A DNA stretch of 50,792 bases from Clostridiales bacterium (GTDB taxonomy: Bacteria > Bacillota > Clostridia > Oscillospirales > Oscillospiraceae). The stretch is from contig JAJPXL010000026.1 in the NCBI GenBank assembly GCA_021205455.1, forward strand, positions 1 through 50,792, written 5' to 3'. A program made the translations under genes and the position numbers. Below, one piece after another: positions 1 through 50,792 of this stretch. The notes beneath the pieces were generated by a model that ran no database searches, was not told the origin of the DNA, and saw only the letters and a list, made by a program, of their open reading frames with translations. How positions within the stretch are numbered: the stretch's first letter is position 1; each line of letters opens with the position of its first letter.

Positions 1-56
1 CGCTACTACCATTATCTCATATAGGGGCTACCCGCTGTTTGGTTTGACGCTTACCA

Positions 57-94
57 ACTCCCCGCTTCCATGACAGGAAGCGGGGAGTTTTTTT
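57..94 (+). terminator. Intrinsic terminator at left edge
   Basis: A perfect 13-bp stem (57-69 with 76-88) with a 6-nt loop is followed by a run of T to 94, so it ends plus-strand transcription entering from outside the window. It also lies 15 bp beyond the stop of the minus-strand lipoprotein gene and could serve both directions, although the U-tract is only on the plus side. Bases 1-56 hold no recognisable gene. Confidence 0.85.
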
Positions 95-108
95 GCAGGA
101 TTATTTCC

Positions 109-912
109 TCAGGACAGGCTGACCGGCAGCTCCAGCCCCACATAGTCGTACATGGCTTCAAAGGCCGCCACATCCTCCGCCGTCAGGGCGGTGGGCTGGC
201 ACAGCATCTCATAGGCGAGGCACCAATCGCTGCCCTCCACCTCAAACATCAGGTTCAGCACCACGATTTCCGCGTCCAGCTCCTCATCGTAGTAGGCAAA
301 GCCTGCGGTGCAGGCGCTGCCATCTTCGCTGAAGGTGACGCCGGTCAAGGCAACCGTCTCCTTATAGTCGTACTGCTCCACCAGCGCTTCGTAGTACCCC
401 TCTATACAGGTTTGCAGCACCTCCTTTACCGTCCTGGTGGAGGCGTCCAGATTCTCCGCCGTCAGGGTGTAGCCGGAGGAGGTCAGGTCAAAGTCCGTGA
501 TTTGGTCGTTATTCAGCATCACGTCCGGGTCGCTGTCGTAGGTGTCCACAATGGGCAGGCTCACAAGATAGCCGTCCCAGGTCACCATCTCCACCTGGGA
601 AATGCCCTCTGCATCCAGGGCGGTCAGGTTCAGGTCGTCGCTGGTGGTATAGCCCTCGTCTGCCGCCTCGAAGTACGCGTCAATTTCCTCATCGGTCATG
701 CTTTCAAAGGGGTCTACCGACTCCTCCTCGGATTCCGTCGCCGAGGCTTCGGCATTCTCCACCAGGGATTCAAATTCCTCCGCCGTCAGGCCGCTGGAGG
801 ACGCCTGACTGGTGGCGGTGTCCTCCTGGCTGGAGCAGCCTGCCCCCACCAAAAGCAGCAGAGCCAGGGAAAGGGTCGTGCAGCACAGCCGCATTGCAGT
901 TGATTTTTTCAT
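109..912 (-). CDS. Putative lipoprotein, unknown function
   Basis: Secreted lipoprotein of about 267 residues. The start at 912 gives a classic signal peptide (MKKSTAMRL, then a hydrophobic stretch) ending in the lipobox-like VGAGC, after which the chain is rich in S, E, D and T, a typical flexible linker. GAGGAG lies just upstream of this ATG; an earlier in-frame ATG would add eight residues before the signal peptide and is unlikely. The remainder (a globular domain of roughly 180 residues with alternating strands) matches no family I recognise. It is the last gene of the mnmA-HD-lipoprotein string, only 4 bp after the HD gene stop, so it is probably co-transcribed and translationally coupled. 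Function unknown; surface location is inferred from the lipobox. Confidence 0.8.
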   Translation of the reverse strand: MKKSTAMRLCCTTLSLALLLLVGAGCSSQEDTATSQASSSGLTAEEFESLVENAEASATESEEESVDPFESMTDEEIDAYFEAADEGYTTSDDLNLTALDAEGISQVEMVTWDGYLVSLPIVDTYDSDPDVMLNNDQITDFDLTSSGYTLTAENLDASTRTVKEVLQTCIEGYYEALVEQYDYKETVALTGVTFSEDGSACTAGFAYYDEELDAEIVVLNLMFEVEGSDWCLAYEMLCQPTALTAEDVAAFEAMYDYVGLELPVSLS

Positions 913-916
913 GTTC

Positions 917-1492
917 TTACTCCTCAAAATAGGCATTGATGGCCGCTTCGCTCTCCTTCATGGCATCCAGGGTGCGCTGCATCAGGTCGCCAAGCTCCCA
1001 GCCCAGCATTTCCGCGCCCCGTACAATGACATCCCGGCTGCATCCGGCGGCAAACTTTTTGTCCTTGAACTTCTTCTTGACGCTTTTCAGCTCCATGTCC
1101 TGCACGCTCTTGCTGGGGCGCATCAGCGCCGCCGCATAAATCAGGCCGGTCAGCTCGTCGCAGGCGAACAGCACCTTCTCCATCTCGTGCTCCGGCTTGA
1201 TGTCGCAGCAGAGGCCGTAGCCGTGGCTGGCGGTGGCGTGAATCAGCCGCTCGTCCCAGCCGTGCTGACGCATGATCTCCTGGCTCTTGATGCAGTGCTC
1301 CTCCGGGTAGCGCTCAAAGTCCAGATCGTGGGTCAGCCCCACGATGCCCCAGAACTCCTCCTCGTCCCCATAGCCCAGGCTGCGGGCGAAGGAGCGCATG
1401 GCCCCCTCCACCGTCAGCGCGTGGCGGATATGGAAGGGCTCCTGATTATATTCCTTCACGAGGGCAAGCGCCTCGTCTCTCGTGGGCATCAT
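917..1492 (-). CDS. HD-domain hydrolase-like protein
   Basis: Cytoplasmic protein of 191 residues with the metal-binding pattern of the HD phosphohydrolase superfamily: an early H (PFHIRHALTVEG), the HD pair in GLTHDLDFERYP, H in ATASHGYG and D in ACDELTGLI. HD proteins of this small size usually hydrolyse phosphate esters of nucleotides, but the substrate cannot be read from the sequence. The ATG at 1492 is preferred over the adjacent ATG at 1489 because AAGGAGG sits 8 nt before it. The gene follows mnmA by 13 bp and precedes a lipoprotein by 4 bp, so it belongs to one transcription unit. Confidence 0.85.
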   Translation of the reverse strand: MMPTRDEALALVKEYNQEPFHIRHALTVEGAMRSFARSLGYGDEEEFWGIVGLTHDLDFERYPEEHCIKSQEIMRQHGWDERLIHATASHGYGLCCDIKPEHEMEKVLFACDELTGLIYAAALMRPSKSVQDMELKSVKKKFKDKKFAAGCSRDVIVRGAEMLGWELGDLMQRTLDAMKESEAAINAYFEE

Positions 1493-1505
1493 CGCAAATT
1501 CCTCC

Positions 1506-2591
1506 TTAGCGTTGCATTGCTCTGTCAATGGTCGCCCCGCCCAGGACGACCTCGCCACTGTACAACACCACAGCCTGTCCGGCGGTGACCGCCCGCTGAG
1601 GCTGGTCAAACCGCACCTCCAGGGTATGTTCGCCGGTTTGGACCGCGGTGGCGGGAGCTTCCTGCTGGCTGTGGCGAATCTTCACCGTGCAGCGGGTGGG
1701 GGTATCCAGCCGGTCACAGGCGATCAGGTTCAGCTCCTTGGCCTCCAGGCCAGGGGAAAAAAGCTCCTCATTGCCGCCCAGGGTGACGGTGTTCCGCTCC
1801 GGGTCCTTGGCCGTCACATAGGCCCGCTGGCCCAGGGCGATCTCCAGCCCCTTCCGCTGCCCCAGGGTGTAGCGGATATGGCCCCTGTGCCTGCCCAGCA
1901 CGTTGCCGTCCCTGTCCACAAAGTCCCCCGGCGGACAGGGCTGGCCGATGAACCGTTCGATAAAGGCTCCGTAATCCCCGTCCGGCACAAAGCAGATGTC
2001 CTGGCTGTCCCGCTTTTCCGCGTTCCGGAAGCCGTACTGCTCCGCCAGCTGCCGCACCTCAGCCTTGGTCAGCCCGCCCAGCGGCATCAGGGTATGGGCC
2101 AGCTGCGCCTGGGTCAGGTTGTAGAGGAAATAGGTTTGGTCCTTTTTGCGGTCCGCCGCCTTTTTCAGCAGGTAGCGGTCTCCGTCCTTTTCAATGCGGG
2201 CATAGTGCCCCGTGGCGACATAGTCCAGCCCCAGCTCCGCGGCCCGGTGGAGCATAGCTCCGAACTTCAGCTTGCCGTTGCAGCGGATGCAGGGGTTGGG
2301 GGTCTCCCCCCGGAGGTAGCTGTCTGCAAAATCCTGCATGACCTCCCTGCGGAACTGCTCCTTAAAATTCAGCACATAATGGGCGATGCCCAGCCGCCAG
2401 CACACCCGTCGGGCGTCCTCCACATCGCTGAGGCCGCAGCAGGCCGATTCCTGCCCCATCCCCAGGGCGTCGCTCCCAAAGAGGTGCATGGTGCAGCCTG
2501 TTACTCCGTAGCCCTGCTCCAGCAGCAGGGCGGCGGTAACCGAGCTGTCCACGCCGCCGGACATCCCCACCAGTACGCTGTTATCTGCCAT
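1506..2591 (-). CDS. mnmA: tRNA-specific 2-thiouridylase MnmA
   Basis: Catalyses ATP-dependent 2-thiolation of the wobble uridine (s2U34) in tRNA-Lys, -Glu and -Gln, taking sulfur from a cysteine desulfurase relay. The protein has 361 residues, the usual size. The PP-loop SGGVDSS is at residues 11-17; the two catalytic cysteines are C101 in NPCIRCN and C200 in DICFVPDG, matching E. coli C102 and C199. The start overlaps the end of pepT by 11 bp, implying coupled translation. Cytoplasmic housekeeping enzyme; identification is secure. Confidence 0.97.
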   Translation of the reverse strand: MADNSVLVGMSGGVDSSVTAALLLEQGYGVTGCTMHLFGSDALGMGQESACCGLSDVEDARRVCWRLGIAHYVLNFKEQFRREVMQDFADSYLRGETPNPCIRCNGKLKFGAMLHRAAELGLDYVATGHYARIEKDGDRYLLKKAADRKKDQTYFLYNLTQAQLAHTLMPLGGLTKAEVRQLAEQYGFRNAEKRDSQDICFVPDGDYGAFIERFIGQPCPPGDFVDRDGNVLGRHRGHIRYTLGQRKGLEIALGQRAYVTAKDPERNTVTLGGNEELFSPGLEAKELNLIACDRLDTPTRCTVKIRHSQQEAPATAVQTGEHTLEVRFDQPQRAVTAGQAVVLYSGEVVLGGATIDRAMQR

Positions 2592-3801
2592 CCGCCTGCA
2601 CCAGGTTCACCAGCACCTGCACCATGGCCTCCATGGACTCCACCGGGATATACTCATACAGGCCGTGATAGTTGACGCCGCCCACGGACAGGTTGGGGCA
2701 GGGCAGTCCCTCATAGCTCAGCCGTGCGCCGTCGGTGCCGCCCCGGATGGGGACGACGCAGGGCTCTACCCCCGCGTCCAGGAACGCCTGCCTGGCCTGC
2801 TCGATGAGCTCCATATGGGGCTCAATGCAGGACTTCATATTGTAATAGGAATCCCGCAGCTCCAGGGTGAACCGCTCCTCGCCGTACTTGGCGTTCAGGA
2901 AGGCCACCACCTGCTCCAGGTAGGCCTTCCGCGCCTCAAAGCTGGCCCGGTCATGGTCCCGAATGATCATCCACACCGTGGCGGAGCTGGTGTCCCCCTT
3001 CACGCCGCCCACATGGTAGAAGCCCTCATAGCCCTCTGTGTGGGCCGGGGTCTCCGCCGGAGGGAGCATCTGAATTAGCTCAGAGGCCAGGAGGACGGCG
3101 TTCACCATCTTGTTCTTGGCCGCTCCGGGGTGGATGCTGCGGCCCCGGATAGTGACCTTCGCAGCGGCGGCGTTGAAGTTCTCGTACTCCAGGCCGCCCA
3201 GCTCGCCGCCGTCCACGGTGTAGGCGCAGGGCACCTGGAAGGTGTCAAAGTCGAAATGATCCGGCCCGCGGCCAATCTCCTCGTCCGGGGTGAAGGCCAC
3301 ATAGACCGCCCGATGGGCGACCTCCGGATGCTCCACCAGCCAGGCTACGGCGCTGATGATTTCCGCCACGCCGGCCTTATCGTCCGCCCCCAGCAGGGTG
3401 GTGCCGTCGGTGACGATCAGGTGCTTGCCCACATACCGGTTCAGGCTGGGGAACTCCCTGGGGGACAGGACGATGCCCAGCGCCTCGTTCAGGACGATGT
3501 CGCCCCCCTGGTAGTCCACAATGCGGGGCTTCACGTTGGCACCGCTCTCCTCCCCCGCCGTATCCATATGGGCAATCAGCCCCAGACCGGGCAGCGCCTC
3601 GCAGCCGGCGGTGGCGGGCAGGCGTCCGTATACCCGTCCATATTCGTCCAGCTTTACGTCCTCCAGCCCCAGCTCGGCCAGCTCCCGCCGCAGCTCCTCG
3701 GCCAGGACAAGCTGCTTGGCCGTGCTGGGGACAGTCTGGCTCTCGCCGTTCGACTGGGTGTCAAAGGAAACATAACGCAGAAAGCGTTCACAAACCGTCA
3801 T
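2581..3801 (-). CDS. pepT: Peptidase T (tripeptide aminopeptidase)
   Basis: Zinc-dependent M20B aminopeptidase that removes the N-terminal residue of tripeptides in the cytoplasm. Metal-site motifs are visible: HMDTAGE, GADDKAG, DEEIGRG, the dimer/substrate motif HPGAAKNKMV, and the C-terminal RGGTDGARLS...NYHGLYEY. From the ATG at 3801 the protein is 406 residues, normal for PepT, and begins MTVCERFLRYV as other family members do. A GTG at 3828 would add nine residues, but it lies just 7 bp from the clpE stop and has no good Shine-Dalgarno. It follows the ClpE-like gene by 33 bp; coupling of an unfoldase and a tripeptidase fits a peptide-recycling role. Confidence 0.95.
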   Translation of the reverse strand: MTVCERFLRYVSFDTQSNGESQTVPSTAKQLVLAEELRRELAELGLEDVKLDEYGRVYGRLPATAGCEALPGLGLIAHMDTAGEESGANVKPRIVDYQGGDIVLNEALGIVLSPREFPSLNRYVGKHLIVTDGTTLLGADDKAGVAEIISAVAWLVEHPEVAHRAVYVAFTPDEEIGRGPDHFDFDTFQVPCAYTVDGGELGGLEYENFNAAAAKVTIRGRSIHPGAAKNKMVNAVLLASELIQMLPPAETPAHTEGYEGFYHVGGVKGDTSSATVWMIIRDHDRASFEARKAYLEQVVAFLNAKYGEERFTLELRDSYYNMKSCIEPHMELIEQARQAFLDAGVEPCVVPIRGGTDGARLSYEGLPCPNLSVGGVNYHGLYEYIPVESMEAMVQVLVNLVQADGR

Positions 3802-3834
3802 CTTTCTCACTTCTTTCCAACGTTTCACAGCGCG

Positions 3835-6423
3835 TCACTGGGACTGAAGCACGATGCCGTTCTCCCCCGCGCTGGCGTGCATCAGGGTGATGGCGGTCAT
3901 ATACTGCTCGATCAGCACGCTGGCAATGGCGTCCTCCAGCTCCTTCTGAATCAGGCGGCGCAGATTCCTGGCGCCGTAGGTCAGGGAGTAGGATTTCTCC
4001 GTCAGGTAGTCCAGCAGGCTGTCGTCCCAGGTGAAGGTGATGCGCTTCTCCGCCAGGGCGTCCCGCAGCTCGCCAAGCATGATGCCGGCGATGGCGCGGA
4101 AGTTCTCCTCGCTGAGGCGGTTGAAGTGAATGATTTCATCCACACGGTTGATAAACTCCGGCCGCAGAAAGCCCTGGAGGGCCTTCATGGTCTTATCCTT
4201 ATCCTGCTCGTTCACCGTCTTGCCGAAGCCTACGCTGCCCACCTGCTCATTGCTGCCGGCATTGGAGGTCATGACGATGACCGTGTTCTCAAAATTCACC
4301 TTGCGGCCGTGGGAGTCTGTCAGCTGGCCGTCGTCCAGGATTTGCAGCATGATGTTCAGCACATCTGGGTGGGCCTTCTCGATTTCGTCAAACAGGATGA
4401 CCGAATAGGGTCTGCGGCGCACACGCTCCGTCAACTGGCCCGCCTCGTCATAGCCCACATAGCCCGGAGGGGAGCCGATCATCTTGGACACGGCGTAGGT
4501 CTCCATATACTCCGACATATCCAGCCGAATCAGGGAGTCCGGCGTGCTGAACAGGTCCTCCGCCAGCCGCTTCACCAGCTCCGTCTTGCCCACGCCGGTG
4601 GAGCCCACGAAGATGAAGGACACCGGCTTATGCTTGGGGGAGATGCCCACACGGTTCCGGCGGATGGCGGCGGTGACGGCCTCCACCGCCTCATCCTGGC
4701 CCACAATGTGCTCCTTCAGCCGGTCGCCCAGGGTGGACAGACGGGCAAACTCCACCTCCTGGATGCGGCTGGCGGGGATGTCCGTCCACTGCTCGATAAC
4801 GCGGGCCAGGTTTTCCACGCTCAGCTCCGGCCTGGGGATAGCCTTCAGCGCGGTGAGCTGGTTCTCCGTCTGGAGGATTTTGCTCTGGATGATGGCCCGC
4901 TGCTCAAAGGTGCGGTCATCGTTGGCCTCCTGCATCCTCCGGCGCTCCTCCTGGAGCCTGGCCATCTCCTCCTTGACGTGTTGGGTCTGGTCGGCGTTCT
5001 GCTGGAGCCGCTCCTCCCGCTGCTCCTCCGTCAGGGAGGTGTTGGCCCGCAGGTTCTGCCGGGCTGCGTTCAGGTTGGACAGCTCCTGGCGGCGGCGGGA
5101 GATCTGCTTCTCATTGGCGGTCAGCTCATTGTTATGGGCCTCGCTCTGCTGGCTGCTCTGGAGCTGGAGCATCTCCTGTTCCTTCTCCAGGTCGGCCTTG
5201 TCCTTCTCCAACGCGGCGATTTTTGCCAGGTTGGCGTTGTGCAGGTTCACATCGGAGCAGGCCTCGTCAATCAGGTCGATGGCCTTATCCGGCAGATACC
5301 GGTCGGTGATATACCGCTCGGAGAGCAGCACCGCGTCCCGGGCCACCGCGTCAGGGATGATGACCTGATGATAGTCCTCATAATAGTGGGCCACGCCCCG
5401 GATGACCTCCACCGCGTCGTCAATGGAGGGCTCCGCCACCGTCACCGGCTGGAACCGGCGCTCCAGGGCGGTGTCCTTCTCAATATACTTGCGGTACTCG
5501 TCAAAGGTGGTGGCGCCGATGACCTGAATCTCCCCCCTGGACAGGGCGGGCTTCAGGATGTTGGCGGCGTTCATGCTGCCCTCCGCGTCGCCGGCGCCCA
5601 CGATGTTGTGAATCTCATCGATGACCAGGATGACATTGCCCACCGACTTGATTTCGTCAATCAGGCCCTTCATCCGGCTCTCAAACTGGCCACGGAACTG
5701 GGTGCCCGCCACCAGGGCGGTCAGGTCCAGCAGGTAGACCTCCTTGTCCTTCAGCTTATAGGGGACGTTGCCCTCCACGATGCGGATGGCAAGGCCCTCG
5801 GCGATGGCCGTCTTGCCCACGCCTGGTTCACCGATCAGGCAGGGGTTGTTCTTCTGGCGGCGGTTCAAAATCTGAATCACCCGGGCAATCTCCTCCTGGC
5901 GGCCGATGATGTTGTCCAGCTTGCCCTCTCTGGCCCTGCCAGTCAGGGACTGGCAATAGCTCTCCAGGAACTTCCGCTTGCCGCCCTTCTGCCCCTGGGC
6001 GGAGCGGTCTCTGGGCGGTTCGTTTTTCCGGTCCTGCCTGCCGCTGCTGCCGCTGTTGCTATTGTTGCTATTGTTGTCATCCTGGGAGTGGTCGGATTGG
6101 TTATTGTGGTTGAAGAGCTTGTTCAGGAAGGGGAAGGTGGCGGTTTTATGTTCCTCCTCCTCATCCTCCTCCTGCTCATCGCCGTCGGTAATCTCCTCCA
6201 GGGACTCCGGGCCGCCAAATGCGTTCATCATTTCGCCGGTCAGGTTTTCCATGTCCTCATCGGAGATGCCCATCTTATCTATCAGTTCGTTCACCGGCTG
6301 AATGCCCAGCTCTTTTGCGCATTTCAGGCACAGCCCCTCGTTCTTTGTTTCGCCGTTTTCCAGGCGCGTGATAAAAACGACTGCAACGTTTTTTTGACAT
6401 CTTGAGCAAAGTGTAGGTTTCAT
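3835..6423 (-). CDS. clpE: ClpE-like AAA+ unfoldase with N-terminal zinc finger
   Basis: ATP-dependent unfoldase of the Clp/Hsp100 family, 862 residues. The start at 6423 is set by AAGGAG 8 nt upstream and puts a four-cysteine zinc finger at the very N-terminus (C6, C9, C32, C35), the hallmark of ClpE rather than ClpC or ClpB. There follows a poly-acidic and N/S-rich linker, the first AAA+ module ([25 protein letters not shown]), a long charged coiled coil of about 150 residues rich in E, Q and R, and the second AAA+ module ([29 protein letters not shown]). A VGF tripeptide after MTSNAGS is where ClpC/ClpE carry the loop that docks onto ClpP, so it probably feeds the ClpP protease. The coiled coil is longer than in Bacillus ClpE. 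ClpP itself is not in the window. Confidence 0.9.
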
Positions 6424-6442
6424 TTTTATTACTCCTTGGCGT

Positions 6443-6458
6443 TTGTACTCCTGTACAA
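6443..6458. promoter_or_regulatory. Perfect dyad in clpE leader, possible operator
   Basis: TTGTAC-TCCT-GTACAA is a perfect 6-4-6 inverted repeat 20 bp upstream of the clpE start and about 30 bp downstream of its -10. Its position would let a bound repressor block transcription. It does not resemble the CtsR heptad repeat. Confidence 0.45.
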
Positions 6459-6488
6459 CTGGGGGTTCCCTCCCCCGTTTTCCTACCC

Positions 6489-6497
6489 AGTATAGCA
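6489..6497 (-). promoter_or_regulatory. Extended -10 promoter of clpE
   Basis: On the minus strand TGCTATACT is a good extended -10 about 65 bp before the clpE start; no clear -35 is seen 17 bp away. It separates the clpE-pepT-mnmA unit from the DUF5711 gene, whose stop is at 6573. Confidence 0.5.
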
Positions 6498-6572
6498 CGG
6501 GGTTATGAATATTTTATGTCCAATCGCAAATTTTTTTCTGAAAAACCGCAGTTCTTTCTTCCCCACGCCCCG

Positions 6573-7769
6573 TTACGGCACATACAGGTGGGCGCTGCCG
6601 TCCCCGATCAGCATGGCGGAGCCGTCGGTGCGCATCAGCACCGTTGTCTCGCCGCCGTTGGCGATGGAGGCATACTCGTCCAAATCCCGGGTGAAAATCA
6701 TCAGCTGGTTCGCCGTCAGCACCGCGATATAGCGCCCCGCCACCGATACGGACAGCACTTCCTCCTTGATGGCACGGGAGGCGAATTCGTCCCCGTTTTC
6801 ATCGATCACCATCAGCTGGCCCATACTGCCCGCTTTATACTTCCCCATCAGCTCCACGGAAAAGTCCAGGCCGTTGATGGCAAAATTTTGCAGATATTGG
6901 GAGCTGTCCGACCAGCTGTTCAGCAGCGTCCCGCTGCCGTCCACCAGCATGACCCCGCTCTCCGTCTGGATGCGGATGGTATCCCCTGTCCAGTACAGAT
7001 CCAGCACCGTATCGGTGCCCAGGTTCATGCCCACCAGCTTCTCCCCGGTGGCGCACTCGTACAGCTCCAGGTAGCTGGCGAAGGAGGTATCCTCCTGGCC
7101 GATGGTGATGAGGGCCAGTGTGCCGTTGTCCGGCGACACCAGCGCGTCCATGACGTAGGCGCTGGAAATATTCTCCTTCAGCACCGGGTCATAGTCCTCG
7201 TCGAACACCGTGACTGCCTCCTTGTATCCGGCGGCCTCCTCGATCACCGTCAAGTAGCCGTTGTCGTTCAGACGGGCGCCCAGGATGGCGTAATTGGTCT
7301 CTGTGCTATAGGAAAAGACGATCTCCTCCCCCTGAATCACCATCAGGTCGTTGCCGCCCAGGTCGTAGACCACGGCGATATCCCCCGCCGACAGGGCCAC
7401 CGGCGTGGTATACTGCACCGACTCCTCCAGCAGCTGGCTGCCGGAGAGGGAGTACACCTGAACGGAATTGGTGGCGCATATCACCAGGTTGTCCCCCACC
7501 ATGGCGTAGGCATCCGCCGCGTCTGCGCTGAAGGTGAAGTCCTGGGCCTCGCCGGCCTCGTCCCGCTCGATGTTCCGATACAGGATGTAGCGCACTACGC
7601 CGTCCAGCGAGACGGTGTCGCGATATACGATGAAGAGCACAGCGCCCAGCACCATCAGACAAGTCACAATGATGGCAATCAGCCGCACCAGCACACGGAC
7701 GGGAATCGGCAGCGGCTTCTTCTCCGCTGCTGCCTGCTGCTTCTTCTTTTTCAGTCGTTTCCCTGTCAT
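6573..7769 (-). CDS. DUF5711-type membrane-anchored protein
   Basis: Protein of 398 residues with a very basic N-terminus (MTGKRLKKKKQQ), a single transmembrane helix at roughly residues 24-48 (VRVLVRLIAIIVTCLMVLGA) and a long extracytoplasmic part of repeated short strands, such as YAMVGDNLVICATNSVQVYSL and YIAVLTANQLMIFT, that looks like a beta-propeller. This architecture matches the clostridial DUF5711 family; its role is not known. AAGGGAG precedes the ATG. It starts 20 bp after truA and is probably the last gene of the ecfT-truA unit. Confidence 0.8.
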   Translation of the reverse strand: MTGKRLKKKKQQAAAEKKPLPIPVRVLVRLIAIIVTCLMVLGAVLFIVYRDTVSLDGVVRYILYRNIERDEAGEAQDFTFSADAADAYAMVGDNLVICATNSVQVYSLSGSQLLEESVQYTTPVALSAGDIAVVYDLGGNDLMVIQGEEIVFSYSTETNYAILGARLNDNGYLTVIEEAAGYKEAVTVFDEDYDPVLKENISSAYVMDALVSPDNGTLALITIGQEDTSFASYLELYECATGEKLVGMNLGTDTVLDLYWTGDTIRIQTESGVMLVDGSGTLLNSWSDSSQYLQNFAINGLDFSVELMGKYKAGSMGQLMVIDENGDEFASRAIKEEVLSVSVAGRYIAVLTANQLMIFTRDLDEYASIANGGETTVLMRTDGSAMLIGDGSAHLYVP

Positions 7770-7789
7770 AGCTGTGCTCCCTTTCCCGC

Positions 7790-8590
7790 CTAGTCCAAGG
7801 CGGCATATTCCAAACCGCTGTCGATCGGGTCCGTTTCCAGCCCCACCGGCTCCCGATACCAGAGCTTCGTCATATACAGGCCCTCCGGCGGCGCGGTAGG
7901 GCCCGCCTCGGTGCGGTTCTTTCGGGCCAGGATGCCGTCGATGTCCTCCGGGCGGAACTTCCCTTCCGCCGCATAGAGGATGGTGCCCACCATGCAGCGC
8001 ACCTGATTGTACAAAAAGCCGTCGGCGCAGACCCGCAGCTCAATTAGCTCCCCGCTCCGGCTGACGGTAAAGTAGGAGATGGTGCGGACGTTGGTGCGGG
8101 TGGGGGTGCCCACATCCCGGACGGCGCTGAAATCGTGGGTGCCCACGAAGCGGTTCGCCGCGTCCTGCAAAAAGTCCTCGTCCAGCCGCTTGGGGTAAAA
8201 ATACGCCCGGTCCACATAAAAGGCGTTGCGGATGCGGGAATTGTACACCCGATAGGTGTACTCCTTCCTGAGGCAGGAACCGATGGCGTTGAACTCCTCC
8301 GACACCTGCCGGGCGGCCAGCACCACGATGTCCCCCGGAAGCCGGGCGTTGAAGGCCAGCGGCATCCGGTCGCAGGGGATGTTGCAGCTGGTACGGAAAT
8401 TGGCAATATAGACCTCAGCGTGGACGCCGGCGTCTGTCCGCCCCGCGCCGGTGAACCTGACCGGGTGCTTCACCACCTTGGCCACGCAGGTTTCCAGCAT
8501 CTCCTGCACCGTCATGGCGTTCTTCTGCCGCTGCCAGCCGTGGTAAGCCGTCCCCACATACATCAGCTTCAGGGCGATATTTCTCATCAT
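7790..8590 (-). CDS. truA: tRNA pseudouridine synthase A
   Basis: Converts uridines 38-40 in the anticodon stem-loop of tRNAs to pseudouridine. The catalytic aspartate is D53 in GAGRTDAGVHA; other family signatures are YVGTAYHGWQ near the start, RVYNSRIRNAFY and the C-terminal FLYNQVRCMVG. Length of 266 residues is normal. The start codon at 8590 overlaps the ecfT stop by one base (TGATG), so translation is coupled; a second ATG follows immediately and either could be used. An ecfT-truA order is common in Firmicutes. Confidence 0.95.
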   Translation of the reverse strand: MMRNIALKLMYVGTAYHGWQRQKNAMTVQEMLETCVAKVVKHPVRFTGAGRTDAGVHAEVYIANFRTSCNIPCDRMPLAFNARLPGDIVVLAARQVSEEFNAIGSCLRKEYTYRVYNSRIRNAFYVDRAYFYPKRLDEDFLQDAANRFVGTHDFSAVRDVGTPTRTNVRTISYFTVSRSGELIELRVCADGFLYNQVRCMVGTILYAAEGKFRPEDIDGILARKNRTEAGPTAPPEGLYMTKLWYREPVGLETDPIDSGLEYAALD

Positions 8591-9399
8591 CACAGCCCGA
8601 AGCCTACGCCCAGCACCCCCACCAGGACGCACAGGGCCAAACCGCCCACCAGGGCGGTATAGTCATTCCTGACGTATTTCAGCTGGTGCAGCCGGGTGCG
8701 GCCCTGGCCGCCGTGGTAACAGCGGCACTCCATGGCCGTCGCCAGCTCGTCCGCCCGGCGGAAGGCCGAGATGAACAGGGGCACCAGCAGCGGCACCATG
8801 GCCTTGGCCCGGTCGATGAGGCTGCCCGTCTCGAAGTCCGCCCCCCGGGCCTTCTGAGCGGACATGATTTTGTCCGTCTCCTCGATCAGGGTGGGGATGA
8901 AGCGCAGGGCGATGGACATCATCATAGCCAGGTCGTGTACCGGCACATGGAGCTTCTTCAGCGGCCCCAGCAGGCTCTCGATGGCGTCCGTCAGCTGGAT
9001 GGGCGACGTGGTATAGGTCAGCAGGAAGGTGCCGGAAATCAGCATCATAATCCGGGCCACCATAAAGATTGCCGTCTTGACGCCTTCGCTGTAGATGTGA
9101 ATGAATCCGATGTGAACCAGCTCCACCCCGCCGGTGGCATAGAACAGGTTCAGCACGCCGGTAAAAATCAGAATAATCAGCACCGGCCTCATGCCCCGAA
9201 TGATGGGCTTCACGCCGACCTTGGAGGCGTAAATGCATAAGGCCAGAATCAGGAACATGATGGCATAGGTCAGGAAGCTCTCCGCCAGGAACAGGGCCAC
9301 GATATAGACCACCACCAAAATCAGCTTCGTCCTGGGGTCTAAGCGATGCACCACCGAATTTCCCGGGAAATATTGGCCCAGCGTGATGTCCTTCAGCAT
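8590..9399 (-). CDS. ecfT: EcfT, transmembrane subunit of ECF transporter
   Basis: Membrane scaffold of energy-coupling-factor transporters, which joins two ATPases (EcfA1/A2) to exchangeable vitamin- or metal-binding S components. The protein has 269 residues, about five or six hydrophobic helices, and the conserved C-terminal cytoplasmic signature with two coupling motifs (AQKARGADFETG and FISAFRRADELATAMECRCY). The ATG at 9399 has AGAAGGA 9 nt before it; an in-frame GTG at 9408 has no room for a ribosome binding site. In most Firmicutes ecfA1 and ecfA2 lie directly upstream; here the upstream neighbour is a 62-residue membrane protein and no ATPase is nearby. Confidence 0.95.
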   Translation of the reverse strand: MLKDITLGQYFPGNSVVHRLDPRTKLILVVVYIVALFLAESFLTYAIMFLILALCIYASKVGVKPIIRGMRPVLIILIFTGVLNLFYATGGVELVHIGFIHIYSEGVKTAIFMVARIMMLISGTFLLTYTTSPIQLTDAIESLLGPLKKLHVPVHDLAMMMSIALRFIPTLIEETDKIMSAQKARGADFETGSLIDRAKAMVPLLVPLFISAFRRADELATAMECRCYHGGQGRTRLHQLKYVRNDYTALVGGLALCVLVGVLGVGFGL

Positions 9400-9512
9400 A
9401 CCGGCCACTCCTTCTATCCTTCAGAATTTGCGGGCGATTTTTTAAGTGCGTCCGCAGGGACACTCAGAACGGGTTCCGGACGGTTGGCGCAGTCCGTCCG
9501 CCGCCCGGCAGT

Positions 9513-9701
9513 TTACTGGTTCATATCGATATAGGTTTTCACGAAGCTGGACAACAGGCCGCAGGCGATGCCGCCGATCAGCCTGCCGTAGTGCGCGTTG
9601 TCAGCGTCCAAGAAGTCGGACGTGATAAAGAGTATGACGCCGATGGCCAGCAGCGCCATATAGACGAAGGTAAGCACTTTGTTGAGGGTGTTTTTATCCA
9701 T
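9513..9701 (-). CDS. Small two-helix membrane protein
   Basis: Sixty-two residues with a short polar start (MDKNTLNKVL), one hydrophobic segment (FVYMALLAIGVILFITSDFL), a polar turn containing DADNAHYGR, and a second, weaker helix (LIGGIACGLLSSFV). AGAGAGG upstream supports the ATG at 9701. I recognise no family. It sits between trmH and ecfT on the same strand. Confidence 0.65.
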   Translation of the reverse strand: MDKNTLNKVLTFVYMALLAIGVILFITSDFLDADNAHYGRLIGGIACGLLSSFVKTYIDMNQ

Positions 9702-9803
9702 GATGAAGTCCTCTCTTTCACGTTATATCTTCCCCGGCCGGGTCGCTCCCGACAGGAGGTTCATACGGTTCCCGCTGCAGCCGGTGCAGCCGGGCAAGCT
9801 GCC

Positions 9804-10577
9804 CTATTTCCGGTCCGCGCCGTCACGGTACCACTCCCACAGCACCACGGCGGCGGCTGTGGCCGCGTTCAGCGACTCGCACTGAGGTTCCATGGGGATT
9901 TTCACCGTCTCCCGGCAGGCGTCCAACAGACGGGCAGACACCCCGTGTCCCTCGCTGCCGATGGCGACGGCGCACCGGGACAGGTCGGCCTGTTGCAGCT
10001 CCACCGTATCCTCCCGCAGCGCGGTGGCATACAGGGGCAGCCCGCTCCTGTCCAGCAGGGGCAGCAGCCCCTCGCCCTCCACCTCCCACACCGGGAGACG
10101 GAAGGCCGCCCCCATGCCGGCTCGCACCGCCTTCCAGCCGAAGGGGTCGGCGCAGTGACCGGTCAGCAGCAGGCCGTCCGCCCCAAAGGCGTCGGCGGTG
10201 CGCCAAATGGTCCCCACATTGCCCGGGTCCTGCAGGCCGTCCAGAATCAGGTACCGGCTGCCCTCCAGCCGCTCCGGCGGCCGGAGGTCGGGCTGCTTGA
10301 GCGAAAACAGCGCGCCCTGGGGGGCCTTCATGGGGGAAACGGAGGCCATCACATCGGAGGGCAGGACAGCCCGCCGCACCCCGTGGGGCAGCGGTGGGCA
10401 GGTGACGTCCTCCGTCAGCAGGACGGCAGCCAAAGGGGCCTGCCAACGAATGGCCTCCTCCAGCAGTTTGACCCCGTCGCCGACATATTCTCCGCAGGAA
10501 CGGCGGTAGCTCCGGTCCCGCAGCAGCTTTTTGAAATGCCCCAGGAGGGGGTTTGTGCGGCTGGTAATCTTTTCCAA
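9804..10577 (-). CDS. TrmH/SpoU-family RNA 2'-O-methyltransferase
   Basis: SAM-dependent methyltransferase with a trefoil-knot (SPOUT) fold that methylates a ribose 2'-OH in rRNA or tRNA. Visible motifs are the N-terminal substrate-binding region (SRTNPLLGHFKKLLRDRSYRR), motif 1 LDGLQDPGNVGTIWRTADAFGADG, motif 2 VAIGSEGHGVS and motif 3 MEPQCESLNAATAAAVVLWEW. Length of 257 residues fits the RlmB-like group with an N-terminal L30e-like domain. The start must be TTG at 10577: an in-frame stop lies 24 bp upstream, no ATG or GTG is in frame between, and GGAG is 8 nt before the TTG. The exact target nucleotide cannot be told. Confidence 0.92.
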   Translation of the reverse strand: MEKITSRTNPLLGHFKKLLRDRSYRRSCGEYVGDGVKLLEEAIRWQAPLAAVLLTEDVTCPPLPHGVRRAVLPSDVMASVSPMKAPQGALFSLKQPDLRPPERLEGSRYLILDGLQDPGNVGTIWRTADAFGADGLLLTGHCADPFGWKAVRAGMGAAFRLPVWEVEGEGLLPLLDRSGLPLYATALREDTVELQQADLSRCAVAIGSEGHGVSARLLDACRETVKIPMEPQCESLNAATAAAVVLWEWYRDGADRK

Positions 10578-10601
10578 ATCACAGGCTCCATTTCCGTGGG
10601 G

Positions 10602-12710
10602 TTACTTTTTGTTCCGCCTGTAACGGAACAGGACGGCCGCAGCCAAAGCGCCGCCTGAGAGGAGCAACGCTCCGCACCAGACGGCCAGGTTGGACCGGTC
10701 GCCGGTGTTCAGCGAAGCGACAGCCGTTGCCCCGTCCGCCTCCGCTTCGTCGGCACTGTCCTCTGAAGCGGCAGACTGCGCGGCGGCGTCTCCCTCCGTC
10801 GTGTCCGCGCTCCCGTCCCCGGCATCCGTGTCCGTCGGGTCGGTGGTGATCGTCATGGTCAGGTATTGCAGCTGCTGCCCGACGGACATGGCGCTGCTCA
10901 CATCGCCGCAAATCGCCACCAGCTGATAGCGGTACAGGGTGCCGGACGTTACATCGGCATCCACATAGGACACCGTGCCACTGTAGACGGTCGCCAGCTC
11001 ATGAACCGCGCCGCCGTCGCTGGCGCGGTAGAGGACGTAGCACTCCGCGCCGGGGATCTCCGTCCAGCTGACGAGGATGCCCTCCTCGCTGCTTTGCAGC
11101 TCCGCCAGCACAGGGGTCGCCAGCGTGATGGAGAAGCTGGCCGTCAGGCTGCCGGTATAGCCGCCAATGCCGGTGACCAAAACGGTGGCCGTCCCCGGCT
11201 GGACGTTGTTGCTGTAGGAAAGGGTGTAGTCCGTCCCCTCTGTCAGCACACTGTCCCCGTCGGACACAGTGACGGCGGGCGTCTGGGCGGTCCCGTCACA
11301 GACGAACTCAGTGCCCTCCAGGGTGATGGTGCAGGCGGACAGGTCAACGGTTTCCACCGTGTCCAGCGCCACAAAGGGGATGTTATAGGCGGCGGCGTAC
11401 TGTTTGGCAGAGGAGCCGCTGTTCCCATAAATGGTCAGCGCATCACAGCCGTAAAAGACGTTGGCGTTCAGCGTAATGCTGTTATTGTAAATCGTGATAT
11501 TCTCCAGCGCCGTACAGTTCTTGAACGCATAGGCGTAGACGCTGCTGACGCTGTCAGGCAGCACCATGGCGGTCAGCTGGGTGCAGCCCGTAAAGGCGCA
11601 GTAACCAATCAAGATCAGGCTGTCGGGCAGGACCAGCGCGGTCAGGGAGGTGCAGTCGCCAAAGGCATACTCGTTAATGGCAGTGACGGTGTCGGGCAGG
11701 GTGATGCTGCTCAGGCCGGTACAGCCATAGAACATCCCCGCGCTGATGCCGGTCAGGGAGGCGGGCAGCTGCACCGCAGTCAGGCTGGTGCAGTTCTGGA
11801 ACACATAACCGCCCAGGTCGGTGAGGCTGTCCGGCAGAGAGATGCTCGTCAGGCTGGTGCAACCGTGGAAGGCGTGGCTTCCGATGGAGGTGACGCCGCT
11901 CTGCATGGAAACGGTGACAAGGCCGGTGCAGTCGGCAAAGGCGCTGTCCTCAATCGTAATCAGGCTGGCCGGGAGGGTCACAGAGGTCAGGCCGGTGCAG
12001 CCCTCAAAGGCGGACTCGTCAATGACGGTGACGCCGTCAGGGACCGTATAGTCTCCCACATAGCCGATGGGGCAGCAGATCAGTTCGGTCAAATCCGCGT
12101 TAAAGAGGACGCCGCCCACGCTGGCGTAGGCGCTGTTCCCCTCCTCTACTATAATTTCCGTCAGGGAGGTGCAGCCGGAGGTCAGCCACGTTCCGATGCT
12201 GGTCACGCTGGCCGGAATGGTCAGGGAGGTCAGCGACGTGCAGCCGTAGAAGGCCTCCCGCCCCAGCTCCGTCAGGGTGTCAGGCAGGGTCACAGAGGTC
12301 AATCCGGTGCAGCCGGCAAAGGCCCACTGCCCGATGGAGGTGATGCCCTCCGACAGGGTGATGGAGGTCAGTTGGGTGCAATCCGCAAAGGCGCCGTCCC
12401 CGATAGCGACCACTGAATAGCCGTCCAGCGAAGCCGGAACGGCGACCGCCCCGCCGTCTCCGTCATACCTGGTGATGGTGGCCGCGCCGCCGGACAGGGT
12501 ATAGGTGTAACCGCTGTTTGTCGTATATGTGGTGGCGCCGCTGCTGTCCGACATGCCGGAATCGTCCGGGCTTACCGCAAGGTCGTCCTCCTCTGTCGCT
12601 TCGGCGGCGACCACAGCCGCAGTATCCTCCACCTCTCCCGTGGCGAAGGCTGCCGTGGACAGGGATACACAGAGCGTCAGCACGGCCAACAGCGCGATTC
12701 CCTTCTTCAT
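10602..12710 (-). CDS. BspA-like leucine-rich-repeat surface protein
   Basis: Secreted, membrane-anchored protein of 702 residues. Order: signal peptide (MKKGIALLAVLTLCVSLSTAAFA), acidic linker, about 13 BspA-type (LRR_5) repeats of roughly 23 residues built on FxxCTxLTSITLPDSxTxIG, an Ig-like domain (CDGTAQTPAVTVSDG...TDYTLSYSNN), a fibronectin type III-like domain (ILVSWTEIPGAECYVLYRASDGG), a low-complexity D/T/E/A linker, then SLNTGD, one hydrophobic helix and the basic tail RYRRNKK. The tail has the layout of a sortase signal, but SLNTG departs from LPXTG. BspA-like repeats are common in gut and oral adhesins; an adhesive role is inferred. The start at 12710 is chosen because the signal peptide begins there. 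Confidence 0.9.
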   Translation of the reverse strand: MKKGIALLAVLTLCVSLSTAAFATGEVEDTAAVVAAEATEEDDLAVSPDDSGMSDSSGATTYTTNSGYTYTLSGGAATITRYDGDGGAVAVPASLDGYSVVAIGDGAFADCTQLTSITLSEGITSIGQWAFAGCTGLTSVTLPDTLTELGREAFYGCTSLTSLTIPASVTSIGTWLTSGCTSLTEIIVEEGNSAYASVGGVLFNADLTELICCPIGYVGDYTVPDGVTVIDESAFEGCTGLTSVTLPASLITIEDSAFADCTGLVTVSMQSGVTSIGSHAFHGCTSLTSISLPDSLTDLGGYVFQNCTSLTAVQLPASLTGISAGMFYGCTGLSSITLPDTVTAINEYAFGDCTSLTALVLPDSLILIGYCAFTGCTQLTAMVLPDSVSSVYAYAFKNCTALENITIYNNSITLNANVFYGCDALTIYGNSGSSAKQYAAAYNIPFVALDTVETVDLSACTITLEGTEFVCDGTAQTPAVTVSDGDSVLTEGTDYTLSYSNNVQPGTATVLVTGIGGYTGSLTASFSITLATPVLAELQSSEEGILVSWTEIPGAECYVLYRASDGGAVHELATVYSGTVSYVDADVTSGTLYRYQLVAICGDVSSAMSVGQQLQYLTMTITTDPTDTDAGDGSADTTEGDAAAQSAASEDSADEAEADGATAVASLNTGDRSNLAVWCGALLLSGGALAAAVLFRYRRNKK

Positions 12711-12798
12711 TTCCACAGCACCCCTTCCCTGACGAAATATCCTCCGGCCGACAGAACGGCAGCCGACGGAGCAGCGTACAGGCATGACATTACTTAAT

Positions 12799-12827
12799 AC
12801 TTTACTATGTTTCCCCGGAAAATGCAA
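12799..12827 (-). promoter_or_regulatory. Promoter of the LRR protein gene
   Basis: TTGCAT (12822-12827) and TAAAGT (12799-12804) on the minus strand with a 17-bp spacer, about 90 bp upstream of the start codon. The rest of the gap up to the terminator at 12934 shows no gene. Confidence 0.6.
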
Positions 12828-12933
12828 TCTTTTTTTCCGTTTTTCCCCGGGGAACCTCCGAAGGAACGGAGCTGGGACCTTTCGCTTCCATTTGTTCCGC
12901 CCTTCCTTAAACCCGCGTGACCGAAAAACGCAA

Positions 12934-12971
12934 GAAAAAAGCCCCGCCGGAGCCTGATTGCAGGCTCCGGC
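12934..12971 (-). terminator. Intrinsic terminator of the DUF1284 gene
   Basis: Perfect 11-bp GC-rich stem (12946-12956 with 12961-12971), tetraloop, then six U on the minus strand. It begins 16 bp after the DUF1284 stop. Confidence 0.92.
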
Positions 12972-12986
12972 AGAGCAGCCCTTACT

Positions 12987-13445
12987 TTATTCCGCTTTCA
13001 ATTCCGTCCACCGGCCCGGCCCGCTGCACAGTTCGTTCCACTGGCAGCCGCCGCAGATCGCCGCTCGTCCGCCGGGCGCTAAGATCCGGCTCTGTACTGC
13101 GGCGGTGAACGTCAGGAAGGGCAGCTCGTCCCCCTCGCGCAGGCCGCAGCGCTCCAGCACCGCCCGGTCATAACGGGAGGCGTTCCCCGTCCCGTCGCAC
13201 TCGTTCCCCCGGCGGTTAGGGCAGGCGGCGCACATCACGTCCGCCGCCATCGTCAGCCGCACAACAGGGTTCTCCTCGGTCAGCCGGAGCAGCAGCGCGT
13301 CCGCCGCCTGGGTAAAGGCCGGGCTGTAGCCCTTGCCCTGATAGTAGGCCAGGCACATCCCATGGTGGGGCCGCAGGGGTATGCCTGCGCCAGAGGTATC
13401 CATACGATTTGGGCGGCGGCCCGTCTCTGTGTTCTCTTCCTTCAT
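12987..13445 (-). CDS. DUF1284 domain protein (iron-sulfur-like cysteines)
   Basis: Protein of 152 residues carrying the DUF1284 signature LRPHHGMCLAYYQGKGY followed by cysteine pairs CAACPNRRGNEC and a C-terminal CGGCQWNELC, a spacing that suggests a bound metal or Fe-S cluster. Function is unknown in the family. The ATG at 13445 has an AGGGGG Shine-Dalgarno. It has its own promoter and terminator, so it is monocistronic, and is divergent from the UPF0251-NifX gene. Confidence 0.88.
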   Translation of the reverse strand: MKEENTETGRRPNRMDTSGAGIPLRPHHGMCLAYYQGKGYSPAFTQAADALLLRLTEENPVVRLTMAADVMCAACPNRRGNECDGTGNASRYDRAVLERCGLREGDELPFLTFTAAVQSRILAPGGRAAICGGCQWNELCSGPGRWTELKAE

Positions 13446-13486
13446 GGAAGATGCCCCCTTGTCTGCGTGTCTCTCGGTTCCCCGTG

Positions 13487-13515
13487 ATGATAGCACAGGC
13501 GCACTTGATTGTCAA
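13487..13515 (-). promoter_or_regulatory. Promoter of the DUF1284 gene
   Basis: Minus-strand TTGACA (13510-13515), 17-bp spacer, TATCAT (13487-13492), about 40 bp upstream of the start codon; near-consensus sigma-A promoter. Confidence 0.85.
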
Positions 13516-13623
13516 CGTTTGTTTTTCTGTGGTTGACAAATCGTCAGGAAAAGATGCTGCCTCCGGCCATGCCAGGCGGCTTCAGGCGGCTGCTCTCGTG
13601 ATTGGCGGCAGTGCGCCCTATTT

Positions 13624-13659
13624 ATGGCATATGCCAAGAATAGTTCTTGACATATGTCA
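13624..13659. promoter_or_regulatory. Twin palindromic operators over the UPF0251-NifX promoter
   Basis: Two 12-bp palindromes, TGGCATATGCCA (13624-13635) and TGACATATGTCA (13648-13659), centres 24 bp apart. They are arms of a larger near-perfect inverted repeat of about 19 bp each side centred on the TAG at 13641-13643. The right palindrome contains most of the -35 box, so a bound protein would block or recruit RNA polymerase. The product of the downstream gene, which has a helix-turn-helix, is the natural candidate. Confidence 0.65.
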
Positions 13660-13675
13660 TAAATAGGAGTATGAT
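13647..13675 (+). promoter_or_regulatory. Promoter of the UPF0251-NifX gene
   Basis: Consensus TTGACA (13647-13652), 17-bp spacer, TATGAT (13670-13675), giving a leader of about 70 nt before the ATG at 13752. Confidence 0.85.
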
Positions 13676-13751
13676 AGACCCAGAACGAAACCCAGGGGGA
13701 GGCGCAACGCGCACAAACGGAGCGCAAGCCTCAGGAAGGAGCGGTGATGCC

Positions 13752-14537
13752 ATGCCAAGGCCGACCAAATGCAGAATGATTTGCCGCTTTCCGCAGACGT
13801 TGGAATTTGTCCCGGCGAAGGATGGGGACGGGAAAGAAGCGGTCATCCTGACTGTGGATGAATATGAGACGATCCGCCTGATTGACAGGGAGGGCCTCTC
13901 TCAGGAGCAGTGCAGCCAGCGGATGCAGGTGGCCCGAACCACCGCGCAGAAAATCTATGACTCCGCCAGGAAAAAGCTGGCGGCGGCGCTGGTGGACGGG
14001 CGTCCCCTGAAAATTGAGGGCGGGGAGTACCGGCTCTGCAACGGAATGAACCGGTTCTGCGGCGCAGGCTGCTTCAAGCAGGAAATCCATCAGATGTTTC
14101 AAAAATCGAAAGGAGACGGTAATATGAGAATCGCAGTCACCTATGAAAACGGACAGGTGTACCAGCACTTTGGTCACACGGAGCAGTTCAAGCTCTATGA
14201 TGTGGCGGACGGGAAGGTCGTATCCTCCGAGGTGGTCAGCACCAACGGCCAGGGGCACGGCGCGCTGGCGGAGGTCTTGAACGCCTTACAGGCAGACGTC
14301 CTGATTTGCGGCGGCATCGGCGGCGGCGCCCAGGCGGCGCTGGCGTCGGTGGGCATTCAGCTGTACGGCGGCGTGACCGGCGATGCGGACGCCGCCGTGG
14401 CGGCGCTCCTGGGCGGGACCCTCGCCTATGCCCCGGACGTTCACTGCAGCCGCCATGAGGGCCATCACGGAGAGGGCTGCGGCGACCATCACCACAGGGA
14501 GGGGCAGGACTGTCGCCATGGGCACTGCGGCGGCTGA
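13752..14537 (+). CDS. UPF0251 DNA-binding domain fused to NifX/NifB-like domain
   Basis: Two-domain protein of 261 residues. Residues 1 to about 115 are a UPF0251 (DUF134) domain starting MPRPTKCRMI, with a sigma-70-like helix-turn-helix (LSQEQCSQRMQVARTTAQKIYDSARKKL) and a following cysteine cluster (CNGMNRFCGAGC). From about residue 125 a dinitrogenase iron-molybdenum cofactor domain follows (MRIAVTYENGQVYQHFGHTEQFKLYD; LICGGIGGGAQAAL). The tail is rich in His and Cys (HHGEGCGDHHHREG), suggesting metal binding. Members of both families are usually separate proteins linked to iron-sulfur and redox functions in anaerobes. AGGAAGGAG precedes the ATG at 13752. A metal- or redox-sensing autoregulator is the inferred role; it is followed by a superoxide reductase remnant. 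Confidence 0.88.
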   Translation: MPRPTKCRMICRFPQTLEFVPAKDGDGKEAVILTVDEYETIRLIDREGLSQEQCSQRMQVARTTAQKIYDSARKKLAAALVDGRPLKIEGGEYRLCNGMNRFCGAGCFKQEIHQMFQKSKGDGNMRIAVTYENGQVYQHFGHTEQFKLYDVADGKVVSSEVVSTNGQGHGALAEVLNALQADVLICGGIGGGAQAALASVGIQLYGGVTGDADAAVAALLGGTLAYAPDVHCSRHEGHHGEGCGDHHHREGQDCRHGHCGG

Positions 14538-14580
14538 CATCCCGCGGCAGCAAACGCACGCGCAGTCGGCCTTACGTCGG

Positions 14581-14732
14581 TATACCGGCTGCACCCTCAA
14601 GACAAAGCAGAGCGTCCAACTCAAGCACCTGAACCCCGGCGAAAAGCCGGCGGCGGCCTTCGCCCTCAGCGACGGGGATACAGTGGGGAAGTCTATGCCT
14701 ACTGCAATCTCCACGGTCTGTGGAAGGCGTAA
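14581..14732 (+). pseudogene. 3' remnant of superoxide reductase (desulfoferrodoxin)
   Basis: Frame 14581 reads YTGCTLKTKQ...LKHLNPGEKPAAAFALSDGDTV, and after a one-base slip at the G run 14685-14688 the next frame reads GEVYAYCNLHGLWKA and stops at 14730-14732. This is the C-terminal part of clostridial desulfoferrodoxin/superoxide reductase, including the CNLHG motif whose Cys and His bind the catalytic iron. The N-terminal half with the other three iron-binding histidines is missing, and the bases around 14585-14600 also seem to have lost a few nucleotides relative to the usual HYIxWIxLxTKQ. I read it as a decayed gene rather than a sequencing slip, because both 5' truncation and frameshift are present. 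Confidence 0.7.
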
Positions 14733-14741
14733 CGAAAATGC

Positions 14742-14786
14742 AACAGAAATCAGGGAGGCGTGCGAAGCGCCTCCCTGATTTCTGTT
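14742..14786. terminator. Strong hairpin between convergent genes
   Basis: Perfect 19-bp stem (14742-14760 with 14768-14786), 7-nt loop. It lies 9 bp from the stop of the minus-strand dehydratase and just after the superoxide reductase remnant; there is no long U-tract on either side, only a TTTT 3-6 nt after the stem on the minus strand. Likely a shared terminator. Confidence 0.7.
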
Positions 14787-14795
14787 GGGAACCTC

Positions 14796-16556
14796 TTATT
14801 CCCTGTTAAGGTGGTCGTAGGACAGATACGCGCCCTTCATGGGGGACTCCGCCAGCTCGGAGAACAGGCGCAGCACCCCGCTGGGATACTTCGCCGGTTT
14901 TGGCTTCCAGTGTCTTTTCCGCTCTGCCAGAATGGCGTCGATCTCCTCCGGCGTTTTGCGCTCACCCTTGACGCCCACGATTTCCAGCACACGGGCCTTT
15001 ACGTCCAGGTGGATCAGGTCGCCCTCCTCCACCAGGGCGATGGGGCCGCCCGCCTGGGCCTCCGGGCTGCAATGGCCGATGACCGGCCCGGTGGATGCCC
15101 CGGAGAAGCGCCCGTCAGTGATGAGGGCGATGCTGCGGCCCAGCTCCTTGTCGGAGGAGATGGCCTCGGAGGTGTAGAACATCTCCGGCATACCGCTGCC
15201 CTTGGGGCCTTCGTAGCGGATAAAGACGGCGTCCCCCGGCTGGACCCGATGGTGCAGCACCGCGTCGATGCACGCCTCCTCGCTGTCGAAGGGGCGGGCG
15301 TTCAGTACGGCGGAGAACATCTCTTTGGGGCAGGCGGTGTGCTTGATGACTGCCCCCTCGGGGGCCAGGTTCCCCTTGAGGACAGCGATGGAGCCGTCGG
15401 TGCCGATGGCCCGGTCGAAGGGCCGGATGACGTCCTCTTTGGTCACATGGGTGCCGTATTTGGCGTTGGCCTGGTCCAGCCAGTGCTGGCAGCGCTCATA
15501 GAAGCCGTTCTGCTTCAGCTCGTCCAGGTTTTCGCCCAGGGTCTTGCCGGTAACGGTCATGGCATCCAGGTGCAGTACGCTGCGAATCTCCTCCATGATG
15601 GCGGGGACGCCGCCGGCATAGTAGAAGAACTCAGCGGGCCAGCGTCCGGCGGGCCGCACGTCCAGCAGGTAGTGCGCGCCACGGTGCAGCCGGTCAAAGG
15701 TGTCGCCGTCGATTTCAATGCCGAACTCATGCGCTATGGCGGGGAGGTGGAGCAGGCAGTTGGTGGAGCCGGAGATGGCGGCGTGGACCATGATAGCGTT
15801 CTCAAAGCTGTCCATGGTGACGATGTCCCGGGGCCGCATATGGTCCATGGTGGCCAGAGCCACCGCCTGCTTTCCTGCCCGGCGGGCGTAGTCCAGCAGG
15901 TCGGGGCTGGTGGCGGGCAGCAAAGCGCTGCCTGGAAGCGCCAGGCCCAGGGCCTCGGCCATGATTTGCATGGTGGAGGCGGTGCCGATGAAGGAGCAGG
16001 CCCCGCAGCTGGGGCAGGCGTTCTCCTTTGCCCAGCAGAAGCGGGCTTCGTCGATCTCCCCCCGCTCATACATGGCGGAGTACATCCCCAGCTGCTCCAG
16101 CGTCAGCATCTCCGGCCCGGCGGCCATGGTGCCGCCTGTGACGACCACGGAGGGAATGTTGACCCGGGCCAGGCCCATCAGGTTGCCGGGCAGCCCCTTG
16201 TCGCAGCTGGCGATGAACACGCCGCCATCAAAGGGGGTGGCGTTGGCCTGAATCTCAATCATGTTGGCGATCATCTCCCGGCTGGCCAGGGAGAAGTTGA
16301 TGCCATCGGTGCCCTGGCTCTCGCCGTCGCACATATCGGTGCAGAAATAGCGCGCGCCGTAGCCTCCGGCCTCGGCCACGCCCTCCCGGGCGGCGGCCAC
16401 CAGCTTGTCCAAATGACCGGAGCCGGGGTGGCTGTCACCAAAGGTACTCTCAATAAAAATCTGGGGCTTGGACAGGTCCTCCGGCTTCCAGCCGGTGCCC
16501 AGGCGCAGCGGGTCCAGCTCTGCTGCCAGCGTTCTCATTTTTTGACCTATCAGCAT
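14796..16556 (-). CDS. IlvD/Edd-family Fe-S dehydratase, probably of a sugar acid
   Basis: Cytoplasmic iron-sulfur dehydratase of 586 residues. Family signatures: the substrate-site SFGDSHPGSGHLDKL-like block near residue 38, the cluster cysteines in CDGESQGTDG region, ASCDKGLPGNLMG and ENACPSCGACSFIGTASTMQ, and the C-terminal ALITDGRFSGASTGPVIGH. IlvD makes branched-chain 2-keto acids; Edd and related enzymes dehydrate phosphogluconate or aldonic acids. The catalytic block CDKGLPGNLM differs from the CDKITPGMLM of true IlvD, no other ilv gene is nearby and the protein is longer than usual IlvD, so a sugar-acid substrate is favoured. AGGAGGAAGGA lies 10-15 nt before the ATG at 16556; a second ATG at 16538 is possible. 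Confidence 0.85.
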   Translation of the reverse strand: MLIGQKMRTLAAELDPLRLGTGWKPEDLSKPQIFIESTFGDSHPGSGHLDKLVAAAREGVAEAGGYGARYFCTDMCDGESQGTDGINFSLASREMIANMIEIQANATPFDGGVFIASCDKGLPGNLMGLARVNIPSVVVTGGTMAAGPEMLTLEQLGMYSAMYERGEIDEARFCWAKENACPSCGACSFIGTASTMQIMAEALGLALPGSALLPATSPDLLDYARRAGKQAVALATMDHMRPRDIVTMDSFENAIMVHAAISGSTNCLLHLPAIAHEFGIEIDGDTFDRLHRGAHYLLDVRPAGRWPAEFFYYAGGVPAIMEEIRSVLHLDAMTVTGKTLGENLDELKQNGFYERCQHWLDQANAKYGTHVTKEDVIRPFDRAIGTDGSIAVLKGNLAPEGAVIKHTACPKEMFSAVLNARPFDSEEACIDAVLHHRVQPGDAVFIRYEGPKGSGMPEMFYTSEAISSDKELGRSIALITDGRFSGASTGPVIGHCSPEAQAGGPIALVEEGDLIHLDVKARVLEIVGVKGERKTPEEIDAILAERKRHWKPKPAKYPSGVLRLFSELAESPMKGAYLSYDHLNRE

Positions 16557-16589
16557 TGAAGTTGTGTCCTTCCTCCTGAAATTGCCTTC

Positions 16590-16618
16590 ATTATAACATC
16601 ATACGTCTGCCGGTGCAA
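16590..16618 (-). promoter_or_regulatory. Promoter of the dehydratase gene
   Basis: Minus-strand TTGCAC (16613-16618), 17-bp spacer, perfect TATAAT (16590-16595), 34 bp upstream of the start codon. Confidence 0.85.
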
Positions 16619-16749
16619 TTATGAAACAGACGGAGGGGCGGTGACGGGAACCTCCTCTCCCTCTCCGGAACGGGCTGCAGCTTGTACAATATGGACGTGG
16701 ACGGTCTTGCAGGTGCGTTGCCCCCTTCATTGGCTTCTGCCCATGCAAG

Positions 16750-16780
16750 CGCCCCCAGGCGGCGATGCCGCCTGGGGGCG
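16750..16780. terminator. GC-rich hairpin downstream of DUF2798 gene
   Basis: Fourteen-bp perfect stem (16750-16763 with 16767-16780) with a 3-nt loop, 49 bp beyond the stop of the minus-strand DUF2798 gene. No U-tract is present on the minus side. The rest of 16619-16829 shows no gene. Confidence 0.5.
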
Positions 16781-16829
16781 TGTTCCCCTTTGCAGGGATT
16801 CGGGCAGCCCCTCGTCCGGGGCGGCAGGT

Positions 16830-17345
16830 TCAGTCGGCGGTCTGCTTTTCCGGGAACAGCCTGCCGAACAGCCAGTAGGTCAGGGGCGCGGCGGCGAAGA
16901 AGTTCCAGAAGAACGCCATGGGGAAGTTCTTCAGCAGGGTACCCACCCAGATGGCAGGCAGCTGATAGACCGGCGCTCCGGCCAGAATGACGTTGAACAG
17001 CACCGACGCAATCAGGCTCATGGACGGACACATGATGGCGACGGTGGCGCCCTGGCGGAGCAGCTGGCAGACATAGGGGTTGTCCCGCTGGGGGTCGGTG
17101 TGTTTGGCGGCAAAGGCGCCGCCGAACCGGTTGCCATAGAGGTTGGAGATGAGGAATACGAAAATCCCCATATAGGACGCCTCGATCAGCGCGTCCAGAA
17201 AGACGCCGTTCGTCATGTTGCTGAGGCCGCCGGCAGACAGCGTCACCCCTTCCTTGATGGCCACATTGTAGACCTCCATGCCGTAGGCCATGGCGTAGGA
17301 CATGATCAGGCCGAAGATGATTCCCTGGGTTCTCGTTTTTGGCAT
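16830..17345 (-). CDS. DUF2798 family membrane protein
   Basis: Integral membrane protein of 171 residues with four hydrophobic segments and the paired pattern of DUF2798: TQGIIFGLIMSYAMAYGMEVYN in the first half and GATVAIMCPSMSLIASVLFN in the second, each followed by a second helix. Function unknown; members are usually predicted inner-membrane proteins. The ATG at 17345 is preferred because AAAGGAG lies 9 nt upstream and the residues before it are charged and unlike the family. It has its own promoter and an unusually long leader of about 150 nt. Confidence 0.8.
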   Translation of the reverse strand: MPKTRTQGIIFGLIMSYAMAYGMEVYNVAIKEGVTLSAGGLSNMTNGVFLDALIEASYMGIFVFLISNLYGNRFGGAFAAKHTDPQRDNPYVCQLLRQGATVAIMCPSMSLIASVLFNVILAGAPVYQLPAIWVGTLLKNFPMAFFWNFFAAAPLTYWLFGRLFPEKQTAD

Positions 17346-17406
17346 AAAAAAATGCTCCTTTCGTGAAGGAATCGCTTTTCCGCTGCGCTGCGCATCTGCG
17401 GGGACG

Positions 17407-17444
17407 AAAAAAAGACGTACTTCACGCCCCGCACTGCCGGGGCG
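17407..17444 (-). promoter_or_regulatory. Leader hairpin with delayed U-tract upstream of DUF2798 gene
   Basis: In the minus-strand transcript a 7-bp GC stem (17425-17431 with 17438-17444) is followed after 11 nt by seven U (17407-17413). It lies between the promoter and the start codon, so it could be an attenuator; the gap between stem and U-tract makes this uncertain. Confidence 0.35.
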
Positions 17445-17505
17445 CGTCATACGCCTTGCCAACCGTGATGTATGCTACACGCATTGATTTCTTTGTACAG
17501 CCGTT

Positions 17506-17534
17506 ATTATAGCACACGAAATGCCGGAATGTAA
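17506..17534 (-). promoter_or_regulatory. Promoter of the DUF2798 gene
   Basis: Minus-strand TTACAT (17529-17534), 17-bp spacer, extended perfect -10 TGCTATAAT (TATAAT 17506-17511). Nothing else is seen in 17535-17659. Confidence 0.8.
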
Positions 17535-17659
17535 GCAAAATTTTGCCGGTATTTTTCGCCGTTCTTCCCTGCGCACGCCTCCGGAATCTCTGTATCCCGC
17601 CTCGTCAGCTTTCCGGACTGGCTGCAAAATTGATTCCCATGAGTCGCTCCATCAGGCGC

Positions 17660-17688
17660 TTGCATTTCCCTGCGGTCTGTAGTAAAAT
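17660..17688 (+). promoter_or_regulatory. Promoter of the small two-helix protein gene
   Basis: TTGCAT (17660-17665), 17-bp spacer, TAAAAT (17683-17688), 52 bp before the start codon. Confidence 0.65.
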
Positions 17689-17740
17689 GAGCAAAAGGCG
17701 TTGCGCCGCCTGAACTATGCAGCCGCAGGAGGAACCCCCT

Positions 17741-18100
17741 ATGCTCCGTCGAAACAAAGAAGAAAAACAAAAGCACGAATTTCAGCCCCGTTCCCACGCC
17801 CTCATCTATCTTCTGGCGATCGTGTACCTGGGCTGGCTGCTGGTGCAGATGCTCCAGTCCGCCTTCCAGGGCGGCGCGGACGCCCCTACCGCCCTGGAAC
17901 TGGCAGGCGGTATCCTCGTGCTGGGAGGCGGCATCGTGCTGCTGGCGGTCCTGGCGTGGAAGATGAGCCATATGCCCCCGAACGCCTCCGGCGCTGCGTC
18001 AGAGGAGGCGGAAGCCCCGCAGCCCCCGGCGGAGGCTGCCGATATGCCGGAGGCGGATGATTCCCCTGTGTTGAACAGCGGGGACGACGCCGACAGCTGA
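17741..18100 (+). CDS. Small two-helix membrane protein with acidic tail
   Basis: Protein of 119 residues: basic N-terminus (MLRRNKEEKQKH), helix one (LIYLLAIVYLGWLLVQMLQSAF), a short loop, helix two (LELAGGILVLGGGIVLLAVLAWKM), then a cytoplasmic-type tail of about 45 residues made mostly of A, E, D and P. The ATG at 17741 has AGGAGG 8 nt before it; an ATG at 17717 lacks one. No family recognised. It is transcribed alone from its own promoter. Confidence 0.75.
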   Translation: MLRRNKEEKQKHEFQPRSHALIYLLAIVYLGWLLVQMLQSAFQGGADAPTALELAGGILVLGGGIVLLAVLAWKMSHMPPNASGAASEEAEAPQPPAEAADMPEADDSPVLNSGDDADS

Positions 18101-18139
18101 ACCGCTGCCGAACCGCTCCTTTTGCCCTTTCCCTTTTAC

Positions 18140-18171
18140 AGAGGCTCCGACCGATGCAGACCGGAGCCTCT
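18140..18171 (+). terminator. Hairpin after the small membrane protein gene
   Basis: Ten-bp perfect stem (18140-18149 with 18162-18171), 12-nt loop, 39 bp after the stop codon; only a short T stretch follows, so termination may be weak. Confidence 0.5.
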
Positions 18172-18276
18172 TGCCGTATCGCTCCGCCGTTGCGGTTTCC
18201 AATCTTTTCCATGGTAAAACATTCAAAAAGCTCGATGAAATTTTTGTAAATAATGTGAAAACCGCAAAAAATAGAA

Positions 18277-18305
18277 TTGACTTTTTTGTTGGGTAATGCT
18301 ACAAT
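18277..18305 (+). promoter_or_regulatory. Promoter of the mgl operon
   Basis: TTGACT (18277-18282), 17-bp spacer, extended -10 TGCTACAAT (TACAAT 18300-18305), 87 bp before the mglB start. No convincing CcpA or LacI-type operator was found beside it. Confidence 0.85.
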
Positions 18306-18392
18306 GTGCAATACAAGGGGAGGCGGGAACTCCCCCCTATTTTGCATGGGGCGTTAATTTGCCCCCGAATAATGAAAGTGAGGTACTACATA

Positions 18393-19646
18393 ATGAAAAA
18401 GATTCTTGCTCTGATCCTTGCACTGGCGATGGTCTTCTGCCTGGCTGCCTGCGGCTCCAGCAGTGACAGCGACAGCGATGGCGATGCTTCCAGCGCTTCT
18501 TCCGCCGGCTCCAGCGCCACGGAGGAGGAAGGTAGCAGCAGCGAAGCCGAAGCCAGCGAGGCTGAGGCCAGCGAAGCCGATGCTGAAACCAGCAGCGACG
18601 TGGACTACTCCGACCTGAACCTGGGTATCTTCTGGTACTCCTTCTCCGACACCTTCCTCTCCACCGTTCGGGCCTCCCTGGACGACCTGCTGGATGAGGC
18701 GGGCATCACCTACACCGATTATGACGGCAACGGCAGCCAGACCACCCAGAACGAGTCCATCACCACCGCTCTGACCAACGGCTGCAACCTGCTGCTGGTC
18801 AACCTGGTGGAGTCCGGCTCTGAGGACGCCGCCCAGTCCATCATCGAAGAAGCCGCCAGCTATGGCGTGAACGTCATCTTCTACAACCGTACCATCGAGG
18901 CCGACGGCAACGAGGGCGCTCTGCTGAACGCCTATGACAACGTGGGCTTCCTGGGCACCGACGCGCCTGAGGCCGGCCACATTCAGGGCCAGATGATCGG
19001 CGAGTACCTGGTGGAAAACTATGACTCCCTCGACCTGAACGGCGACGGCGTCATCTCCTACGCCATGATGAAGGGCCAGGAGGGCAACGCCGAGGCCATC
19101 TATCGTACCCAGTACGGCGTAGAGGACGCCAATGCGGTGCTGACCGAAGCCGGCTATCCCGAGCTGGAATACTTTGACTCCTCCAACACCTCCCTCTATC
19201 AGGTGGACGCCAACGGCGCATGGTCCGCTTCCGCCGCCACCGAGTTCATGCAGACCAACCTGTCCCAGTACAGCGAGGCCAACGGCAACATGATCGAGCT
19301 GGTCATCTGCAACAACGACGACATGGCCGCCGGCGTGGTGACCGCCCTTCAGGCTGCCGGTTATAACAACGGCGAAGGCACCACCACCATCCCCGTGTTC
19401 GGCGTGGACGCCACTGACACCGCCAAGGAGCTGATTGCCAACGGCTACATGACCGGCACCGTCTCCCAGTCCAACACCGGCTATGCCTACGGCCTGAAGT
19501 ACATCGTTGACCAGCTGGTCAGCGGCGCGACTCCCACTGAGGCTGCGGCTGCTCTGGCGGCTGACTCCTCCGAGTACACCTTCACCCTGGCTGAGGGCAT
19601 TGACTGCAAGGTCTACATGGCTTACTCCTCCTACACCGGCGAATAA
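18393..19646 (+). CDS. mglB: Galactose/methylgalactoside-type sugar-binding lipoprotein MglB
   Basis: Extracytoplasmic substrate-binding protein of a sugar ABC importer, 417 residues. Signal peptide MKKILALILALAMVFCLAAC ends in a lipobox, followed by a Ser/Glu/Ala-rich linker to about residue 70 and a periplasmic-binding protein type 1 fold (LNLGIFWYSFSDTFLSTVRASLDDLL...). The stretch DLNGDGVISYAMMKGQEGN corresponds to the EF-hand-like calcium loop that is specific to MglB (galactose/glucose) among this superfamily, so galactose or glucose is the likely ligand. GTGAGG precedes the ATG at 18393. Followed by a terminator and then the ATPase and permease genes. Confidence 0.92.
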   Translation: MKKILALILALAMVFCLAACGSSSDSDSDGDASSASSAGSSATEEEGSSSEAEASEAEASEADAETSSDVDYSDLNLGIFWYSFSDTFLSTVRASLDDLLDEAGITYTDYDGNGSQTTQNESITTALTNGCNLLLVNLVESGSEDAAQSIIEEAASYGVNVIFYNRTIEADGNEGALLNAYDNVGFLGTDAPEAGHIQGQMIGEYLVENYDSLDLNGDGVISYAMMKGQEGNAEAIYRTQYGVEDANAVLTEAGYPELEYFDSSNTSLYQVDANGAWSASAATEFMQTNLSQYSEANGNMIELVICNNDDMAAGVVTALQAAGYNNGEGTTTIPVFGVDATDTAKELIANGYMTGTVSQSNTGYAYGLKYIVDQLVSGATPTEAAAALAADSSEYTFTLAEGIDCKVYMAYSSYTGE

Positions 19647-19685
19647 TCACATTACAGATTTTAGTCCCTGTTCCACCTAATCTCC

Positions 19686-19721
19686 AGAGGGCTGCCGTCT
19701 GGGCGGCAGCCCTCTCTTTTT
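19686..19721 (+). terminator. Intrinsic terminator between mglB and mglA
   Basis: Perfect 12-bp stem (19686-19697 with 19704-19715), 6-nt loop and U-run to 19721. Being inside the operon, it most likely acts as a partial terminator that keeps binding protein in excess over the membrane parts. Confidence 0.88.
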
Positions 19722-19799
19722 ACTATGGAACCGAGGGTTCCTATCGTTCCGGCGGCATCCCACACCGCCGGACAGCCATAAAGAAAGGGGGTATGTCGG

Positions 19800-21302
19800 A
19801 TGGCTGAATCAGACGTTCTGCTGGAAATGAAGGACATCTGTAAGAGCTTTCCCGGCGTAAAAGCACTGGATCACGCGCAGCTGACCGTCCACCGGGGCAC
19901 GGTTCACGCGCTGATGGGAGAGAATGGCGCCGGCAAGTCCACTCTAATGAAATGCCTGTTCGGCATTTATTTTAAGGACGAAGGCTCCATCCTCCTGGAG
20001 GGAAAGGAAGTCAACTTTAAGACCAGTAAAGAGGCCATGGAAAACGGCGTAGCCATGGTGCATCAGGAGCTGAATCAGGCGCTGAAACGCTCCGTGATGG
20101 ACAACCTCTGGCTGGGGCGCTATCCCTTGACCGGCGGCATCATGGTCAACGAGAAGAAAATGCTGGAGGACACGAAGAAGGTTTTCGAGGATTTGAAAAT
20201 CGACGTGGACCCCCACCAGAAGATGAGCGAGCTGCCCGTCTCCAAGCGGCAGATGGTGGAGATTGCCAAGGCCGTCTCCTACAATTCCAAGGTCATCGTC
20301 TTTGACGAGCCCACCTCCTCCCTGACCGAGCAGGAGGTCGAGCATCTGTTCTGGATCATCGATATGCTCCGGGAACGGGGCTGCGGCATCATCTACATCT
20401 CCCACAAGATGGCGGAGATTTTACGCATCTCCGATGAAGTCACCGTCATGCGGGACGGCCAGTGGATCGCCACAAAGCCCGCCTCCGAGCTGAACAACGA
20501 GTCCCTGATCAAGCTCATGGTGGGCCGTGAGCTGAACGACCAGTTCCCGCCCAAGACCAACAAGCCCGGCGACGTGACGCTGGAGGTGGAAGGGCTGAAC
20601 GGCCAGTATAACCAGCTGAAGGACGTGTCCTTCACCGCCCGGAAGGGCGAGATCGTGGGCCTGGCCGGGCTGGACGGCAGCGGGCGGACGGAGACGCTGG
20701 AGTCCATCTTCGGCATTGCCACCCGGCACTCCGGCACCATTCGCCTGGATGGCAAGGAGGTCAGCAATAAGAATTCCCGCCAGTCCCTGAAGGCGGGCTT
20801 CGCTCTGCTGACGGAGGAGCGGCGCGCCACCGGCATCTTCGGCATCCGGGATATCAAGGATAATACCGTTATCTCCAGCCTGAAGCATCACCTGAAACGG
20901 GGCGTATGGCTCAGCGAGCCCTCCATGCGGAAGGCGACCCAGTGGGGCATCGACACGCTGAAGACCAAGACCCCCTCCCAGGAGACCAAGATTCGGGCGC
21001 TGTCCGGCGGCAACCAGCAGAAGGTCATCTTCGCCCGCTGGCTGCTGACCAACCCGAAGGTGCTGCTGCTGGACGAACCCACCCGCGGCATCGACGTGGG
21101 CGCAAAATATGAGATTTACCAGCTGATCATTGACCAGGCAAACGCCGGAACCACCGTTGTGATGGTATCCTCCGAAATGGCAGAGCTGCTGGGTGTGTGC
21201 GACCGCATCATCGTTATGAGCGGCGGCCGTGTGGCCGGAGAGGTGGACGCCAAGACCACCACGCAGGAAGAGATCCTGACGCTGGCCGCAAAATATGTAT
21301 AA
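19800..21302 (+). CDS. mglA: Sugar ABC transporter ATPase MglA (two ATPase domains)
   Basis: Cytoplasmic ATPase of 500 residues with tandem nucleotide-binding domains, as in MglA and RbsA. First domain: Walker A GENGAGKSTLMKCLFG, signature LPVSKRQMVEIAKA, Walker B VIVFDEPTSSLT. Second domain: degenerate Walker A GLDGSGRTETLESIFG lacking the lysine, as usual in this subfamily, with signature LSGGNQQKVIFARW and Walker B VLLLDEPTRGIDVG. Start ATG at 19800 is preceded by AAAGGGGG. Energises uptake of the sugar bound by MglB. Confidence 0.96.
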   Translation: MAESDVLLEMKDICKSFPGVKALDHAQLTVHRGTVHALMGENGAGKSTLMKCLFGIYFKDEGSILLEGKEVNFKTSKEAMENGVAMVHQELNQALKRSVMDNLWLGRYPLTGGIMVNEKKMLEDTKKVFEDLKIDVDPHQKMSELPVSKRQMVEIAKAVSYNSKVIVFDEPTSSLTEQEVEHLFWIIDMLRERGCGIIYISHKMAEILRISDEVTVMRDGQWIATKPASELNNESLIKLMVGRELNDQFPPKTNKPGDVTLEVEGLNGQYNQLKDVSFTARKGEIVGLAGLDGSGRTETLESIFGIATRHSGTIRLDGKEVSNKNSRQSLKAGFALLTEERRATGIFGIRDIKDNTVISSLKHHLKRGVWLSEPSMRKATQWGIDTLKTKTPSQETKIRALSGGNQQKVIFARWLLTNPKVLLLDEPTRGIDVGAKYEIYQLIIDQANAGTTVVMVSSEMAELLGVCDRIIVMSGGRVAGEVDAKTTTQEEILTLAAKYV

Positions 21303-21320
21303 GAGGGAGGCTGCAGCAGT

Positions 21321-22403
21321 ATGAATAATCCTGTCAAATCGTTGAGGCAGACCAGTGAACGCTACAAGGCCATGGACGCAAAGGACCGGCGCGGGTTTCT
21401 TGTGGACACTCTGCTGAACAACGCAATCTACATTATCCTGATTGTGTTCGTGATTTTCACCTACACCCAGAATCACAACATCATCTCCAAGAGCTCCATC
21501 ATCAACATCATCAGCCTGACCGCATCCAGCCTGCCCATGGCGCTGGGCATCGGCGGCTGTATCGTCCTGACCGGTACCGACCTGTCCGCAGGCCGCACAG
21601 TGGGTCTGACGGCCGCCATCTCGGCTACGCTGCTCCAGTCCCTGACCACTGCGAATAAGTTCTTCACCAACCTGGGCGAGGTGCCCCTGGTGCTGGTGCT
21701 GCTGCTGGCGCTGCTGGTAGGCGGCCTGGTGGGCCTGGTCAACGGCTTCTTTGTGGCGCGGTTCCAGCTGCACCCCTTCATCGTCACCCTGGCCACCCAG
21801 CTGATCGTCTACGGCATCTGCCTGCTCTACTATATGTCCCATGACAACAACGGTCAGTCCATCTCCGGCCTGTCCGACGCCTATAAGAACGCCATCACCG
21901 GCAGCGTCATCAGCAAGCTCACAGGAGGGGCGCTGGTCATACCAAACTATGTGATTTATGCCGTTATCGTGCTGATCGTCATGTGGTTCATCTGGAACAA
22001 GACCACCTTCGGCAAGAATATGTTCGCCGTGGGCTCCAACGCCGAGGCGGCCAACGTGTCCGGCGTCAACGTGTTCTTCACCACCCTGATGGTACACACC
22101 CTGGCCGGCATCACCTATGGCTACACCGGCTTCATTGAGGCGGCGCGTATCGGCTCCAACACCGCCAACACCGGCCTGAACTACGAGTGCGACGCCATCG
22201 CGGCCTGCGTCATCGGCGGCGTCTCCTTCGTCGGCGGCACCGGCACCATCGGCGGCGTGGTGCTGGGCGTGTTCCTGCTGCGTATCATCTTCGTGGGGCT
22301 GAACTTCCTGTCCGTCTCCGGCAATATGCAGTACATCATCAAGGGCGCCATCATCCTGCTGGCCTGCTCCATTGATATGCGCAAGTACCTGACCCGGAAG
22401 TAA
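21321..22403 (+). CDS. mglC: Sugar ABC transporter permease MglC
   Basis: Integral membrane permease of 360 residues with eight to ten helices. The block ASSLPMALGIGGCIVLTGTDLSAGRTVGLTAAI is the MglC-type variant of the BPD_transp_2 signature, and ANVSGVNVFFTTLMVHTLAGITYGYTG is the cytoplasmic coupling loop. GAGGGAGG lies upstream of the ATG, 18 bp after mglA. It works with MglA and MglB; galactose or a related hexose is the likely substrate. Confidence 0.95.
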   Translation: MNNPVKSLRQTSERYKAMDAKDRRGFLVDTLLNNAIYIILIVFVIFTYTQNHNIISKSSIINIISLTASSLPMALGIGGCIVLTGTDLSAGRTVGLTAAISATLLQSLTTANKFFTNLGEVPLVLVLLLALLVGGLVGLVNGFFVARFQLHPFIVTLATQLIVYGICLLYYMSHDNNGQSISGLSDAYKNAITGSVISKLTGGALVIPNYVIYAVIVLIVMWFIWNKTTFGKNMFAVGSNAEAANVSGVNVFFTTLMVHTLAGITYGYTGFIEAARIGSNTANTGLNYECDAIAACVIGGVSFVGGTGTIGGVVLGVFLLRIIFVGLNFLSVSGNMQYIIKGAIILLACSIDMRKYLTRK

Positions 22404-22406
22404 CCC

Positions 22407-22829
22407 ATGAGCGAGCAAATCCCCCGGGAGGAGGAGCGGGAATCCTCCTCCCCCCAGCGGCGGTATGGCCTGTTCGGCGTGTCCACCTACCCCAAAAAGA
22501 GCGGGATGGACGATGCCCAGCGCCGGAGCATGGGCCGCTGGAGCAGCGCCCTTGTGGCGGTCATGGCGGCGCTGGTGCTGATTCTGGTCATCGTCGGCGC
22601 AGGAAGTTCCGGCGGCCTGACCGTTACCTTTGACACCCAGGGCGGCAGCGCCGCGGAATCCCAGTCGGTTCCCTACGGCGGCACCGTGGAGGAGCCGGAG
22701 GACGTGGTGCGGCCGGGATACACCCTGGTATGCTGGTCCCTGTATCCGGACGGCAGCGAGGCGTGGGACTTTTCCTCCGACACCGTGGAGGAGGGTATCA
22801 CCCTGTACGCCATCTGGGAGGAAGAGTAA
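22407..22829 (+). CDS. Membrane-anchored InlB B-repeat protein
   Basis: Protein of 140 residues. A polar N-terminus of about 45 residues precedes one transmembrane helix (SALVAVMAALVLILVIVGAG), after which comes a single InlB B-repeat-like (Listeria-Bacteroides) domain: LTVTFDTQGGSAAESQSVPYGGTVEEPEDVVRPGYT...WDFSSDTVEEGITLYAIWEEE. Such repeats normally occur in long cell-surface proteins; a lone copy on a membrane anchor is unusual. The start lies 3 bp after the mglC stop, so it is translationally coupled to the transporter, and the operon terminator follows 9 bp after its stop. Function not known. Confidence 0.8.
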   Translation: MSEQIPREEERESSSPQRRYGLFGVSTYPKKSGMDDAQRRSMGRWSSALVAVMAALVLILVIVGAGSSGGLTVTFDTQGGSAAESQSVPYGGTVEEPEDVVRPGYTLVCWSLYPDGSEAWDFSSDTVEEGITLYAIWEEE

Positions 22830-22838
22830 AAACAAACG

Positions 22839-22878
22839 AACTGAGCTGCGCGATGAACTTCGCGCAGCTCAGTTTTTT
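22839..22878. terminator. Bidirectional terminator of mgl and mgtA1 units
   Basis: Perfect 15-bp stem (22839-22853 with 22860-22874), 6-nt loop, U-run on the plus side to 22878; on the minus side the stem is followed by a T-rich stretch. It separates the convergent mgl and magnesium operons. Confidence 0.92.
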
Positions 22879-22896
22879 AGTGGACAGGCTGTTGCG

Positions 22897-23049
22897 TTAT
22901 TTGCGTTTCGGTTTCATGATTCCCCAGAAAATCACGTGCTGGATGATCACAACGATGGCGACGACGCCCATCGAGACCCAAAACCCCATATTTAATCCGA
23001 GCAGTTCTGTCGTCCCAAACAGGGCCATCCAAATAGTTGTCCAATTCAT
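22897..23049 (-). CDS. 50-residue membrane protein after mgtA1
   Basis: A small gene of 50 codons plus stop. It starts MNWTTIWMALFGTTELLGL, continues with a hydrophobic helix (FWVSMGVVAIVVIIQHVIFW) and ends with the basic tail GIMKPKRK. AAAGGAGG 8 nt before the ATG is one of the best ribosome binding sites in the region, and the start lies 15 bp after the mgtA1 stop, so it is co-transcribed with the magnesium ATPase. From memory, comparable tiny proteins with LFGTTE-xxG-xxMGFWVSM accompany mgtA genes in other Firmicutes. A role as a regulatory or stabilising partner of the pump, analogous to MgtR or MgtS of enterobacteria, is inference. Confidence 0.85.
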   Translation of the reverse strand: MNWTTIWMALFGTTELLGLNMGFWVSMGVVAIVVIIQHVIFWGIMKPKRK

Positions 23050-23064
23050 CGTTTGGTTCCTCCT

Positions 23065-25836
23065 TTACAGCAGTTCTCCGTAATGACGGACGCAGGCTTT
23101 CTTCAGGCTGGTAGCCAGCAGCATATAGAGCAGAATGCAGGGGATCAGGTAGGCAAAATAGCTAGCCGGCAGCGCCACAAATCCCAGCATCGTGCCGAAC
23201 GGAGTGAACGGAATCATCGTCAGCACCGCGATACCCGTCATGGTCAGCAGCGTCACAGGGGCGGAAGCATGGCTCTCGATGAAGGGCAGCTTGGGTGTAC
23301 GGATCATGTGAATGACCAGCGTCTGGCTCCACATGGACTCCACAAACCATCCGGCCTGGAACATGGCCGCATAGGTGGTCTGCATCGCCTCCAGCTCCGC
23401 GCCGCTGAAGTGGGCGGCAAGGTCATTGTACAGGACGCCGCCGGAGACAAACATGGGGCAGAACACGAAGTACATGAAAATGTAAGTCGTGAAGTCGAAG
23501 ATCGAGCTGGCCGGACCGATCCAGATCATAAAGCTCCCCACGCTGGAGGCGTCCCACTGCCGCGGGATGGCGATGAACTCCTCGTCCACATTGTCCCAGG
23601 GGATTGCGGTGCAGCTCAGGTCATAGATCAGGTTCAGGAAAATCAGGTGGACGCTCATCATGGGCAGGAACGGCAGCAGCGCCGAGGCCGCCAGCACGGA
23701 AAACATATTGCCGAAGTTGGAGGATGCCGTCATCTTGATATATTTGATCATGTTGGCATAGGTCTTGCGGCCTTCGACGATTCCTTCCTCCAGTATCATC
23801 AGGTCTTTTTCCAGCAGAATAATGTCAGCGGATTCCTTTGCCACGTCCACAGCCGTATCCACGGAGATGCCGATGTCCGACGCCTTCATGGCGGCGGCGT
23901 CGTTGATGCCGTCTCCCATAAAGCCTACGGTGTGGCCGTTTTCCCGCAGGATGGATACGATGCGGGCTTTCTGGTCAGGGGACAGCTTTGCGAAAACATC
24001 CGTCTCCTCAGCGGCTTTGGCCAGTTCCCTGTCCGTCATATGCTCCAGGTCGGGCCCAAGCAGCATATTGCGCACCTTCAGCCCCACCTGGGCGCAGATG
24101 GTACGGGTGACCTTGTCGTTGTCGCCGGTCAGAATCTTCGTGTGGACGCCGTGGTCTGCCAGGGCCTGAATCGCCTCCGCGGTGGATTCCTTGGGCGGGT
24201 CCAGGAAGGCCAGGTACCCGATCAGCACCATATCCGCCTCATCCTTTACGCTGAACGCGCCGACCGGCGATGGATTTGACTTTTGCGCCAGCGCCAGAAC
24301 CCGGAAGCCCTTCTCATTCAGCTCATCTGCTTTTACGATAATCCTCCTGCGCACGTCATCATCCAGAGGCTTTACCTCGCCGTCGATCTCCGCGAAGGAG
24401 CAGACGGAAAGCATCTCCTCCACAGCGCCCTTGGTGACCATCTGGGTTTTCCCGGTCTTATCCTGCACCACCGTGGTCAGGCGGCGGCGGGTGAAGTCGA
24501 AGGGAATCTCATCCACCTTCACATAATTCTCCGACAGGTCGGTCAGCTGCGGATTTTCCTTTTCCTCCTCCTCGGTCTTTTGAATGATGGCCAAATCCAT
24601 CAGGTTTTTATAACCGGTCTGGAAGTAGCTGTTCAGGTAGGCGTGTCGCAGCACCCGGCTGTCCTCTACGCCCTCGACGGTCATGTGGTATTCCAGAACG
24701 ACCTGATCCTGGGTGAGTGTGCCGGTCTTGTCTGTGCAGAGGATGTCGATTGCCCCGAAGTTCTGAATGGAGTTCAGGTTCTTCACGATGGTCTGCTTCT
24801 TGCTCATGGAGACGGCGCCCTTCGCCAGGCAAGTGGTAACGATCATGGGCAGCATCTCCGGCGTCAGCCCCACGGCAATCGAGATGCCGAACAGGAACGC
24901 CGCCAGCCAGTCTCCCTTGGTCAGGCCGTTGATGACGAACACCAGCGGCACCATGACCAGCATGAACCGAATCAGCACCCAGGAGACGGCGTTGACGCCC
25001 TTGGTAAAGCTGGTCTCCACCGCTTCCTCGGCCACCGCCGACGTCATGGAGCCGAACAGCGTGTTATCGCCCACGCAGACCACCACAGCGGTGGCGCTTC
25101 CGGACACTACGTTGCTGCCCATGAACGCGATATTCGTATAATCCGTAATCGCGCCCACGTTCTCGCCTTCGGCGACCATCGGGGTCTTCTCAATCGGCTC
25201 ACTTTCGCCGGTCAGGCTGGCCTGGTTGACGTACAGATCCTTTGCATCCAGGATCCGCACATCAGCGGGAATCATATCCCCTGCCGACAGATGAACGATG
25301 TCTCCCACCACCACCTCATCCAGCAGGAGCTCCGTCTTGGGCGCGTCCCTGCGGGTGACGGTGCAGGTGGTGGTGATCATGGCCAGCAGCCGCTCCGCAG
25401 CGTTGCCGCTTCTGGTCTCCTGCACGAAGCGGAGCGTACCGGAGATGACAACCATAGTCATGATAATGACCACCGTCATGCAGTCGAAATCCTCCGGCTC
25501 ACAGCCGAAAAGGGAGTAATAGGGGAAAATCATGTCTGTGATTGTGGAGACGACCGCCAGGCAAAACAGAATCGCCGTGAACGGGTTGACAAACGCGCCG
25601 GCCAGCCGCTGGGGCAGCGTCTTTTTCTTCTCCTTCGTCACATGGTTGGAGCCGTATGTGAACCGGCTGCTGGAAACTTCCTTCTCATCAAGCCCTGTCA
25701 GGGTAGTATTCAGCTTCTTCAGGACAGGGCGTACTTTGTTTGTGGCCGCAAAGGTAATGCGGCTGTTCATTTCATCCCGGTTGACGGCTTTTGCCGCCAT
25801 TACGCGCAATTCCTCCCGGGTAGCTTTCTTTTCCAT
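23065..25836 (-). CDS. mgtA: Magnesium-transporting P-type ATPase MgtA (copy 1)
   Basis: P3B-type ATPase of 923 residues that imports Mg2+ at the cytoplasmic membrane. The phosphorylated aspartate is D369 in CTDKTGTLT; other motifs are [10 protein letters not shown] (actuator domain), [11 protein letters not shown] (nucleotide site), TGDN and [24 protein letters not shown] (hinge). About ten membrane helices are seen; the helix motif NPFTAILF and [11 protein letters not shown] are characteristic of MgtA/MgtB. AGGAGGTAAG precedes the ATG at 25836. The gene is preceded by a short leader ORF and followed by a 50-residue membrane protein; a second MgtA lies 2 kb upstream in the same orientation. 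Confidence 0.96.
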
Positions 25837-25872
25837 TGGACTTACCTCCTAGTCAAAACTCAAATTATCAGA

Positions 25873-25928
25873 GATAAGCTTGATCACAAAGACGGCACAG
25901 ATGTTCCGAGCGCTTTGCGTTGCTTATC
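25873..25928 (-). promoter_or_regulatory. Inverted repeat linking leader ORF and mgtA1 leader
   Basis: GATAAGC inside codons 10-12 of the leader peptide (25922-25928) is perfectly complementary to GCTTATC just after its stop codon (25873-25879). A ribosome on the leader would prevent this pairing, so the RNA fold before mgtA1 could report leader translation. Confidence 0.5.
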
Positions 25929-25955
25929 CCTTCGCGGACTGCCATCGGGGTCCAT
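25884..25955 (-). CDS. MgtL-like leader peptide upstream of mgtA1
   Basis: An ORF of 23 codons that starts with ATG at 25955, 8 nt after a perfect AGGAGG, and ends with TGA at 25884-25886, 47 bp before mgtA1. The peptide begins MDPDGSPRRDKQRK and ends GTSVPSL. Enterobacterial MgtL, the leader of Salmonella and E. coli mgtA, begins M-E-P-D-P-T-P and continues to R-R-R; the acidic/proline start destabilises translating ribosomes when Mg2+ is low and so switches on mgtA. The same order (Met, acidic, Pro, Asp, then Pro and Arg-Arg) is seen here. That this ORF is translated and magnesium-sensing is inference from these features and its position; no M-box riboswitch was recognised. Confidence 0.65.
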   Translation of the reverse strand: MDPDGSPRRDKQRKALGTSVPSL

Positions 25956-26018
25956 GTCGTTTGCCTCCTATTTCAAAAAATATCTATGTAAACTGCACCG
26001 CATCCGCTGCAATGCAGA

Positions 26019-26330
26019 TTATTGGTTTTTATAGCGGCTGCTCTTGGAGATGTATATGACATCTATCCCCGCAAGTACCATCCACACAATGATTGCATAG
26101 GTAAACATCGCTTCGGAAAATCCGGCGCAGGCTCCCCTCAGAATAAAGAGCGCACCATTCAGCGCTATCATTCCGCCAATGTTTTTGCAGAGCGGTTCGA
26201 TTTTGATTTTCTCCTTTTCAGCCTCCAACATCTTCTTCCATGCGGACAAGTGGTTATAGGCTTTCCCAAATGCAAAGGCGATGCCGACCACCGCAAAAAG
26301 GATGCCCAAAAACAGGCAGATATAATCCAT
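26019..26330 (-). CDS. DUF3784 family membrane protein
   Basis: Protein of 103 residues with an N-terminal helix (MDYICLFLGILFAVVGIAFAFG), a charged cytoplasmic segment (WKKMLEAEKEKIKIEPLCKNIGG) and two more helices (MIALNGALFILRG and FTYAIIVWMVLAGIDVIYI), matching the DUF3784 pattern. Function unknown. The ATG at 26330 has GGGAGG 7 nt upstream; an ATG at 26348 would add six residues without a ribosome binding site. It lies 51 bp after mgtC and 63 bp before the leader peptide of mgtA1, so it seems part of the magnesium unit. Confidence 0.75.
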   Translation of the reverse strand: MDYICLFLGILFAVVGIAFAFGKAYNHLSAWKKMLEAEKEKIKIEPLCKNIGGMIALNGALFILRGACAGFSEAMFTYAIIVWMVLAGIDVIYISKSSRYKNQ

Positions 26331-26381
26331 TGCGATTCCTCCCTTCACGCTTTTCGGTTCTTCCGGGTTTTCCGTTCCCCA

Positions 26382-27059
26382 TCACAGGACTTCCCAGCCC
26401 GCGCTCACGACCTCCGGCAGGGACAGGATCTGCCCCACGATTGCCTCCAATACGCGGTTTTTGGGCTTCCCGACGGAGTCGTACTCTGCGACGATCTCCA
26501 CCTTGTCCCCCACCACGTCGCCGCTTTCCAGGTTGGTCAGGTAGAGGGTTTTGCAGGAGTTGCTGTTGATGAGCAGCATCCGAAGCTCATGCTCCGCCCG
26601 CTCCTGACAGGTGACGGAAATGCGGTACTGCTTTTCCGATTCCTCCTCGCCGATAACGGGATTGATTTTCCTGGCCAGCGGGCGGAGGGCCAGGTTGGAG
26701 AGAATCAGGATTCCCGCAGCTGTGGCCGCCATCAGGTACATTCCGGAGCTGACCAGCACACCCACTGCCGCCGTACACCACAGGGTTGCCGCCGTGTTCA
26801 TCCCCCGCACAGATGCGCTTTCCTTGAAAATCACGCCGCTGCAGAGGAAGCCGACGCCCTGAATGATGGCCGCCGCCACGCGGAAGGTCTGTTCTGAGCC
26901 GTAAATCAGGGGGAACAGGGTAAAGAAGCAGGCTCCCATGCAAATCAGCACATTGATACGGATGCCCGCCGTGTGGCCGGTCAGCTGTCGCTCCAGCCCG
27001 ATGGCGAAGCCCAGGGCCAGAGACAGTGAAATACGAAGTACAAAATCTGTGTAAAGCAT
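26382..27059 (-). CDS. mgtC: MgtC/SapB family protein
   Basis: Membrane protein of 225 residues with the conserved MgtC N-terminal half: ALGFAIGLERQLTGHTAGIRINVLICMGACFFTL, then AAAIIQGVGFLCSGVIFKESASVRGMNTAATLW, about five helices in all. The C-terminal 85 residues form a soluble ACT-like domain (YRISVTCQERAEHELRML...LSLPEVVSAGWEVL). MgtC proteins are induced in low magnesium and modulate membrane potential and F-ATPase in enterobacteria; in clostridia the role is less clear. GAGGAGG precedes the ATG at 27059. It sits between the orphan regulator and the DUF3784 gene. Confidence 0.93.
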   Translation of the reverse strand: MLYTDFVLRISLSLALGFAIGLERQLTGHTAGIRINVLICMGACFFTLFPLIYGSEQTFRVAAAIIQGVGFLCSGVIFKESASVRGMNTAATLWCTAAVGVLVSSGMYLMAATAAGILILSNLALRPLARKINPVIGEEESEKQYRISVTCQERAEHELRMLLINSNSCKTLYLTNLESGDVVGDKVEIVAEYDSVGKPKNRVLEAIVGQILSLPEVVSAGWEVL

Positions 27060-27097
27060 AGTGGTGCGCCTCCTCTCTTTTCCTGCTTTGATTCTAC

Positions 27098-27134
27098 AAA
27101 AAAAGCAAGGAGAATCACATGGTCAGAACCTTGC
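27098..27134 (-). terminator. Possible attenuator between the regulator and mgtC
   Basis: In the minus-strand transcript GCAAGG (from 27129-27134) can pair with CCTTGC (27105-27110), immediately followed by seven U (27098-27104). A second GCAAGG (27140-27145) could pair with the same CCTTGC, so two alternative stems compete. TAGAAT (27091-27096 region) downstream could be a weak -10, so a promoter reading is also possible. Confidence 0.4.
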
Positions 27135-27149
27135 GATTTCCTTGCGATT
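27128..27149 (-). promoter_or_regulatory. 11-bp direct repeat, candidate regulator box upstream of mgtC
   Basis: On the minus strand AATCGCAAGGA and AATCGCAAGGT follow each other directly (27139-27149 and 27128-27138), so CAAG recurs at exactly one 11-bp step. Direct repeats with this period are typical sites for OmpR/PhoB-type winged-helix proteins; the gene just upstream encodes one. Confidence 0.5.
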
Positions 27150-27171
27150 TGGCAAGAATTGCTCCTGCCGC

Positions 27172-27666
27172 TCAGATGTTGTCATTAAACTTATAGCCGA
27201 TGCCCCAGATGGTCAGGATGTACTCCGGCGCATCGGGATGGGGCTCAATTTTCTTGCGGAGCTTCCGGATAAACGCCATGATGTTGCTGTCGTCCATCAC
27301 ATATTCGCCGTCCCACACGGCCTGATAAATCTGCTCCTTGGTGAACACCTCACCCCGATTCTTCGCCAGGAACAGCAGGATGTCAAACTCCTTTGGGGTC
27401 AATGAAATCTCCCTCTGCCCCATTTTCACCCTTCGGGCTGCGGGGAGGATATGCAGTTCGCCACAGACGATCTCAGAAGCGTTTGACACGGTGCCGGCGT
27501 CGCCCAGCTCCAGCATCAATGACTGGCTGTCTCCACACGCCAAATCAGAGATTGCTTCCAACAGCTCCTGCGCGCCTGTGGCGGTGACAGGTGCTGTTTT
27601 CAGCTTTTCACTCAGCCAGGAAACCGTACCGGCATCCAGGCTGACAAATCCAACTCTTTTCTTCAT
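27172..27666 (-). CDS. Orphan OmpR-type winged-helix regulator without receiver
   Basis: Transcription factor of 164 residues. The C-terminal part from about residue 65 is an OmpR/PhoB (Trans_reg_C) DNA-binding domain: ISLTPKEFDILLFLAKNRGEVFTKEQIYQAVWDG...DDSNIMAFIRKLRKKIEPHPDAPEYILTIWGIGYKF. The N-terminal 65 residues are too short for a receiver domain and lack the paired aspartates, phosphorylation Asp and Lys, so control by a sensor kinase is unlikely; no kinase gene is nearby. AAGGAGG lies 7 nt before the ATG. It starts 11 bp after the mgtA2 stop and therefore is co-expressed with the pump it may control. Confidence 0.9.
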   Translation of the reverse strand: MKKRVGFVSLDAGTVSWLSEKLKTAPVTATGAQELLEAISDLACGDSQSLMLELGDAGTVSNASEIVCGELHILPAARRVKMGQREISLTPKEFDILLFLAKNRGEVFTKEQIYQAVWDGEYVMDDSNIMAFIRKLRKKIEPHPDAPEYILTIWGIGYKFNDNI

Positions 27667-27677
27667 GGGACGCCTCC

Positions 27678-30323
27678 TTACAGCAGCTCTCTGTGTTTCC
27701 GGAAATAGAAGTGCTTCGCTCCGCTGATGGCGATCAGATAACAGAGGACATCAAGTATCAGAAAACCGTAATAACCCACCGGAAGGGCGGTCAGTCCCAG
27801 GTAGCCGCCCACTGGCGTGACCGTGAACACCGTAAACAGGACGACCCCCAGAATCGTGACCAGAAAGACCGCGTGGGAGGGCTTGCTCTGGAGGAACGGA
27901 ATCTTGTTGGTGCGCAGCAGATGCAGAATCAGCACCTGCGTCCACATGGATTCCAGGAACCAGCCGGTCTGAAACAGGGAGATGAACGCGGCCTGTCCGG
28001 ACGGGTCGAGCTGGGCAAAGCTGCCGCCGCAGAGGGCCGGGCAGAGCAGGAAGTACAGGAAGACAAAGGTCAGCACATCAAAGACCGAGCTGATGGGGCC
28101 AAACCGGCACATGAACCGCCCCAGATGCTCCCCCGTCCAGTGAATCGGGTGTTCCAGCTGCTCCGCGTCCACATTGTCCCAGGGCAAAATCAGGCACAGC
28201 GTATCGTAGAGCAGGTTTAGGAGCAGCAGCTGTAGGGAGGTCATGGGGAAGAAGGGCAGCAGCACGCTGGCCACCACCACGGCGCAGATATTGCCAAAGT
28301 TGGAGGAGGCCGTGATTTTGATATACTTTGCCATGTTCGCAAAGGCCCGTCGCCCCTCCAGGATGCCCTGCTCCAGCACGTTCAAATCCTTCTTCAGCAG
28401 GATAACGTCGGCGCTCTCCTTGACCGCCTCCGCAGCCGTATCCACGGAGATGCCCACGTTGGCGGCCAGCTCCGCGGTCAAGTCGTTCATCCCGTCCCCC
28501 AGGAACCCGACGCTGTGACCGCCCTGCTGTAACAGCTCTACGATCTGCGCCTTCTGCTTTGGCGTCAGCTCCGCAAAGATGGTGGTTTGCTCTATGCGCA
28601 GGGGAAGCTCGTTCTCGGAGATGCGCTCCAGCTCCGCGCCGGTCAGGACGTGGCCCGTCTCCACGCCGAGGCGGGAGCAGATGGAGACTGCCGTTTTCCG
28701 GTCGTCCCCGGTCAAAACGCGGACGTCCACCTTCAGCTTTTTCAGCCGCTCGATGGCCTCCGCTGCGCTTTTCTTCGGCGCGTCGAAAAAGCCCAGATAC
28801 CCCAGGAGGACGAAGTCCGATTCCTGTCCGTTCAGCACCGAGGCGCTCGTCCTCCGGCAGGCGACGGCCAGGACCTTCATCCCGTCCTCCGTCATCTCGT
28901 CCACGATGGCGTGGGCGTCCTCCGCGGAATGGCCCTGAATGGGGATCACCTCGCCCTGGAACTGCACAAAGCGGCAGCGGGACACGACCTGCTCCACATT
29001 GCCCTTGATGATGTGCAGATTCTCCGTTTCTCCCTTTAGCAGGATGCCGACCAGCTTGTGCGTGTAATCAAAGGGCTGCTCATCCAGGAGGACGCTGCTC
29101 TTGGACAGCGTCTCAAAATGTTCCTCCATGCCGGGCATCTCCCTGCATTTCAGGATGGCCGTGTCCAGGTGGTTCTTCACGCCGCTGTGGTAGTAGCTGT
29201 TCAGAAAGGCGTAGTCCAGGACGGTACCGCTCTCATTCCCCAGGACATCCATGAAATATTCCAGCGTGACGGTGTCTCCGGTCAGGGTCCCCGTCTTGTC
29301 CACACAGAGCAAATCCATACTGCCCAGGGACTGCATGGCGTTGATATTCTTCACCACCGTCTGCTTCTGCCCCACGGAGAAGCTGCCCTTGGCCAGGCAG
29401 GCGTTGACCACCATGGGCAGCAGCTCCGGCGTCAGCCCCACCGCAACGGACAGCGCAAACAGGAACGCCTCCAGCCAGTTCCCCTTGGTCAGCCCGCTGG
29501 CGAGGAACACCACCGGCACCAGAATCACCATAAACTTGATTAGCACCCAGGCGATGGACGCAGCCCCGCGGTCAAATTCCTCCTTCCGGCTGGAGGGCTC
29601 TGCGGAGAAATTCCCGTAAACGGTGTCGGCTCCCACGGCCAGAACAACGCCGGTCCCCCAGCCTCCGGTGACCGTCGTCCCCTGAAAGACCGTGTTGCTG
29701 TAGTCGCTGATTTTCGTCGGGGATTCTGTCAGCGGCAGGGAAGTCTTTTCCAGAATCCTGCTCTCGCCGGTGATGACGGACTGGGAGACAAACAAATCCG
29801 TTGCATCCGTCAGGCGGATATCCGCCGGGACCCGATCTCCGGCCTCCATATGAACCAGGTCGCCGACGACCAGCTCGTCGGAACACACCTCCTGCCAGAC
29901 GCCGTCCCGACAGACGGAGACGGTGGTCTGCACCAGATTGGTCAGGCGGTCCGCCACCCGCTTCGCCCGAAGCTCCTGGAACAGCCGTATGACCCCGCTC
30001 AGCACCAGCATCAGGCTGATGATAACCACCGAAGAAAGCCCCTGCCCATACTGTTCGGGCATCAGGATATCGGTCAAAAACAGGATGATTGCCAGCAGGA
30101 ACAGAATCACCGTGAACGGGTTGAAAAAGGCCCTGCGGATGCAGTGCGGAATGGTGTTCTCCTTCTTCCTGCCGGGCGCCTGTTCATTTCCGCCGTATTT
30201 TTTCCGGTGCAGGTGTACCTGCTCCTGGGTCAGCCCCCGTTCGCCGGAATCGGTTTCCTCCATGGCGGCTGTACAGGAAGCGCAGGCGCATTCCCGTATT
30301 CGGGGGTGTATCATCTCTTTCAC
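27678..30323 (-). CDS. mgtA: Magnesium-transporting P-type ATPase MgtA (copy 2)
   Basis: Second P3B-type Mg2+ importer, 881 residues, with the phosphorylated aspartate at D342 in CVDKTGTLTGDTVTLEY, actuator motif ITGESRILEK and hinge VGFLGDGMNDLTAELAANVGISVD. It is clearly diverged from copy 1: the hinge has GDGMNDLTAEL where copy 1 has [10 protein letters not shown], and the N-terminus is shorter with a cysteine pair (CACASC). The GTG at 30323 is chosen because AGGAGG lies 8 nt before it; a TTG at 30380 would fall upstream of the likely transcription start. It is the first gene of the magnesium island. Confidence 0.93.
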   Translation of the reverse strand: MKEMIHPRIRECACASCTAAMEETDSGERGLTQEQVHLHRKKYGGNEQAPGRKKENTIPHCIRRAFFNPFTVILFLLAIILFLTDILMPEQYGQGLSSVVIISLMLVLSGVIRLFQELRAKRVADRLTNLVQTTVSVCRDGVWQEVCSDELVVGDLVHMEAGDRVPADIRLTDATDLFVSQSVITGESRILEKTSLPLTESPTKISDYSNTVFQGTTVTGGWGTGVVLAVGADTVYGNFSAEPSSRKEEFDRGAASIAWVLIKFMVILVPVVFLASGLTKGNWLEAFLFALSVAVGLTPELLPMVVNACLAKGSFSVGQKQTVVKNINAMQSLGSMDLLCVDKTGTLTGDTVTLEYFMDVLGNESGTVLDYAFLNSYYHSGVKNHLDTAILKCREMPGMEEHFETLSKSSVLLDEQPFDYTHKLVGILLKGETENLHIIKGNVEQVVSRCRFVQFQGEVIPIQGHSAEDAHAIVDEMTEDGMKVLAVACRRTSASVLNGQESDFVLLGYLGFFDAPKKSAAEAIERLKKLKVDVRVLTGDDRKTAVSICSRLGVETGHVLTGAELERISENELPLRIEQTTIFAELTPKQKAQIVELLQQGGHSVGFLGDGMNDLTAELAANVGISVDTAAEAVKESADVILLKKDLNVLEQGILEGRRAFANMAKYIKITASSNFGNICAVVVASVLLPFFPMTSLQLLLLNLLYDTLCLILPWDNVDAEQLEHPIHWTGEHLGRFMCRFGPISSVFDVLTFVFLYFLLCPALCGGSFAQLDPSGQAAFISLFQTGWFLESMWTQVLILHLLRTNKIPFLQSKPSHAVFLVTILGVVLFTVFTVTPVGGYLGLTALPVGYYGFLILDVLCYLIAISGAKHFYFRKHRELL

Positions 30324-30365
30324 AGGGCAAGCCTCCTCGCTGTTCAAGCCTTGATAGATAGTTTT

Positions 30366-30401
30366 ATTATAAGAGGGCAAGTAAATCTTGCTTTTTTCTT
30401 G
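30366..30401 (-). promoter_or_regulatory. mgtA2 promoter with 11-bp-spaced CAAG box
   Basis: Perfect TATAAT (30366-30371) on the minus strand lacks a -35. Instead CAAG occurs at 30398-30401 and again 11 bp on at 30387-30390, the second overlapping the -35 position. The dyad GCAAG-N5-CTTGC (30377-30391) covers the same bases. This layout fits a promoter that needs an OmpR-type activator. Confidence 0.55.
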
Positions 30402-30542
30402 TTCTTACAGAAAATGTCGCCATACCGTGACAACTCCGCTTATAGGTACGGCGCAGAGGGGCGGCGAGCGGCGCCTTCCCGGGCAAGCGCAAAGAGACGG
30501 AAACAAAATATGCCAAATTATCAACCAATTATGCAAAAACAC

Positions 30543-30571
30543 TTGTTAAATTTTTTGTGCTTTGATAGAAT
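30543..30571 (+). promoter_or_regulatory. Promoter of the beta-galactosidase gene
   Basis: TTGTTA (30543-30548), 17-bp spacer, TAGAAT (30566-30571), 39 bp before the start codon. The rest of the 286-bp gap between mgtA2 and this gene shows no ORF of note. Confidence 0.75.
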
Positions 30572-30579
30572 AAGAATAG

Positions 30580-33552
<2,973 letters not shown>

Positions 33553-33660
33553 GGGAGGCTTCCCTGGCCGGCCTTACCCGCGCCGCCATGCGCGCTGCAT
33601 CGCTGCCGGTATCTCGCGCCGGCCTAACCGCCGTCAGGTTTGACGGCCATCGCAAAAACA

Positions 33661-33698
33661 GCCCCCTCTGCGTGGAACGTGTTCCATGCAGAGGGGGC
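33661..33698. terminator. Shared terminator of lacZ and aquaporin genes
   Basis: Stem of 16 pairs including one G-U (33661-33676 with 33683-33698), 6-nt loop. On the minus strand it is followed closely by five U, so it mainly ends the aquaporin transcript, 38 bp after its stop; on the plus strand only a short T stretch follows. Confidence 0.8.
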
Positions 33699-33736
33699 AT
33701 TTGCCGCAGGGAAGCCGACAGGGTGCTGGCGCAGCG

Positions 33737-34414
33737 TTAAGCCTCTTCCTTGTCCAGCGCAGAGTATACGACCGCCGCAAGGGCGCCGCCGACGAGCGGC
33801 CCGACAATGAAAATCCAAACCTGAGCGAGCGCATCGCCACCGGCGAACAGGGCGGGCATCAGGCTCCGCGCCGGGTTGACGGAGGTGCCGGTCAGCGCGA
33901 TGCCCAGGATATGTACCAGGGTCAGCGTCAGGCCAATGACCAGGCCGGAAACCGCGGTATTCTCAACCTTGCTGGTGACGCCAATGATCGCCAGGACGAA
34001 CACGAAGGTCAGGATAATCTCCACCAACAGCGCGGAGCCGACTGTGCCCTGTTCCCATCCGGCCTGAATCTGGTTTGCGCCAAACCCGCAGTCGAAGCCG
34101 AACACGATGCCCAGAATCACGCAGCCAAGGGCAGACCCGACCAGCTGGGCAATCACATAGCCCGCAAAGTCTTTGCCGGAGAGCTGCTTACGAATCAGCA
34201 TTGCGAGGGAGACCGCCGGGTTCACATGGCAGCCGGAGATATTGCCAATGCTGTACGCCATAGCGACGATGACCAGCCCAAAGGCCAGCGCCGTCAGCAG
34301 ATAGCCGCTGCCGGAGGCGCTGTCGCAGCCAACTGCGACAGCAGTGCCACAGCCAAACGTCACCAATACACAGGTCCCGATGGCTTCCGCGATGTACTTT
34401 TTGATGCTACTCAT
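33737..34414 (-). CDS. Aquaporin (MIP family)
   Basis: Six-helix channel of 225 residues for water or small neutral solutes. Both NPA boxes are present, SGCHVNPAVS and GTSVNPARS, with the conserved Arg after the second. The overall match is to AqpZ (ALAFGLVIV, YVIAQLVGSALGC). In the selectivity filter the AqpZ histidine of helix 5 (LLVIHGAT) is replaced by Ile (VLAIIGVT), while the Phe of helix 2, the Thr and the Arg appear kept. That widens and de-polarises the filter, so substrates other than water are possible. The ATG at 34414 is preceded by AAGGAG. Confidence 0.9.
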   Translation of the reverse strand: MSSIKKYIAEAIGTCVLVTFGCGTAVAVGCDSASGSGYLLTALAFGLVIVAMAYSIGNISGCHVNPAVSLAMLIRKQLSGKDFAGYVIAQLVGSALGCVILGIVFGFDCGFGANQIQAGWEQGTVGSALLVEIILTFVFVLAIIGVTSKVENTAVSGLVIGLTLTLVHILGIALTGTSVNPARSLMPALFAGGDALAQVWIFIVGPLVGGALAAVVYSALDKEEA

Positions 34415-34463
34415 TTTAGGACAACTCCTTTTTTTTGCAGCGGTTCCGCTGCTGACTAAAGAC

Positions 34464-34492
34464 AGCATAGCACATCTCGTAGGAAAAAGCAA
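34464..34492 (-). promoter_or_regulatory. Promoter of the aquaporin gene
   Basis: Minus-strand TTGCTT (34487-34492), 17-bp spacer, extended -10 TGCTATGCT (TATGCT 34464-34469). Confidence 0.65.
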
Positions 34493-34503
34493 GACTGACT
34501 GTC

Positions 34504-34527
34504 AGGCAGCGCCCGGAGGCGCTGCCT
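34504..34527 (-). terminator. Hairpin after the lacI-type gene
   Basis: Perfect 10-bp stem (34504-34513 with 34518-34527) with a tetraloop, 26 bp past the repressor stop; U-tract is poor on the minus side, so termination is probable but not certain. Confidence 0.55.
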
Positions 34528-34552
34528 TTGTGTCGTTTTGGGGCAGGGCGGG

Positions 34553-35545
34553 TCAAATCCGGGTGCAGCTCTCCCGCTGGATGATTTTGCAGGGGAACTC
34601 GATGCGCACCGTCTCCTGATGGCCCCGGCGGATGCGGTCCAGCAGCGTCTGCACAGCCATGTGCGCCATTTCCTGCCGGGGGATGTGAACGGTGGTCAAC
34701 GCAGGCTCCCGGTCCCACAGCCCTTCGATGTCATCGATGGAAATCACCGAAATCGGGCGGCCAATGCGCCGCTTTTGTTCGTTCAGCGTTTGGAGGACGC
34801 TGACTGCGGTAATATCGTTGGCGCAGAACACGGCGGAGAATCCGTTCTCTCCTTCCAAAAGCTCCAGAATGGCCTGGCGGCCCTGGGTAAAGGTCTGGTC
34901 AGTGGATTTAATCAGGCTGTAATTGATGGGGATGTCATGCTGAATCAATGCGCTGCTGTAGCCCACATACCCGCTTTCAAAGGAGCAGTCCCCGATGTAG
35001 GCGATGCTGCGGTGGCCCAGCCCGATCAGATGCTCCATCGCCAGCTCCGCCGCCTTCTTGCCGTCGCAGACCACCTCGTCCACCTTGAAATCCATGATGT
35101 TGCGCCAGATGCCCACAATGTTTCTGGTCCGGTTTTGCAGGCGCTCCAGGAGGGATTGGGAGCAGCGGCCCAGGACAATCACCCCGTCGGAATCGTCTGC
35201 CTCCAAGTCGGCTTCCGCGTAGACGACGTGCTGCAGCAGCGCCCCCTGGGCATACAGCTCTGTTTTCAGGCAGTGCAGCAAATCCTCGAAAAACGGGTCC
35301 GATTCGACATCCTGAACCCGCGCCATCAGCACGGAGACCCGCAGGGGCGTCTCTGTGGGATGCCCGACGCCGCCGCCCCGCAGCGCGCGGGCGGCCTCGT
35401 TGGGGCGGTATCCAAGCTCGTGGGCCGCCGTCCAGATGCGATCCTGCAGCTCCTTCGAGGCGCATTTAGGCGAGGCATTGTTGAGTACACGGGATACGGT
35501 GGAGACGGATGTCCCCACCCTGTCGGCAATTTCCTTGAGCGACAC
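34553..35545 (-). CDS. LacI-family transcriptional repressor
   Basis: Regulator of 330 residues. N-terminal LacI helix-turn-helix and hinge (SLKEIADRVGTSVSTVSRVLNNA...LGYRPNEAARALR), then a sugar-binding-protein-like effector domain (GVIVLGRCSQSLLERL, HRSIAYIGDCSFESGY, SAVFCANDITAVSVLQTL, VISIDDIEGL). The GTG at 35545 fits both the family start and AGGTGG 8 nt upstream. It is divergent from the sulfate transporter operon, whose promoter is flanked by two CAAACGTTTG operators of LacI type, so it is the likely repressor of that operon. LacI proteins normally bind sugars or nucleosides; the inducer is unknown. Confidence 0.92.
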   Translation of the reverse strand: MSLKEIADRVGTSVSTVSRVLNNASPKCASKELQDRIWTAAHELGYRPNEAARALRGGGVGHPTETPLRVSVLMARVQDVESDPFFEDLLHCLKTELYAQGALLQHVVYAEADLEADDSDGVIVLGRCSQSLLERLQNRTRNIVGIWRNIMDFKVDEVVCDGKKAAELAMEHLIGLGHRSIAYIGDCSFESGYVGYSSALIQHDIPINYSLIKSTDQTFTQGRQAILELLEGENGFSAVFCANDITAVSVLQTLNEQKRRIGRPISVISIDDIEGLWDREPALTTVHIPRQEMAHMAVQTLLDRIRRGHQETVRIEFPCKIIQRESCTRI

Positions 35546-35578
35546 AGCGCACACCACCTCTCATAGCAGTCTAAAACC

Positions 35579-35607
35579 ATTGTAACGGATGGTGGCAGGG
35601 ATTGCAA
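35579..35607 (-). promoter_or_regulatory. Promoter of the lacI-type gene
   Basis: Minus-strand TTGCAA (35602-35607), 17-bp spacer, TACAAT (35579-35584). The repeat element at 35615 begins 7 bp upstream of the -35. Confidence 0.8.
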
Positions 35608-35614
35608 GTATTTT

Positions 35615-35775
35615 AAGGAACCCCTGAATAAATGGGCAAGAGCAGATTGCGAGGAAATTTGCGTCAGAAAAAGGCGCAAAAGCGCAGGAATCCTGACGGA
35701 TTTCAAGATTTTGCAACGCATTTATGGCGCAAATTTACCGCAAGGTGCCGCCGCACATTTGTTCAGAGTTTCCTT
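35615..35775. mobile_element. MITE-like inverted-repeat element, copy 1
   Basis: About 161 bp, bounded by AAGGAACCCCTGAATAAA on the left (35615-35632) and TTTGTTCAGAGTTTCCTT on the right (35758-35775), which are imperfect inverted repeats of one another. The ends match those of the copy at 44158-44266. It carries no ORF, contains further dyads (GCGCAAA/TTTGCGC-like), and lies between the repressor promoter and the first operator. Confidence 0.6.
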
Positions 35776-35778
35776 AGG

Positions 35779-35788
35779 CAAACGTTTG
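35779..35788. promoter_or_regulatory. LacI-type operator O1
   Basis: Perfect palindrome CAAACGTTTG 12 bp upstream of the -35 of the sulfate transporter promoter, matching the AAnCGnTT core of LacI/GalR operators. Confidence 0.8.
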
Positions 35789-35800
35789 TGCATTTTTGAA

Positions 35801-35829
35801 TTGACAAGTGGAAATTTACGGTGTAGATT
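35801..35829 (+). promoter_or_regulatory. Promoter of the sulfate transporter operon
   Basis: Consensus TTGACA (35801-35806), 17-bp spacer, TAGATT (35824-35829), about 100 bp before the first start codon. Confidence 0.8.
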
Positions 35830-35900
35830 GTGTGGTATGAGCGAGCAAAACGCTGGAAAACCAGATTATTTCTGGAAAATAAGCCACCTATTCCATAACA

Positions 35901-35910
35901 CAAACGTTTG
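35901..35910. promoter_or_regulatory. LacI-type operator O2
   Basis: Second CAAACGTTTG, 122 bp from O1 centre to centre and just upstream of the sbp ribosome binding site. Two identical operators flanking a promoter suggest repression by DNA looping. Confidence 0.8.
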
Positions 35911-35929
35911 ACTAAAAAAGGAGCATACC

Positions 35930-36988
35930 ATGAACTGCAATCTGCTGAAATCCCAAAAACTTACTAAAATAGCCGCTCTGGGCCTGTGCGTATGCCTGCT
36001 GGCTGGACTGCTGACCGGCTGCGGCTCCTCGTCCGGCGAGGCCTCGGAGGAGGGCAGCGAGGTGATCGAGCTGCTGAACGTGTCCTATGACCCCACCCGG
36101 GAGTTCTACGAGGCGTATAACGAGCTGTTTTCCGCCTACTATGAGGAGACCTACGGCGTGACGGTGGAGGTCACCCAATCCCACGGCGGTTCCGGCTCCC
36201 AGGCCCGCTCCGTCATCGAGGGCAATGAGGCCGACGTGGTGACCCTGGCGCTGGCCCACGACATCACCCTGATCGAGGATGAGGGCATGATCGACGAGGG
36301 CTGGATGGATGAGTTTGAGAATAACAGCTCTCCCTACACCTCCACCATCGTCTTCCTGGTGCGCGCCGGGAACGAGAAAAACATCCAGGACTGGGATGAC
36401 CTGCTGCAGGAGGACGTGGACATCATCACCCCTGACCCGAAGTCTTCCGGCGGGGCCTGCTGGAACTTCCTGGCCGCCTGGTACTATGCCCAGCAACAGT
36501 ACGGCGACGATGAGGAGCAAATCAAGGAGTTTATGCGGGCGCTCTACGCCAACGTGCTGGTCATGGACTCCGGCGCAAGAGGCGCCACCACCACCTTTGT
36601 GGAGAACGGTCAGGGGGACGTGCTAATTGCCTGGGAGAATGAGGCCCTCCAGACGATGGAGGACTATCCCGGTGAGTACGAAATCATCACCCCCAGCGTC
36701 AGCATCCTGGCCGAGCCCTCCGTAGCCGTGGTGGACGAGAATGTTGCCGACCACGGCACGTCGGAGGTGGCGGAGGCCTATCTGGAGTACCTCTACACCG
36801 ACGAAGCCCAGCGCCTCATCGGGGAGTATTACTACCGACCCACCAACGAGGAGATTTTAAGCGAGTTCTCCGATGTCTTTGACCTAGACGTGGAGCTGTG
36901 CACCATCGACGATTTCGGCGGCTGGGATGCGGCGTATGAGAAGTTCTTCCAGGACGACGCCATTTTCGACGAGATTTATAACAGCTGA
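35930..36988 (+). CDS. sbp: Sulfate-binding lipoprotein
   Basis: Extracytoplasmic solute-binding protein of 352 residues for the sulfate/thiosulfate ABC importer. Signal peptide ends in the lipobox LLTGC; the mature part shows the Sbp/CysP pattern IELLNVSYDPTREFYEAYNELF, QSHGGSGSQARSVIEG (anion-binding residues) and DVVTLALAHDI, followed by PKSSGGACWNFLAAW and SGARGATTTFVENGQGDVLIAWENEAL. Sulfate rather than molybdate is indicated by these motifs and by the downstream genes. AAAAGGAG precedes the ATG. First gene of a four-gene transporter operon under the two LacI-type operators. Confidence 0.95.
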   Translation: MNCNLLKSQKLTKIAALGLCVCLLAGLLTGCGSSSGEASEEGSEVIELLNVSYDPTREFYEAYNELFSAYYEETYGVTVEVTQSHGGSGSQARSVIEGNEADVVTLALAHDITLIEDEGMIDEGWMDEFENNSSPYTSTIVFLVRAGNEKNIQDWDDLLQEDVDIITPDPKSSGGACWNFLAAWYYAQQQYGDDEEQIKEFMRALYANVLVMDSGARGATTTFVENGQGDVLIAWENEALQTMEDYPGEYEIITPSVSILAEPSVAVVDENVADHGTSEVAEAYLEYLYTDEAQRLIGEYYYRPTNEEILSEFSDVFDLDVELCTIDDFGGWDAAYEKFFQDDAIFDEIYNS

Positions 36989-37836
36989 TGGGGCGCAAAA
37001 TGAAAAAAAAGAAACGGAACCGGGTCATTCCGGGCTTTGGCCTGACGATGGGAATCACCGTCACCATGCTGTCCCTGCTGATTTTGCTGCCGCTGGCCTC
37101 GGTGCTGATTCGCTCCTTTGAGCTGACCCCGGCGGAGTTCTGGGAGACGATCACCCGAAGCAACGTGGTGGGGGCCTTCCAGACCAGCATCCTGTGCGCC
37201 CTGCTGGCGGCGGCCATCAACTGCGTGTTTGGGCTGATCCTGGCCTGGATTCTGGTGCGCTACGACTTCCCCGGCAAGCGGCTCATCGACGGCATGATTG
37301 AGCTGCCCTTCGCCCTGCCCACTGCCGTGGCGGGCATTACGCTGGCCAAAATGTACTCCGACCAGGGGGTGCTGGGGCAGGCGCTGAACCGCATCGGCAT
37401 CCAGGGCTCCTACAGCCGGGTGGGGCTGGTCATCGCCCTGGTGTTCGTGGGCATTCCCTTCGTGGTGCGTTCCATCCAGCCGGTGCTGCGAAAGCTGCCC
37501 CCCTCCTGCGAGGAGGCGGCGCTGATGCTGGGGGCGTCGAAGGGGTTCACCTTCCGCCACGTCATCCTGCCGGAGCTGCCCCCTGCCCTGCTGACTGGCT
37601 TCGGCCTGGCGCTGGCGCGGGGCATTGGCGAGTACGGCAGCGTCATCTACATCTCTGGCAACAGCGCGAAAAACGGCACCCAGGTGGTCTCCTACATCAT
37701 TATGCAGAAGCTGAATTCGGGCAGCGCTGACTACGTCGGCGCCGCCGCCATCGCGCTGGTGCTACTGGCGATTTCCTTCCTGCTGATGTTCCTTCTGAAT
37801 ATGGTGCAGTGGTTTGCCGCCAGGCGAACCCAGTGA
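36988..37836 (+). CDS. cysT: Sulfate ABC transporter permease CysT
   Basis: Membrane permease of 282 residues with about six helices and the BPD_transp_1 coupling loop SCEEAALMLGASKGFTFRHVILPELPPALLTG. The sequence ALPTAVAGITLAKMYSDQG is typical of CysT/CysU. Its start overlaps the sbp stop by one base (TGATG) and there is no separate ribosome binding site, so translation is coupled. It pairs with CysW to form the sulfate channel. Confidence 0.95.
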   Translation: MGRKMKKKKRNRVIPGFGLTMGITVTMLSLLILLPLASVLIRSFELTPAEFWETITRSNVVGAFQTSILCALLAAAINCVFGLILAWILVRYDFPGKRLIDGMIELPFALPTAVAGITLAKMYSDQGVLGQALNRIGIQGSYSRVGLVIALVFVGIPFVVRSIQPVLRKLPPSCEEAALMLGASKGFTFRHVILPELPPALLTGFGLALARGIGEYGSVIYISGNSAKNGTQVVSYIIMQKLNSGSADYVGAAAIALVLLAISFLLMFLLNMVQWFAARRTQ

Positions 37837-37850
37837 AAGGAGGGTGCGCT

Positions 37851-38711
37851 GTGAAACAGACGAAAAAGGCCCGCCTGTCGGCGGGGCAAATCGCGTTGAT
37901 TGTCATAGGGGTGCTGTTCTTTGCGGTGATGCTGGTCTGGCCTCTGGCGGAAGTCCTCTATCGGGCGTTGAAGGACGGCTGGGCGCTGTATTGGAACGCT
38001 GTCACAGCGGAGAACACCCTCTCCGCCCTTCGGGTCACGCTGCTGGCGGCGGTCATCGCCCTGCTGGTGGACACGTTCTTCGCCCTGGCGGCGGCGTGGC
38101 TACTGACCAAGTTCGACTTTCGGGGCAAGAGCCTACTGACAACGCTGATCGACATTCCGTTCTCCATCTCTCCGGTCATCGCCGGTCTGGCCTTCATCAT
38201 GATGTTCGGCCGCAGTGGCCTGGCCACGCCGGTGGTCAACTGGTTCAACGACACCTTCGGCACAGACATCGCCCTGGTGTTCTCCATCCCAGGCGTGGTG
38301 CTGGCCACCATCTTCGTGACCTTCCCCTATGTGCTGCGGGAGCTGCTGCCGGCCATGAACCTCCAGGGCCGCGCCGAGGAGGAGGCCGCCGCCCAGCTGG
38401 GGGCGGGCGGCCTTACCATCTTCCGCAGGGTCACACTGCCGCAGATCAAGTGGTCCCTCATCTATGGGATGGTGCTGTGCGCAGCACGGGCGTTCGGGGA
38501 GTTTGGCGCGGTCTACGCGGTCTCCAAGGCGCGGGGCGAAACCTTTACCCTTCCCCTGGAGGTGGACGCCCTCTACATGTCCGGCGGCGCGGAGGCCATC
38601 ACCCAGGCCTTCGCGGTCTCCTCCATCCTGGTGCTGATGGCGCTGGTCATGCTGATTTTGAAAAACATCGCCGAATGGCGGGCCAGGAAATCCAGTGAGC
38701 AGGAGGGCTAA
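37851..38711 (+). CDS. cysW: Sulfate ABC transporter permease CysW
   Basis: Second permease subunit, 286 residues, six helices, coupling loop GRAEEEAAAQLGAGGLTIFRRVTLPQIKWSL, and the CysW-type stretch DIPFSISPVIAGLAFIMMFG. The GTG at 37851 is preferred: AAGGAGG is 8 nt upstream, whereas an upstream in-frame GTG would lie inside cysT. Gap to cysT is 14 bp. Confidence 0.95.
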   Translation: MKQTKKARLSAGQIALIVIGVLFFAVMLVWPLAEVLYRALKDGWALYWNAVTAENTLSALRVTLLAAVIALLVDTFFALAAAWLLTKFDFRGKSLLTTLIDIPFSISPVIAGLAFIMMFGRSGLATPVVNWFNDTFGTDIALVFSIPGVVLATIFVTFPYVLRELLPAMNLQGRAEEEAAAQLGAGGLTIFRRVTLPQIKWSLIYGMVLCAARAFGEFGAVYAVSKARGETFTLPLEVDALYMSGGAEAITQAFAVSSILVLMALVMLILKNIAEWRARKSSEQEG

Positions 38712-38714
38712 GAA

Positions 38715-39776
38715 ATGTTTATCGAAGCAAGACATCTGAACAAGCGGTTCGACGGCTACGAGGCGGCCAAGGACGTCACCTTCGGCGTGGAGCAGGGGAA
38801 GATGGCCGCCCTGCTGGGCCCCAGCGGCAGCGGCAAAACCACCATTCTCCGCATGATTGCGGGGCTGGAGCAGCAGGACAGCGGCGACATTCTGATCGAC
38901 GGGAAGAACGTCAATGACGTCCCCGCCGGGGAGCGGGGCATCGGCTTCGTATTCCAGAACTACGCGCTGTTCCGCTATATGACCGTCTATGACAACATCG
39001 CCTTCGGCCTGAAGGTGCAGAAGAAGAGCAAGGCGGAGATTCGCGCCCGGGTCACGGAGCTGATTCAGCTCATCGGCCTGAGCGGCCTGGAGAAGCGGTA
39101 TCCCAACCAGCTCTCCGGTGGACAGAAACAGCGGGTGGCCTTCGCCCGCGCCATCGCCCCGGGTCCGGCGCTGCTGCTGCTAGACGAGCCCTTCGCGGCC
39201 ATCGACGCCAAGGTGCGCAAGGAGCTGCGGGTCTGGCTCCGGGATATGATCGTCCAGGTGGGCATCACCAGCATCTTCGTCACCCACGACCAGGAGGAGG
39301 CGCTGGAGGTGTCCGACGACATCATCATCCTCAACGAGGGCCGCATCGAGCAGATGGGGCCTCCGGCGGAAATCTACCTGCACCCCAGGACCCCCTTTGT
39401 GGCCCAGTTCGCGGGCAACTCCAGTGTGGTGGAGAGCCTGTCCGGCTTCCGGGGCTTTGAGCGCCTGCCGTCGGAACAGAAGATTTTGATTCGGCCTGAG
39501 TTCGTGGATGCGTTCAAGAAGGACAACTCCCAGATGCAGGCCTATGCGGACCGGGCGGAGGACGGCGTCGTCACCGGCATCAGCTTCCGGGGCAGCTTCC
39601 TGGAGGTGCGGCTGGAGGTGCACGGAATCACACTGCTGACCAACCGCTCCCTGGAGCGCCGGGAGATTTGCCTGGGGGAGCATATGAACGTCTTCCTGCA
39701 CAGGGTCTACTGTATGGAGGGCGGCCGCACGCAGGTCGTGGAGAACGAGCTGCTCAAGGGCATCAGCATGGAGTAG
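38715..39776 (+). CDS. cysA: Sulfate ABC transporter ATPase CysA
   Basis: ATP-binding subunit of 353 residues: Walker A GPSGSGKTTILRMIAG, Q-loop FVFQNYALF, signature LSGGQKQRVAFARAI, Walker B LLLLDEPFAAIDA, then a C-terminal regulatory domain from about residue 240 (RPEFVDAFKKDNSQM...FRGSFLEVRLEV). AGGAGGG precedes the ATG 3 bp after cysW. Energises sulfate uptake. No clear terminator follows; a separate promoter for cysD lies 116 bp downstream. Confidence 0.96.
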   Translation: MFIEARHLNKRFDGYEAAKDVTFGVEQGKMAALLGPSGSGKTTILRMIAGLEQQDSGDILIDGKNVNDVPAGERGIGFVFQNYALFRYMTVYDNIAFGLKVQKKSKAEIRARVTELIQLIGLSGLEKRYPNQLSGGQKQRVAFARAIAPGPALLLLDEPFAAIDAKVRKELRVWLRDMIVQVGITSIFVTHDQEEALEVSDDIIILNEGRIEQMGPPAEIYLHPRTPFVAQFAGNSSVVESLSGFRGFERLPSEQKILIRPEFVDAFKKDNSQMQAYADRAEDGVVTGISFRGSFLEVRLEVHGITLLTNRSLERREICLGEHMNVFLHRVYCMEGGRTQVVENELLKGISME

Positions 39777-39891
39777 TCCCCCCCTGCCGGTGCGGGACAT
39801 CATTGCAGGCTATCTTGCTGTTTCTGACACCATCTTTGTGCGATACACGGTGAAATTTACAATTTTTTTACTTATCGTACATCCAGAATGG

Positions 39892-39920
39892 TTGACATCC
39901 GGTAGGGAAACAGGTATGAT
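39892..39920 (+). promoter_or_regulatory. Promoter of the cysD-cysNC-sulfotransferase unit
   Basis: Consensus TTGACA (39892-39897), 17-bp spacer, TATGAT (39915-39920). No CAAACGTTTG operator is present here, so this unit may be expressed independently of the repressor. Confidence 0.85.
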
Positions 39921-39937
39921 TTTAGCGTCTATCAGCC

Positions 39938-39992
39938 AACCATGCATGATAGGGGCGCAGAGGCATACCGCCCTGCTGCATTGCGCATGGTT
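39938..39992 (+). promoter_or_regulatory. Structured leader of cysD
   Basis: AACCATGC (39938-39945) pairs perfectly with GCATGGTT (39985-39992), enclosing a smaller AGGGGCG/CGCCCT stem. The structure fills most of the 100-nt leader between promoter and cysD. It does not match a SAM riboswitch or T-box that I can recognise. Confidence 0.45.
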
Positions 39993-40024
39993 CAACAGAG
40001 AAACATTGGGAAGGCAAGATTGCA

Positions 40025-40915
40025 ATGTCACACTTAGATGAACTGGAAGCGGAAGCCATCTACATCATGCGGGAGGTGGCGGCGGAGTGCGAAAAGCCGG
40101 TGATGCTGTATTCCATCGGCAAGGACAGCTCCGTGATGCTGCATCTGGCGCTGAAGGCATTTTATCCGGAGAAGCCGCCATTCCCCTTCCTGCATATCGA
40201 CACCACCTGGAAATTCCGGGAGATGATTGCATTCCGGGACCGAATCGCCAAGGAAAAGGGCATTGAGATGCTGGTCTACACCAACATGGACGGTGTGCGC
40301 CAGGGCATCAACCCCTTTGACCACGGCGCGGCCTACACGGATATTATGAAGACCAAGGCGCTGCGGGATGCGCTGGATCTCTACGGATTTACGGCGGCCT
40401 TTGGCGGCGGGCGGCGGGATGAGGAAAAGTCCCGCGCCAAGGAACGGGTGTTTTCCTTCCGGAACAGCTCCCACGGCTGGGAGCCGAAGAAGCAGCGGCC
40501 GGAGATGTGGCAGCTTTACAATACCCAAATCCATAAAGGCGAGAGCATACGGGTGTTTCCCCTGTCCAACTGGACGGAGAAGGACATCTGGCAGTACATC
40601 ATGCGGGAGCAGATCGAAATCGTGCCGCTGTACTTTGCCAAGGAGCGGCCTGTGGTGTACCGGGACGGCAACATCATCATGGTGGACGATGACCGGATGA
40701 AGCTGCGCCCCGGGGAGGAGATTCAGTGGAAAAAGGTGCGGTTCCGCACCTTGGGCTGCTATCCCCTGACCGGCGCGGTGGAGTCCGAGGCGGACACCCT
40801 GGAGGCCATCGTGGCGGAGACGCTGGGCGCGGTGGAGTCCGAACGAACCAGCCGGGTCATTGACCACGATGGGGCTGGCAGCATGGAGCGCAGAAAAAGG
40901 GAAGGGTATTTCTAA
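40025..40915 (+). CDS. cysD: Sulfate adenylyltransferase subunit 2 (CysD)
   Basis: With the GTPase CysN it activates sulfate with ATP to adenosine 5'-phosphosulfate (APS). The protein has 296 residues and a PP-loop-type site, [19 protein letters not shown]; other signatures are [37 protein letters not shown] and [23 protein letters not shown] lies upstream of the ATG. Directly followed by cysNC after 3 bp. Confidence 0.97.
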
Positions 40916-40918
40916 GCC

Positions 40919-42781
40919 ATGAAGAACGAGAAAAACGAAAGCGGCGGGCTTCTGAAATTTGTCACCTGCGGCAGCGTGGACGACGGAAAGTCTACGCTGA
41001 TCGGCCATATGCTCTACGACGCCAAGCTGCTCTATGCCGACCAGGTGCAGGCATTGGAGCTGGACAGCAAGGTGGGCAGCCGGGGCGGCAAAATGGACTA
41101 TTCGCTGCTGCTGGACGGCCTGATGGCTGAGCGGGAGCAGGGTATTACCATTGACGTAGCCTACCGCTATTTCAGCACCGAGCGCAGGAGCTTTATTGTA
41201 GCGGATGCGCCGGGCCATGAGGAATACACACGCAATATGGCTGTGGGCGCCTCCTTTGCCGATTTGGCGGTGATTTTGGTGGACGCCACCCAGGGCATCC
41301 TGACCCAGACCCGCCGGCATACCAGAATCTGCGCCCTGATGGGGATTCGGCACTTCGTCTTCGCCGTCAACAAGATGGACCTGGTGCAGTATAACCGCTA
41401 TCGGTTCTATGAGCTGGAGCGGGAGCTGCGGCGGCTGGCGGCGGAGTTCCTGCCCGCCTCCGTGGCGGTTATCCCCGTGTCAGCCACCGAGGGCGACAAC
41501 GTGACCCGGCCCTCCACCAATATGTATTGGTACGAAGGGCCGGCGCTGCTGAGCTACCTGGAGCAGATTCAGGTGGCGGACGACAGCATCAAAAACGGTT
41601 TCGTGCTGCCGGTGCAGCGGGTCTGCCGTCCGGACCGCACCTTCCGGGGCTTCCAGGGGCAGGTGGCCTGCGGCCAGCTTCAGCTGGGGGATGAGGTCAC
41701 CGTCCTGCCCAGCGGGGAGAAGGCCCATGTGAGCCATCTCCTGATGGCGGGCCAACCGGCAGAGCAGGTTGCGACAGGCGAGGCCGTCACCGTCCAGCTG
41801 GACCGGGAGATCGATATCTCCCGGGGCGATGTCATTATGAAGGACGTCAACCTGAATCTGGGGCGGCTGTTCACCGCGACCATCCTCTGGATGGACGATG
41901 TCTCCCTCTCCGCCGGACGCAATTACATTTTGAAGCTGGGAACCAAGCAGGTTCCGGCCACTGTGCTGAAAATCCGGCACAAGGTGGATATCAACACCGG
42001 CTCCCGCATCCCGGCGGACCGGCTGAAAAAGAACGAGTTGGCGGTCTGCGACATTGCCGCTTCGGACAAGGTGATCTTCAACCGGTTCCAGAGTCGGCAC
42101 GGCGGCAAGTGCGACAAGGCGCTGGGCTGCTTCCTGCTGATCGACCGGGTTACCAACATGACCTCGGCCTGCGGCACGGTGGTGGGCCCCCTGAGCCGGG
42201 ATAAGAACCTGGTCTATCAGGAAACGGACATTACGAAGGAGCTTCGGGCCGCCCAGAAGAACCAGAAGCCGCTGACGGTGTGGTTCACCGGGCTTTCCGG
42301 CTCTGGGAAGTCCGCCCTGGCCAACGAGTTGGAGAAGCGCCTGGTGGCCATGGGGAAGCACACCATGCTGCTGGACGGCGACAACATCCGCATGGGGCTG
42401 AATAAGAACCTGGGCTTTGAAGAGGCCGACCGGGTGGAAAATATTCGCCGCATTGCGGAGGTGGCCAAGCTGATGAACGACGCCGGCCTCATCGTGATGA
42501 CCTCCTTCATCTCCCCCTTTGAGCGGGATCGGAACAACGCCCGGGAGGTGATCGGCAGCGACTTCTTCGAGGTCTATGTCAGCACCCCCCTGGAGGAGTG
42601 CGAGCGCAGGGATGTCAAGGGGCTGTATCAAAAGGCCCGGAACGGTGAGATTCCTGACTTCACCGGTATCTCCAGCCCCTTTGAGGTGCCTCAGAACGCC
42701 GAGCTGACGGTCAACACCGCAGAGCAGAGCGTGGAAGCCTGTGTGGATGAAATCCTCCACTGCATTGCAGAGCGCATCTGA
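40919..42781 (+). CDS. cysNC: Bifunctional CysN-CysC: ATP sulfurylase GTPase plus APS kinase
   Basis: Fusion of 620 residues. Residues 1 to about 430 are the elongation-factor-like GTPase CysN (G1 GSVDDGKSTLIG, G3 DAPGHEEYTRN, G4 NKMD) that drives APS synthesis with CysD. From about residue 450 is APS kinase CysC: Walker A GLSGSGKSALANELE, LLDGDNIRMGLNKNLGF, and the GLYQKARNGEIPDFTGISSPFE signature. The product is PAPS, the universal sulfuryl donor. NodQ-type fusions of this kind occur where PAPS feeds sulfotransferases as well as in assimilation. No PAPS reductase or sulfite reductase lies in the window, and a sulfotransferase gene follows. Confidence 0.97.
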   Translation: MKNEKNESGGLLKFVTCGSVDDGKSTLIGHMLYDAKLLYADQVQALELDSKVGSRGGKMDYSLLLDGLMAEREQGITIDVAYRYFSTERRSFIVADAPGHEEYTRNMAVGASFADLAVILVDATQGILTQTRRHTRICALMGIRHFVFAVNKMDLVQYNRYRFYELERELRRLAAEFLPASVAVIPVSATEGDNVTRPSTNMYWYEGPALLSYLEQIQVADDSIKNGFVLPVQRVCRPDRTFRGFQGQVACGQLQLGDEVTVLPSGEKAHVSHLLMAGQPAEQVATGEAVTVQLDREIDISRGDVIMKDVNLNLGRLFTATILWMDDVSLSAGRNYILKLGTKQVPATVLKIRHKVDINTGSRIPADRLKKNELAVCDIAASDKVIFNRFQSRHGGKCDKALGCFLLIDRVTNMTSACGTVVGPLSRDKNLVYQETDITKELRAAQKNQKPLTVWFTGLSGSGKSALANELEKRLVAMGKHTMLLDGDNIRMGLNKNLGFEEADRVENIRRIAEVAKLMNDAGLIVMTSFISPFERDRNNAREVIGSDFFEVYVSTPLEECERRDVKGLYQKARNGEIPDFTGISSPFEVPQNAELTVNTAEQSVEACVDEILHCIAERI

Positions 42782-42833
42782 TGGATGCGGAGCGGCGCAG
42801 GCTCCGGACGCTTCTGACGGCAACGCCTCGCCT

Positions 42834-43019
42834 GTGACATCTTTCTCCTGCCCAAGCGAACGGTTTGCGGAGCATCTCTGCACCGGCTCAGGGTGTCGGG
42901 AGAGCTTCACCTTTATCAAAAGCATGGTACGGCCCATTGTGTCCCTGTTGATGGGCGGCGTCCGTTTGACGCTGCCGCAGAAGGATATCAATGCGCTCCT
43001 GGCCTTTTTTGGCGGCTGA
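42834..43019 (+). other. Possible small or decayed ORF between cysNC and sulfotransferase
   Basis: The frame ending at 43019 reads FAEHLCTGSGCRESF...MVRPIVSLLMGGVRLTLPQKDINALLAFFGG with codon choice like the real genes, but has no start with a ribosome binding site (GTG at 42834 is the only candidate past cysNC). An ATG overlapping the cysNC stop (42781) opens another frame that ends after 18 codons, which could indicate a frameshifted gene. No family recognised. Confidence 0.25.
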
Positions 43020-43041
43020 CCGCCAGGAGGGATTTAAGAAC

Positions 43042-44058
43042 ATGGGGTATCCCGATTTTGTCTGTATGGGCTTTCAAAAGTGCGGCACCACAACGCTGTA
43101 TGCGCTTTTAAAGCAGCACCCGCAAATTGCCCTCTGCCGGGACGTAAAGGAACCGATGTACTACCGTGTGCCCGTCTGGCACATCATCTGCGGTGGAACG
43201 CGGTTCTATAACTGGCGCTATTTCGGGCACCTCCAGCCGGAGGACCCCAGATTGACGGGCGAGGTCAATGCAGGGCTGACCTATGGCGGCTGCGCGAAAA
43301 AGGTCAGCCGGACCATGGTGCCGGACACGAAGATGATTTTCATGATGCGCAATCCGGTGGACCGCAGCTACTCCGCCTACCGGTACTTTCTGGCCAGGGG
43401 CTTTCTGAGCGCCCGGGACATCCGTTATGATGCGGAGCATGGCCACGCCCAGGGCTTTGATCACTACGTCCATTTTGTGCTGGACCATCCCAGGCGGCGG
43501 AGCCAGGTGATGAAACGGCAGATGAAATATATTGTGCTGTCCCAGAGCAATTACGCCACCTGCATTTCCGAGTATCTGGAGTATTTTGACCGAAAGAATA
43601 TGAAGTTTGTCCTCTTTGAGGAGTTTATCCGGGATCAGCACGCCGCCTGCCAGGAGATTTACGACTTTATCGGCGCGCCTGATGCGCCGGAGCTTTCCTA
43701 CAACCTGAAAAGCAATGAGGGCAACGAGCGCGCCGTCTCCCCGCTGTGCGCCAAGAAGCTGTACTGGGTCAAAGGGATGAACTACCTGTTTTACGACCTC
43801 TGCGCCATGCCCTATTGGGGGCCGAAGCTCTATGAGCGGTTCCGCCGATACTTCCTGCGGGTGCGGTCGGACTGTCTGGCGCAGGACACGGACAAGAGCA
43901 AGGTGCTGCCGGAAACCAGGGCCTATCTGATGGACTACTTTGATGCGGAGATTTGCCGCGCGGAAGCGCTGACCGGACGGGACCTTCACGGAGTCTGGGG
44001 GCGGCCTCCGGCATCGTCCGGCAGTACGGCGGGCCTTGCCACCGGAGCGGAGCCCTGA
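43042..44058 (+). CDS. PAPS-dependent sulfotransferase
   Basis: Cytoplasmic sulfotransferase of 338 residues that would move the sulfuryl group of PAPS to a hydroxyl or amine acceptor. The 5'-phosphosulfate loop is MGFQKCGTTTLYALLKQHPQI (residues 9-29), KEPMYY follows at 36-41, and the 3'-phosphate motif is MRNPVDRSYSAYRYF with R103 and S111. The overall pattern is closer to carbohydrate (heparan-type) sulfotransferases than to cytosolic steroid or phenol types, but the acceptor cannot be told. AGGAGGG precedes the ATG at 43042; a GTG-less upstream ATG at 42991 lacks a site. It lies 260 bp after cysNC in the same orientation and without an intervening promoter that I can see, so PAPS supply and use appear linked. 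Confidence 0.9.
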   Translation: MGYPDFVCMGFQKCGTTTLYALLKQHPQIALCRDVKEPMYYRVPVWHIICGGTRFYNWRYFGHLQPEDPRLTGEVNAGLTYGGCAKKVSRTMVPDTKMIFMMRNPVDRSYSAYRYFLARGFLSARDIRYDAEHGHAQGFDHYVHFVLDHPRRRSQVMKRQMKYIVLSQSNYATCISEYLEYFDRKNMKFVLFEEFIRDQHAACQEIYDFIGAPDAPELSYNLKSNEGNERAVSPLCAKKLYWVKGMNYLFYDLCAMPYWGPKLYERFRRYFLRVRSDCLAQDTDKSKVLPETRAYLMDYFDAEICRAEALTGRDLHGVWGRPPASSGSTAGLATGAEP

Positions 44059-44080
44059 ACCGCCGTCTACCAACAAAACC

Positions 44081-44120
44081 GGCAAAGGGACGCCCACAGT
44101 CTGCGGCCGCCCCCTTTGCC
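44081..44120. terminator. Hairpin after the sulfotransferase gene
   Basis: GGCAAAGGG (44081-44089) pairs with CCCTTTGCC (44112-44120) across a 22-nt GC-rich loop; a second small hairpin CGCTGCC-ATC-GGCAGCG lies at 44140-44156. No U-tract on the plus side, so a weak or factor-assisted terminator. Confidence 0.45.
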
Positions 44121-44157
44121 ATGCGAAATAAAAATTTGCCGCTGCCATCGGCAGCGC

Positions 44158-44266
44158 CAGGGAACCTCTGAATGAATAAGCAAGCGTGATTTGCGGAAAG
44201 GTCTGCTCGTTTACGGCGCAGCTTTGCAGCAGGACGCCGCAGCTTCGTTTATTCAGAGGTTCCCTG
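44158..44266. mobile_element. MITE-like inverted-repeat element, copy 2
   Basis: A 109-bp element bounded by perfect 16-bp inverted repeats CAGGGAACCTCTGAAT (44158-44173) and ATTCAGAGGTTCCCTG (44251-44266), continuing as imperfect repeats inward. Its ends match copy 1 at 35615-35775. It has no coding capacity, so it would need a transposase supplied from elsewhere. Most of the 422-bp gap between the sulfotransferase and the next operon is this element. Confidence 0.65.
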
Positions 44267-44339
44267 CTGTTATGGCATCCCGCTGCGCCCTGCGTGAGCC
44301 CTGCCCTGCGAGGTGAATCCGCTGTGCAAATTAGAAACG

Positions 44340-44353
44340 CATTTTACAAAATG
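44340..44353. promoter_or_regulatory. Palindrome upstream of the isomerase/dehydrogenase operon
   Basis: CATTTT-AC-AAAATG is a perfect 6-2-6 inverted repeat centred 48 bp before the -10; candidate operator. Confidence 0.4.
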
Positions 44354-44388
44354 TCCCGCAAATTGTACTATGAACCCCTCAAAAAAAG

Positions 44389-44397
44389 TGCTATAAT
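44389..44397 (+). promoter_or_regulatory. Extended -10 promoter of the isomerase/dehydrogenase operon
   Basis: TGCTATAAT (TATAAT 44392-44397) without a good -35 at the expected distance, about 85 bp before the first start codon. Confidence 0.65.
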
Positions 44398-44480
44398 AGT
44401 CATTAAGACGGGCGGGCCGCATGGGCAGGCTGCCCCGCTGCCGCTGAACTTTTGCAGAATCGAAAAAGGAGTGCTGATGA

Positions 44481-45356
44481 ATGACGGATAAAATCATAAT
44501 TTCCGGCTTTGCCGATGAGATCGACGCCCAGCTGGATGTTCAGCTGAAGGTCGTCAAGGGCCTCGGCATGGACCATATCTGCCTGCGCGCGGCTGACGGC
44601 AAGGGCATTGCAGACTACACGCTGGAGGAGTTTGCCCAGAGCATCCTGCCGCGGCTGAATGCGGCGGGGGTAAAGGTCTCCTCCCTGGGCAGCCCCATCG
44701 GCAAAATCGACATCGGGGACGACGAAGCCTATGCGCGGCAGCTGGAGCAGTTGGACACGCTGTGCCGCATTTGCAAGCTGCTGGACTGCCGCTACATCCG
44801 GGTATTCAGCTTCTGGATGCCGAAGGGCGAAAACCCGGACGATTATACGGATACCGTGCTGGAAAAGCTCTCCGGTTTTGCGCGGGTGGCGGAGCAGTAT
44901 GACGTTATCCTCATCCATGAAAACGAGAAGGCCATTTACGGCGACACCGGCCGCCGCTGCAAGGTCATCCTGGAGCAGCTGGCGAGCCCCCACTTCAAGG
45001 CCGCCTTTGACTTCGCCAACTTTGTGCAGTGCGGGGAGGACCCGGCAGCGTGCTGGGAGCTGCTGAAGGAGTACGTGGTCTATATCCATATCAAGGACGC
45101 TGTGGCCGGTAAAAATGAGAACGTCCTGTGCGGCACCGGCGATGGGAAAATCGCCCAGATTCTGACCCAGGCGATTCGGGAGGAAGGCTATGAGGGCTTC
45201 CTGACGCTGGAGCCTCATCTCGTCCTCTTTGACACCTTCCAGAGCCTGGAGACGGGGGACGCCAGCAAGGTCATCTTTGAGAACAAGGCGAAGAACGGCG
45301 CGGAAGGCTTCACCATGCAGTACCGTGCGCTGGTGGATATTTTGAACACAATCTGA
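44481..45356 (+). CDS. TIM-barrel sugar isomerase/epimerase-family enzyme (1)
   Basis: Xylose isomerase-like TIM barrel of 291 residues, beginning IIISGFADEIDAQLDVQLKVVKGLGM. The divalent-metal site is visible as Glu in ILIHENEKAIYGD, Asp in AAFDFANFVQ, His in VYIHIKDAV and Glu in LTLEPHLV. Enzymes of this family act as epimerases, isomerases, dehydratases or lyases on sugars and inosose, so the reaction is open. AAAGGAG precedes the ATG. First of four genes of an operon with two oxidoreductases and a second TIM barrel. Confidence 0.85.
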   Translation: MTDKIIISGFADEIDAQLDVQLKVVKGLGMDHICLRAADGKGIADYTLEEFAQSILPRLNAAGVKVSSLGSPIGKIDIGDDEAYARQLEQLDTLCRICKLLDCRYIRVFSFWMPKGENPDDYTDTVLEKLSGFARVAEQYDVILIHENEKAIYGDTGRRCKVILEQLASPHFKAAFDFANFVQCGEDPAACWELLKEYVVYIHIKDAVAGKNENVLCGTGDGKIAQILTQAIREEGYEGFLTLEPHLVLFDTFQSLETGDASKVIFENKAKNGAEGFTMQYRALVDILNTI

Positions 45357-45397
45357 CCGTTCTGTGGCCAATTTTAACGAAAAAGGAGACTGCAATT

Positions 45398-46606
45398 ATG
45401 GACAACAAGATTCGCTACGGCATCATCGGTTACGGTGCCCAGGGCAGCGCCTACTGTAACATTCTGACCGGCACCGTCGCCTATCCCGGATTTCCCGCGG
45501 CTGAGATTCCGCCCCACTGCACGCTGGGCGCCGTCTGCGACATCGACCCGACCAAGCGGGAGACAGTCAAGGCCAAATTCCCGGATTACCCTGTTTATGA
45601 GGACTATCGGGACATGATCGCCTCCGGCAGCTGCGACGCCGTCATCACCACCGTACCCCACTATCTCCACCATGAAATGGCGATTTACGCCATCGAACAC
45701 GGCATGAACGTCATCGTGGAGAAGCCCGCCGGCGTCCGGGCCTCTGACGTGCAGAAGATGATCGACTGCTCCGCAGCGCACCCGGAAGTGGCCTTTGGCG
45801 TCATGTTCAATCAGCGGACGAATCAGCTCTACCAGCAGATCAAGGCCATCGTGGCCTCCGGAGAACTGGGGCAGATCCGCCGGTCCAACTGGATCATCAA
45901 CACCTGGTGGCGTCCGGACTCCTACTATCAGCAGTCCGACTGGCGGGCCACCTGGGGCGGCGAAGGCGGCGGCGTGCTGGTGAACCAGGCCCCGCATCAG
46001 CTGGACCTGTGGCAGTGGATCTGCGGCGTACCCTGCGAGGTCACCTCCCTGAACCTCAACGGCTGCCACCGCGACATTGCCGTGGAAAATGACGTCACCA
46101 TCGTCACCCGTTACCCCAACGGCGCCACCGGCTCCTTCATCACCTGCACCCACGACGCCATCGGCACTGACCGCCTGGAAATCGACCTGGACGGCGGAAA
46201 AATCGTGGTGGAGAACAGCCGGAAGGCCACCATCTACCGCATGATGAAGGACGGCCAGCGGGTGGATGAGGACTACATGAACGCACACATCTCCATGATG
46301 GAGCTGGCTATGCTGACCAGCTCCAACGGCAGCGGCGGACTGTACGAGACGGAGGAGATTGAAAATCAGGATGCGTGGGGCGTTCAGCACGGTACGGTGA
46401 TGGAGAACTTTGCCCAGCACATCCTGACAGGCTCCCCCCTCCTGGCCCCCGGCGCGGATGGCATTATGGGCGTTCGCCTGGCCAACGCCTCCCAGCTGTC
46501 GGCCTGGACCGGCAAAACGGTTCCCCTGCCCTGCGACGAGGCGGAATACAACGCCGAGCTGAACAAGCTCATCGCCGCCGAGGGGAAGTTCCCTCTGCGC
46601 GACTGA
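45398..46606 (+). CDS. Gfo/Idh/MocA family NAD(P)-dependent oxidoreductase (1)
   Basis: Dehydrogenase of 402 residues: Rossmann motif YGIIGYGAQGSAYC, family signature VIVEKPAGV with the catalytic-site lysine, and a C-terminal alpha/beta domain with VNQAPHQLDLWQW, the position of the usual catalytic His. It oxidises or reduces a hydroxyl of a sugar, inositol or glycoside. Longer than the typical 340 residues owing to inserts near residues 25-35 and 290-330. AAAGGAG precedes the ATG; 41 bp after the TIM-barrel gene. Confidence 0.9.
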   Translation: MDNKIRYGIIGYGAQGSAYCNILTGTVAYPGFPAAEIPPHCTLGAVCDIDPTKRETVKAKFPDYPVYEDYRDMIASGSCDAVITTVPHYLHHEMAIYAIEHGMNVIVEKPAGVRASDVQKMIDCSAAHPEVAFGVMFNQRTNQLYQQIKAIVASGELGQIRRSNWIINTWWRPDSYYQQSDWRATWGGEGGGVLVNQAPHQLDLWQWICGVPCEVTSLNLNGCHRDIAVENDVTIVTRYPNGATGSFITCTHDAIGTDRLEIDLDGGKIVVENSRKATIYRMMKDGQRVDEDYMNAHISMMELAMLTSSNGSGGLYETEEIENQDAWGVQHGTVMENFAQHILTGSPLLAPGADGIMGVRLANASQLSAWTGKTVPLPCDEAEYNAELNKLIAAEGKFPLRD

Positions 46607-46666
46607 GCGCCTGCCCCGGGGCGGCGGAGCCGCTGCTCCGGCTCTTACAATAAGGAGAAATGCGTT

Positions 46667-47671
46667 ATGATGCGAGCCGCTATCATTGGCCTGGGAGATA
46701 TCTCTCAGATTCACTTAACGGCTATCCTGAATAATCCGGAGCTGCAGCTGGCCGCCGCCTGCGACATCAACGAGGCGCAGCGCGCCAGGCTCCCGGAGGG
46801 CACCCCGTTCTACACAGATTATGTGCAGATGGTGTCTGAACTGCAGCCTGAGATCGTCCATGTCTGCCTTCCCCATGATTTGCACTATCCCGTTTCCAAG
46901 ACACTGGTGGAGATGGGGGTAAACGTATTCTGTGAAAAGCCGGTGGCGCTGAATCTGGCTCAGGCGGAGGAATTTGCCGCCCTGGAGGCTGCCCACCCGG
47001 AGGTCAAAATCGGAATCTGTTTGCAGAACCGCATGAACTACACCACGGAGGAGCTGAAACGGCGAATCGATTCCGGCGAATATGGTAAAATCATCGGCAT
47101 CCGGGGGTTCGTCCCCTGGTACCGCACGCCGGAATACTATGCGGCAAAGCCGTGGCGGGGCAGTCGGGCGCGCGCCGGCGGCGGGGTCATGATCAATCAG
47201 GCTCTCCACACCCTGGATTTGTTATATTACCTGGGCGGAGACGTTCAAAAGGTCCATGCCATCGTGGGCCAGACCGGCGACTACGGCATTGAAGTGGAGG
47301 GCGACGTGATTGCCCGGCTGGAGTTCTCCAGCGGGGCGCGGGGCCTGTTCTTCGCCACCAACAGCAACTGGGTCAACGAGTCCGTTCAAATTCGGGTGGC
47401 CATGGAGCAGAGCACATTCCACATTGAGGACAGCACCCTCTGTCAGGTCGCCCCGGATGGCAGCCGAACGGTATTGGTCAGAGATACCGTCAGAAAGGGG
47501 CCCAAGTTTTACTACGGCGATTCCCACAGCCGACTGATTGAGCGGTTCCGGAAGGCCGTGGCGTCCGGTTCGGACGATTACATCCATGTCCGCGACGCGG
47601 TGACGGTGATTCGCCTGATCGACACCATCCATGCGTCCGCCCGGGAAGGGAAGCTGCTTGACCTTCTCTAA
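46667..47671 (+). CDS. Gfo/Idh/MocA family NAD(P)-dependent oxidoreductase (2)
   Basis: Dehydrogenase of 334 residues: AAIIGLGDISQIHL (Rossmann), VFCEKPVALN (EKP motif) and GGGVMINQALHTLDLLYYLGG (catalytic His region). Normal length for the family and clearly different in sequence from the preceding oxidoreductase, so the two are likely to act on different intermediates or in opposite directions. AAGGAG is upstream of the ATG pair at 46667; 60 bp after the first oxidoreductase. Confidence 0.9.
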   Translation: MMRAAIIGLGDISQIHLTAILNNPELQLAAACDINEAQRARLPEGTPFYTDYVQMVSELQPEIVHVCLPHDLHYPVSKTLVEMGVNVFCEKPVALNLAQAEEFAALEAAHPEVKIGICLQNRMNYTTEELKRRIDSGEYGKIIGIRGFVPWYRTPEYYAAKPWRGSRARAGGGVMINQALHTLDLLYYLGGDVQKVHAIVGQTGDYGIEVEGDVIARLEFSSGARGLFFATNSNWVNESVQIRVAMEQSTFHIEDSTLCQVAPDGSRTVLVRDTVRKGPKFYYGDSHSRLIERFRKAVASGSDDYIHVRDAVTVIRLIDTIHASAREGKLLDLL

Positions 47672-47706
47672 AAATATCTGTCTATTTCGCAAAGGAGCGT
47701 ATTACA

Positions 47707-48582
47707 ATGAGTAAAAAAGGTTTGATCGGCGTTCAGATGTCCACCATCGCCCCCGCCAAAATGCCCAGCTTTGAGCCTTATGAGGTCATGGGAAAGCTGG
47801 TGGATATCGGCTACCACTGCGCTGAGGTCTCTCAGGTGCCCATGACGAAGGAGAACGTGGCCGGGTTCCGCCGTGCGGTGGACGAGTTGGGCTTCAACAT
47901 CTCCTCCCTGACGGCTCAGGTGGCGCCCATGTTCCCCGGCCAGCCCGGCGAGTATCTCTCTAACCCGGACGATTACAAGAAGATGCTGGACGACGCCCGC
48001 ACCCTCAAGTGCGATATGTTCCGCATTGGCATGATGCCAATGTACGCCATGGGCAACTTCCGGAAGTGCGTTGATTTTGCAAAGCAGGCCGAAGAGTACG
48101 CCTTACAGCTGAAGGAGGACGGCATCGACCTGTACTACCACAACCATCACATCGAGTTTATGAAGGTGGAGGGGCAATACCTGCTGGACATCATTCGCGC
48201 CAACGCGCCCCACCTGGGCTTTGAGCTGGACACCCACTGGATTCAGCGGGGCGGCGAGAACCCGGTGGAAATCATCAAAAAGTATGCAGGCTCCGTCCGC
48301 CTGCTGCATTTGAAGGATTACCGCATTGCGAACCTGGATATGCCCGATATGTCCGGGCCGGACGCGATGAAGCAATTTTCCCAGGCATTCGCCAACATCG
48401 TTCAGTTCGCCGAGCTGGGGCAGGGCAACCTGCCGCTGAAGGAGTGCATCGAGGCGGGCCTCGCAGGCGGCGCGGAGTACTTCCTCATCGAGCAGGACGA
48501 TTCTTATGGACGCGACCCCTTCGATTGCCTGCGGGACAGCAGAGATCATCTGATTGCGCTTGGTTATGGCGATTGGTTCTAA
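47707..48582 (+). CDS. TIM-barrel sugar isomerase/epimerase-family enzyme (2)
   Basis: Second xylose isomerase-like TIM barrel, 291 residues, only distantly like the first. Metal ligands appear as Glu in YHNHHIEFMK, Asp in FELDTHWIQRGG, His in RLLHLKDYR and Glu in FLIEQDDSYGRD. Substrate unknown; the QRGG after the metal-site DTHW is a family subtype mark. AAAGGAG precedes the ATG, 35 bp after the second oxidoreductase. Last gene of the operon. Confidence 0.87.
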   Translation: MSKKGLIGVQMSTIAPAKMPSFEPYEVMGKLVDIGYHCAEVSQVPMTKENVAGFRRAVDELGFNISSLTAQVAPMFPGQPGEYLSNPDDYKKMLDDARTLKCDMFRIGMMPMYAMGNFRKCVDFAKQAEEYALQLKEDGIDLYYHNHHIEFMKVEGQYLLDIIRANAPHLGFELDTHWIQRGGENPVEIIKKYAGSVRLLHLKDYRIANLDMPDMSGPDAMKQFSQAFANIVQFAELGQGNLPLKECIEAGLAGGAEYFLIEQDDSYGRDPFDCLRDSRDHLIALGYGDWF

Positions 48583-48596
48583 CACCTGACGGCGAC

Positions 48597-48625
48597 CATC
48601 CCCCATCCTCTCCGGGTGGGGGATG
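48597..48625 (+). terminator. Hairpin after the four-gene operon
   Basis: Stem CATCCCCCA/TGGGGGATG (48597-48605 with 48617-48625) extended inward by three pairs, 14 bp after the stop. No U-tract follows directly; a second terminator lies at 48738. Confidence 0.55.
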
Positions 48626-48737
48626 ACCGTTTGACGGCCTCCCCGTCGGCGGGAGGCGCGCTGGAGGGCCGATGCGAAACTGCCGGGTGTTGTGTTTTTG
48701 CACTCTTTTCAGCCGCAGCACGGGTTTCACGGGCGGC

Positions 48738-48762
48738 CGGGCAAGGGTGCCCGCCTTTTTTT
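48738..48762 (+). terminator. Intrinsic terminator before the MATE gene
   Basis: CGGGCA-AGGG-TGCCCG (48738-48753) followed by CC and seven T (48756-48762). With the hairpin at 48597 it fills the 309-bp gap, in which I see no gene. Confidence 0.75.
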
Positions 48763-48826
48763 GTCCCCTTTTGCCGATATTTTTACCTGGGCAAGCACAA
48801 TATGGGTAGAAAAATTCATAAATATG

Positions 48827-48835
48827 TGATACAAT
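48827..48835 (+). promoter_or_regulatory. Extended -10 promoter of the MATE gene
   Basis: TGATACAAT (TACAAT 48830-48835) with no good -35, 56 bp before the start codon. Confidence 0.5.
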
Positions 48836-48891
48836 CAGTTGCTATGGAAGCGTAACATTTATAATATTCCTAATAGCAAAGAGGGACTGAT

Positions 48892-50256
48892 ATGCTAAAA
48901 GCGAAAGAAAAAGCGCCGCGTTCCCGCAATGAGCGTATGCTGAACGATCCGGTGGAAAAAGTAATCCCAGCACTGGCGGGGCCGACCATTTTGTCAATGC
49001 TGATCACCTCTATTTACAACATGGCAGACACCTTTTTTGTCAGCCAGCTCGGCACGTCCGCATCCGGCGCTGTGGGTATCATCTACTCGGCAATGTCGCT
49101 GATCCAGGCCTTCTCCTTTATGATTGGCATGGGCGCGGGGAATCAGATCTCCCAGCTGTTGGGGAAGGGTCAGGAGGAAGAGGCAAAGCACTATGCATCG
49201 GTGGCTTGGTTTACCGGCTTCGGGCTCGGGTGCGTGGTGGCGGTGCTGGGCGTGACCCAGATGGACTCCATCGTCATGCTGCTGGGCTCCACGGAAACGA
49301 TTGCCCCTTACGCGGAGGCCTATGCCCGTTACATCTTCCTGGCCGCGCCGTTTATGATGTGTTCGTTTATCATGAACAATCTGCTGCGCTTCCAGGGGCT
49401 GGCGGTCTATTCCATGGTGGGCATCACCACCGGCGGCATTCTGAACATGATCCTCGACCCGATCCTCATTTTCGGCGCCGGGATGGGCACAATGGGCGCC
49501 GGGGTCGCAACCGGCTTCTCCCAGTTTGTCAGCTTCTGCATCCTTCTGTTTATGTGCAATACGCATAAGGACGCCATTCGGATCACCCCCCGCAATTACC
49601 GCCCGACGGTGCGGATGTATGGGAGAATCCTGTATACGGGTGCGCCCTCCCTTGCGCGGCAGGGCATCGCCAGCATCTCGTCCGTAATGCTGAACTCCAT
49701 CGCCGGAGGGTACGGCGACGCGGCGGTGGCGGCAATGTCCATTGTTTCGCGCTTCACGATGTTCATCAATTCCGTCGTCATCGGCTTTGGCCAGGGCTTC
49801 CAGCCGGTCTGCGCCTTCAACTTTGGCGCGAAGCAATACGACCGTGTCAAGCGGGCGTTCTGGTTCTGCGTCAAGGTCGCGACGGTCACGCTGCTCATCC
49901 TGTGCGTGATTTCCCTGCTGTTCTCCGGCCATATCATCGAACTGTTCCGGAAGGACGACGCCGAGGTGATTGAAATCGGCACCTTCGCGCTGCGTGCGCA
50001 GCTGGTCACCATGCCGCTCTGGGGCTACTACATCATGTGCAATATGTTCTCCCAATCCATCGGATACGGCTTCCGCGCATCCATCATTTCCTGCGCGCGG
50101 CAGGGGCTGTTCCTGATTCCCGTGCTGGCCATCCTCCCATCCGTATTCGGCCTGCTCGGGCTGCAGCTTGCACAGCCGGTTTCCGATGTACTTGCCTTCC
50201 TGCTGGCCTTTGTGCTGACGAGCAGGATATTGAAGGAGCTTGGGGAGAAAGGGTAG
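48892..50256 (+). CDS. MATE family efflux transporter
   Basis: Multidrug and toxic compound extrusion-type antiporter of 454 residues with about twelve helices in two similar halves. The first half has IPALAGPTILSMLITSIYNMADTFFVSQLG and the second TGAPSLARQGIASISSVMLNSIAGGYGDAAVAAMSI, both typical. It exports cationic or hydrophobic compounds using Na+ or H+. AGAGGG precedes the ATG. It has its own promoter and terminator, so a link with the preceding catabolic operon rests on position only. Confidence 0.94.
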   Translation: MLKAKEKAPRSRNERMLNDPVEKVIPALAGPTILSMLITSIYNMADTFFVSQLGTSASGAVGIIYSAMSLIQAFSFMIGMGAGNQISQLLGKGQEEEAKHYASVAWFTGFGLGCVVAVLGVTQMDSIVMLLGSTETIAPYAEAYARYIFLAAPFMMCSFIMNNLLRFQGLAVYSMVGITTGGILNMILDPILIFGAGMGTMGAGVATGFSQFVSFCILLFMCNTHKDAIRITPRNYRPTVRMYGRILYTGAPSLARQGIASISSVMLNSIAGGYGDAAVAAMSIVSRFTMFINSVVIGFGQGFQPVCAFNFGAKQYDRVKRAFWFCVKVATVTLLILCVISLLFSGHIIELFRKDDAEVIEIGTFALRAQLVTMPLWGYYIMCNMFSQSIGYGFRASIISCARQGLFLIPVLAILPSVFGLLGLQLAQPVSDVLAFLLAFVLTSRILKELGEKG

Positions 50257-50347
50257 CTTCCGCGCAGGAAACGCCCCGCTGGCATCTGCGCGGTGCATCA
50301 TTCCAGGGGCGGTATCCTTCTTCCTGGCGCGCAAACGCAAACGAAAG

Positions 50348-50385
50348 GCGGCTTCAGCGGGGGTGCCACCCCCCGCTGAAGCCGC
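50348..50385. terminator. Bidirectional terminator after the MATE gene
   Basis: Perfect 16-bp stem (50348-50363 with 50370-50385), 6-nt loop, between the convergent MATE gene and the partial membrane-protein gene; the minus side is followed by a T-rich stretch. Bases 50386-50546 show no further feature. Confidence 0.75.
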
Positions 50386-50546
50386 TTCCTGTGTCAGCCA
50401 ACCGGCTCCGCCTTCTCCTGATGTCAGCCGGTTCCGCAGGGCACAGACGGCGCGACCTCCAGCCGGTTCGGCTGCCGCCTGTGCCGCCTGGGCAGGCTCT
50501 GCGGGCTTCGGCCTCAAGCAGAGGGCCGGACCGTCCCCCTCAACGC

Positions 50547-50792
50547 TCAGGAGGATTTTCTGCGTCGGCCGCCGCCCCTGCCGGCGGCCCCCACGAAGCC
50601 GGCCAGCACCGCCCCCACAACGGACGCCCCCAGCAGGGGCAGCGCCTTTTGCAGGGTGGTCGCCGCGTAGAGGGCGCCGCCAAGGGCGAGCCACGCCCCA
50701 AAGAACAGCACGCTGACCGCCAGCGCCACCACCAGCGCCTGCCGCCCCTCCCGGAAGGCGGCATAGCATCCCCCCACAAAGCAGCCCAGCCC
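50547..50792 (-). CDS. Partial membrane protein, possibly TIGR04086 family
   Basis: C-terminal 81 residues of a gene whose start lies beyond the right edge; the frame is open to 50792. It reads GLGCFVGGCYAAFREGRQALVV, two hydrophobic helices (LAVSVLFFGAWLALGGALY and PLLGASVVGAVLAGFVGAA) and the basic end GRGGGRRRKSS. The GCYAAxRxGR-helix-loop pattern resembles TIGR04086/YrzE-type membrane proteins of Clostridia and Bacillus. Family assignment is tentative. Confidence 0.6.
   Translation of the reverse strand, partial: GLGCFVGGCYAAFREGRQALVVALAVSVLFFGAWLALGGALYAATTLQKALPLLGASVVGAVLAGFVGAAGRGGGRRRKSS

Follow-up and report, generated by a model that had tools for sequence, protein, structure and literature searches.

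An acidic leader peptide upstream of mgtA1 in an Oscillospiraceae genome as a candidate ribosome-based Mg2+ sensor, with related leaders before Mg2+ transporter genes of Bacillota

Sensing of Mg2+ by ribosomes that fall off their message is known from the enterobacterial leader peptides MgtL and MgtQ. Early acidic residues have a general destabilising effect on ribosomes that is relieved by Mg2+ (PMC9718836), the EPDP stretch of MgtL destabilises them at low Mg2+ (PMC11282234), and in Salmonella the Shine-Dalgarno (SD) sequence of mgtB is unmasked through Asp2 and Glu5 of MgtQ (PMC8092293). In Mycobacterium, a conserved upstream open reading frame (uORF) is controlled by an M-box riboswitch, the role of its peptide being left open; a search of that paper's text found no mention of MgtL or of ribosome destabilisation (PMC12810186). 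Our literature search, which left subscription journals largely outside its reach so that an earlier mention is possible, returned no report of acidic leader peptides for Mg2+ transporters of Bacillota, no Gram-positive MgtL, and no report of an M-box with a uORF in Clostridia.

Here we analyse a uORF preceding the Mg2+ pump gene mgtA1 in a Clostridiales gut bacterium of the Oscillospiraceae (contig JAJPXL010000026.1; the whole stretch of 50,792 nucleotides is referred to as the window), which an earlier note had likened to MgtL. By linking gene context, comparative sequence analysis, and RNA structure prediction, we arrive at the reading that the uORF is probably a regulatory leader peptide of mgtA1, acting as a ribosome-destabilisation Mg2+ sensor with a translational readout.

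The leader ORF and its gene neighbourhood

The ORF reading of the window places the uORF at 25884..25955 on the minus strand, with 23 codons plus a stop and the product MDPDGSPRRDKQRKALGTSVPSL; its minus-strand sequence from 25955 to 25884 is ATGGACCCCGATGGCAGTCCG...TTGTGA. An AGGAGG SD (25964..25969, minus strand) lies 8 nt 5' of its ATG, and 47 nt separate its stop from the mgtA1 ATG at 25836. The length, SD, and gap given in the earlier note are all confirmed from the window sequence, and the inverted repeat that it described, between codons 10-12 (25922-25928, GATAAGC on the minus strand) and 25873-25879 (GCTTATC), is exact and forms part of the RNA switch predicted below. As with MgtL, a short SD-led ORF thus stands upstream of an mgtA-type Mg2+ pump, and D2-P3-D4 of the window peptide matches the acidic/proline N-terminus of that type (EPDP, with the acidic residues side by side or separated by one position), a motif that most clade members show as M-D-[SP]-D and that is looser in the wider family.

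The gene mgtA1 (23065..25836) encodes a Mg2+-translocating P-type ATPase of 923 aa that scores above cut-off for both TIGR01524 (1104.8 bits; cut-off 610.75) and PRK15122. It ends a series of genes on one strand, the minus strand, in the order mgtA2, OmpR-type regulator, mgtC, DUF3784 gene, uORF, and mgtA1, from which the uORF appears to be placed within an operon and not at its 5' end. The DUF3784 gene between mgtC and the uORF (26019..26348; PF12650, E 3e-20) encodes a small membrane protein, and mgtC itself (26382..27059) matches PF02308 and PF21770. Further upstream are an orphan OmpR/PhoB-type regulator (27172..27666) and mgtA2 (27678..30308; family match), a second Mg2+ P-type ATPase gene whose upstream region holds no acid-start uORF (L057). 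The regulator, of 164 aa, has a PhoB-type DNA-binding domain as its only recognised domain (PF00486 alone), with no recognisable receiver domain, and adjoins mgt genes in relatives too. Directly after its gene, at 27105-27150 (minus strand), a conserved block AAATCGCAAGGAAATCGCAAGG...CATGTGAT...CCTTGC is followed by a T-run, and the same block occurs upstream of mgtA in L048, L106, L108, L114, L132, and L136; the repeated GCAAGG units suggest a putative operator or promoter for the orphan regulator. The DUF3784 gene is missing together with the uORF in genomes G028 and G004, and in G414 (L072) a similar DUF3784-like gene lies directly before mgtA without a uORF.

Conservation and association with Mg2+ transporter genes

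By MgtA1, the nearest named relatives of the window are Oscillospiraceae and other Clostridia. The earlier note held that its reading would fall if the peptide were unconserved in related genomes; the N-terminus is in fact conserved in Oscillospirales orthologues, which keep M-D-[SP]-D-[GS]-x-P and diverge from codon 8 on. The orthologous leader in G016 (L002; MgtA1 95%) is MDPDGSPRRDRRRKALGASVPSLRLRLSPLT, and more distant orthologues start MDSDGSPQGD, MDSDSSPRSS, MDSDGNPRRY, MDSDSSPRRH, MDSDGNPHRQ, MDSDGCPKRS, MDSDGSPSYP, and MDSDSGPRRL. Within the clade D2, D4, and P7 are invariant or nearly so, while their codons change synonymously (GAC/GAT for D2, GAT/GAC for D4, CCG/CCA/CCC for P7), the pattern for which the earlier note had proposed to look; L110 (MNADSSP) keeps D4 and P7 and lacks D2. 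A search of 197 whole genomes of the order with a degenerate pattern of the SD plus the first 7 codons gave 7 matches, all of them immediately before mgtA1, against 0 matches for the reversed pattern. In G028 and G004, which are among the nearest relatives (88% MgtA1), mgtC directly precedes mgtA1 and the uORF is missing, so that it is dispensable in close lineages. In L195/L210 (G842) the leader stops at codon 8 (MDSDCSP and a stop) and lies 386 bases away from where mgtA is assigned to start; decay or a sequencing error may be the cause.

Beyond the clade, the suggestion that an MgtL-like leader exists outside Proteobacteria proved well founded, such leaders being conserved and widespread in Bacillota, and a search of the kind proposed at the same time (M-[DE]-P-[DE] ORFs upstream of clostridial mgtA), run here with M-[DE] as the start, gave an enrichment. 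Using an mgtA set (TIGR01524) drawn from the class, phylum, and order and from a public genome collection, an SD-led ORF with Asp or Glu at codon 2 was found in 52/132 upstream regions of mgtA versus 19/313 of other genes at the same loci (p 7.6e-17, p values here being inflated by relatedness among loci), and in 0/17 upstream of other P-type ATPases. When the uORF with the best SD was chosen in each region blind to codon 2, that codon was acidic in 41/97 mgtA regions and 14/127 others (p 1.1e-7). Counted by similarity clusters of MgtA, 34 of 91 have an acid-start uORF, in a set that includes Bacteroidetes and Proteobacteria, mostly without one. Examples are MESQSINSPEPERPQ in Lactococcus, MDEGSSTGIGPTGRCRNRR in Trichococcus, MDASSSNGTGPDK in Niameybacter, MIQIDDHPEPHR in Streptococcus, and MDPDGRDSH in a spirochaete. 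Many uORFs of the wider family have just one acidic residue close to their start, which is less than the di-acidic motif that known destabilising peptides carry. In one Spirochaetales bacterium (L120), an mgtA with 64% identity to that of the window is preceded by two acid-start uORFs (MDSDSSHSPTLNDD and MDPDGRDSH), which suggests that the unit as a whole passed from one phylum to another. A tblastn search of plasmids with a relative's leader peptide gave no match.

The earlier note also named an M-box in the same leader as evidence that would count against it, and treated M-boxes as the usual Mg2+ control of the lineage. A covariance-model search (RF00380) gave no M-box in the window or in its whole genome, unlike in relatives, and an Rfam scan of the window matched no family. 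The refuting feature is thus absent, and the lineage of the window simply does without an M-box. As a rule the two controls are not alternatives, however: 35 of the 38 related mgtA leaders with an M-box also have an acid-start uORF between the M-box and mgtA. Inspection by eye of the remaining three revealed a comparable ORF in two (L131, VEPESSR...; L134, MGAAHSDDPGG...).

M-box leaders were also collected irrespective of the downstream gene. Those before genes that we take, by recognition of protein starts and not by a family search, to be mgtE and corA encode peptides starting VDPGPLPS, MDSGPSNY, MDSGPGSL, MDSSPLPG, MDSGPLPN, and MDTGPVPR (mgtE) and MDCDPDSN, MDIDPYPN, MDADPGEK, and VDADPHTN (corA), with D2 in 11/12 and P5 in 11/12. 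Such M-D-x-[GD]-P-x-P uORFs occur at loci L214, L224, L225, L228, L229, L232, L233, L235, L236, and L238, and in other M-box leaders, e.g. L216, L222, L223, L226, and L227, no uORF of this kind was found. At three corA leaders (L217, L220, and L221) the uORF (e.g. MNGDLSPLSRTF) seems to cross the intrinsic terminator hairpin of the M-box, so that its translation could affect termination.

Constraint on peptide and RNA

Comparison of the leaders indicates that both their peptide and their RNA are constrained. Composition was tested on 56 acid-start uORFs, in which bulky hydrophobic residues fill 20/336 positions of codons 3-8, versus 236/678 in control uORFs (p 5e-27) and 144/336 when the same bases are read in the +1 frame. 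Since the depletion is seen in frame only, it points to constraint on the peptide itself. Bulky residues in the nascent chain are said to stabilise the ribosome, an effect that the depletion would fit, as a lead only. Over codons 2-6, of which codon 2 was part of the selection, there are 91 GAN codons in the reading frame and 21 and 9 in the other two; over codons 3-7 the corresponding counts are 44, 23, and 8. Leaders without an acidic codon 2 retain acidic residues one or two codons further on (MLEDG, MSEDG, MVDDG, MPEDG), and where ATG is replaced by GTG or TTG at the equivalent position (L061, L151, L214), the SD is kept.

These features have to be weighed against the reading that the leader is an RNA element, in which alternative hairpins sense Mg2+ or another signal, the ORF only lets ribosomes melt the RNA, and the residues are by-products of pairing. 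A small hairpin (GGAC...GTCC; 25936..25953, minus strand; columns 19-36 of the clade alignment) spans codons 1-7, with both-side changes at two of its pairs, in 2 and 4 sequences of the clade, and residues 5 and 6 follow the RNA pairing rather than the peptide, their changes preserving it. In codons 2-14 of wider-family uORFs, AGT accounts for 61% of the Ser codons, compared with 18% in the mgtA genes of those genomes. The hairpin and the AGU bias imply that not every conserved residue reflects selection on the peptide, and the co-varying pairings described next are strong throughout the family. Selection on RNA alone would nevertheless leave unexplained why bulky hydrophobics are depleted in one frame, why acidic residues are kept in different RNA contexts and when shifted by one codon, why GTG and TTG starts retain their SD, and why the same M-D-x-[GD]-P-x-P peptide precedes unrelated transporters, and we regard the RNA-element reading as unlikely. 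GGNAGU in the uORFs may also act as an SD mimic, pairing with a downstream ACUUCC anti-SD segment.

The predicted switch comprises three segments on the minus strand: (i) region 2, GATAAGC in codons 10-12 (25922..25928), (ii) region 3, GCTTATCTCT (25870..25879), and (iii) region 4, the mgtA1 SD AGGAGGTAAG (25841..25850). Region 3 is predicted to pair either with region 2, in a stem lengthened by CGCAAAG:CTTTGTG, or with region 4, which would then be masked. For the window alone, shuffle tests gave p 0.04 for the 2:3 pairing, p 0.08 for 3:4, and p 0.03 for both jointly, so that the structural evidence at this level is modest; with the window-specific evidence moderate as a whole, the weight comes from the family, in which the joint test gave a combined p of 1.2e-6 for the 13 clade members and of 4e-18 for the 44 other loci. 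Both the family uORFs, which were picked for acidic starts, and the uORFs of other genes, which served as the control, were included in the structure tests, together with a third pairing, a latch between the uORF's own ribosome binding site (RBS) and a downstream segment.

On the clade alignment, RNAalifold recovered just two elements, the N-terminal hairpin and the helix that masks the SD; it missed the 2:3 pairing, since the alignment does not bring region 2 into register, for which reason swap and shuffle tests were used. Swapping partners among loci weakened the 2:3 pairing (z -11.7), SD masking (z -7.7), and the latch (z -8.7), with no weakening of a control pairing (z +2.1). As this signal could partly reflect matching base composition, a further comparison set each locus against shuffled versions of itself, giving mean z for 2:3, SD masking, and latch of -1.75, -1.64, and -1.15 in the clade and -1.65, -1.53, and -1.29 in the others, versus -0.50, 0.24, and -0.22 in 66 uORFs of other genes. 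The alternative pairings thus co-vary. The latch was rejected in the window (p 0.50); it is clear in many relatives and reaches p 0.035 or below in 11/14 mgtE/corA leaders.

Attenuation by amino acid or tRNA charging, as in Salmonella mgtP with proline, would have stalling at Pro, Arg, or Ser codons of the uORF set the structure before mgtA1. Besides the mgtP precedent (PMC3641672), it could draw on P7 and R8-R9, which are common in the clade, and on the rare codons CGA and AGG, which are over-represented among the Arg codons of the uORFs. Yet the content and position of Pro and Arg vary across the family where the acidic N-terminus does not, the window leader has neither a run of codons for one amino acid nor a predicted intrinsic terminator, and the targets are consistently Mg2+ transporters with no tie to an amino acid pathway; we judge charging attenuation very improbable. 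Much the same low probability attaches to constitutive reinitiation, by which the uORF would only hand ribosomes from the DUF3784 gene to mgtA1. The intergenic position and short distances would suit such a device, several clade uORFs ending 5-33 nt before mgtA, but like uORFs after M-boxes stop 60-260 nt before the gene, the SD-masking helix of the clade would oppose simple coupling, and the N-terminal constraint would go unexplained. A chance ORF without function, with which absence from some close relatives would agree, is in the main refuted by the enrichment, conservation, and specificity found on comparison, and the uORF is, on this comparative footing, almost certainly more than chance.

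Proposed mechanism and comparison with known systems

Under the preferred reading, that of a ribosome-destabilisation sensor, we infer in vivo translation of the leader, ribosome drop-off, a response to Mg2+, and the direction of the switch. With adequate Mg2+, the ribosome would translate through codons 10-15 and occupy region 2, leaving region 3 to pair with the mgtA1 SD and keep mgtA1 translation low. At low Mg2+, the acidic, proline-containing N-terminus of small residues (MDPDG.P) would cause the 70S ribosome to come apart while still on the first codons; region 2, now free, would pair with region 3 and expose the SD. In many relatives, pairing of the uORF RBS with the downstream segment could keep the mRNA switched ON after the ribosome has departed. 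Comparison of free with ribosome-blocked folding gave a mixed outcome: blocking the uORF closes the SD, as expected, in L001, L002, L193, and L198, there is little or no change in several loci, and the sign is opposite in L038, L189, and L191, so that the direction of the switch is a model and not a result. No intrinsic terminator is predicted on the coding strand of the leader (25884-25836), which favours translational control.

Whether ribosome-destabilisation peptides form a general second Mg2+ sensor of Bacillota, with an acidic uORF (often Asp-x-Asp/Gly-Pro) after an M-box or, as in the window, alone, before the genes of the unrelated transporters MgtA, MgtE, and CorA, and with pairing of its own codons gating the transporter SD, is in our estimate evenly balanced. 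If true, a Bacillota leader shared by MgtA, MgtE, and CorA genes, and usually preceded by an M-box, would establish ribosomes as Mg2+ sensors in general, account for the double control of many mgtA leaders, and provide a large natural set of sequences from which to learn which N-terminal peptides break ribosomes.

Among described systems, the pe20 leader of Mycobacterium tuberculosis (Rv1805A; PMC12810186) combines a conserved uORF with a riboswitch in a Mg2+-linked leader, as do most M-box/mgtA leaders of Bacillota, and differs from the window in having an M-box. The MgtP and MgtM attenuator ORFs of mgtCBR (PMC3641672) are likewise ORFs in the leader of an mgtC operon whose RNA can take up alternative structures, but they sense tRNA-Pro charging or ATP via transcription attenuation, whereas the window leader has no predicted intrinsic terminator.

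MgtL, of the mgtA leader in E. coli and Salmonella, resembles the window peptide as an SD-led peptide upstream of mgtA with an acidic N-terminus, an M-[DE]-P-D start, Pro at position 7, and arginines after it. The window has Gly-Ser where MgtL has Pro-Thr, and the likeness is one without demonstrated common ancestry; the spacing of MEPDPTP is matched by the M-D-x-[GD]-P-x-P peptides of mgtE and corA leaders (MDSGPLP, MDTGPVP, MDCDPDS, MDIDPYP). MgtL acts by Rho-dependent termination at the operon 5' end, whereas the window leader is intergenic and seemingly translational. The comparison with MgtL drawn in the earlier note therefore stands for the peptide, with its acidic M-[DE]-P-D start, and has to be given up as the sole analogy, as MgtQ is closer by position and readout.

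MgtQ, an 8-aa uORF between mgtC and mgtB of Salmonella (PMC8092293), is the closest analogue in both respects. Like it, the window uORF is intergenic, downstream of mgtC and upstream of an MgtA/B-type pump gene, has Asp2 and a second acidic residue, and is predicted, with co-variation in the family (window p about 0.03), to form alternative stem-loops of which one masks the SD of the pump gene, with a proposed translational readout. It differs in its length of 23 aa versus 8, in the DUF3784 gene that also lies between mgtC and the pump gene, in the hairpin within codons 1-7, and in that its Mg2+ response is one that we infer. In MgtQ a ribosome on the uORF favours the SD-free structure; the window geometry suggests the reverse for full translation, with the folding results mixed. 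The anti-masking segment of the window is part of the uORF itself, 3' of the acidic codons, and loss of uORF translation is thus predicted to raise mgtA1, whereas in MgtQ it lowers mgtB.
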